A DNA stretch of 35,660 nucleotides, from positions 1 to 35,660 of the forward strand of contig VGEU01000026.1 of assembly GCA_016869145.1 (NCBI GenBank), written 5' to 3'. This document shows positions 1 to 35,660 of this stretch, one piece after another. The DNA is from Alphaproteobacteria bacterium. Lineage in GTDB: Bacteria; Pseudomonadota; Alphaproteobacteria; MPNO01; VGEU01. The position numbers and the translations under genes were made by a program. How positions within the stretch are numbered: the first letter of the stretch is position 1; each line of letters opens with the position of its first letter. A model generated the notes under the pieces. That model did no database searches. It saw only the letters and a program-made list of their open reading frames with translations, and had not been told where the DNA came from.

Positions 1-65
1 CGGCGCGGATCGGCGGCCGCGACCGCGCTCTCATAGAGTCCGACCAGGAACGCGCGCGGGTTCAC
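1..65 (-). CDS. Probable glycerate 2-kinase (MOFRL/GckA type), first 21 codons only
   Basis: Only the N-terminus lies in the window; the gene continues past base 1. Reading leftward from a GTG at 65-63, the frame is open and gives NPRAFLVGLYESAVAAADPR after the start residue. This closely resembles the conserved start of bacterial glycerate 2-kinases of the MOFRL family (D-P-R-A-x-L...L...A-V-A-A-A-D-P), which phosphorylate glycerate in the cytoplasm to feed lower glycolysis. The GTG overlaps the TGA stop of the upstream EamA gene as GTGA, the usual sign of translational coupling. With only 21 residues visible, the family call rests on resemblance of the N-terminus; the coding call is stronger than the product call. 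Confidence 0.5.
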   Translation of the reverse strand, partial: MNPRAFLVGLYESAVAAADPR

Positions 66-973
66 GGCCGTCGCGCCCCGGGGGCGATCGTGCCGCGACG
101 GGCGAGGAGGATGCCGGCGAGGATGACCACCGCGCCGACCGCCTGCTGCGCGCCCATCGGCTCGGCGACGAGGAGCCAGGCGAGGAGCGCCGCCGTCGCC
201 GGCTGGAGGAGGAGGCTCACCGAGCCGAAATGGACCGGAAGCCGGCCGAGCCCATAGGCGACGAGCGTCTGTCCGATCACCTGTGCGACGAGCGCGAGGC
301 CGATCAGGACCGCCCAGCCGCGCGCCGTCTCGGGGAAGAACGGTCCCGTCTCGATGAGCGCGACCGGCAGGCAGACGAGCGCGCTCACCGCGGTCGAGAC
401 GATCATGATCGCGGCGGTCGAGAGCCGGCCGGCGAGCCGCTCGATGCAGAGCATGTAGGCGCCGTAGAAGACCGCCGTCACGACGCCGAAGAAATCGCCG
501 AGGAGCCGCGTCGCGCTCAGGGCGAACGAGGCGTCCATCAGGATCGCCGCGCCGGCGATCGCCGTCGCCATGCCGGCGAGGAAGAGCCGCGTCACGGTCC
601 GGCGATAGAGGAGGTAGCCGCCGATCACAACGAAGACCGGCGCGGCATTGGCGAGAAGGGTCGCGTTGGCGACCGAGGAGAGGGCGAGCGACCAGTGCCA
701 GAAGATCATGTCGCCGGCGAAGAGGACACCGGCCAGGACGAGGAGGAGCCGGTCGCGCCCCACTAGCGGGCCGCCCCGGCCGGCGGGCGACCCGGCGCGC
801 CGGGCGATCAGCCACAGGAACGGCGTCGCAAGCGCGAAGCGCCAGAACGCGGTCGCGATCGGCGCGGTCTCGCTCCAGCGGAAGAAGATCGGGGCGAAGG
901 CGATCGCGACCGCCCCGGCGAGGAGCGCGGCGAGCGGCACCTGTTCGATCCGGGCGGGCAGGGCGACGGCCAT
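62..973 (-). CDS. EamA/DMT-family transporter
   Basis: Inner-membrane protein of 303 residues, the usual size for ten-helix drug/metabolite transporters with two EamA repeats. Hydrophobic segments alternate with short charged loops along the whole length. Repeat one begins at about residue 13 (AALLAGAVAIAFAPIFFRW) and includes the typical ATAFWRFALATPFLW stretch. Repeat two begins at about residue 157 (LLGDFFGVVTAVFYGAYML) and ends in a hydrophobic helix followed by basic residues. The family exports or imports amino acids, metabolites or drugs; no substrate can be read from sequence. The start is the ATG at 973-971. It appears to be first in a minus-strand unit with the glycerate-kinase-like frame that overlaps its stop. 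The link to glycerate metabolism is only by position. Confidence 0.85.
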   Translation of the reverse strand: MAVALPARIEQVPLAALLAGAVAIAFAPIFFRWSETAPIATAFWRFALATPFLWLIARRAGSPAGRGGPLVGRDRLLLVLAGVLFAGDMIFWHWSLALSSVANATLLANAAPVFVVIGGYLLYRRTVTRLFLAGMATAIAGAAILMDASFALSATRLLGDFFGVVTAVFYGAYMLCIERLAGRLSTAAIMIVSTAVSALVCLPVALIETGPFFPETARGWAVLIGLALVAQVIGQTLVAYGLGRLPVHFGSVSLLLQPATAALLAWLLVAEPMGAQQAVGAVVILAGILLARRGTIAPGARRP

Positions 974-1136
974 GCGTCGTTATAGGCCGCGGCCGCGCCG
1001 TCCGGCCATCGCGAACTCCCTCGCGCCTCCGAACCGAGCCGTGCGGCGCCGCGGGCGGTCCTCGACATACTCTTGCCCCGCGCCGCCCGTCGATCCGCTG
1101 ATCGGCGAGGATCGGAACCCGGGACCGAGGTGAGCC

Positions 1137-2732
1137 ATGAATCGACGCGTGGGTAGTCTGACCGTTCTCGCGGGCCTCCTTGCGTTCGTGCCGGCGGCGG
1201 TGTCGGCCACGGCAAGCCCGGTCAGGCTCGCCCAGGCGGCCGATCCCGTCGTCGTCCAGGCGCTGCAGGACATCGCGCGCTACGAGGCGCTGGCCGACAC
1301 GATGGCGCCCGGCGACAAGGCGAACGGCCAGACGTGGATGAACGAGCTCGCCGCCGTGGGCAACCGGCTGAAGGCGGTGGCCGACAAGAACCACCCACAA
1401 TGGCGCGACGCGGCGCAGCGTTTCAACGCGGTCCAGAAGCCGATCGTCGAGATCGCCAATCGCAGCGTCGCCGCCGCGCCGGCCGCGCCGGCCGCGACGC
1501 CGACACCTGCGCCCACGCCGGCGCAATCCGCACCGCCCCGGCTGGTGTCCTCCGACCAGGCGCGACTGAACCGTGCGACGAACGCGATACGCTCGCTCGG
1601 CAACGACGTGAAAGTGGCGCATTTCCAGACATTCCTCGCCGACGGCGATGTGGCGAAGCTCCGTAACGCCGCCGCCAGTCTGCGGGCGCAGCTCGATGGT
1701 CTCCCCGATGCGCACCCCGACGTCGCCGCCGCGAAGGAAGCCCTGGCGACCGTGGAGACCGACATCGACGGCCGCATCGCGGACGCGCGCACGCGCGCCG
1801 GCGCGGTCGGCGACATCGATGCGCAGCTCGGCGAGATCAACCGTCGGTTGCAGTCGGCCAAGGTGCCGGCACCGAACGAGTTCAACCCGGACGCCGGCGC
1901 GCCGGCGGTGTCGGGCTATATGAGCACGCTCGTCGCGCTATACCGGCAGTCGGTCGCCGACAAGGCGACGCTCGACAAGCTGAGGGCCGCCGGCGTCAAG
2001 GACGACCGCATCAGCCGGCTCGGCCACTGGGCCGTCGAGATGCGCCAGCGCAGCGTCGACGAGAGCTACGAGGCGGCGCGCCAGGCGATGGACGCGCATG
2101 TCGACCGGTTTCTCAAGATGGCGGGCTTTCACGCCGGCGCCGATCCGAACGACCGCGACCACCGCGTCAACCGGCTGATCGGCGAGGGCAAGCTGGAGGC
2201 CGCCCATGCGAATTTCGCCGCCGGCAGCGCCGCGCTCGAAACGGCCAAGGCGTTCGATGCGGCGGCGAGCCGCAGCAATGCACCCGACCGCGTGGCGCAG
2301 GCGCGGGCGCTCTCCGACGCGAAGAGCGCCTTCGAGCAGAAATACCGGACCGCGCTCGCCGCCTCGCGCATGCCGCCCGCCGGCATGACCGACGCCAAGT
2401 ATCTCGACATCGCCCGGGCGGTGCTCGCCGGCGCCGACACCAAGATCAGCCCGCCGCTCCGGCTGGTCATCAACAGCCAGCGCGTGCAGCGCAAGGAGAA
2501 GCACGAGGGCGAGCTTCGACCCGGAACCAGCGCCGTGACGCTCACCCTCTATCATTGGGAATGGGACGAGTATCAGGTCGCGACCGCGGAGAAGGACGGC
2601 GATACGCACTATGTCTTCTACAACACGCTGAAATACTTCCATCGCGGCGCGCCGACCACGCCGACACAGCGCTGGTTGCTCGCCGAGCGGATCAAGGGTG
2701 AGAAGATCCTCGCCGAGAACATCGACAAGTAA
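1137..2732 (+). CDS. Exported alpha-helical protein of unknown function
   Basis: Protein of 531 residues that I do not recognise. The N-terminus is a clear Sec signal peptide: MNRR, a hydrophobic core at residues 7-22 and a likely cleavage near LAQA at 31-35. The mature protein is helical. Residues 71-109 and 177-216 look like two copies of one module (a helix, an HP pair, then a second helix). They are separated by a Pro/Ala linker at 111-136 that resembles periplasmic spacers. The last 100 residues look more beta-rich, with YHWEWDEYQVATAEKDGDTH. The start ATG at 1137 has GAGG just upstream. It stands alone, divergent from the EamA gene, and a GC hairpin follows it. Periplasmic location is inferred from the signal peptide. 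The N-terminus lacks a lipobox cysteine. Confidence 0.75.
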   Translation: MNRRVGSLTVLAGLLAFVPAAVSATASPVRLAQAADPVVVQALQDIARYEALADTMAPGDKANGQTWMNELAAVGNRLKAVADKNHPQWRDAAQRFNAVQKPIVEIANRSVAAAPAAPAATPTPAPTPAQSAPPRLVSSDQARLNRATNAIRSLGNDVKVAHFQTFLADGDVAKLRNAAASLRAQLDGLPDAHPDVAAAKEALATVETDIDGRIADARTRAGAVGDIDAQLGEINRRLQSAKVPAPNEFNPDAGAPAVSGYMSTLVALYRQSVADKATLDKLRAAGVKDDRISRLGHWAVEMRQRSVDESYEAARQAMDAHVDRFLKMAGFHAGADPNDRDHRVNRLIGEGKLEAAHANFAAGSAALETAKAFDAAASRSNAPDRVAQARALSDAKSAFEQKYRTALAASRMPPAGMTDAKYLDIARAVLAGADTKISPPLRLVINSQRVQRKEKHEGELRPGTSAVTLTLYHWEWDEYQVATAEKDGDTHYVFYNTLKYFHRGAPTTPTQRWLLAERIKGEKILAENIDK

Positions 2733-2790
2733 CCGGCCGACCCCAGAGGCGGCGCGGATCGTGATCCGGGCCTTGCGCCCCGCCGGCGCC

Positions 2791-2809
2791 CGGGCGCGCC
2801 GCGCGCCCG
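2791..2809. other. GC-rich hairpin downstream of the exported-protein gene
   Basis: CGGGCGCG and CGCGCCCG form a perfect 8-bp stem with a 3-base loop, 60 bases after the stop at 2732. No T-run follows, so it is at best a weak or Rho-assisted terminator, or a transcript-stabilising 3' stem. Nothing else is evident in 2733-2907. Confidence 0.4.
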
Positions 2810-2907
2810 TCGAGGCGGGTCCGCGCGCCCCTTGTGGACGATCCGATCGCGGTCGATCATGCCGGCCGCGCTTGGAACGGGGCCGGGGCCGGCCGCGGGG
2901 GACAGAA

Positions 2908-3129
2908 ATGGCCTTGCTCAAATGGGTGGGAACGTCGACCGGGCTGATCGGGGCGCTGATCCTCGCCCTCAACCTCCCGATCAGCGGCTGGGGATGGGTG
3001 CTGTTCGCGGTCTCGTCTTCGGCCTGGACGGTGGCCGGGCTGATGATGAAGGAGACGAGCCTCGTCCTCCTCCAGAGCGGGTTCCTCGTCGTCGACCTGA
3101 TCGGGATCTGGCGCTGGCTGGTCGATTGA
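2908..3129 (+). CDS. Small two-helix inner-membrane protein
   Basis: Protein of 73 residues starting at the ATG at 2908, after a purine-rich GGGGGACAGAA that can serve as ribosome-binding site. The frame is open further upstream, but that part is Arg/Pro-rich shadow coding. Residues 10-30 and 48-68 are hydrophobic helices joined by a loop containing SGWGWVLFAVSSSAW, and the C-terminus reads GIWRWLVD. The SGWGW...SS..W...G and G-F-x-x-x-D-x-I-G-I-x-R-W pattern resembles short PnuC/YgjV-like half-size membrane proteins common in alphaproteobacteria. Whether it transports anything is unknown; a protein with two helices would have to oligomerise. Confidence is good that it is a gene and low on function. 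Confidence 0.65.
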   Translation: MALLKWVGTSTGLIGALILALNLPISGWGWVLFAVSSSAWTVAGLMMKETSLVLLQSGFLVVDLIGIWRWLVD

Positions 3130-3202
3130 CGCCATTGGGACGCCCCTGGCCCGCGGCCGGCGACAACACCATATCAGGGTGGTCAAAGAGCGGAGGAAGG
3201 CC

Positions 3203-3508
3203 ATGGACGAAAAGACCCGGATCGAGCTCGAAGCGGCGGCGTTCCGCGCCCTCGTCGATCACCTGAGGACCCATACCGAGGTTCAGAACATCGACCTGAT
3301 GAACCTCGCCGGGTTCTGCCGCAACTGCCTCTCCAAATGGTACAAGGCCGCCGCCGAGGAGCGCGGCATGAGCCTCGACTACGAGGAGGCGCGCACCATC
3401 GTCTACGGCATGCACTATGCCGAGTGGAAGACGAAGCACCAGAAGGAAGCGACCGCCGAGCAGAAATCGGCGTTCGCGAAATCGCCGGCCGGCTCGCACC
3501 AGCACTGA
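3203..3508 (+). CDS. DUF1244 (SMc04008-like) family protein
   Basis: Cytoplasmic protein of 101 residues with the conserved core of the DUF1244 family: AFRALVDHLRTHTEVQNIDL, then NLAGFCRNCLSKWYKAAA and YEEARTIVYGMHYAEWKTKH. The two cysteines in CRNC are the family hallmark and might bind metal (an inference). The start is the ATG at 3203, preceded by GGAGGAAGG. An in-frame GTG at 3179 lies upstream of that Shine-Dalgarno and is rejected. The C-terminal 15 residues are Lys/Ala/Ser/His-rich and probably disordered. The family is widespread in proteobacteria and structurally known, but has no established biochemical function. It sits between the small membrane protein and gapR, all on the plus strand. 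Confidence 0.85.
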   Translation: MDEKTRIELEAAAFRALVDHLRTHTEVQNIDLMNLAGFCRNCLSKWYKAAAEERGMSLDYEEARTIVYGMHYAEWKTKHQKEATAEQKSAFAKSPAGSHQH

Positions 3509-3544
3509 GCCGGGCGACGAGCCGCCCCGCCGCCTATCAACGGG

Positions 3545-3562
3545 TTCCACAGCTCATCCACA
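3545..3562 (+). promoter_or_regulatory. Possible DnaA-type boxes upstream of gapR
   Basis: TCATCCACA at 3554-3562 matches the DnaA consensus TTATCCACA at eight of nine positions. TTCCACAGC begins at 3545, so CCACAGC occurs twice 11 bases apart. The site lies about 75 bases before the gapR start. One near-match is expected by chance in a window this long, so this is only suggestive. Confidence 0.25.
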
Positions 3563-3637
3563 GCCGATTCGGTCGCGCCGTCTTGCGTGCGCAGGCGGTC
3601 GGCGCGACTGTCCGCGTCCCGAACGCGGAGGCGGCCG

Positions 3638-3901
3638 ATGCCCAAGGTGGACAAGACGGCGCAGGAACGGATCCGTACGCTGGTCGCGCGCATCGAGCGG
3701 CTGGAGGAGGAGCGCTCCGGGCTCACGGCCGACATACGCGAGGTCTATGCCGAGGCCAAGGGCTCCGGGTTCGAGCCCAAGGTGCTGCGCCAGGTCGTCA
3801 AGCTGCGCAAGATGAAGATCGAGGATCGGCGCGAGCAGGAGATGCTGCTCGACACCTATCTCAACGCGCTCGGCATGCTGGAGAGCGCGGCGGCGGAGTA
3901 G
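3638..3901 (+). CDS. gapR: GapR-family (UPF0335/DUF2312) DNA-binding protein
   Basis: Protein of 87 residues, close to the 89 of Caulobacter GapR. GapR is an essential nucleoid-associated protein that clamps overtwisted, AT-rich DNA and stimulates topoisomerases. Family landmarks visible are RTLVARIERLEEERSGLTADI, DIREVYAEAKGSGFEPKVLRQ, the basic helix VVKLRKMKIEDRREQ and the closing LLDTYLNALGM. The chosen ATG at 3638 follows GGAGGCGGCC. An upstream in-frame ATG at 3587 would add a low-complexity Arg/Ser tail and has no ribosome-binding site. It lies convergent to the SDR gene with a 9-base gap. Orthology to GapR is by family resemblance; the DNA-binding role is taken from the family. Confidence 0.87.
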   Translation: MPKVDKTAQERIRTLVARIERLEEERSGLTADIREVYAEAKGSGFEPKVLRQVVKLRKMKIEDRREQEMLLDTYLNALGMLESAAAE

Positions 3902-3910
3902 GGCCTCGCC

Positions 3911-4615
3911 TCAGAACGTCTCGACCCAGGGCCGCACCTCGATCTCCCACGACCACGCGTTGCGCGCCTGGCGGTGGAGGAAGAGATAGGTGCGCGCGAT
4001 CTCGTCGGGATCGAGCGTGCCGTCGGGGCCGCGGTCGATCACGCCGCGCGGGTCATCGGCTCGCCGCGTGATGCCGCCGTCGACGACGACATGGGCGACG
4101 TGGATGTTCTTCGGATGGAGCTCGCGCGCCATGCTCTGGGCGAGGCCGCGGAGACCGAATTTTCCCATCGCGAACGGCGCCGACTGCGCATAGCCCTTCA
4201 CGCCCGCCGAGGCGCCGGTGAACACGATCGTGCCGCGGCCGCGCTCGAGCATCTGGCGCGCCGCGCGCTGACCGACCAGGAACCCGCCATAGCACGAGAT
4301 CATCAGGGTCTTGAGCGTCTCGTCGCGGTCGAGCTCGGCGATCGGCCCGCGGATGCGGTAGCTCGGGTTGTAGACGACGAGATCGAACGGGCCGACCTCG
4401 CGCGTCGCGGTATCGAACAGGCGGTCGACATCGGCGGGCTTCTGGGCGTCGCAGTCATAGGCGCGGGCGCCGGTCTCCTGGACGAGGGGCCCGAGCTTCT
4501 TTGCGCTCCGCGCGGCGAGCGCGACGCCCATGCCTTCGCGCGCGGCGAGACGGGCGAGCGAGGACGAGAGGCCGGGGCCGACGCCGACGATCAGGATGTT
4601 CTCACGCTCGGGCAT
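3911..4615 (-). CDS. SDR-family oxidoreductase with Phe at the catalytic Tyr position
   Basis: Protein of 234 residues with a Rossmann fold: a variant nucleotide motif GVGPGLSSSLA at 11-21, the NNAG-equivalent YNPSY at 82-86 and Ser136 in TGASAG. Where classical short-chain dehydrogenases have YxxxK, this protein reads FAMGK, with Phe148 and Lys152. The active-site Tyr is therefore missing, although the flanking RGLAQSMARELHP and VAHVVVDGGI are well conserved. I recall the same F-A-x-x-K in a subfamily of bacterial SDRs, so this may be a subfamily trait rather than a recent mutation. Its ATG lies inside the 3' end of the acyl-CoA ligase gene (14-base overlap), so the two are co-translated. 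This suggests a role in acyl or fatty-acid metabolism, with the reaction unknown. Confidence 0.85.
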   Translation of the reverse strand: MPERENILIVGVGPGLSSSLARLAAREGMGVALAARSAKKLGPLVQETGARAYDCDAQKPADVDRLFDTATREVGPFDLVVYNPSYRIRGPIAELDRDETLKTLMISCYGGFLVGQRAARQMLERGRGTIVFTGASAGVKGYAQSAPFAMGKFGLRGLAQSMARELHPKNIHVAHVVVDGGITRRADDPRGVIDRGPDGTLDPDEIARTYLFLHRQARNAWSWEIEVRPWVETF

Positions 4616-6464
4616 CGCCCATCTCCTTGGCTGGTTGCGGCGCGCGGCCGTGGTCGCCGTAGAGCGCCTCGAGCGCCGGCGCGTGGACGGCCTTGATGGC
4701 GTGGCGGCGGATCTTGAGCGACGGCGTCATCATCGCATTGGCGACGGTGAACTCCTCGGCCGTCAATACGAACCGGCGGACGCGCTCGATCACCGAGAGA
4801 TCGGCGTTGACGCGCTCGATCGCGGCGCCGATCGCGGCGCGGAAGCCGGGATCGTCGATCAGCGTCGCGAGGTCGGCGCTCTTGCCCTGGGCCGCCGCCC
4901 AGCCGTCGGCGAACTCCTTCCGCGGCACGATCAGGGCCACGAGATGGGGGCGCTTGTCGCCGTAGACCATCGCCTGCGCGATCTCGGGCTGTAGCGTCAG
5001 GAAGCCCTCGACGCGCTGCGGCGAGACGTTGTCGCCGCCCGAGTTCACGATGATGTCCTTCTTGCGGTCGGTGATCCGGATATGGCCGTCCGCATCGATG
5101 GTGCCAATGTCGCCGGTATGGAGCCAGCCGTCGCGCAGCACCTCGGCGCTCGCCTTGGCATCGTTCCAGTAGCCCTGCATCACGAGCTCGCCGCGCACCA
5201 GGATCTCGCCGTCGTCGGCGATCCTCACCTCGACGTCGACGAAGGCCGGGCCGACGGTCTCGATCCGCATGCCTTGCGGCCGGTTGCAGCTCACGATCGG
5301 CGAGGACTCGGTCTGGCCATAGCCCTGGAGGAGCCGCAGCCCGAGCGCGGTGAAGAAGAGGCCGACGTCGACGTTGAGCGGCGCACCGCCGGAGACGAGC
5401 GCCTTGAGCCGGCCGCCGAAGCGGGCCCGCACGTTGTTCCGCACCAGGACGTCGAGGACCGCATCGAGGAGCTGCGATCCGATCGGCAGCTTTCCCTTGG
5501 CCGCATAGCGCGCGCGGCCGAGCTCGACGGCGCGGTGGAACAGCGTCTCCTTGAAGCCGCCGGCCTGGCGCGCGGTGCGGAGCATCCGCTCGCGCATGGT
5601 CTCATAGAGCCGCGGCACCGCGGTCATGATGGTCGGGCGCACCTCGACCATGTTGGGCGCGAGCTTGTCGACGCCCTCGGCGTAATAGATTTGCGCGCCG
5701 ATCGTGATCGGGAACAGGAGCCCCGCGGTGTGCTCGTAGGAATGCGACAGCGGCAGGAACGACAGGAACACCTCGTCGCCGAGGCCGAGCGCCTCGAGGA
5801 GATCGTAGGCTCCCTTGCAGTTCGAAAGCAGCGCGCCGTGGCTCAGCATCACGCCCTTGGGCACGCCGCCGGTGCCCGATGTGTAGATGAGGCAGGCGGT
5901 ATCGGTGCGGCGATAGCGCGTGACCTCGGCCGCGATCTCGGCCGGCTCGACGCGGTGCGTCGCGATCAGATCGCTCCAGGCATGGACCGGTGTCGGGTGA
6001 TCGCCGCCGGCCCTGACCGGCTCGATCGCGATGACGGCCGCGACGCCGCCCGCCTCGCGCACCGCCGGCAACAGCCGGTCGGCGAGCGCCTGGCTCGAGA
6101 CGATGGCGAGCCTCGCGCCGCTGTTGCGGATGATATGTAGATGGTCGCCGACCTGATTGGTCGTGTAGGCCGGCACCGTGATCGCGCCGGCGGCCATGAT
6201 CGCGAGATCGGCGAGCGGCCACTCGCGCCGGCTCTCGCTGACGAGGACCACGCGGTCACCCGGCGCGATGCCGAGCGCCCGGATCGCGCGCGCGAGCGTG
6301 GCGACCTGATTGGCCGCCTCGGTCCAGGTGAAGGCCTGCCAGGCGCCGCCGATCTTCGACCACACGAAGGGCTTGGAGCCGAGGAGCGCGGCCTGCTCGA
6401 AGAACATCACCGCGAGATTCGGCCAGGCGTCGTAGCGTTCGGCTCTCCCCAAAGTCTCCCCCAT
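4602..6464 (-). CDS. Long-chain fatty-acid--CoA ligase (AMP-binding)
   Basis: Protein of 620 residues, typical of FadD15/ACSL-type enzymes that activate long-chain fatty acids to acyl-CoA through an acyl-adenylate. Motifs in order: P-loop YTSGTGGVPKGVMLSH at about 194-209, LSFLPLSHSYEHTAG, the adenylate motif QGYGQTESSP near 391-400, HTGDIG near 449, DRKKDIIVNSGGDNVSP near 463-479, and a C-terminal PSLKIRR whose Lys is the likely catalytic lysine. No signal peptide is present; these enzymes are membrane-associated from the cytoplasmic side. The start ATG at 6464 has only a weak purine stretch before it. It is the first gene of a two-gene unit with the overlapping SDR, and is divergent from pepF across 111 bases. 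Confidence 0.93.
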   Translation of the reverse strand: MGETLGRAERYDAWPNLAVMFFEQAALLGSKPFVWSKIGGAWQAFTWTEAANQVATLARAIRALGIAPGDRVVLVSESRREWPLADLAIMAAGAITVPAYTTNQVGDHLHIIRNSGARLAIVSSQALADRLLPAVREAGGVAAVIAIEPVRAGGDHPTPVHAWSDLIATHRVEPAEIAAEVTRYRRTDTACLIYTSGTGGVPKGVMLSHGALLSNCKGAYDLLEALGLGDEVFLSFLPLSHSYEHTAGLLFPITIGAQIYYAEGVDKLAPNMVEVRPTIMTAVPRLYETMRERMLRTARQAGGFKETLFHRAVELGRARYAAKGKLPIGSQLLDAVLDVLVRNNVRARFGGRLKALVSGGAPLNVDVGLFFTALGLRLLQGYGQTESSPIVSCNRPQGMRIETVGPAFVDVEVRIADDGEILVRGELVMQGYWNDAKASAEVLRDGWLHTGDIGTIDADGHIRITDRKKDIIVNSGGDNVSPQRVEGFLTLQPEIAQAMVYGDKRPHLVALIVPRKEFADGWAAAQGKSADLATLIDDPGFRAAIGAAIERVNADLSVIERVRRFVLTAEEFTVANAMMTPSLKIRRHAIKAVHAPALEALYGDHGRAPQPAKEMGDARA

Positions 6465-6521
6465 CGTTCTTGCGCCGGCCCTCGCGCGGGGCCGCTTCGG
6501 TGGCGATGATCAGCGCTGCGG

Positions 6522-6550
6522 TTGGCGCGCCGCCTTGTCGGCTCTATATC
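6522..6550 (+). promoter_or_regulatory. Sigma70-type promoter for pepF
   Basis: TTGGCG at 6522-6527 and TATATC at 6545-6550 are separated by exactly 17 bases. The predicted transcript start is near 6557, leaving about 20 bases of leader with the AGAGG ribosome-binding site before the ATG at 6576. Confidence 0.45.
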
Positions 6551-6575
6551 CTGTGGCGAGAAAGAGGTTCTGTCG

Positions 6576-8360
6576 ATGCAGAAGTCAACCGACGCCGCCC
6601 TCGGCGGCCTTCCCGCCTGGGATCTCCGCGATCTCTATCCCGCCCTGGACAGCCCGGCGCTCGAGGCCGATCTCGCGCGTGTCGAGGCCGATGCGCGCGC
6701 GTTCCGCGAGCGGCTCATGGGCAAGCTCGATGCGCTCGACGGCGCCGCGCTCGCCGACGCGATCGCAGCCTATGAGCGCATGTCGGACGTGATGGGCCGG
6801 ATCATAAGCTACGCCGAGCTCGTCCACGCCGGCGATCTCATGGACCCCGCGATCAGCAAGTTCTATCAGACCATGCAGGAGCGGGTGAACGCGATCTCCG
6901 CGCAGACGCTCTTCTTCACCCTCGAGCTCAACAAGATCGACGACGCGGCGCTCGCGACGCGGATGCAATCCGCCCGCCTCGCGCATTACGCGCCCTGGCT
7001 CCGCGATGTGCGGGCGTTCCGCCCGCACCAGCTCGACGAGGAGCTCGAGCGCCTGCTCCACGAAAAGCATGTCGCCGGCCGTGCCGCCTGGGTGCGGCTG
7101 TTCGACGAGACGGCGGCCGCGCTCCGCTTCCCGGTTGAGGGCGAGACGCTGACCGCCGAGGAGGCATTCCACCGTCTGTCCGATGCCGATGCCGCGCGCC
7201 GCCGGGCGGCGGCCAAGGCGATCGGCGCCGTCCTCGGCGACACGGCGCGGCTCTCGGCGCATATCACCAACACGCTCGCCAAGGACAAGGAGATCGAGGA
7301 CCGCTGGCGCCACTACGCTGCGCCGCAATCGGAGCGCAATCTCTCGAACCAGGTCGAGGACGCGGTGGTCGAGGCGCTGGTCGGCGCGGTGCGCGCGGCC
7401 TATCCGCGTCTGTCGCACCGCTATTACCGGCTGAAGGCGCGCTGGTTCGACGTCGCGCGGCTCGACTATTGGGACCGCAACGCGCCACTGCCGGCGGCCG
7501 ATGAACGCACGATCGCCTGGGACGAGGCGCGCGACGTCGTTCTCGCCGCCTATCGCGCCTTCTCGCCCGAGCTCGCCCGCGTCGGCCAGCGCTTCTTCGA
7601 CAACGCCTGGATCGATGCCGCGGCGCGGCCGGGCAAGGCCTCGGGCGCGTTCGCGCATCCGACCGTGCCGTCGGCGCACCCTTATCTCCTCCTCAACTAT
7701 CTCGGCAAGAAGCGCGACGTGATGACGCTCGCGCACGAGCTCGGCCACGGCGTCCACCAGGTTCTCGCCGGGCCGCAGGGCGCGCTGATGGCCGACACGC
7801 CCTTGACGCTCGCCGAAACGGCCTCGGTGTTCGGCGAGATGCTGACGTTCAAGGCGCTCCTCGCGCGCGAGACCGATCGCGACCGGCGGAAGGCGATGCT
7901 CGCCGGCAAGGTCGAGGACATGCTCAACACGGTGGTGCGCCAGATCGCGTTCTACACCTTCGAGCTCGGCGTCCACACCGAGCGGCGCCGGGGCGAGCTC
8001 ACCGTCGACCAGATCAACGCGATCTGGCTCGGCGTCCAGGGCGAGAGCCTTGGCCCCGCGTTCCGGTTCGAAGACGAGTACCGGTTCTACTGGAGCTACA
8101 TCCCGCATTTCATCCATAGCCCGTTCTACGTCTATGCCTACGCCTTCGGCGATTGCCTGGTGAACTCGCTCTATGCCGTCTACGAGAACGCGGAGACGGG
8201 CTTCGCCGAGCGCTATCTCGATCTCCTGCGCGCCGGCGGGACGCGGCGCCACAAGGAGCTGCTCGCGCCGTTCGGTCTCGACACCACCGATCCGACGTTC
8301 TGGGCCCAGGGCCTCGGCGTGGTCGAGCGCATGATCGACGAGCTCGAGGCGCTCGGTTGA
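6576..8360 (+). CDS. pepF: Oligoendopeptidase F (M3 family metallopeptidase)
   Basis: Zinc peptidase of 594 residues, the normal length for PepF, which cleaves short peptides in the cytoplasm. The zinc site is AHELGHGVHQ: HExxH at residues 387-391 with the third ligand Glu414 in LAETASVFGE, spacing characteristic of M3B enzymes. The N-terminal helical domain begins with WDLRDLYP, a PepF signature, and the C-terminal region contains SPFYVYAYAFGD, also conserved. The ATG at 6576 is chosen because AGAGG lies eight bases upstream and the homologous N-terminus starts here. An in-frame ATG at 6522 lies in the predicted promoter and is rejected. The downstream kinase-like gene starts within 12 bases of its stop, so the two probably form one transcript. 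Confidence 0.94.
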   Translation: MQKSTDAALGGLPAWDLRDLYPALDSPALEADLARVEADARAFRERLMGKLDALDGAALADAIAAYERMSDVMGRIISYAELVHAGDLMDPAISKFYQTMQERVNAISAQTLFFTLELNKIDDAALATRMQSARLAHYAPWLRDVRAFRPHQLDEELERLLHEKHVAGRAAWVRLFDETAAALRFPVEGETLTAEEAFHRLSDADAARRRAAAKAIGAVLGDTARLSAHITNTLAKDKEIEDRWRHYAAPQSERNLSNQVEDAVVEALVGAVRAAYPRLSHRYYRLKARWFDVARLDYWDRNAPLPAADERTIAWDEARDVVLAAYRAFSPELARVGQRFFDNAWIDAAARPGKASGAFAHPTVPSAHPYLLLNYLGKKRDVMTLAHELGHGVHQVLAGPQGALMADTPLTLAETASVFGEMLTFKALLARETDRDRRKAMLAGKVEDMLNTVVRQIAFYTFELGVHTERRRGELTVDQINAIWLGVQGESLGPAFRFEDEYRFYWSYIPHFIHSPFYVYAYAFGDCLVNSLYAVYENAETGFAERYLDLLRAGGTRRHKELLAPFGLDTTDPTFWAQGLGVVERMIDELEALG

Positions 8361-8371
8361 GCGGGCGCGAC

Positions 8372-9721
8372 ATGGAATCGGGCGGCGAAGACAATCGGCT
8401 GACCGGACGGCTCCGCCGCTACACCCAGGTCGGGAGCGCGGTCGGCGGCCTCGCGGCGCGGCTCGCGGGCGAGCGCTATCTCGGCCTCAAGATCGATCGC
8501 GACAAGCACGCGGCCGAGCTCGCGCGCGCGCTCGGCGGCCTCAAGGGGCCGCTGATGAAGGTGGCGCAGATCATGTCGACGATCCCCGACATGTTGCCGC
8601 CGGAATATGTGAGCGAGCTCGCCCAGCTCCAGGCCGATGCGCCGCCGATGGGCTGGCTGTTCGTGCGCCGGCGCATGGCGGCCGAGCTCGGCGCCGACTG
8701 GCAGGGCCGGTTCAAGTCGTTCGAGCACCAGGCCGCGGCGGCGGCCTCGCTCGGCCAGGTGCACCGGGCCGTCGCCCGGGACGGCCAAGCGCTCGCATGC
8801 AAGCTGCAATATCCCGACATGCAGTCGGCGGTGGAAGCGGATCTTCGCCAGCTCAAGGTGATCTTCGCCGTCTATCGCCGCTACGACCGCGCGATCGATC
8901 CCATGGATATCCATGCCGAGATCGCGGCGCGTCTCCGCGAGGAGCTCGACTACGAACGCGAGGCGGCGCACATGCGGCTCTACGGTGCGATGCTCGCCGA
9001 CGAGGACGCCGTGCACGTGCCGGTCGCGGAGCCCGCGCTCTCGACGCGCCGGCTCCTCACCATGTCCTGGCTCGACGGCAAGCGCCTCCTCGAGTTCGCC
9101 GGCGCGAGCCAGGAGGCGCGCAACAGCGTCGCCTACAACATGTTCCGCGCCTGGTACGTGCCGTTCTACTACTACGGCGTCATCCACGGTGATCCGCATC
9201 TCGGCAACTACTCGGTGCGGCCGGACCTCGCCGTGAACCTTCTCGATTTCGGCTGCATCCGCATGTTCAAGTCGAGCTTCGTCGAGGGCGTGATCGATCT
9301 CTACCGCGCGCTCGAGACCGACGACCACGACCTCGCGATCCACGCCTACGAGACCTGGGGCTTCCGCAACCTCCCGAAGGAGGTGATCGCGGTGCTCAAT
9401 CTGTGGGCGGAGTTCGTCTATGCGCCGCTCCTCGAGGACCGCACGCGGCGCATCCAGGAGACCGACGGCACGATGTACGGTGCCCATGTCGCGGAGAAGG
9501 TGCACCGGGAACTGCGCCGTCTCGGCGGCGTCAAGCCGCCGCGCGAGTTCGTGCTCATGGATCGCGCCGCGATTGGGCTCGGCTCGGTGTTCCTGCATCT
9601 CAAGGCGGAGATCAACTGGCACCGCCTGTTCCAGGACCTGATCCAGGGCTTCGACGTGACGGCGCTCGAGCGCCGCCAGACGGCCGCGCTCACGGCGGCG
9701 GGCGTGCCGCCGACCGCCTAG
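8372..9721 (+). CDS. ABC1/UbiB (AarF) family atypical kinase
   Basis: Protein of 449 residues of the UbiB/ADCK family, which supports ubiquinone biosynthesis or lipid handling, usually through ATPase rather than protein-kinase activity. Visible elements: the signature helix GPLMKVAQIMST at 59-70 (the usual KxGQ reads KVAQ), the Ala-rich loop AAAAASLGQVHRA at 121-133 that replaces the glycine-rich loop, Lys144 in ACKLQYP, IHGDPHLGN at 271-279 and the LDFG metal-binding motif at 291-294. No clear C-terminal transmembrane pair is seen, unlike E. coli UbiB. The start is the ATG at 8372; a TTG at 8357 overlapping the pepF stop is an in-frame alternative. It converges on bioA, sharing 4 bases at the stops. 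coq9 at 18 kb is another ubiquinone-related gene. Confidence 0.87.
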   Translation: MESGGEDNRLTGRLRRYTQVGSAVGGLAARLAGERYLGLKIDRDKHAAELARALGGLKGPLMKVAQIMSTIPDMLPPEYVSELAQLQADAPPMGWLFVRRRMAAELGADWQGRFKSFEHQAAAAASLGQVHRAVARDGQALACKLQYPDMQSAVEADLRQLKVIFAVYRRYDRAIDPMDIHAEIAARLREELDYEREAAHMRLYGAMLADEDAVHVPVAEPALSTRRLLTMSWLDGKRLLEFAGASQEARNSVAYNMFRAWYVPFYYYGVIHGDPHLGNYSVRPDLAVNLLDFGCIRMFKSSFVEGVIDLYRALETDDHDLAIHAYETWGFRNLPKEVIAVLNLWAEFVYAPLLEDRTRRIQETDGTMYGAHVAEKVHRELRRLGGVKPPREFVLMDRAAIGLGSVFLHLKAEINWHRLFQDLIQGFDVTALERRQTAALTAAGVPPTA

Positions 9722-10953
9722 GCGCCCTGCACCAGCGCGACGACGGCGTCCGTCAACCGCGCGAGATCGTCGGCGCCGATCACCAAGGGCGGCGTCAGAT
9801 AGATCACGTCGCGGAGCGGGCGGATCCACGCGCCGCGCGCGACCGCGTGGGCGCGAGCGGCGGGGGCATCGATGAGGCGGTCCATCTGCACGACGCCGAT
9901 CGCGCCCTTGACGCGAACGTCGACGACGCCGGGCCGGAAGCGGCAGGCAGCGAGCGCGGTCGTCATCTGCGCGGCGATGTGCGCGACCTGATCGAGCCGC
10001 GGCTCGGTCTCGAACAGATCGAGCGAGGCGTTGGCGGCGGCGCAGGCGAGCGGGTTCGCCATGTAGGTCGGCCCGTGCATCAGCGCCTTCGCCGGGTCGT
10101 CGTCGAGGAAGGCGTCGAACACGCGCGCGGTCGCGACCGTCGCGGCGTGACCGATCGCCCCGCCGGTGAGCGCCTTTCCGATGCAGATGATGTCGGGCAC
10201 GATGGACGCCGCCTCGCACGCGAAGAGCGTGCCGGCGCGGCCGAACCCGGTCGCGATCTCATCGGCGATGAAAAGGATGTCGTGGCGCGCCGCGGCGGCG
10301 TGGATCGCTGCGAGATCCTCGGCGTCGTGGAACCGCATGCCGCCCGCCATCTGGACCAGAGGCTCGACGATGACCGCGGCGATCGAGGCGCGCTCGGCGG
10401 CGAGGAAGCGGTCGAAATCGCTCCGCTCCGCGCGCGTCCGCGGCAGCGGAACGACGAACTGCGCCGGCGCGATGCCGCGGAACAGCCGGTGCATCCCCTC
10501 GTCGGGATCGGTCACCGACATCGCGCCGAGCGTGTCGCCGTGATAGCCGTCGCGGAACGCGACGAACCGGGTGCGGCCGGCGACGCCGCGGTTGATCCAG
10601 AACTGGATCGCCATCTTGAGCGCGACCTCGACCGCGACGGAGCCCGAATCGGAAAAGAAGACGTGGTCGAGATCGCCGGGAAGAAGGGCCGCGAGGCGGC
10701 GGGCGAGGCGATCGGCGGGCGCGTGGGTGAGGCCGCCGAACATCACATGCGGCATGGCGTGGAGCTGGGCCTCGATCGCCGCGACGAGGTGCGGGTGGTT
10801 GTAGCCGTGACAGGCGGTCCACCACGATGCGACGCCGTCGACGAGGCGCCGTCCGTCGGCGAGGTGGATGCGGACCCCCTCGGTCGCCACCGCCTCCAAC
10901 GGCGCCGCCGCGGTCTTCATCTGCGCATAGGGGCGCCAGAGATGGCGGGTCAC
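9718..10953 (-). CDS. bioA: Adenosylmethionine--8-amino-7-oxononanoate aminotransferase
   Basis: PLP enzyme of 411 residues that converts 8-amino-7-oxononanoate to 7,8-diaminononanoate with S-adenosylmethionine as amino donor, the third of the four late biotin steps. BioA marks: GVASWWTACHGYNHP (Trp pair at 44-45), FSDSGSVAVEVALKMA, RDGYHGDTLGAMSV, ADEIATGFGR with Asp231 and the PLP lysine Lys260 in IGKALTGG. The start is the GTG at 10953, giving VTRHLWRPYAQM as in homologues; GAGG precedes it inside the end of bioB. A longer open frame reaching 11019 overlaps bioB and has no family support. It lies 4 bases after bioB, so bioB-bioA is an operon. Confidence 0.95.
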   Translation of the reverse strand: MTRHLWRPYAQMKTAAAPLEAVATEGVRIHLADGRRLVDGVASWWTACHGYNHPHLVAAIEAQLHAMPHVMFGGLTHAPADRLARRLAALLPGDLDHVFFSDSGSVAVEVALKMAIQFWINRGVAGRTRFVAFRDGYHGDTLGAMSVTDPDEGMHRLFRGIAPAQFVVPLPRTRAERSDFDRFLAAERASIAAVIVEPLVQMAGGMRFHDAEDLAAIHAAAARHDILFIADEIATGFGRAGTLFACEAASIVPDIICIGKALTGGAIGHAATVATARVFDAFLDDDPAKALMHGPTYMANPLACAAANASLDLFETEPRLDQVAHIAAQMTTALAACRFRPGVVDVRVKGAIGVVQMDRLIDAPAARAHAVARGAWIRPLRDVIYLTPPLVIGADDLARLTDAVVALVQGA

Positions 10954-10957
10954 GGCC

Positions 10958-11983
10958 TCAGCGCGCGGCCTCCCGCCGCGCCGTGAGCCCGAGCCGCTCG
11001 AACAACACGCGGTCCGCATCGGGGCGCGCGTTCGGCGTCGTCAGGAGCTTCTCGCCGTGGAAGATCGAGTTGGCGCCGGCGAGGAAGCAGAGTGCCTGGA
11101 TGCCGTCGTCCATGTCCTCGCGCCCCGCCGACAGCCGAACGACGGAGGCCGGCATCATCAGCCGCGCGACGGCGATCGTGCGCACGAGCTCGAACGGATC
11201 GATGGCGTCCGCCGTGGCGAGCGGCGTGCCGGGCGCGCGGACGAGGCGGTTGACGGGCACGCTCTCGGGATGGCGCGGCAGGTTCGCGAGCGTCACCAGC
11301 ATGCCGGCGCGATCGCGGCGGCTCTCGCCCATGCCGACGATGCCGCCCGAGCACACCGCGATGCCGGCCGCGCGCACATGACCGAGCGTGTCGAGCCGGT
11401 CCTGATAGGTCCGCGTCGTGATGATCGCGCCATAGAACTCGGGCGAGGTGTCGACGTTGTGGTTGTAGAAATCGAGACCGGCAGCCGCGAGCCGGGCCGC
11501 CTGCGCGGCCGTCAGCATGCCGGCGGTGACGCAGGTCTCGAGCCCTTCGGCCCTGACCGCCGCGATCATGGCGACGATCGCGTCGAGATCGCGGTCGCGC
11601 GGGCTCCGCCATGCCGCGCCCATGCAGAACCGGCTCGCCCCGTTGGCCTTCGCCGCGCGCGCCGCCGCGATCACCTCGTCGAGCGGCAACAGACGCTCGC
11701 GCCCGACGGCGGTGTCGTAATGCGCGCTCTGCGGACAGTATTTGCAGTCCTCCGGACAGCCGCCGGTCTTGACGCTGAGGAGCGTCGCGATCTCGACCGC
11801 GTTGGGATCGAAGTGCCGGCGATGGACGGTCTGCGCGGCATGGATCAGGTCGCTGAACGGCTGGTCGAACAACGCGAGCGCCTCGGCCGCGGTCCAGTCG
11901 TGGCGGAAGGGATCGCCGGACGTTGTGGCGGTGGACGTGACGGAGGCAGACGGGGCGGCGGCGTGCGCCGCGGCGACGGACAT
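10958..11983 (-). CDS. bioB: Biotin synthase (radical SAM)
   Basis: Protein of 341 residues that inserts sulfur into dethiobiotin, the last biotin step. The radical-SAM cluster motif is [14 protein letters not shown] with Cys76, Cys80 and Cys83. Further BioB signatures are [46 protein letters not shown] and [17 protein letters not shown]. Residues 1-23 are an Ala/Ser/Thr-rich extension before the conserved DW...F core, probably disordered. The ATG at 11983 is chosen because AGGAGT stands eight bases before it. The open frame continues upstream through the divergent promoter region, but without homology. It is first gene of bioBA and divergent from bioFD over 100 bases. Confidence 0.97.
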
Positions 11984-12038
11984 CGTTGGGACTCCTGCGG
12001 CGGTGACGACGGGAAGGTAGTGGCGCCGTGGCGGCGGC

Positions 12039-12051
12039 GCAAATGGTTTGC
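12039..12051. promoter_or_regulatory. Palindrome in the bioB/bioF divergent promoter, possible operator
   Basis: GCAAATGGTTTGC is a perfect 5-bp inverted repeat around TGG. It is the only AT-richer patch between the divergent bio genes and overlaps the predicted -35 of bioF. It does not resemble the BioR box (TTATnnATAA) and only vaguely a half BirA operator. The role as a repressor site is inference from position. Confidence 0.3.
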
Positions 12052-12077
12052 CACGCGGACGCGGATTTCCGTATGGT
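12048..12077 (+). promoter_or_regulatory. Candidate bioF promoter giving a leaderless or near-leaderless mRNA
   Basis: TTGCCA at 12048-12053 and TATGGT at 12072-12077, 18 bases apart. The -10 ends only 6 bases before the bioF ATG, so transcription would begin at or next to the start codon. bioF indeed has no convincing Shine-Dalgarno sequence. Confidence 0.3.
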
Positions 12078-12083
12078 CGAGCC

Positions 12084-13238
12084 ATGCGCTCTCTCGATGC
12101 ATTCGCGCGGACGAAGCTCGATGCGCTCGAGCGTCGGCGGCTCCGCCGTACCTTGGCCGAGACCGACCGCGGCGATGCCATGGCCGCGCGGCGTGCGGAC
12201 CGGCCGCTGATCTCGTTCTGCGACAACGACTATCTCGGCCTGTCGCGGGATGCGGACGTCAAGGCGGCGGCCTGCGCCGCGATCGGGCGATATGGCGCCG
12301 GCGCCGGCGCGTCGCGGCTCGTCACCGGCAATCATCCACTCTATGCGACGCTCGAGGCGGCGCTCGCCCGGCTCAAGGGGAGCGAGGCGGCGTGCGTCTT
12401 CGGCAGCGGCTATCTCGCCAATGTCGGGATCGTGCCGAGCCTGGTCGGGCCGGACGACCTCCTCCTGATCGATGCGCTGGCGCACGCCTCGATGCATGCC
12501 GGCGCCAGGCTGTCGGGCGCGCGCGTTCTCACCTTCGCGCACAACGACGTCGACCATCTCGCGCGGCTTCTCGCGACGCACCGCGCCGCGCACGCGCGTT
12601 GCCTGGTCGAGACCGAGGGCGTGTTCAGCATGGACGGAGACCGCGCGCCGCTCGATGCGATCGCCGCGATCGCCGCGGCGAACGACGCCTGGCTCCTCGT
12701 CGACGACGCCCATGGCTTCGGCGTCCTCGGCGACGGGCGCGGCGCGCCCTTCGCGTTCGATCCGCCGGTCTCGGTTCCCCTCCATATGGGGACGCTCTCC
12801 AAGGCGGCGGGCGGCTATGGCGGCTATCTCTGCGCCAGTGCCGCCGTCGTCGATCTCGTGAAGACGCGGGCGCGGAGCTTCATCTACACGACCGGACTTC
12901 CGCCCAGCGTGATCGGCGCGGCGATCGCGGCGGTCGCGCGCATCGCGACCGATCGTGCGCTGACGGCGGCACCGCTCGCGAAGGCGCGCGTCTTCACCAC
13001 GCGCGCCGGGCTCGCGCCGGCGCAAAGCGCGATCGTCCCGATCGTGGTCGGCGCGCCCGACGACGCGCTCGCCGCCTCCGAGGCGCTCGCCGAACGGGGC
13101 TTCCTCGTCACCGCGATCCGGCCGCCGACCGTGCCCGAGGGAACCGCGCGGCTCCGCGTTACCTTCTCGGCGACGCATGACGACGGCGATATCGCCCGTC
13201 TCGCCGCGGCCGTCCGCGCGCTCGGGCTCGCCGGGTGA
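12084..13238 (+). CDS. bioF: 8-amino-7-oxononanoate synthase
   Basis: PLP-dependent alpha-oxoamine synthase of 384 residues that condenses pimeloyl thioester with alanine, the first late biotin step. Landmarks: [10 protein letters not shown] at 45-54, [19 protein letters not shown] at 73-91, [11 protein letters not shown] at 206-216 and the PLP lysine Lys240 in [13 protein letters not shown]. The length is normal for BioF. The ATG at 12084 fits the family N-terminus; an in-frame ATG at 12048 overlaps the promoter. No good ribosome-binding site is present (see the promoter entry). The stop overlaps the bioD start as GTGA, so bioF and bioD are translationally coupled. Confidence 0.95.
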
Positions 13239-13909
13239 CGGCCCTGTTCGTGACCGGGTCGGGCACCGGCGTCGGCAAGACGCTGGTGACGGCGGCACTC
13301 GCGCACCAATTGCGCATGCAGGGCCGCGCCGTCACGGCGGTGAAGCCGGTGATCTCGGGCTTTGCGTCCGACGGGCCGTCCGACAGCCACGACCTCCTCG
13401 CCGCGCTCGGCCGGCCGGCGACGGCAGCGGCGATCGCCGCCGTCTCGCCGTGGCGCTTTGCCGCACCCCTCTCGCCCGACATGGCCGCCGCGCGCGAGGG
13501 GCGCCGGCTCGACGTCGCCGAGATCGTCGGCTTCTGCCGTGCCGGCGCGACCGGCGCGGGGGCGCTCCTCGTCGAAGGCGTCGGCGGCGTGATGGTTCCG
13601 CTCGGTGGCCGCGCCACGGTCCTCGACTGGATCGCCGCGCTGGGCTTCCCGGCCGTCCTTGTCGTCGGCAGCTATCTCGGCACGCTGAGCCATACCCTGA
13701 CGGCGGCGGCCGCGCTCGCCGGGCGCGGCGTCGCGCTGCGCGCGATCGTGGTGAGCGAATCGCCGGAAAGCCCGGTGCCGCCGGCCGAGACAGTCGCGAC
13801 ACTCGCCCGCCATGTGTCGGTTCCCCACCTCGTCGTCGTGCCCCGGTTGAGCGCGGCCGGGCCGCTCTGGGAAGTGGCGCCGGACCTGACCGCGATCGCG
13901 CTCGGGTGA
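13235..13909 (+). CDS. bioD: ATP-dependent dethiobiotin synthetase
   Basis: Protein of 224 residues that closes the ureido ring of dethiobiotin from diaminononanoate, CO2 and ATP. The P-loop is FVTGSGTGVGKT at 5-16, followed by the substrate segment VKPVISG and the switch-like VEGVGGVMVPLG at about 113-124, which is typical of BioD. It starts with GTG overlapping the bioF stop. It completes the set of four late biotin genes in the window. Downstream at 13923-13934 a 4-bp stem with a GAAA loop is present without a T-run, so where transcription ends is unclear; read-through into pntAA is possible. Confidence 0.94.
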   Translation: MTALFVTGSGTGVGKTLVTAALAHQLRMQGRAVTAVKPVISGFASDGPSDSHDLLAALGRPATAAAIAAVSPWRFAAPLSPDMAAAREGRRLDVAEIVGFCRAGATGAGALLVEGVGGVMVPLGGRATVLDWIAALGFPAVLVVGSYLGTLSHTLTAAAALAGRGVALRAIVVSESPESPVPPAETVATLARHVSVPHLVVVPRLSAAGPLWEVAPDLTAIALG

Positions 13910-13934
13910 GGCCGGCCGGCACGGGCGAAAGCCC

Positions 13935-13963
13935 TTGGCAAACCCGGGCCGAAACGGCATGTT
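13935..13963 (+). promoter_or_regulatory. Candidate pnt operon promoter
   Basis: TTGGCA at 13935-13940 and CATGTT at 13958-13963 are 17 bases apart, about 48 bases upstream of the pntAA start. The -35 is good and the -10 is weak. The proposal is by motif and spacing only. Confidence 0.3.
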
Positions 13964-14010
13964 CCAGCGCCCCTTGAACCCGCGTCAGGCGCCGTGACGA
14001 GCGACGGGAA

Positions 14011-15171
14011 ATGAGAATCGGCATACCCAAGGAACGTCGGCCGCACGAGTGCCGAGCGGCCGCCTCGCCCGCGACCGTCAAGAAATTCAAGGAATTGGGC
14101 TTCGACGTCGTGGTCGAGACGGGCGCCGGCGCCGGCTCGTCGATGGCCGATTCCGAGTTCGCCGCCGCCGGCGCGACGATCGCCGCCGACGCACGCGCCG
14201 CGCTCGCCGATGCCGACATCGTCCTCAAGGTGCAACGGCCGCTCGCGGCGGTCGAGGGCGGGCCGGACGAGCTCTCGCTGATGAAGCGGGGTGCGATCCT
14301 GATCGGCGGGCTGTCGGCGCTCGCCCACCGCGACCAGGTGGACGCCTACGCCAGAGCGGGCCTCACCGTTTTCGCGCTCGAGCTCCTGCCCCGCATCTCG
14401 CGCGCCCAGGCGATGGATATCCTCTCCTCGCAGTCGAACATCGCCGGCTACCGCGCCGTGATCGACGCGGCGCACGAATTCAACCGCGTGATGCCGATGA
14501 TGATGACCGCCTCGGGCACCATCCCGCCGGCGCGCGTGATCGTGCTCGGCGCGGGCGTCGCCGGGCTTCAGGCGATCGCAACCGCGCGCCGGCTCGGCGC
14601 CACGGTCACGGGCTATGACGTGCGCCCGGCCGTCAAGGAGCAGGTCGAGAGCCTCGGCGCCAAGTTCCTCGAGGTCGATCTCCAGGCGACCGGCAACGCC
14701 GAGACCGCCGGCGGCTATGCCCGCGAGATGGACGAGGACTATCGCCGCAAGCAGGAGATGGTCCTCCACGAGTCCTTGAAGAAACAGGACATCGCGATCT
14801 GCACGGCGCTGATCCCGGGGCGCAAGGCCCCCGTCCTCATCACCGCGGCGATGCTCGCCGACATGCGCCCGGGCTCGGTCGTCGTCGATCTCGCGGTCGA
14901 GCAGGGCGGCAACTGCGCCGGCAGCGAGCCGGGCCGCATCGTGACGACCGCCAACGGCGTCCGCATCATCGGCCACGCCAACGTGCCGAGTCGCTCGGCC
15001 GAGGATTCGACGGCGATGTATGCCAGGAACCTCCTCAATTTCCTGACACCGCTGGTCGATCGCGAGACGAAGGCGCTCAAGATCAACTGGGACGACGAGG
15101 TCGTGAAGGGATGCCTCGTCACGCGCGACGGCGCGGTGGTGCATCCCGGCCTCGCCGCCAAGACCGGCTGA
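14011..15171 (+). CDS. pntAA: NAD(P) transhydrogenase subunit alpha part 1 (domain I)
   Basis: Protein of 386 residues forming the soluble NAD(H)-binding domain I of proton-translocating transhydrogenase. Features: MRIGIPKERRPHECRAAASP start, the QDSN-type segment SSQSNIAGYRAVIDAA at about 145-160 and the Rossmann motif VLGAGVAGLQAIATARRLGA near 171-190, followed by GYDVRP. The later loop RKQEMVLHESLKKQDI is the flexible part that closes over NAD(H). The split alpha subunit (pntAA plus pntAB) is the alphaproteobacterial arrangement, as in Rhodospirillum. The complex uses proton entry to drive NADPH formation from NADH. It is followed after 18 bases by pntAB. The ATG is preceded by ACGGGAA, a modest ribosome-binding site. 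Confidence 0.96.
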   Translation: MRIGIPKERRPHECRAAASPATVKKFKELGFDVVVETGAGAGSSMADSEFAAAGATIAADARAALADADIVLKVQRPLAAVEGGPDELSLMKRGAILIGGLSALAHRDQVDAYARAGLTVFALELLPRISRAQAMDILSSQSNIAGYRAVIDAAHEFNRVMPMMMTASGTIPPARVIVLGAGVAGLQAIATARRLGATVTGYDVRPAVKEQVESLGAKFLEVDLQATGNAETAGGYAREMDEDYRRKQEMVLHESLKKQDIAICTALIPGRKAPVLITAAMLADMRPGSVVVDLAVEQGGNCAGSEPGRIVTTANGVRIIGHANVPSRSAEDSTAMYARNLLNFLTPLVDRETKALKINWDDEVVKGCLVTRDGAVVHPGLAAKTG

Positions 15172-15189
15172 ACACGGAGGTCGAGCGAC

Positions 15190-15543
15190 ATGGGCAACGA
15201 TCCCGCCGCAGCCGCGGCATTGGCGGCGAAGATCGCCGGGCAGGGCGGCGCCGTCGGCTCGGGCGACAGCTTCATCGCGCTGTTCACCGTGTTCGTCCTC
15301 GCCGTGTTCGTCGGCTACTACGTGGTTTGGAACGTGACGCCGGCGCTGCACTCCCCGCTCATGAGCGTGACCAACGCGATCTCGTCCGTGATCATCGTCG
15401 GCGCGCTGATCGCCGCCGGTCCGGTCGAGTTCAACCTGTCGAAGATCATGGGCTTCGTCGCGGTGGTGCTCGCGGCGATCAACATCTTCGGCGGGTTCAT
15501 CGTCTCGCAGCGCATGCTGCAGATGTACCGCAAGAAGAAATAA
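15190..15543 (+). CDS. pntAB: NAD(P) transhydrogenase subunit alpha part 2 (membrane)
   Basis: Protein of 117 residues with three hydrophobic helices at roughly 32-52, 60-80 and 85-107 and the conserved loop [15 protein letters not shown]-like stretch (here [20 protein letters not shown]). It is the membrane part of the split alpha subunit; together with PntB it forms the proton channel. The N-terminal 25 residues are Ala/Gly-rich and probably flexible, linking to domain I. A strong GGAGG precedes the ATG. It lies between pntAA and pntB with short gaps, so the three are co-expressed. Confidence 0.95.
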
Positions 15544-15559
15544 CCGCGAGAGGCGCGCC

Positions 15560-16954
15560 TTGTCCCACAGCCTGACCGCGCTCGCCTATCTGATCGCCGC
15601 GATCTGTTTCATCATGTCGCTGCGCGGCCTGTCCTCGCCGGAGACGGCGCGGCGCGGCAATGCGATCGGCATCGCCGGCATGGTGATCGCGATCCTGACG
15701 ACGCTCGCCAATCCCGGCGTCCTCAGCTACGAGCTGATCATCGTCGGCCTCGTGATCGGCGGCGCGATCGGCACCGTGATCGCGCTCAAGATCAAGATGA
15801 CGGCGCTGCCGCAGCTCGTCGCCGCGTTCCACAGCCTCGTCGGCCTCGCCGCCGTGTTCGTCGCGACCGCCGCGCTCTACGCGCCGCAGGCCTATGGGAT
15901 CGGCGCGATCGGAAGCATCCATGTCGCGAGCCTCATCGAGATGACGCTCGGCACCGCGATCGGCGCGATCACGTTCTCGGGCTCGATCGTCGCCTTCGCC
16001 AAGCTCCAGGGTCTCGTCTCCGGCGCGCCGGTTGTCTTCCCCGGTCAGCATCCGCTCAATGCGCTGATCGGGATCGCGATCATCGGCATCGGCGCGTGGT
16101 TCTGCATCACCGAGCGCTACGACCTCTATTGGATCGTGGTCGGGCTCGCGTTCCTGGTCGGCTTTCTCCTCATCGTTCCGATCGGCGGCGCCGACATGCC
16201 GGTCGTCATTTCGATGCTCAACTCCTATTCGGGCTGGGCCGCCTGCGGCATCGGCTTCACGCTCGGCAACACGCTCCTCATCATCACCGGCGCGCTGGTC
16301 GGCTCGTCCGGCGCCATCCTGAGCTACATCATGTGCAAGGGGATGAACCGGTCGTTCTTCAACGTCATCCTCGGCGGCTTCGGCGCCGAGGGCGATGCGG
16401 CCGCGGCGGCGGCGCGGTTCAAGGACAAGGCGGTCAAGTCGGGGAGCGCCGAGGACGCCGCCTTCATCATGAAGAACGCCTCCAAGGTGATCATCGTGCC
16501 GGGCTACGGCATGGCGGTCGCCCAGGCGCAGCACGCGCTCCGCGAGATGGCCGATACGCTCAAGAAGGAGGGCGTGCAGGTTTCCTACGCGATCCACCCG
16601 GTCGCCGGCCGCATGCCGGGCCACATGAACGTCCTCCTCGCCGAGGCGAGCGTTCCCTATGACGAGGTGTTCGAGCTCGAGGAGATCAACCACGAGTTCT
16701 CGACTGCCGATGTCGCCTATGTCATCGGCGCCAACGACGTCACCAACCCGGCCGCGAAGACCGATCCGGCGAGCCCGATCTACGGCATGCCCGTGCTCGA
16801 CGTCGAAAAGGCGAAGACGGTGCTGTTCGTCAAACGCTCGATGGCCGCGGGCTATGCCGGCGTCGACAACGAACTCTTCTTCCGCGACAACACGATGATG
16901 CTGTTCGGCGACGCGAAGAAGATGACCGAGGAGATCCTGCGCTCGGTGCACTGA
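15560..16954 (+). CDS. pntB: NAD(P) transhydrogenase subunit beta
   Basis: Protein of 464 residues. The N-terminal 270 residues carry about nine membrane helices of domain II, and the C-terminal part is the NADP(H)-binding domain III with VPGYGMAVAQAQHAL near 313-327 and VIGANDVTNPAAKTDP near 390-405. The start is a TTG at 15560 preceded by GAGAGGCG; it yields MSHSLTALAYLIAAICFIMS, the conserved PntB N-terminus, so the rare start codon is well supported. It is the last gene of the pnt operon and is followed by the triplicated hairpin region. Confidence 0.95.
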   Translation: MSHSLTALAYLIAAICFIMSLRGLSSPETARRGNAIGIAGMVIAILTTLANPGVLSYELIIVGLVIGGAIGTVIALKIKMTALPQLVAAFHSLVGLAAVFVATAALYAPQAYGIGAIGSIHVASLIEMTLGTAIGAITFSGSIVAFAKLQGLVSGAPVVFPGQHPLNALIGIAIIGIGAWFCITERYDLYWIVVGLAFLVGFLLIVPIGGADMPVVISMLNSYSGWAACGIGFTLGNTLLIITGALVGSSGAILSYIMCKGMNRSFFNVILGGFGAEGDAAAAAARFKDKAVKSGSAEDAAFIMKNASKVIIVPGYGMAVAQAQHALREMADTLKKEGVQVSYAIHPVAGRMPGHMNVLLAEASVPYDEVFELEEINHEFSTADVAYVIGANDVTNPAAKTDPASPIYGMPVLDVEKAKTVLFVKRSMAAGYAGVDNELFFRDNTMMLFGDAKKMTEEILRSVH

Positions 16955-16984
16955 GCGCGGCGCAGCGCCGGGCGTCACGATCGG

Positions 16985-17074
16985 ACAACACACAGGCCGC
17001 GCGAGGCGGCCCCAACAACACAAAGGCCGCGCGAGGCGGCCCCAACAACACAAAGGCCGCACGAGGCGGCCTTT
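16985..17074. repeat. Three tandem 30-bp units, each containing a terminator-like hairpin
   Basis: Three head-to-tail copies of exactly 30 bases (16985-17014, 17015-17044, 17045-17074). Each has the stem GGCCGC/GCGGCC with a 5-base loop, preceded by ACAACACAA. Units 1 and 2 differ at one base. Unit 3 differs in one loop base and ends in CTTT instead of CCCA. On the plus strand only unit 3 is followed by a T-run. On the minus strand each hairpin is followed by a T-rich stretch such as TTTGTGTTGTT, so the array could act three times on transcripts from rpsU. Open frames across it encoding repeated CCWGRLARP-type peptides are artefacts of the repeat. Confidence 0.8.
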
Positions 17075-17076
17075 TT
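17052..17076 (+). terminator. Rho-independent terminator of the pnt operon
   Basis: AAAGGCCGC and GCGGCCTTT form a 9-bp stem around ACGAG, with five Ts at 17072-17076. It lies about 100 bases after the pntB stop and between convergent pntB and rpsU. Because of the A-tract on the 5' side it should work in both directions. Confidence 0.85.
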
Positions 17077-17098
17077 CGTGTCGGCGCGTGGCGGCCGG

Positions 17099-17302
17099 CT
17101 AGTAGCCCTCGCGCTCCATCCGTTTCCGTTCCAGCTTGCGGGCGCGGCGGATCGCCTCCGCGCGCTCGCGGGCGCGCCGCTCCGACGGCTTCTCGTAGCT
17201 CCGACGCATCTTCATCTCGCGGAAGATGCCCTCGCGCTGCATCTTCTTCTTGAGCGCGCGGAGCGCCTGATCGACGTCGTTGTCGCGAACCTGGACTTCC
17301 AC
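17099..17302 (-). CDS. rpsU: 30S ribosomal protein bS21
   Basis: Very basic 67-residue protein with the bS21 pattern: [41 protein letters not shown] and a long Arg/Lys/Glu helix ending EREGY. bS21 joins the 30S subunit near the anti-Shine-Dalgarno region and helps initiation. The start is a GTG at 17302; AGGAG lies about 11 bases upstream. On its strand the next sequence is the triple hairpin array, a likely terminator. It is divergent from def with coq9 behind it; rpsU next to a COQ9-family gene is the arrangement that gave that family its diverge_rpsU name. Confidence 0.95.
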
Positions 17303-17442
17303 GGGCCGGTCGTCTCCTGTGCCATGGTTGGCCGCATTGTTTCCGCGTCCGGCGCAGCCGGTCGCAGTCCCTTGCGCGCCACTCTTCGTAGGGTGGCCGA
17401 GTTTTTGCGGCTAAACCGGTGTCCGGTCAAGGCCGAAAACGC

Positions 17443-17471
17443 TTTACCTCACCGAGTCCGAACACGATATT
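17443..17471 (+). promoter_or_regulatory. Candidate def promoter giving a leaderless mRNA
   Basis: TTTACC at 17443-17448 and GATATT at 17466-17471, 17 bases apart, each matching four of six consensus bases. Only 6 bases separate the -10 from the def ATG, and def lacks a Shine-Dalgarno sequence. The rest of 17303-17442 presumably holds the rpsU promoter, which I cannot place with confidence. Confidence 0.3.
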
Positions 17472-17477
17472 AACGCC

Positions 17478-18035
17478 ATGAGCCTCCTCAAGATCGCCCG
17501 CATGGGCCATCCGGTTCTGCTGCGGAAGGCCGATCCGGTGGCCGATCCGACCGGCGCCGACATCCATCGCCTGGTCGCCGACATGGTCGAGACCATGCAG
17601 GACGCCGAGGGCGTCGGCCTCGCCGCGCCCCAGGTCTATGCCAGCCGCCGGGTCATCATCTTCTTCGCGCCCGATGCCCGCGCCGAGGACGAGGGCGCAC
17701 ACGACATTGCGCCGCTGACGGCGCTGATCAATCCGGAATACGGTCCCGTCCACGACGACAAGGTCGTCGGCTGGGAGGGTTGCCTGTCGATCCCCGGCTT
17801 GAACGGGGCGGTGCCGCGCTTCCGGCACATCTGGTATCGCGGCTGGACGCCGAAAGGCGAGCTGATCGAGCGCGAGGCGACCGGCTTCCACGCCCGGGTC
17901 GTCCAGCACGAGATCGATCACCTCGACGGCGTGCTCTACACGATGCGCATGGAGGACCTGTCGCTCCTCGCGTTCTCCGACGAACTCCGCCAGCGCATCC
18001 GCGCCGAAGAGCTGGACGACAGCACCGGATCATGA
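17478..18035 (+). CDS. def: Peptide deformylase
   Basis: Metalloenzyme of 185 residues that removes the formyl group from nascent proteins. All three deformylase motifs are present: GVGLAAPQ at 45-52, EGCLS at 100-104 with ligand Cys102, and QHEIDHLDG at 143-151 with His144, Glu145 and His148. A short insertion near residues 66-76 (DARAEDEGAHD) and the C-terminal extension after 160 are within the range of type 1 enzymes. Many genomes pair def with fmt; here it is instead followed by coq9, whose ATG overlaps the def stop as ATGA. It may be a second deformylase copy in this organism, which the window cannot tell. Confidence 0.95.
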   Translation: MSLLKIARMGHPVLLRKADPVADPTGADIHRLVADMVETMQDAEGVGLAAPQVYASRRVIIFFAPDARAEDEGAHDIAPLTALINPEYGPVHDDKVVGWEGCLSIPGLNGAVPRFRHIWYRGWTPKGELIEREATGFHARVVQHEIDHLDGVLYTMRMEDLSLLAFSDELRQRIRAEELDDSTGS

Positions 18036-18709
18036 CGGCGGCGGCGGACGCGGCGGACCGGGCGCGGCTCCTCGCGGCCGTCCTTACCCATGTCCCGTTC
18101 GACGGCTGGAGCGCGGCTGCGCTCCGCGCCGGCGCGCGCGATAGCGGGATCGACGCGGCGACCGCGCTGCGGCTTTTCCCCGACGGGCCGGCCGGCCTGA
18201 TCGCGGCGTTCAGCGCCGAGGCCGACCGCGCCATACTGGATACCCTCGCCGCGACCGATCTCGCGCCCCTCCGCATGCCGGAGCGCATCGCGCTCGCGGT
18301 GCGCGCGCGGATCGAGGCGATCGCCCCCCATCGCGAGGCGGCGCGCCGGGCCGCCGCCCATCTCGCGCTCCCGAACGCAAGCGCGCTCGGTGCGCGGCTC
18401 CTCTACCGCACGGTCGAGGCGATGTGGACCGGCGCCGGCGACCGCGCGGCGGATTTCAGTTGGTACACCAAGCGCGCGACGCTCGCCGCGGTCTACGCGG
18501 CGACGCTCCTCGCCTGGTTCGACGACCGCTCGGAAGGCAACGCCGCGACCTGGGCGTTCCTCGACCGGCGGCTCGCCGACGTGGCGCGGCTGGGGCGGCT
18601 CGGGAAATCGGTCGAGGCGATCCTCGCCCGCGCGCCCGGATGCCTCCGAGCGACCGCGCCCCGTCGGCCCGGCCGACGCTGGGCCCCGCCACGATCGCGC
18701 GCGGTCTGA
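18032..18709 (+). CDS. COQ9-family protein (rpsU-associated)
   Basis: Protein of 225 residues of the COQ9 family, TetR-fold lipid-binding proteins that present ubiquinone intermediates to COQ7 in mitochondria; the bacterial role is presumed similar. Family features: the N-terminal three-helix TetR-like part (LLAAVLTHVPFDGWSAAALR, then ATALRLFPDG), RARIEAIAPHREAARRAAAHL and the conserved WYTKRATLAAVYAATLLAWF...EGNAATWAFLDRRLADV core at about 150-190. The last 25 residues (Arg/Pro-rich) are atypical and may be poorly conserved. The ATG overlaps the def stop. The protein converges on purK with a 1-base gap. It fits with the UbiB-family gene at 8.4 kb as quinone-related functions. Confidence 0.87.
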   Translation: MTAAADAADRARLLAAVLTHVPFDGWSAAALRAGARDSGIDAATALRLFPDGPAGLIAAFSAEADRAILDTLAATDLAPLRMPERIALAVRARIEAIAPHREAARRAAAHLALPNASALGARLLYRTVEAMWTGAGDRAADFSWYTKRATLAAVYAATLLAWFDDRSEGNAATWAFLDRRLADVARLGRLGKSVEAILARAPGCLRATAPRRPGRRWAPPRSRAV

Positions 18710-18710
18710 G

Positions 18711-19805
18711 CTATCCGAGCGAGCCGCGCGCGAAGACCCGCGTGACATGCCCCATCTTGCGACCGGCGCGCACCGCGGTCTTGCCGTAGAGATGGACGCG
18801 CGTCTCCGGTTCGCGGACGAGCGCCGGAAAGCGCTCGATCTGGTCGCCGATCAGGTTCTCCATGATCGCGTCCGAATGCCGTTCCGGATCGCCAAGCGGC
18901 AGCCCGCAGACGGCGCGCACATGCTGCTCGAACTGGCTCACGATGCAGCCGTCGATGGTCCAGTGGCCCGAGTTGTGCGGGCGCGGCGCGATCTCGTTGG
19001 CGAGGACGCGCCCGTCGCGCGTGACGAACATCTCGAGCGCGAGGACACCGACATAGTCGAGGCCGTCGGCGACTGCGCGGGCGGCGCGCGTCGCCTCGGC
19101 GGCGACCGCGGGCGCGATGCGGGCCGGCGCGCGGGTCGTCGCGAGGATGCCGTCGACGTGGGTGTTCTCGGCCGGCACATAGCTCGCCACGCCGCCGTCG
19201 ACGCCGCGTGCGACGACGACCGAGACCTCGCAGGCGAAGTCGACCATCGCCTCGAGGATGGCATCGACCGTGCCGAGACGGCGCCACGCGGCGGCGACGT
19301 CATCGCCGGGCGCGAGCCGGATCTGGCCTTTGCCGTCATAGCCCTCGCGATTGGTCTTGAGGATCGCGGGCCCCGGGATCGCCGCGCGCGCGGCGACGGC
19401 CTCCGCGGCGCCGGCGACGCCGGCATAGGCCGTGGTCGCGACGCCGACCCGGTCGAGGAATCTCTTCTCGCGGAGCCGGTCGCTCGCGGTTGCGAGCGCG
19501 CCGGAATTGGGCCGGACCGGAACGCGCCCGGCGAGGAACTCGGCCGCGGCGACCGCGACGTTCTCGAACTCGAAGGTGACGACCGAAACGCTGTCGGCGA
19601 AGCGGGCGAGCGCGTCGAAATCGTCATAGGCGGCGCGCGTTGTCGTCGCGGCGACCTGGCCGGCCGGCGGGTCGAGGTCGGGTGCGAAGATGTGGCAGCG
19701 ATAGCCGAGAACGGCGGCGGCGAGCGCCGTCATGCGGCCGAGCTGGCCGCCGCCGAGGATGCCGATGGTTGATCCGGGCGCGATGATCGCGGACGCTGCG
19801 CTCAT
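18711..19805 (-). CDS. purK: 5-(carboxyamino)imidazole ribonucleotide synthase
   Basis: ATP-grasp enzyme of 364 residues that converts AIR and bicarbonate to N5-CAIR in purine synthesis. Features: TIGILGGGQLGRMTALAA at 13-30, VVTFEFENV near 74, the ATP-grasp segment ILKTNREGYDGKGQ near 148-161, and NEIAPRPHNSGHWTIDGC near 265-282, the PurK metal/substrate signature. The start is ATG at 19805, 10 bases after purE. Both genes belong to one operon, and their products act one after the other. The length is normal for the family. Confidence 0.96.
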   Translation of the reverse strand: MSAASAIIAPGSTIGILGGGQLGRMTALAAAVLGYRCHIFAPDLDPPAGQVAATTTRAAYDDFDALARFADSVSVVTFEFENVAVAAAEFLAGRVPVRPNSGALATASDRLREKRFLDRVGVATTAYAGVAGAAEAVAARAAIPGPAILKTNREGYDGKGQIRLAPGDDVAAAWRRLGTVDAILEAMVDFACEVSVVVARGVDGGVASYVPAENTHVDGILATTRAPARIAPAVAAEATRAARAVADGLDYVGVLALEMFVTRDGRVLANEIAPRPHNSGHWTIDGCIVSQFEQHVRAVCGLPLGDPERHSDAIMENLIGDQIERFPALVREPETRVHLYGKTAVRAGRKMGHVTRVFARGSLG

Positions 19806-19815
19806 GGCCCGGCTG

Positions 19816-20355
<540 letters not shown>

Positions 20356-20399
20356 CTGTCGTCCTTTCGCCACGCGTTGACGCGATTCAGGGAGTGCGC

Positions 20400-20427
20400 A
20401 TTATAGAGACCGGTCCTTGGCGGACAA
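20400..20427 (-). promoter_or_regulatory. Sigma70-type promoter for purEK
   Basis: On the minus strand, TTGTCC (20427-20422) and a perfect TATAAT (20405-20400) are 16 bases apart. The -10 ends about 45 bases before the purE ATG. I see no purine-repressor-like or riboswitch element in 20356-20556. Confidence 0.55.
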
Positions 20428-20556
20428 GCGCGGGTGGCCGCCGCCTCGAGGCTCGGTGCAAGGCTTCCTTAACCACGGGCGTCAAGACTTCGCCCCGATG
20501 GGGACACCGCACGGCACCCGGCCGCCCGCCCGACCGGGGCGACAGGACGGTTCTGG

Positions 20557-21341
20557 ATGAGGATCGGCGATTCCAATCGGCCCACGGGGACCCGGCGTCC
20601 CGGTTCCGCTGCCGCACCGGGGCTGCACCGGGCGCCGCACCGGCCGCCGACCCGTCGTCGCGCGAGGCGGCCGCGCCCGCGGTCCGCGACAGCGCGTCCG
20701 TCCTCGGCATTCCGGCGCACGAGCTCTCGCCCAAGGTGCGCGAGGCGCTGATCCAGCTGATGGCCGAGGTCGACCGGCTGCGTCAGGAGAACGAGCGCAA
20801 CAAGGCGCGGATCGCCTATCTCGAACAGCTCGCCGACGAGGATGCGCTGGTCCCGATCGCCAACCGCCGGGCCTTCGTGCGCGAGCTGTAGCGCACGATC
20901 TCGTTCAGCCAGCGCTACAACGCGCCGTCGAGCATCATCTATTTCGACCTCAACGGGCTCAAGGCGATCAACGACGGCTTCGGACATGCCGCCGGCGATG
21001 CCGCGCTCGTCCATGTCGCCAACACGCTGACCGAGAACATCCGCGGCTCTGACCTCGCCGCGCGGCTCGGCGGCGACGAGTTCGGCGTGATCCTCGCCCA
21101 GGCGGACGAGAAGGTCGCGCGCGACAAGGCGGCCTCGCTCGTCGCCGCCGTCGCCGCCCGTCCGCTCGCATTCGAGGGCCATACGATCGCGCTCAACCTC
21201 GCCTATGGCGTCCATACCTTCCGCGGCGGCGAGAACCCGGTCGAGGCGCTCGCCGAGGCCGATCGCGCGATGTACGCGCAGAAGCAGGGGAACCGGTCGA
21301 CGCCCGGCCGCGGACCGGCCGGCGGCCCGATCAGGCGATGA
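20557..21341 (+). pseudogene. Diguanylate cyclase (GGDEF) gene with a frameshift and an amber stop
   Basis: The ATG at 20557 has AGGA nine bases upstream and starts MRIGDSNRPTGTRRPGSAAA, but that frame ends at 20751. From about 20615 the frame one base back carries an Ala-rich linker, LGIPAHELSPKVREAL, a coiled coil (VDRLRQENERNKARIAYLEQL) and the GGDEF entry DEDALVPIANRRAFVREL, then stops at TAG 20889-20891. After it the same frame continues with TISFSQRYNAPSSIIYFDLN, GLKAINDGFGHAAGDAAL, RLGGDEFGVILAQ and the end EADRAMYAQK. Adding one base near 20610-20625 makes 786 bases, an exact 262 codons. The enzyme would make cyclic di-GMP from GTP; the GGDEF active site itself is intact. Both lesions could be sequencing errors, or the gene may be recently dead. 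Its end overlaps the next gene by 11 bases. Confidence 0.8.
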
Positions 21342-21540
21342 TGTCGGGCAGGAGCTTGCTCTGGATCTGCTCAATCTGGTCGCGAAGCATGAGCTTGCGC
21401 TTCTTCAGACGCTGGACCTGGAGCTGGTCGTAGGGCGCGTCCCCGACGAGCTGGGCGATCACCTGGTCGAGGTCGCGGTGCTCGGTCACGAGATCGGCGA
21501 GCTTGCGGCGTAGCGCAGCACGCGTGTCCGAATCGTTCAT
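21331..21540 (-). CDS. DUF465 (YdcH-like) small coiled-coil protein
   Basis: Protein of 69 residues with the DUF465 pattern: a first helix RRKLADLVTEHRDLDQVIAQ, a short turn with a hydrophobic/polar break (GDAPYDQLQVQ) and the basic second helix RLKKRKLMLRDQIEQI. Such proteins form helical hairpins; function is not established. The ATG at 21540 is chosen from the family start; no strong ribosome-binding site is visible. It converges on the broken GGDEF gene and is divergent from the phosphofructokinase gene. A second DUF465 protein lies at 23431-23601, so two paralogues flank the pfk-TIGR02444 pair. Confidence 0.75.
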   Translation of the reverse strand: MNDSDTRAALRRKLADLVTEHRDLDQVIAQLVGDAPYDQLQVQRLKKRKLMLRDQIEQIQSKLLPDIIA

Positions 21541-21651
21541 GGGGGACTGGTAGAGGTTGAATTCGGCCGACCATAGCAGAACTCGTCGGCCCATGGAGCT
21601 TGTTTCGGGAGCGCCCTGCCACGGCACGGCGTCCCTGTCCTGGAGGAGACG

Positions 21652-22743
21652 ATGCGGGAGATGAAACGTCTTGGGATCATGACGAGCGGCGGCGACTGCG
21701 CCGGGCTCAACGCCGTCATCCGCGCGGTCGCCCATCGCGCGATCGACGGCTATGGCTGGCGCGTGTTCGGCATCCGCGAGGGGACGCTCGGATTTCTGCG
21801 CCGTCCGGTCGACTACGAGGAGCTGTCGCTCAAGATCTTCACCGGCAACATCCTCCGCATGGGCGGCACGATCCTCGGCACGACCAATCACGGCGATCCC
21901 TTCGCCTTCCCGATGCCCGACGGATCGACGCGCGATCGGACCGACGAGATCATCGAGGGCTATCGCCTCCTCGAGCTCGACGCGATGATCGTGGTCGGCG
22001 GCGACGGCAGCCTCGACATCCTCCGCCGCATCGCCCAGAAGGGCGAGCTCCGGATCGTCGCGATCCCGAAGACGATCGACAACGATGTTGGGCTCACCGA
22101 GAACTCGGTCGGCTACTCGACCGCGGTCGATGTCGCGACCGAGGCCGTCGATCGTCTCGCGCCGACCGCGACGAGCCACAGCCGCGTCATGGTGCTCGAG
22201 GTGATGGGCCGCGACGCCGGCCATATCGCGCTCAACGCCGGCATATCGGGCGGCGCGGACGTGATCCTCATTCCCGAGATTCCGTACAAGCTCGCCTACG
22301 TCGCACGCAAGATCGAGGCGTTGAAGGCGCAGGGGCGGAGCTTCGCGCTCATCGTCGTCTCCGAAGCCGTCCGCACCGAGGATGGCGCGCCGGTCCGCGT
22401 CGTCGACGCCGAAGGACGCCGGCGCTATGGCGGCATCGGCCAGTATCTCGGCGAGCGGCTCGCCGAGATGACAGGCGCCGAGACGCGCGTCACCGTGCTC
22501 GGCCACGTGCAGCGCGGCGGAACGCCCTCGCCGCGCGACCGGCTTTTTGCTTCCGCCTTCGGCGTTCACGCGGTAGATCTCGTCGCGCAAGGCAAGTTCG
22601 ACCGCATGGTCGCGTGGTCGAACCGCGCCTGCATCGATGTGCCGATCGCCGATGCGATCGCGCGCAACGCCTCGGTCGATCCGGCCGGCGCGCTGGCGCG
22701 CACCGCGCGCGGTCTCGGCATTTGCCTCGGCGACGCGCCCTAG
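21652..22743 (+). CDS. 6-phosphofructokinase (group with Gly/Lys signature)
   Basis: Protein of 363 residues that phosphorylates fructose 6-phosphate. Features: GIMTSGGDCAGLNAVIRA at 8-25, GGDGS at 116-120, PKTIDND at 139-145 with the catalytic aspartates 143 and 145, MGRDAGHIAL and LGHVQRGGTPSPRDR. The phosphoryl-donor residues are mixed. Gly119 (E. coli Gly104) favours ATP, whereas Lys140 (E. coli Gly124) is what pyrophosphate-dependent enzymes have. In the literature this Gly/Lys pair occurs in ATP-dependent group III enzymes such as those of actinomycetes, so ATP is more likely. A strong GGAGGAG precedes the ATG. It is co-directional with the TIGR02444 gene 22 bases later. Confidence 0.93.
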   Translation: MREMKRLGIMTSGGDCAGLNAVIRAVAHRAIDGYGWRVFGIREGTLGFLRRPVDYEELSLKIFTGNILRMGGTILGTTNHGDPFAFPMPDGSTRDRTDEIIEGYRLLELDAMIVVGGDGSLDILRRIAQKGELRIVAIPKTIDNDVGLTENSVGYSTAVDVATEAVDRLAPTATSHSRVMVLEVMGRDAGHIALNAGISGGADVILIPEIPYKLAYVARKIEALKAQGRSFALIVVSEAVRTEDGAPVRVVDAEGRRRYGGIGQYLGERLAEMTGAETRVTVLGHVQRGGTPSPRDRLFASAFGVHAVDLVAQGKFDRMVAWSNRACIDVPIADAIARNASVDPAGALARTARGLGICLGDAP

Positions 22744-22765
22744 GGTCTGCGCCAAAGGAGACGCC

Positions 22766-23335
22766 ATGTCGGTCGAATTCCCGGATCACCCGTTCTGGGA
22801 CTTCTCGCTCGCGGTCTACATGACCGACGGCGTGGCACCCGCCTGCATCGAGATCCAGGACCGGCTCAACGTCGACGTCAACGTCATCATGTTCTGCCTG
22901 TGGACCGGCGCGACCGGGCGCGGCGTGATGACCGCGGCCGAAATCGCCGCGCTCCGCCGCGCCGTCGACACCTGGCACGAGACGGTGGTCAAGGGGCTCC
23001 GCGCCATCCGCCAGCGCATGAAGGGCGGCATGCCGCCCGCGCCGCTCGAGTTCAGCGACAAGCTGCGCCGGCGAATCGCCAAGATCGAGGTCGACTGCGA
23101 GCACCTCGAGCAGTTGATGCTGGTCGCCACCGTCGAGCGCCCGCCGGTCGCGGGCAAGGACGGCGAGACCCTGGCGCGCGAGGCCGCGGCCAACGTCGTC
23201 GCCTATTGGAAGGCGCTCGGGGCGCGGCCCGAGCCCCGCGATCTCAAGGCCCTGGCGACCATCCTGGCACCGGCCTGCAAGAGCGTCCCGCCGGCCCGGA
23301 TCGAGGCCATCACGGCCGCCGTGACCGCGGCGTGA
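22766..23335 (+). CDS. TIGR02444 family protein
   Basis: Protein of 189 residues with the TIGR02444 opening: HPFWDFSLAVYMTDGVAPAC, LQDRxxVDVNxxxFCLW (here IQDRLNVDVNVIMFCLW) and a W..V...R.IRQRMK helix (WHETVVKGLRAIRQRMKG). The rest is helical and ends in an Ala-rich stretch. The function of the family is not known; members are soluble and found in proteobacteria. The ATG at 22766 has AAAGGAG six bases upstream. The frame is open further upstream into pfk, but without family support. The short distance to pfk suggests co-transcription. Confidence 0.78.
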   Translation: MSVEFPDHPFWDFSLAVYMTDGVAPACIEIQDRLNVDVNVIMFCLWTGATGRGVMTAAEIAALRRAVDTWHETVVKGLRAIRQRMKGGMPPAPLEFSDKLRRRIAKIEVDCEHLEQLMLVATVERPPVAGKDGETLAREAAANVVAYWKALGARPEPRDLKALATILAPACKSVPPARIEAITAAVTAA

Positions 23336-23359
23336 GCGGGCCGCTTCGATCTTGAGTTT

Positions 23360-23388
23360 TTGCACCCGGCCGCGCGCCAAGGTACTAT
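23360..23388 (+). promoter_or_regulatory. Sigma70-type promoter for the second DUF465 gene
   Basis: TTGCAC at 23360-23365 and TACTAT at 23383-23388, 17 bases apart. The predicted start near 23395 gives a leader of about 36 bases containing two Shine-Dalgarno-like stretches (AGGAGA and GGAGGA). Confidence 0.5.
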
Positions 23389-23430
23389 ATCGGCACTCGA
23401 CTCCCGGCTATTTCAGGAGACGGAGGACCG

Positions 23431-23601
23431 ATGATGACCTTTGACGCGCGCGTGAAGGAGCTCCAGGCCAGACATGCCGAACTCGAAGGTGCGCTACAGA
23501 ACGAAGCCGCCCGCCCGGCCCCCGATCCCGTCGTCGTCGCCGAACTGAAGAAGCAGAAGCTAAGGATCAAGGACGAAATCGCCAAGCTGTCGCACGGCTG
23601 A
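23431..23601 (+). CDS. DUF465 (YdcH-like) small protein
   Basis: Protein of 56 residues starting MMTFDARVKELQARHAELEG. It has the DUF465 helix-turn-helix shape: a first heptad-like helix, a Pro-rich turn (ARPAPDPVVV) and a basic second helix AELKKQKLRIKDEIAKL. GGAGGA precedes the start, and a good promoter stands upstream, so this short frame is well supported. Codon three is also reachable from the second ATG; the first is used here. It is a distant paralogue of the protein at 21331-21540. Function is unknown. Confidence 0.75.
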   Translation: MMTFDARVKELQARHAELEGALQNEAARPAPDPVVVAELKKQKLRIKDEIAKLSHG

Positions 23602-23738
23602 CCGTCGGCCGGCCCTCGCCGGAGCGGCAACTGCGGCCGCGCCCTTGAACCCGTGGACGGCCCCGCTTGGCTGAGTCAATGCGGGGCTGAACCGGGGCGA
23701 GCCCCCGGAGCGGCCTCCGCGTGGCGCCCCACGACCGT

Positions 23739-23854
23739 CGCGAGGGTTGACTGCCAAGGTCGCCTCGCGAGGGTAGCACCGCGATGGTCGTATTGCGATG
23801 ATCGCCCGGCGACCATCGCGACGGTTGCCCCGCGACAGTCGCATCGCGACCCGG
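23739..23854. repeat. Imperfect 14-bp tandem repeat array with inverted repeats before prpE
   Basis: The 116 bases before the prpE ribosome-binding site divide into units averaging 14 bases with consensus near CGCGAYGGTYGCCN. Full units start at 23739, 23766, 23780, 23794, 23817 and 23831. Shortened or degenerate units lie at 23753 and 23808, and a partial one at 23845. Within the array an 11-bp perfect inverted repeat pairs 23780-23790 (CGCGATGGTCG) with 23810-23820. Its loop contains a second palindrome, GCGATGATCGC at 23795-23805. The array could be a multi-site operator or a folded leader RNA. 23602-23738 shows nothing else I can name. Confidence 0.65.
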
Positions 23855-23864
23855 AGGAGGGGCC

Positions 23865-25784
23865 ATGGCCGATCTCTATGACACCACCTATGCCCGCTCG
23901 CTCGCTGCACCCGAGGCGTTCTGGGCCGATGCGGCGCGCGCGATCGAGTGGGACCGGCCCTGGGATGCCGTTCTCGACGAGACGCGGAAGCCCTTCTACC
24001 GGTGGTTCCGCGGCGGCAAGCTCAACACCTGCCATAACGCGCTCGACCGCCATGTCGCGGCCGGTCTGAGCGGGCGCACCGCGCTCATCTACGACAGCCC
24101 GATCACCGGCACCGCGGCGCGGTTTACCTATGCCGAGCTTCTCGATCTCGTCGCGCGCTTCGCCGGGGTCCTCGCCGAGCGCGGCGTCGGCCGCGGCGAC
24201 CGCGTCATCATCTACATGCCGATGATCCCCGAGGCCGTCGTCGCGATGCTCGCCTGCGCCCGGATCGGCGCGGTGCACTCGGTCGTGTTCGGTGGTTTCG
24301 CCGCGCACGAGCTCGCGGTCCGCATCGACGACGCCGCGCCCAAGGCGATCGTCGCCGCCTCGTGCGGCGTCGAGCCGAGCGGCATCATCGCCTATAAGCC
24401 GCTCCTCGACCGCGCGATCGAGGAGGCGCGCCACAAGCCGTCGCACTGCATCCTGGTACAGCGCCCGATGGCGACGGCGACGATGGTTGCCGGGCGCGAT
24501 GTCGACTGGACCGCGGCGATGGAGCGTGCGCGCGCCGTGCCGTGCGTCTCGGTCGATGCGTGGGACCCTCTCTACATCCTCTACACCTCAGGCACGACCG
24601 GCCGGCCCAAGGGCGTGGTACGCGACAATGGCGGGCACGCGGTCGCGCTCAAATGGACGATGAAGAATGTCTATGGCGTCGACCCGGGCGAGGTGTTCTG
24701 GGCCGCCTCCGATGTCGGCTGGGTGGTCGGGCACTCCTATATCGTCTACGCGCCTCTCCTCAACGGCAACACCACGATCCTGTTCGAGGGCAAGCCCGTC
24801 GGGACGCCCGATGCCGGCGTGTTCTGGCGAGTGATCTCCGAGCACAAGGTCGCGGCCATGTTCACCGCGCCGACCGCGTTCCGCGCGATCAAGCGCGACG
24901 ATCCCGACGGCAGGCTGATTCGCCGCCACGACCTCGCCGGCTTCCGTACCCTCTTCCTCGCCGGCGAGCGGGCCGATCCGGACACCGTGATGTGGGCGCA
25001 GCGCCATCTCGGCGTGCCGGTGATCGACCACTGGTGGCAGACCGAGACAGGCTGGGCGATCGCGGCCAATTGCGTCGGGCTCGGCATGCAGCCGATCCGC
25101 CCCGGCTCGCCGACCAAGGCGGTGCCGGGCTGGGATCTGCGCGTCCTCGACGACACCGGCGCCGCGGTGCCGCGCGGTCAGATCGGCGCGCTCGTCGCCA
25201 AGCTGCCGCTCCCCCCCGGGACGCTGCCGACGCTGTGGAATGCGGAGGACCGCTTTCGCGAGGCCTATCTCGCCGAGCATCCCGGCTACTACAAGACCGC
25301 GGATGCCGGCTATATCGACGGCGACGGCTATGTCTACGTGATGGCGCGAACCGACGACATCATCAACACCGCCGGCCACCGCCTCTCCACCGGCGCCATG
25401 GAGGAGGTGCTCGCCGGCCATCCCGACGTCGCCGAGTGCGCCGTGATCGGCGTCGGCGACGAGATCAAGGGACAGGTGCCGGTCGGCTTTCTCGTGCTCA
25501 AGGCGGGCGTTGCGCGCCCGCACGCGACGATCGCGGGCGAGGTGGTCGACATGGTGCGGACATCGATCGGGCCGGTCGCCTCGTTCAAGACCGCGATGGT
25601 CGTCAAGCGGCTGCCCAAGACGCGATCGGGCAAGATCCTCCGCGGCACCATGCGCCAAATCGCCGACAGCGAGGCCTATCGCATGCCGGCGACGATCGAC
25701 GATCCCGCGATCCTCGACGAGATCCGTCTCGCGCTGAAGGACGTCGGCTACGCCAAGGCGACCGGTCGCCCGGCCGCGGAATAG
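23865..25784 (+). CDS. prpE: Propionyl-CoA synthetase (acetyl-CoA synthetase family)
   Basis: Protein of 639 residues that activates propionate (or acetate) to the CoA ester through an acyl-adenylate. Motifs: SVVFGGFAAHELAVRIDDA, the P-loop YTSGTTGRPKGVVRDNGG near 240-257, ASDVGWVVGHSYIVYAPL, DHWWQTETGWAI near 389-400 and the C-terminal KTRSGKILRGTMR with catalytic Lys590, whose acetylation switches off this family. VVRDNGGHAVALKWTMKNVYGVD and the ACSS3/PrpE-like N-terminus separate it from Acs proper, so propionate is the favoured substrate. The ATG has a strong GGAGGAGGGG. The 14-bp repeat array lies directly upstream and may control it. No other methylcitrate genes are nearby. It converges on trcR with a 3-base gap. 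Confidence 0.9.
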   Translation: MADLYDTTYARSLAAPEAFWADAARAIEWDRPWDAVLDETRKPFYRWFRGGKLNTCHNALDRHVAAGLSGRTALIYDSPITGTAARFTYAELLDLVARFAGVLAERGVGRGDRVIIYMPMIPEAVVAMLACARIGAVHSVVFGGFAAHELAVRIDDAAPKAIVAASCGVEPSGIIAYKPLLDRAIEEARHKPSHCILVQRPMATATMVAGRDVDWTAAMERARAVPCVSVDAWDPLYILYTSGTTGRPKGVVRDNGGHAVALKWTMKNVYGVDPGEVFWAASDVGWVVGHSYIVYAPLLNGNTTILFEGKPVGTPDAGVFWRVISEHKVAAMFTAPTAFRAIKRDDPDGRLIRRHDLAGFRTLFLAGERADPDTVMWAQRHLGVPVIDHWWQTETGWAIAANCVGLGMQPIRPGSPTKAVPGWDLRVLDDTGAAVPRGQIGALVAKLPLPPGTLPTLWNAEDRFREAYLAEHPGYYKTADAGYIDGDGYVYVMARTDDIINTAGHRLSTGAMEEVLAGHPDVAECAVIGVGDEIKGQVPVGFLVLKAGVARPHATIAGEVVDMVRTSIGPVASFKTAMVVKRLPKTRSGKILRGTMRQIADSEAYRMPATIDDPAILDEIRLALKDVGYAKATGRPAAE

Positions 25785-25787
25785 CCC

Positions 25788-26375
25788 TCAGCGGCCCGGC
25801 GTGTCGGCGGCGGGCTCGGGAATGGTCGGCTGCTCGCCGGTGCCCGGCGGCCCGGCGGCGGCGCGCGCGCGCGCGATCGCGCTCTCGAGCTCCTCGCGCG
25901 AGCAGAGCCCGAGCACCACCGGATCGTGCGGCTTGATGTTGGTCGCGTTCCAGTGCGAGCGGTCGCGGATCGCCTTGATCGTCGGCTTGGTGGTGCCGAC
26001 GAGCTTCGAGATCTGGGCGTCCGAGAGCTCCGGGTGGTGGCGGATCAGCCACGCGATCGCATCGGGCTTGTCCTGGCGGCGTGCGACGGGCGTATAGCGC
26101 GGACCCTTGGTGCGCGGCGACGGGCGCGGCACATGGGTCTCGGCCATGTGCAGCCGCGAGTCCGGGTCGCGTTCGCAGCGCTCGAGCTCCTCACGGGTGA
26201 GCTGGCCGTTGAGGACGGGGTCATAGCCGACCATGCCGGTCGCCAGCTCGCCATCGGCGATGCTCTGCACCTCGAGCGGGTGGAGGCCGCAATAGTCCGC
26301 GATCTGGTCGAAGGTCAGCGCGGTGTTCTCGATCAGCCAGACCGCGGTCGCCTTGGGCATGATGGGTCGAGCCAT
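25788..26375 (-). CDS. trcR: TrcR-family (DUF1013) cell-cycle transcriptional regulator
   Basis: Protein of 195 residues matching the DUF1013/TrcR family, alphaproteobacterial regulators studied for their link to the CtrA cell-cycle circuit. Two helix-turn-helix-like segments are visible: LTFDQIADYCGLHPLEVQSI at 20-39 and LSDAQISKLVGTTKPTIKAI at 117-136. Other conserved stretches are MARPIMPKATAVWLIENT, GPRYTPVARRQDKPDAIAWL and HWNATNIKPHDPVVLGLCS. The C-terminal 25 residues are Pro/Gly/Ala-rich and probably disordered. The ATG at 26375 follows AAGGAG; an in-frame ATG at 26420 lies upstream of it. It is downstream of the quinone oxidoreductase gene on the same strand, 112 bases apart. A CtrA-type box lies 1.5 kb away. 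Confidence 0.82.
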   Translation of the reverse strand: MARPIMPKATAVWLIENTALTFDQIADYCGLHPLEVQSIADGELATGMVGYDPVLNGQLTREELERCERDPDSRLHMAETHVPRPSPRTKGPRYTPVARRQDKPDAIAWLIRHHPELSDAQISKLVGTTKPTIKAIRDRSHWNATNIKPHDPVVLGLCSREELESAIARARAAAGPPGTGEQPTIPEPAADTPGR

Positions 26376-26398
26376 GTGTTCTCCTTCCCGAATCCGCG

Positions 26399-26414
26399 GG
26401 CGCCCGCGGGCGCC
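26399..26414. repeat. Perfect 16-bp palindrome in the trcR leader
   Basis: GGCGCCCGCGGGCGCC reads the same on both strands and lies 24-39 bases before the trcR ATG, just upstream of its Shine-Dalgarno sequence. It could be an operator or a hairpin that slows initiation, but GC-rich palindromes arise readily at this base composition. Confidence 0.35.
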
Positions 26415-26487
26415 GATCACCGGCGCTCCGGCCGGGCATGAGGTGCAATATGGGTGGCGTTCACCGCGCGAGCAAAGGCAATCGCCG

Positions 26488-27492
26488 TCAGGTCTCCAGA
26501 ACGATATTGCCGATGTGTCCCGAGGCCTCGATCAACGCATGCGCCTCGGCCGCCTTCGCGAGCGGAAACGTCTTGTGGACCAGGGGTTTGATCGTCCCTG
26601 CGTCAAACAGCGGCCAGGCCGCGGCATGAAGCGCGCCCGCGATCGCCGCCTTCTCGGCGACCGTGCGGGGGCGGAGCGTCGAGCCGGTGATCACGAGCCG
26701 CCTGCTCATCACCTGCCACAGCGGCAGCTCGACCGTGCCGCCTTGGGTGATCGAGACCTGGACCAGGCGGCCGCCGGTCGCGAGGAGCTGGAGATTGCGC
26801 GCGAAATAATCGCCCGCGACGATGTCGAAGACGACATCGACCCCGCGCCCGCCGGTCTCGGCCTTGACGACGGCGACGAAATCCTCGGTACGGTAGTTGA
26901 TGGCGCGATCGGCGCCGATCCGGGCGCAGGCGGCGCATTTCTCGGCCGTGCCGGCGGTCGTGAACACGCGGGCGCCGAAGCTGTGGGCGAGCTGGATCGC
27001 CGCCGACCCGACGCCGCCGGCCCCGCCGTGGATCAGGACCGTTTCGCCGCGCTGAAGCCGTCCGCCGTCATAGAGATTGGTCCAGGCGGTAAAGAACGTC
27101 TCGGGGATGGCGGCGGCCGTGATCATGTCCATCCCTGCCGGAACCGGCAGACATTGCGGCGCCGGGACGGCGCAGTATTCGGCATAGCCGCCGCCCGAGA
27201 CGAGCGCCGTGACACGGTCGCCGATACGCCATGTGCCGGTATCTGGCCGGCCGAGGGCGACGATGGTGCCGGCGATCTCGAGCCCCGGAATGTCGCTCGC
27301 GCCCGGCGGCGGCGGATAGCTCCCCTGGCGCTGGCGGACGTCGGGATAGTTGACACCGGCCGCCGCGACGCGGACCAGAACCTCGCCCGCCGCCGGCGTC
27401 GGCAACGCCTGGCGCCGCGGCATCAGCACCTCCGGTCCGCCGGGGCGGTCGATCTCGATGACGGTCATGGAATCGGGGAGCGCGCCCGGCAT
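26488..27492 (-). CDS. NAD(P)H-quinone oxidoreductase, zinc-free MDR family
   Basis: Protein of 334 residues of the PIG3/QorA-like quinone oxidoreductases (TIGR02824 type), soluble NADPH-dependent enzymes of the medium-chain dehydrogenase superfamily. Features: GEVLVRVAAAGVNYPDVRQRQGSYP at 36-60 (split over the catalytic domain), DIPGLEIAGTIVALG at 67-81, the nucleotide motif IHGGAGGVGSAAIQLA at 154-169 and VDVVFDIVAGDYFARNL. Zinc-ligand cysteines of alcohol dehydrogenases are missing, as expected. I take the ATG at 27492, which has AGGACGAG upstream. A second ATG at 27468 lacks such a site. It is divergent from the DUF1192 gene. The order trcR, qor-like, DUF1192 is one I associate with Rhodospirillales. 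Confidence 0.9.
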   Translation of the reverse strand: MPGALPDSMTVIEIDRPGGPEVLMPRRQALPTPAAGEVLVRVAAAGVNYPDVRQRQGSYPPPPGASDIPGLEIAGTIVALGRPDTGTWRIGDRVTALVSGGGYAEYCAVPAPQCLPVPAGMDMITAAAIPETFFTAWTNLYDGGRLQRGETVLIHGGAGGVGSAAIQLAHSFGARVFTTAGTAEKCAACARIGADRAINYRTEDFVAVVKAETGGRGVDVVFDIVAGDYFARNLQLLATGGRLVQVSITQGGTVELPLWQVMSRRLVITGSTLRPRTVAEKAAIAGALHAAAWPLFDAGTIKPLVHKTFPLAKAAEAHALIEASGHIGNIVLET

Positions 27493-27528
27493 GGTCGATG
27501 CTCGTCCTGTCCTGGAAACGCTTGCAGG

Positions 27529-27554
27529 TCTATAGGCTTCGCCCCAGGCTCGCA
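27529..27554 (-). promoter_or_regulatory. Possible promoter for the quinone oxidoreductase gene
   Basis: On the minus strand TATAGA (27534-27529) is a fair -10 with TTGCGA about 15 bases before it, a short spacer. It sits in the 86-base divergent region shared with DUF1192. Weak evidence. Confidence 0.25.
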
Positions 27555-27578
27555 AGGCTGCCGACGGGGAGCGGAAGG

Positions 27579-27761
27579 ATGGACGAGGAAGCCCAGAAGC
27601 CGCGCGTCTGGAAGCCGGGCCAGATCGATCTCGGGTCGCTTTCGGTCGCCGAGCTCACCGACTATATCGCGGCGCTCGAGACCGAGATCGCGCGCGTACG
27701 CGCCGACATCGCGCGCAAGGAGCGCCATCGCAGCGGTGCGGATTCGCTGTTCAAACGCTGA
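27579..27761 (+). CDS. DUF1192 family small protein
   Basis: Protein of 60 residues with the DUF1192 core: LGSLSVAELTDYIAALETEI followed by ARVRADIARKERHRSGADSLFKR, a single amphipathic helix with a basic, coiled-coil-like C-terminal half. The family is confined largely to alphaproteobacteria and has no assigned function. The ATG at 27579 follows GGAGCGGAAGG. An open frame extends upstream to 27498 across the divergent promoter region without support. After its stop there are about 285 bases without a gene, holding several hairpins, a CtrA-type box and a terminator. Confidence 0.78.
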   Translation: MDEEAQKPRVWKPGQIDLGSLSVAELTDYIAALETEIARVRADIARKERHRSGADSLFKR

Positions 27762-27847
27762 AAATTTCTAACGGATTCTTTCGGAAGGCCGCGCGGATCA
27801 GCTTTAGGAGCCACGTATTATCCATATTTTTCAAGGCATTGATGAAG

Positions 27848-27878
27848 ATCGGCACCACCCCGCCGAGCGGTGTCCGAT
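27848..27878 (+). other. Hairpin directly before the CtrA-type box
   Basis: ATCGGCACC (27848-27856) pairs with GGTGTCCGAT (27869-27878) in a 9-bp stem with one bulged T and a 12-base loop. It is not followed by a T-run. It may be a stem in the 3' region of the DUF1192 transcript, or part of a longer non-coding RNA ending at 28012. Confidence 0.4.
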
Positions 27879-27892
27879 TAACCAATTCTTAA
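27878..27892 (+). promoter_or_regulatory. CtrA-type box TTAA-N7-TTAA
   Basis: TTAACCAATTCTTAA is an exact match to the TTAA-N7-TTAA sequence recognised by the master cell-cycle regulator CtrA of alphaproteobacteria. It lies in an AT-richer patch within a very GC-rich region, which makes chance less likely. CtrA activation usually places the box at the -35 region, so a transcript would begin near 27910-27920, inside the structured region before the terminator at 27983-28012. Binding is inferred from motif only. Confidence 0.5.
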
Positions 27893-27914
27893 GGGTCGCG
27901 GTCCATCTTAGGCT

Positions 27915-28012
27915 TCGACGGCTCGGTCATGCCGGGCCGTTGATGGATCCTCATCCCATCCATTTGACGCCTCCCTGTTAACTGAGCCGCCTTTCGGGGC
28001 GGCTCATTTTTT
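27915..28012 (+). ncRNA. Candidate small RNA: three successive hairpins ending in an intrinsic terminator
   Basis: Between the CtrA-type box and the terminator lie three stem-loops in a row: 27916-27942 (CGACGGCTCGG with CCGGGCCGTTG, 11 pairs including two G-U), 27943-27963 (ATGGAT with ATCCAT) and the terminator 27983-28006. No protein gene fits: the only start in the span, ATG at 27929, stops after four codons (MPGR). The start near 27915 is set from the box spacing and is uncertain. The alternatives are a long 3' untranslated region of DUF1192 or an attenuator-like leader for the DUF1465 gene. I do not recognise a known RNA family. Confidence 0.35.
27983..28012 (+). terminator. Rho-independent terminator before the DUF1465 gene
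   Basis: TGAGCCGCC and GGCGGCTCA form a perfect 9-bp stem around TTTCGG, followed by six Ts. It is one of the two best terminators in the window. It stands 34 bases before the ATG of DUF1465 on the same strand, so it separates that gene from whatever is transcribed upstream. Confidence 0.9.
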
Positions 28013-28039
28013 GCGCCGATCGGCAGGGCGCTTGCTACT
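28011..28039 (+). promoter_or_regulatory. Candidate DUF1465 promoter, near-leaderless
   Basis: TTGCGC at 28011-28016 and GCTACT at 28034-28039, 17 bases apart. The -35 begins inside the terminator T-run. The -10 ends 7 bases before the ATG at 28047, which has no Shine-Dalgarno sequence. The -10 is weak. Confidence 0.25.
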
Positions 28040-28046
28040 GTCATCC

Positions 28047-28538
28047 ATGCCCACCGACCCCACGCCCGACCCGGCTCCCGATCCGGCCTCCGATCCCGCC
28101 ACCAACCCGGCGGTCGCGTTTCTCGATCTCTGCTACGACGAGGCGACGGCGCTTTTGGTCGAGGCGCGCGATTATCTCGAGGGGCTCACCGGCGAGGCGG
28201 CGGATGCGCTGTCGCCGGAGGGCGCGCTGGCGCTGACCGGCGCGATGACGTTGCTCACCCGCCGGCTGACCGAGGCGATGGCGTGGCTGATGCTGGAGCG
28301 CGCGATCGCCGGCGGCGAGGTGGCGCTCGCGGAAGCCCGCGACCACGCCGCCTACACGCTCTCCGACGGGCCCGACCTCGTCGCCGATCGCGTTCCGGGC
28401 GCGACGGCGGGGGACGCGGCGGCATTGCCGCTCGCGGCGCGCGGGCTCCTCGACCGGTCGCGCCGGCTCTATGTCAGGCTGCTCGGGATCAGGAAGGCGC
28501 TCGTCGCGGCCCGGGCCGCGGCCGGACCGGCTACTTGA
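28047..28538 (+). CDS. DUF1465 family protein
   Basis: Protein of 163 residues. The N-terminal 24 residues are a low-complexity run of DP pairs ([19 protein letters not shown]). The rest matches the DUF1465 family: [22 protein letters not shown], a helix with [30 protein letters not shown] and a C-terminal helix ending in [15 protein letters not shown]. The family is alphaproteobacterial and of unknown function; the fold appears all-helical and soluble. I use the ATG at 28047. It lacks a ribosome-binding site and may be translated from a leaderless mRNA. It converges on rpmE with an 8-base overlap of the ends. Confidence 0.75.
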
Positions 28539-28755
28539 GGCCGATATCCTTGAACCGCTTGTTGAACTTGGCGACCTGGCCGCCCGTGTCGATCAGGCGC
28601 TGGCTGCCGCCGGTCCACGCCGGATGCGACAGGGGGTCGATGTCGAGCCGGAGCGAATCGCCGGCCTTGCCCATGGTCGAGCGGGTCTTGTAGCTCGTCC
28701 CATCGGTCATGATGACCGTGATCTCATGATAGTCGGGGTGGATGTCTTTCTTCAT
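28531..28755 (-). CDS. rpmE: 50S ribosomal protein bL31, cysteine-free form
   Basis: Protein of 74 residues with the bL31 pattern [20 protein letters not shown], then [20 protein letters not shown] and the C-terminal [11 protein letters not shown]. It has no cysteine at all, so it is the form without the zinc ribbon (C-minus), which is usual in this group of bacteria and would make it independent of zinc supply. GGAGAG precedes the ATG. bL31 bridges the large and small subunits at the central protuberance. It stands alone, between DUF1465 and the chemoreceptor pseudogene. Confidence 0.95.
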
Positions 28756-28828
28756 GGCGGCTCTCCGGAAGGCCGGCCTTATAGCCCCTGACGCGCGCTA
28801 ACGCAAGCCGGAGACCCGCGCCGCCGCC

Positions 28829-28861
28829 GCCCGAGAGGTGCCCGGACGGCGGCGGGTCGCG
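28829..28861. other. GC-rich hairpin between rpmE and the chemoreceptor gene
   Basis: A stem of about 8-9 bp (CCGCCGCC with GGCGGCGG) with a loop of roughly 17 bases. It lies just downstream of the chemoreceptor stop on the minus strand. No T-run follows on either side; possibly a weak terminator. Confidence 0.3.
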
Positions 28862-28875
28862 GCGAATCCGACCGG

Positions 28876-30523
28876 TCAGACGCTCCGGAGATGCTTCATG
28901 AAGCTCTCGATCTGCTGACGGAGCTCGGTCGCCTTCTCCGACAGGATGCCCGCGGCGTTGCTCACCTGGCTCGACGCCTCGCCGGTCTCGCTCGCGGCCT
29001 GAGACACGCCGGTGATGTTGCCCGAGACCTCCTGCGTGCCCTGCGCGGCCTGCTGGACATTGGTCGCGATCTCCTTGGTCGCGGCGGCCTGCTCCTCGAC
29101 CGCGGACGCGACGCGGTCGCGATCTCGTTGATACGTCCGATCGTGTCGCCGATGCTCCGGATCGCGCCGACCGACTGGTTGGTGGCCGACTGGATCTCGG
29201 TGATCTGCGCGCCGATCTCCTCGGTCGCCTTGGCGGTCTGGTTCGCGAGCGACTTGACCTCGGAGGTGACGACGGCGAAGCCCTTGCCGGCCTCGCCGGC
29301 GCGCGCCGCCTCGATCGTCGCGTTGAGCGCGAGAAGATTGGTCTGGCTCGCGATGTCGTTGATCAGCTTCACGACCTCGCCGATGCGCTGCGCCGATTCG
29401 GCGAGGCCCTGGACGGTCGCGTTGGTGCGCGAGGCCTCGTCGACCGCGGCCTGGGCGATGCGGCTCGATTCGGTGACCTGGCGACCGACCTCCTGCACGG
29501 TGTTGGACAGCTCCTCCGCGGCGGCGGCGACGGTCTGGACATTGGTCGTCGCCTCCTCGGACGCCGCCGAGACCGCGGTCGACTGCCGGCTGGTCTCCTC
29601 CGCGGCCGCCGACATCGCCTGCGCGGATTGCTGCAGCGATTCGACGTTAGCGGTGACGGCCTCGACGACCTTGAGGACGGTCGCCTCGAAATCGTCGACG
29701 AGCTTCACCTGGTGCGAGATGACGCTCCACGTCACCATCGGGCCGAGATAGGTGCCGTCGGTGCCCTTGATCGCCGACACGCGGAGCTCGAGCGTCTCCG
29801 GCCCCAGCTTGATGCGGGCGTTGTGCGGCAGGTTCTTCGGATCGGCGAGGATGCGCCGCTGATGGGTCGGGTTCTTGTGGAAGATGTCGATCGACTTGCC
29901 GAGGATCTGGTCGGACGGATCGGCAGGAGATGCTCGATCGCCTTGAGCGTCGTGAGGCTCGTCTTGTTCATGTAGGTGATCTCGAACTTCTCGGGATCGC
30001 AGGTCATGACATTGATCGGCATCTCGTCGAGCATCTGGAGAAGCCGCTTCTGATCGGCCTCCGCCTTGACCTTGTCGGTGACGATCTGCCAGGTCAGCAT
30101 CGGAAACGCGTACGCGCCGTCGCGGCCGAAGACCGGGCTCACCAGGAGCTCGAGGATCTCGTCGCCGAGCTTGATGTTGGCGCGATGCGGCAGGTTCTTC
30201 GGATCGGCGAGGAGACGACGCTGATGCTGCGGCGTCTTGTGGAAGATGTCGACGGTCTGGCCGACAATGTCCTCGACCTTGCACGGCAGGAGGTGCTGGA
30301 GCCGCTTCAGCGTCTCGAGGCTCGTCTTGTTCGCGTAGTTGATCTGGAATGTCGCGAGGTCGAGCGTCATGACGTTGACGGGCATCGCGTCGACCATCTG
30401 CATGAACGAGGCGAGCTGTTCCTGCGCGCCGGCGCCACGGCCGCCGAACAGGCGGAAGCCGCGTCCCGACGACGCGGCGCTGAACGAGGGAACGGTGGCG
30501 GGCTTGCGGGCGAATGCGGACAT
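28876..30523 (-). pseudogene. Soluble double-PAS methyl-accepting chemotaxis protein gene with two frameshifts
   Basis: Reading from the ATG at 30523 (AGGAAG upstream), PAS1 spans about residues 40-150 and PAS2 begins at about 160. In PAS2 the frame breaks at about 29921, after AIEHLLP. It resumes one base off with [18 protein letters not shown] and runs through the receptor signalling domain, including the tip [20 protein letters not shown] and [12 protein letters not shown] second break lies at about 29111 after NEIATA. The other frame gives [20 protein letters not shown] and ends ESFMKHLRSV at TGA 28878-28876. Adding one base at each break makes 1650 bases, exactly 550 codons. No membrane helix is present, so the receptor would be cytoplasmic. 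It lacks a CheR-binding pentapeptide. It may be a genuine recent pseudogene or a sequencing artefact. A longer start at 30622 lacks a ribosome-binding site. Confidence 0.85.
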
Positions 30524-30726
30524 CGAGGGGGCTTCCTTTATCGCTGCGGTTTCTGCATGTACGAAGGGGTCGGCCGGGTGCGGAACGATCGTTAATGATG
30601 GTCGGTCGAAGCTGGTCGCCATGCTGAACGATTTACGCTAACGGTCGGTAAACGCCGCCAACCGGGCTAGGACAGTTCGCCTAGCACAGGGCGTGCGGTC
30701 CCGACTTGCCGACCGGGGGCCCATAT

Positions 30727-30749
30727 GGTTGTTGGGGTGGTTGTTGGGG
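30727..30749. repeat. Direct repeat GGTTGTTGGGG x2, G-rich
   Basis: GGTTGTTGGGGT at 30727-30738 is followed immediately by GGTTGTTGGGG at 30739-30749, then by a C-rich stretch to about 30764. It lies in the leader of the ABC exporter gene. The G-runs could form a two-layer quadruplex, or GGGG could pair with the following CCCC. The remainder of 30524-30726 contains the palindrome AACGATCGTT near 30585-30594 and otherwise nothing I can name. Confidence 0.55.
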
Positions 30750-30776
30750 CCCCGCCCCCGCCCCGGTCGAGGAGCC

Positions 30777-32627
30777 ATGAGCCCAACGCAGGCCGCCGCC
30801 GACACCCGCGCCGAGCCGGGCGCCCAGCCGCGAGCCGAGCCGGGCGCGCCGCCGCCGCGCCGCGATCTCCGGCTCCTCGGCGCGCTCCTGCCCTATCTCC
30901 GCCCGCACTGGCTCCGGATCGCCGGCGCCGCGGTCGCGCTCGTATTCGCCGCCGGCGCCGTCCTCGTCATCGGGCTCGGCCTCCGTACGCTGATCGACGA
31001 CGGTTTCCGGGCCGGCAACGCGGCGATGCTTGACACCGCGCTGTTCGGGCTGTTCGCCGTCATCCTCCTCCTCGCGCTCGCGACCTATGCGCGCTTCTAT
31101 CTCGTCTCCTGGCTCGGCGAGCGCGTGGTCGCCGACATCCGCCGCGCCGTGTTCGACCAGGCGCTGCGGCTGAGCCCGGCGTTCTACGAGACGACCAAGC
31201 TCGGCGAGGTCCTGTCGCGGCTCACCGCCGACACGACCGTGCTCCAGACCGTCGTCGGCTCCTCGGTCTCGGTCGCGGTGCGCAATCTCCTCCTCTTCGT
31301 CGGCGGCACGATCATGCTGGTCGTCACCAGCCCGACTTTGACCGGGCTGATGTTCCTGATCGTGCCGGCGGTGGTGGTGCCGATCCTGATGCTCGGTCGG
31401 CGCGTCCGCCGGCTGTCGCGCGCGAGCCAGGACCGCATCGCCGACGTCGGCGCCCATGTCGAGGAATCGCTCGCGGCGGTGCGCACCGTGCAGGCCTTCG
31501 GACACGAGGCGGAGGACCGCCGCCGCTTCGCCGGCCGCGTCGAGGACGCCTTCGCCGCCGCGGTCGCGCGGATCGGCACCCGCGCGCGCCTGACCGCGTT
31601 CGTGATCCTCCTCGTGTTCGGCGCGGTCGCGGTGATCCTCTGGATCGGCGGTCACGCGGTGATCGACGGCAGTCTGTCGGCCGGCGCACTCTCGGCCTTC
31701 GTCTTCTACGCGATCGTCGTCGCCGGCGCGGTCGGTGCGATCAGCGAGGTGGTCGGCGATCTGCAGCGCGCCGCCGGCGCGGCCGAGCGCCTGGCCGAGC
31801 TTCTCGCCGTCCGGCCCGAGATCGCCGCGCCGCCCGATCCGGTGGCGCTTCCGGTGCCGGCCCGCGGCGCCGTCGGCTTCGAGCGTGTCGCGTTCCACTA
31901 CCCGTCGCGGCCCGATGCGGCGGCGCTCGCCGATTTCACGCTCGCGGTCGCGCCCGGCGAGCGTGTGGCGCTGGTCGGCCCCTCGGGCGCCGGCAAGACG
32001 ACGGTGTTCCAGCTTCTGCTCCGCTTCTACGATCCCGCCGCCGGCGCGATCACGATCGACGGCATCGACATCCGGACCGCCGCTCCGGCGGCGGCGCGCG
32101 CGCGGATCGGGCTCGTGCCGCAGGACCCGGTCGTGTTCTCGGCGAATGCGTGGGAGAACATCGCCTATGGCCGGCCCGACGCGACGCGCGAGGAAATACG
32201 CCGCGCCGCCGACGCCGCGGCGGCAAGCGCGTTTCTCGACCGACTGCCGCAGGGCTTCGACACGTTCCTCGGCGAAAAGGGCGTCCGGCTCTCGGGCGGT
32301 CAGCGCCAGCGCATCGCGATCGCGCGCGCGGTGCTGCGCAATCCGGCGATCCTCCTCCTCGACGAGGCGACGAGCGCGCTCGATGCCGAGAGCGAACGCC
32401 TGGTCCAGGAAGCGCTCGAGCGGTTGATGGCCGGGCGGACGACGCTCGTCATCGCGCATCGGCTGTCGACCATCCTTGGCGCCGACCGGATCGTGGTCAT
32501 GGATCGCGGCCGGATCGTCGCGGTCGGCCGCCATGCCGAGCTTCTCGCCGCGGGCGGGCTCTATGCGCGTCTCGCCGCGTTGCAGTTCGATCGCAGCGGC
32601 GAGCCGGAGCGGGTCAGCGTTCGGTGA
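30777..32627 (+). CDS. MsbA-type ABC exporter (fused permease and ATPase)
   Basis: Half-transporter of 616 residues that should work as a homodimer in the inner membrane. Residues 1-40 are a Pro/Ala/Glu-rich cytoplasmic tail. About six membrane helices follow between 45 and 330. The ATPase domain has FHYPSRPD, Walker A GPSGAGKTT near 401-409, Q-loop VPQDPVVFSANAWENIAYG, signature LSGGQRQRIAIARA near 505-518, Walker B ILLLDEATSALD near 525-536 and the switch His in VIAHRLST. It fits the MsbA-related TIGR02204 group; the substrate is unknown and could be a lipid or a drug. The ATG at 30777 has GGAG unusually close. The end overlaps the convergent MotB-like gene by 14 bases. Confidence 0.9.
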   Translation: MSPTQAAADTRAEPGAQPRAEPGAPPPRRDLRLLGALLPYLRPHWLRIAGAAVALVFAAGAVLVIGLGLRTLIDDGFRAGNAAMLDTALFGLFAVILLLALATYARFYLVSWLGERVVADIRRAVFDQALRLSPAFYETTKLGEVLSRLTADTTVLQTVVGSSVSVAVRNLLLFVGGTIMLVVTSPTLTGLMFLIVPAVVVPILMLGRRVRRLSRASQDRIADVGAHVEESLAAVRTVQAFGHEAEDRRRFAGRVEDAFAAAVARIGTRARLTAFVILLVFGAVAVILWIGGHAVIDGSLSAGALSAFVFYAIVVAGAVGAISEVVGDLQRAAGAAERLAELLAVRPEIAAPPDPVALPVPARGAVGFERVAFHYPSRPDAAALADFTLAVAPGERVALVGPSGAGKTTVFQLLLRFYDPAAGAITIDGIDIRTAAPAAARARIGLVPQDPVVFSANAWENIAYGRPDATREEIRRAADAAAASAFLDRLPQGFDTFLGEKGVRLSGGQRQRIAIARAVLRNPAILLLDEATSALDAESERLVQEALERLMAGRTTLVIAHRLSTILGADRIVVMDRGRIVAVGRHAELLAAGGLYARLAALQFDRSGEPERVSVR

Positions 32628-33975
32628 GCTTGAGCTCGATCCGCCGGTTGCGCCGGAGTGCGTCCGCGCTCGTCCCCGGATCGAGCGGCTGGAACTCGCC
32701 GAACCCGGTCGCGGCCAGACGCTGGGGCGCGATGCCGCGCGCGGCGAGGAATTCGACGACCGAGATCGCGCGCGCGGTCGACAGATGCCAGTTCGACGGG
32801 AACTGCGCGGTCGCGATCGGCACGCGATCGGTATGGCCGTCGACGCGGAGGATCCAGTTGAGCTCGCCCGGTATGCGGGTTGCGATCTCCTTGAGGGTCT
32901 CGGCGAGGCGGCCGATCTGCGCCTCGCCCTCGGCGGCGAGCGTCGCCTGGCCCGATTCGAACAGGACCTCGGACTGGAACACGAACCGGTCGCCGACGAT
33001 CCGGATGTCGCGCCGGTCGCCCAGCACCTCGCGCAGCCGGCCGAAGAATTCCGATCGGTAGCGCGCGAGCTCCTCGACCTTGCTCGCGAGCGCGAGGTTG
33101 AGCCGGTTGCCGAGATTGACGATCTGGACCTGCTGCTCGGCCGCCTTGGCCTCGGAGACCTCGAGCGCGACCGAGATGCGGGCGAGCTGTTCGCGGAGCA
33201 CGGCGATCTGGCGATTGAGGAGATCGACCTGGGCGCGCGCATCGCTGGTCAGCGCCTGCTCGCGGCCGAGCGCCGCGTCGGTCTCGGTCGTCCTGTCGGT
33301 GAGGGCGCGGAGGCGCACGTCGCGGGCCTCGATCTCGCGCTGGGCGAGGAGCGTTCGCTCGCGCGCGTCGGCGATCGCGGCCTCGAGGCTCCGCGTGCGA
33401 TCGCGGAGCGTGCCCGCCTCGCCCTCGCGCTCGGCGAGCGTCGCCGTGAGCGCGCCGACGCGACGTTCCAGCTCGTTGCGAACCGCCTGGAGCGCGGCGA
33501 TGTCGCGGCGGATGCTTTCGAGCGCGCGGAGCTGGATCTCGATCGTCTCGCGGTCGGCCTGGACCGACCGTTCCGCCTCCGCACGCGCCGCGGCGAGCGC
33601 GGCGAGATCGGCCTCGAGCCGGCCGCGTGCCTCGATCGCGGCATCGCGTTCGGACGTCATCGCCGCCAACGCGCTCCGGAGCAGCGCGCGATCGGCGTCG
33701 ACGACGATGAGCTCCTGCGACATCGCGGTCAGGCTCTGCTGCAGCGTCGCCGCGTTCGACCGCTCGAGCGCCAGCATCTGGCCGAGCTCGGCGATCTGGC
33801 GGTTGAGGCGGGCGAGGGCCTCGTTGCGGCCCGACAGCGTCTCGCTCAGATAATACTGCGCGAGCGTGAAGATCATCAGGAGGAACAGGATGATGATCAG
33901 GAGCGTCGCGAGGACGTCGACGAAGCCCGGCCAGATGTCGACCGCGTAGCGGTTGGCGCGCCGGCTCAGCGCCAT
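32614..33975 (-). CDS. MotB/OmpA-type peptidoglycan-binding protein with long coiled coil
   Basis: Protein of 453 residues. A short cytoplasmic start (MALSRRANRYAVDIW) leads to one membrane helix at 18-40 that begins GFVDVLATLL. Asp20 sits where MotB and TolR-like stator proteins carry their proton-binding aspartate. Residues 45 to about 320 form a long heptad-rich coiled coil (LNRQIAELGQMLALERS and similar). The C-terminal domain is OmpA-type: VLFESGQATLA, RVDGHTDRVP, WHLSTARAISVVEFL and RRNRRIELKL, which bind peptidoglycan. The coiled coil is far longer than in MotB. The gene starts 22 bases after the MotA/ExbB-like gene, so the two likely form one complex. It may be a PMF-driven stator of unknown output rather than the flagellar motor. 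Confidence 0.85.
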   Translation of the reverse strand: MALSRRANRYAVDIWPGFVDVLATLLIIILFLLMIFTLAQYYLSETLSGRNEALARLNRQIAELGQMLALERSNAATLQQSLTAMSQELIVVDADRALLRSALAAMTSERDAAIEARGRLEADLAALAAARAEAERSVQADRETIEIQLRALESIRRDIAALQAVRNELERRVGALTATLAEREGEAGTLRDRTRSLEAAIADARERTLLAQREIEARDVRLRALTDRTTETDAALGREQALTSDARAQVDLLNRQIAVLREQLARISVALEVSEAKAAEQQVQIVNLGNRLNLALASKVEELARYRSEFFGRLREVLGDRRDIRIVGDRFVFQSEVLFESGQATLAAEGEAQIGRLAETLKEIATRIPGELNWILRVDGHTDRVPIATAQFPSNWHLSTARAISVVEFLAARGIAPQRLAATGFGEFQPLDPGTSADALRRNRRIELKLTER

Positions 33976-33997
33976 GGCGGCCGATGGGCCTTCGCGG

Positions 33998-35140
33998 TCA
34001 TCGCGGCGCCTTCTCGGCGATTGCCGCGATGGTGCGCGACAGCACGCGGATCTCGCTCCGGATCTCGCTCGCGAGGTCGCCGCGACCGCTCGCCATGTCC
34101 TCGACCAGGCGGGCGACGTGGCGGTCGAGGCTGCGCAGGTGCTCGATGGCCGCGTCGTTGGCACCGAGCGCGCCCTTCGCGGTCTGGTCGGCGAGGCGGG
34201 CGAGGATCGGGCGGAGCTCGAGCTGGGTCTCGGCGATCTTCATCATCAGATTCTGCTCGGTCCGCATCTGCGCCGTCAGCGTGGCGAGGTGCTCGGCGAG
34301 CGTCGCGACGGCGTTGTGCATCGCGTTCCGGCTGTCCTCGCCGCGGTCGAGCGTCCGCGACAGGTTCTCGACGCTGTCGGCGGTCTGTTCGAGGAGCGCC
34401 TGGACATAGGCCGGCACGGCCTGGTCGCCCTCCGCGGTGAGCGCGCCGCCACCGAGCCGGGTCTGACCGGCGAGCCATTCCTCGAGATCGTTGAAGAACC
34501 GGTTCTGCGCCCGGCCCGCCTGCAATTCGAGGAAGCCGAGCGCGAGCGAGCCGGCGAGACCGAAGAGCGAGGAGCTGAACGCGGTCCCCATGCCGTCGAG
34601 CGGCGCCTTGAGGCCGCTCTTGAGATCGGCGAACACCGCGCTCAAGTCGGTGCCGGTCGTGGTCAGGTTGTTGATCACCGTGGTGATCGAGCCGACCGTC
34701 CCCATCAGGCCCCAGAAGGTCCCGAGGAGGCCGAGGAAGATCAGGAGGCCGATCACGTAGCGCGCGATGTCGCGCGATTCGTCGAGGCGGGCGGCGATGC
34801 CGTCGAGCACCGAGCGGAGCGCGGTCGCCGACAACGAGATACGCCCCTTGCGCTCGGCGAGCATCGTGACGAGCGGCGCGACCAGGATCGGCGGATCCTC
34901 CATCAGCGGCGTCGAGCCGCCGATCCGGAAGTGCTCGACCCAGTTGACGTCGCGACCGAGCCGCCACACGCCGCGGAAGACATAGAGGACGCCGAGCACG
35001 AACACGCCGACGATAACGCCGTTGAGCGCCGGGTTGGCCATGAATGCGCCGGCGAGGGCCGGCGACAGAAGGGCGACCAGCACGCCGAACGCCACGACGA
35101 AGGCGATCATCCTGAACAGATAGCGTTTCGGATCGGTCAT
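33998..35140 (-). CDS. MotA/TolQ/ExbB-type proton channel protein
   Basis: Membrane protein of 380 residues. Helices are visible at about 11-33, 39-56, 127-150 and 186-206. Helices three and four carry the signature of the MotA/TolQ/ExbB superfamily: GLLIFLGLLGTFWGLMGTVG and LDGMGTAFSSSLFGLAGSLALGFLE. The loop between helices two and three is cytoplasmic, as in MotA. The C-terminal 160 residues are helical, possibly coiled coil, and extend into the cytoplasm. A good AAGGAAGG precedes the ATG. It lies between the OmpA-type gene and the MotB-like gene, all on the minus strand. It probably forms the pentameric ring around the MotB-like dimer; this is inferred from family. Confidence 0.85.
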   Translation of the reverse strand: MTDPKRYLFRMIAFVVAFGVLVALLSPALAGAFMANPALNGVIVGVFVLGVLYVFRGVWRLGRDVNWVEHFRIGGSTPLMEDPPILVAPLVTMLAERKGRISLSATALRSVLDGIAARLDESRDIARYVIGLLIFLGLLGTFWGLMGTVGSITTVINNLTTTGTDLSAVFADLKSGLKAPLDGMGTAFSSSLFGLAGSLALGFLELQAGRAQNRFFNDLEEWLAGQTRLGGGALTAEGDQAVPAYVQALLEQTADSVENLSRTLDRGEDSRNAMHNAVATLAEHLATLTAQMRTEQNLMMKIAETQLELRPILARLADQTAKGALGANDAAIEHLRSLDRHVARLVEDMASGRGDLASEIRSEIRVLSRTIAAIAEKAPR

Positions 35141-35200
35141 CGCCTTCCTTGTGCCGGCCTCGTGCCGGAAGCCCGCGGCGCCAATACGCCGACGATCGGG

Positions 35201-35660
35201 TCAGCGGTTCAACAGCACCACGTCCACGCGATCGGGCGGGCCGCCTTCGGCGCGGTTGCCGAGGGCGCGCACGTCGATACGCGTGCTGCGCACGCCCTTC
35301 TCGATCAGATATGAACGCACCGCGAGCGCGCGGGCGAGCGACAGCCGACGCGACTGGCTCGCTCCTTCGGCATCACCTCTCGCATAGGCGAGGAGCTGGA
35401 GGCGGAGGCTCGGATCGCGCTCGAGCGCGTCGGCGGCGCGGTCGATCTGGCTCTTGCCGGCGTCGGGCACGGCCGAATCGTTGAGTGGGAAGGCGACCCG
35501 GAAGGCGGGCGCCGGGTCGGCGGACGCGGGCGGCAAGGCGGCGGTCTGGGTGTTCGCCGGCTGTGCCGGCGGTGCCGGCGGCGGTGGCGCCGCGACCGGT
35601 GGCGGCGGCGGTGGCGGTGGGGCGGCGGGTGGCGGTGCGAGCACGACCGGGGCCGCGGGG
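35201..35660 (-). CDS. OmpA-family protein with Pro-rich linker, N-terminus outside the window
   Basis: The visible 152 residues end at TGA 35203-35201 and the frame is still open at the window edge. A Pro/Ala-rich stretch (poly-Pro, about 40 residues, APPPPPPPPVAAPPPPAPP) resembles periplasm-spanning linkers. The C-terminal part is an OmpA-like domain: FRVAFPLNDSAVPDAGKSQI, LQLLAYARGDAEGASQSRRL, LARALAVRSYLIEKGV and RVDVVLLNR. A GTG at 35644 could start a shorter frame but lacks a ribosome-binding site and signal peptide, so the real start is probably beyond 35660. It precedes the MotA-like gene by 60 bases on the same strand, suggesting a three-gene unit for an envelope complex. Confidence 0.75.
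   Translation of the reverse strand, partial: PAAPVVLAPPPAAPPPPPPPPVAAPPPPAPPAQPANTQTAALPPASADPAPAFRVAFPLNDSAVPDAGKSQIDRAADALERDPSLRLQLLAYARGDAEGASQSRRLSLARALAVRSYLIEKGVRSTRIDVRALGNRAEGGPPDRVDVVLLNR

Follow-up and report, generated by a model that had tools for sequence, protein, structure and literature searches.

Few small RNAs are, to our knowledge, under the control of CtrA; one of them, CcnA, is best known from Caulobacter. In Caulobacter crescentus, CcnA is encoded at the replication origin, and RcdA serves as an adaptor for CtrA proteolysis (PMC8959179). The Sinorhizobium meliloti RNAs EcpR1 (PMC4414408) and GspR (PMC5928217) are likewise tied to cell-cycle regulators, from other loci than the one described here. 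The alpha-r8 family (MmgR and SisA-D; RF00519) carries an anti-Shine-Dalgarno type motif, CCUCCCU, before its terminator (PMC12559287). In this family the core, UUUCCUCCCU, comes after a single weak hairpin, and the gene usually sits beside one for an N-formylglutamate amidohydrolase. SorY (RF02651) and SorX (RF02784) of Rhodobacter sphaeroides are driven by stress sigma factors. TakP is a TRAP transporter protein. In Rhodobacter, SorY has an effect on the takP mRNA and restricts the import of malate (PMC6238624, PMC5036791). A further family, BjrC1505 (RF02356), named from Bradyrhizobium, is known but almost unstudied, and the gene described here is one of its members.

The DNA analysed, called the window throughout, is a stretch of 35,660 bases on contig 26 of a 3.93-Mb alphaproteobacterial draft genome (247 contigs; 99%-complete assembly). 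An original prediction, made from the letters alone, placed in it a short RNA, some 100 bases long, behind a CtrA-type box. At the level of sequence this is now strongly supported by family membership, by covariation and by a box that is universal in the alphaproteobacterial homologues examined.

Locus, family membership and RNA structure

The small-RNA stretch is free of genes and is flanked by a DUF1192 gene and an RcdA-family gene (Table 1). The latter, which begins 34 nt past the end of the terminator and had been overlooked at first, is by its DUF1465 domain and its NCBIfam match below the cut-off a divergent member of the RcdA family. The locus order DUF1192-RNA-RcdA-rpmE is conserved, and genes for the quinone oxidoreductase, TrcR, DUF1192 and L31 surround the RNA and rcdA across loci. 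The distance of about 1.5 kb originally given for trcR is accurate, the gene ending about 1.46 kb from the element. Farther along, a PAS/methyl-accepting chemotaxis gene (28876-30622) lies in pieces on several overlapping frames of the minus strand, apparently through frameshifts in the draft.

Table 1. Features of the locus, with positions counted in the window
Feature	Position	Strand	Evidence
trcR, conserved neighbour	25788-26417	-	PF06242 1.7e-65
PIG3-type quinone oxidoreductase, conserved neighbour	26488-27492	-	
DUF1192 gene, upstream neighbour	27579-27761	+	PF06698 1.3e-19; neighbour kept among relatives
Bulged hairpin of the original prediction	27848-27878	+	-11.8 kcal/mol, z -2.1, marginal; upstream of predicted promoter
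CtrA-type box TTAA-N7-TTAA (TTAACCAATTCTTAA)	27878-27892	.	Exact
-10-like element CATCTT	27904-27909	+	Family consensus TAtnAt at the same place
Predicted small RNA, BjrC1505 (RF02356) family, about 97 nt	27916-28012	+	Start inferred from promoter spacing and conservation onset
Hairpin 1	27916-27942	+	-19.9 kcal/mol, z -5.6; 5/5 consensus pairs with changes on both sides
Hairpin 2, C-rich loop CCUCAUCCC	27943-27963	+	-3.2 kcal/mol, z -0.8; 4/4 consensus pairs covary
Hairpin 3, loop CCUCCC (27970-27975), anti-Shine-Dalgarno	27964-27981	+	
Intrinsic terminator and U tract	27983-28012	+	-19.2 kcal/mol, z -5.5; 3/7 consensus pairs covary
RcdA-family gene (DUF1465)	28047-28538	+	PF07323 1e-16; NCBIfam RcdA 44 bits against equivalog cut-off 170
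rpmE (ribosomal protein L31), conserved neighbour	28531-28755	-	

Computation assigns the segment to the BjrC1505 family as a small-RNA gene. When the whole window was scanned with cmscan, the sole match above its gathering score was RF02356 at 27871-28012 (52.0 bits against 50), full-length over model positions 1-140. Other members score 55-118 bits. The window copy is thus a low-scoring, divergent member; it has the same hairpin-hairpin-CCUCCC-terminator order, and alignment A1 and the pair counts indicate that it shares its structure and its CCUCCCUGUU core with the stronger ones. A covariance model, R1, built from 92 homologues with the window sequence among them, matches the window at 75 bits (E 1.6e-17). 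Of 387 genomes searched with R1 across the class, about 37 have the RNA at an E-value no higher than 1e-8, and with blastn it is detected in 11 of the 27 genomes of the source order. The protein-coding reading of the RNA was rejected: only short mechanical open reading frames cover it, and homologues differ by insertions and deletions.

The predicted RNA of 97 nt has a folding energy of -46.1 kcal/mol (z -4.7). Across the 92 homologues, 12 of 22 consensus pairs are changed on both sides, and 95.7% of cells are paired, against 90.5% in shuffles and 34-48% when partners are slid. Hairpin conservation thereby exceeds what composition gives, which was the original prediction's own test. The terminator it named is strong by energy, and two of its other hairpins (hairpins 1 and 2) stand, the second weak in energy and covarying. 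The bulged hairpin was rejected as a part of the RNA, its energy being marginal and its position before the predicted start and promoter. The first reading had missed hairpin 3, which the RNA has in addition to hairpins 1 and 2 and the terminator. It is near-invariant in alignment A1, partly since the core served as the search pattern.

The RNA gene is tandemly duplicated in L004, L006 and L007 (genomes G010, G016 and G013) and on contigs 10 and 15 of G004, every copy having a CtrA-type box and a terminator of its own. A search for plasmid copies of the RNA found none. The source genome also holds a second RNA-like element (L189:1981-2057; contig 23, about 15320-15373) after a LysR-type gene. 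It has CCUCCCUGUUGAC and a terminator, and scores 28.5 bits with the SorX model and 25.7 bits with mmgR, both below the cut-offs.

The CtrA-type box, the promoter and CtrA

The exact TTAA-N7-TTAA noted at first is indeed present, and it is the single copy in the 35,660 bases of the window, whose G+C content is 70%; no copy occurred in 100 shuffles. The whole source genome holds 14 exact copies, against none of the pattern read backwards. Other exact sites of this genome (L182, L184, L186 and others) appear mostly intergenic, as working regulator sites would.

Homologues were gathered from 257 Gb of genomes by the RNA core TTTGACGCCTCCCTGTTNA alone, the box being left out of the search. The sample of at least 113 loci with full flanks is dominated by Hyphomicrobiales. 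Among the matches listed, the box lies upstream, with at most one mismatch, in each of the 111 alphaproteobacterial loci that have full flanks (68 exactly), and its start is nearly always 75-89 nt before the core. The two loci that lack it are chance matches outside the alphaproteobacteria (Bacteroides and Chitinophagaceae; Bacteroidota). Shuffles of the same region give an exact box in 0.7% and a box with at most one mismatch in 10.5% of cases; for random places in the loci the values are 0.8% and 1.7%. Spacer 7 alone is so enriched, other TTAA spacers not similarly. All 30 strong R1 matches that were fetched have the box (29 with at most one mismatch, one with two), 18-38 nt before the start of the model. 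Homologues with the box are mostly Hyphomicrobiales, and also come from Sneathiella, Rhodobacteraceae and unnamed families. The conservation of TTAA-N7-TTAA at the promoter position would, by sequence criteria, place the gene in the CtrA regulon.

In 93 non-redundant promoters, the -10-like TAtnAt forms an information peak at +26 to +31 from the start of the box, and RNA conservation sets in at +38 to +42. From this spacing and onset, the RNA probably starts near 27916. A sigma-70 consensus scan found no promoter, but is uninformative for a promoter of this type. The Rfam model RF02356 spans the promoter, since it begins some 7 nt before the box; its consensus piece UUuACggccuAUUaacc reads TTTA-N7-TTAA at model positions of about 8-24. 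It seems that the 5' part of RF02356 is promoter DNA mistaken for RNA, and a correction of the model is on offer.

Among genomes with a strong RNA match, 32 of 37 have CtrA (E at most 1e-60), as do 222 of 350 others (Fisher p 0.006, uncorrected for kinship). For the family, CtrA control appears well supported by these sequence comparisons. In the source organism it can only be inferred, because no CtrA orthologue was found in its 99%-complete assembly. Three queries were used there, namely Caulobacter CtrA and the CtrA proteins of the relatives G013 and G035; the best match had 34% identity. The Caulobacter query works, since it found matches of 60-83% in other genomes. CheY, a neighbour of ctrA in relatives, is absent as well. 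GcrA is present. Either the ctrA gene is missing from the draft or another regulator may act at the box. CtrA was found in two of the 27 genomes of the source order. In G010, CtrA is split over two frames; in G016, cheB, which stands beside ctrA in relatives, is shortened and followed by an unrelated gene (loci L165:5185-5920 and L174).

Proposed mode of action and its alternatives

Taken together, the observations are likely explained by a BjrC1505 small-RNA gene with a CtrA-box promoter, a terminator ending at 28012 and an anti-Shine-Dalgarno action on ribosome-binding sites. The box would form the -35 region, and the RNA would run from about 27916 to the intrinsic terminator. Phosphorylated CtrA, or its present substitute in this organism, would turn the RNA on, so that it appears while CtrA is active. 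The exposed CCUCCC loop and its flanks, perhaps with the CCUCAUCCC loop, would pair with purine-rich ribosome-binding sites, probably assisted by Hfq, and the pairing would block translation. The best candidate targets here are TRAP-type nutrient transporters.

These candidates come from the 11-mer ACAGGGAGGCG, which is complementary to the loop and its flanks. It has five genomic copies, among them the one in the RNA gene, where about 1.3-1.5 are expected by composition. All four others lie at ribosome-binding sites, those of genes for DctP, DctQ, DctM and an alpha/beta-hydrolase. Three are thus TRAP-transporter genes, with DctQ and DctM in one operon and DctM translated from a TTG start. For comparison, a 400-kb sample gave 131 GGGAGG words and 20 gene starts, so that only some 15% of such words lie at the beginning of a gene. 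The predicted duplexes range from -27.5 to -35.3 kcal/mol, whereas 286 gene starts average -18.2 (sd 4.2); this ranking is not independent because the four sites were picked for complementarity. In other genomes the same word lies mostly away from gene starts. TRAP-transporter targeting is therefore a lead from an exploratory search.

The segment could instead be the 5' leader of rcdA, the box driving rcdA and the short RNA being the product of a stop at the leader terminator. This is distinctly unlikely, even if a same-strand RcdA homologue lies 3' of the RNA in 95 of the 117 loci among the matches listed (in seven of the 22 loci without one, fewer than 700 nt are available downstream), and CtrA motifs have been reported upstream of rcdA start sites in S. 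meliloti (PMC3616915) and in agrobacteria, where they lie at a greater distance than in Caulobacter (PMC10469942). Among the same listed matches, rcdA has its own exact box past the terminator in 32 of the 95 loci (L043, L046, L094 and 29 others) and one with a single mismatch in 16 more, so that two transcription units are favoured over a leader. Homologues L213 and L215-L217 retain the RNA and the box with none of the neighbour genes, tandem copies repeat the full unit of box, RNA and terminator, and no alternative anti-terminator pairing was seen. In the window, the 34 nt between terminator and start codon hold no box, and read-through into rcdA may therefore occur here.

Also unlikely, in our view, is a real RNA whose box, CtrA having been lost in this organism, has passed to another OmpR-type regulator or become a relic. 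The several queries found no CtrA in the source genome, it was not found in 25 of the 27 genomes of the order, and core and box look decayed in two CtrA-less relatives, with four mismatches in the core and two in the box of G003, and two in each of G015. The window copy, unlike these, is intact with an exact box, the 14 exact boxes against none reversed suggest a site in use, and a draft of 247 contigs could miss one gene. Action other than by blocking Shine-Dalgarno sites, for example as a sponge for RNA or protein or by activation of an mRNA, is possible, if rather improbable; C-rich loops can serve in either way. CcnA has been proposed to free the ribosome site of ctrA and to occlude the gcrA site (PMC8959179), and a sponge targets the sibling RNAs SisA-D (PMC12559287). 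However, each of the four exact complements in this genome falls at a ribosome site, and SisA, which has a similar CCUCCCU motif, represses many mRNAs.

The box, found at the same place before the RNA in nearly every relative examined, points to a long-standing RNA arm of the cell-cycle circuit in alphaproteobacteria that has been overlooked. More tentatively, and with some doubt on our part, BjrC1505 may be an ancestral RNA branch of the CtrA regulon in this class: driven by CtrA and fixed beside rcdA, the anti-Shine-Dalgarno RNA would lower nutrient-transporter synthesis during the part of the cell cycle in which CtrA is active. Such an arm would have gone unnoticed because its promoter box sits inside the Rfam model and CtrA motifs at the locus were credited to rcdA. 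A CtrA-box RNA beside the gene of a CtrA-degradation adaptor would give the master regulator of the cell cycle a post-transcriptional output of wide distribution; Mesorhizobium, Bosea, Devosia, Roseibium or Bradyrhizobium, all culturable, could serve to test this reading.

Comparison with described small RNAs

In the literature searched, no link between BjrC1505 and CtrA was found; the original Bradyrhizobium report lay outside this search and may hold a prior mention. Nor did the same literature show the link with the box, the synteny with rcdA, the corrected start or the transporter lead.

Like CcnA, the window RNA has a C-rich loop and, shortly before its start, a CtrA box (-23 in CcnA; 24 nt from box end to predicted start here). 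CcnA is 182 nt long, the window RNA about 97 nt, and the two differ in location, the conserved locus here being that beside rcdA and not the origin. EcpR1 was set aside since its loop UCCGCCGCAUCU (PMC4414408) is absent from the RNA, and GspR on account of its different locus.

The alpha-r8 family resembles the window RNA in its anti-Shine-Dalgarno motif before the terminator. Membership was rejected at 22.1 bits against a cut-off of 41, the window reading UUUGACGCCUCCCU and not UUUCCUCCCU. SorY and SorX share CCUCCCUGUU and a terminator with it but differ in being driven by stress sigma factors rather than CtrA. Neither model claims the window RNA: SorY gives 25 bits against a gathering score of 111, and SorX is far below its cut-off. 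The SorY, SorX and alpha-r8 (mmgR) models detect only the shared tail of CCUCCCUGUU plus terminator. In its effect on takP, SorY echoes the TRAP-transporter targets predicted here.
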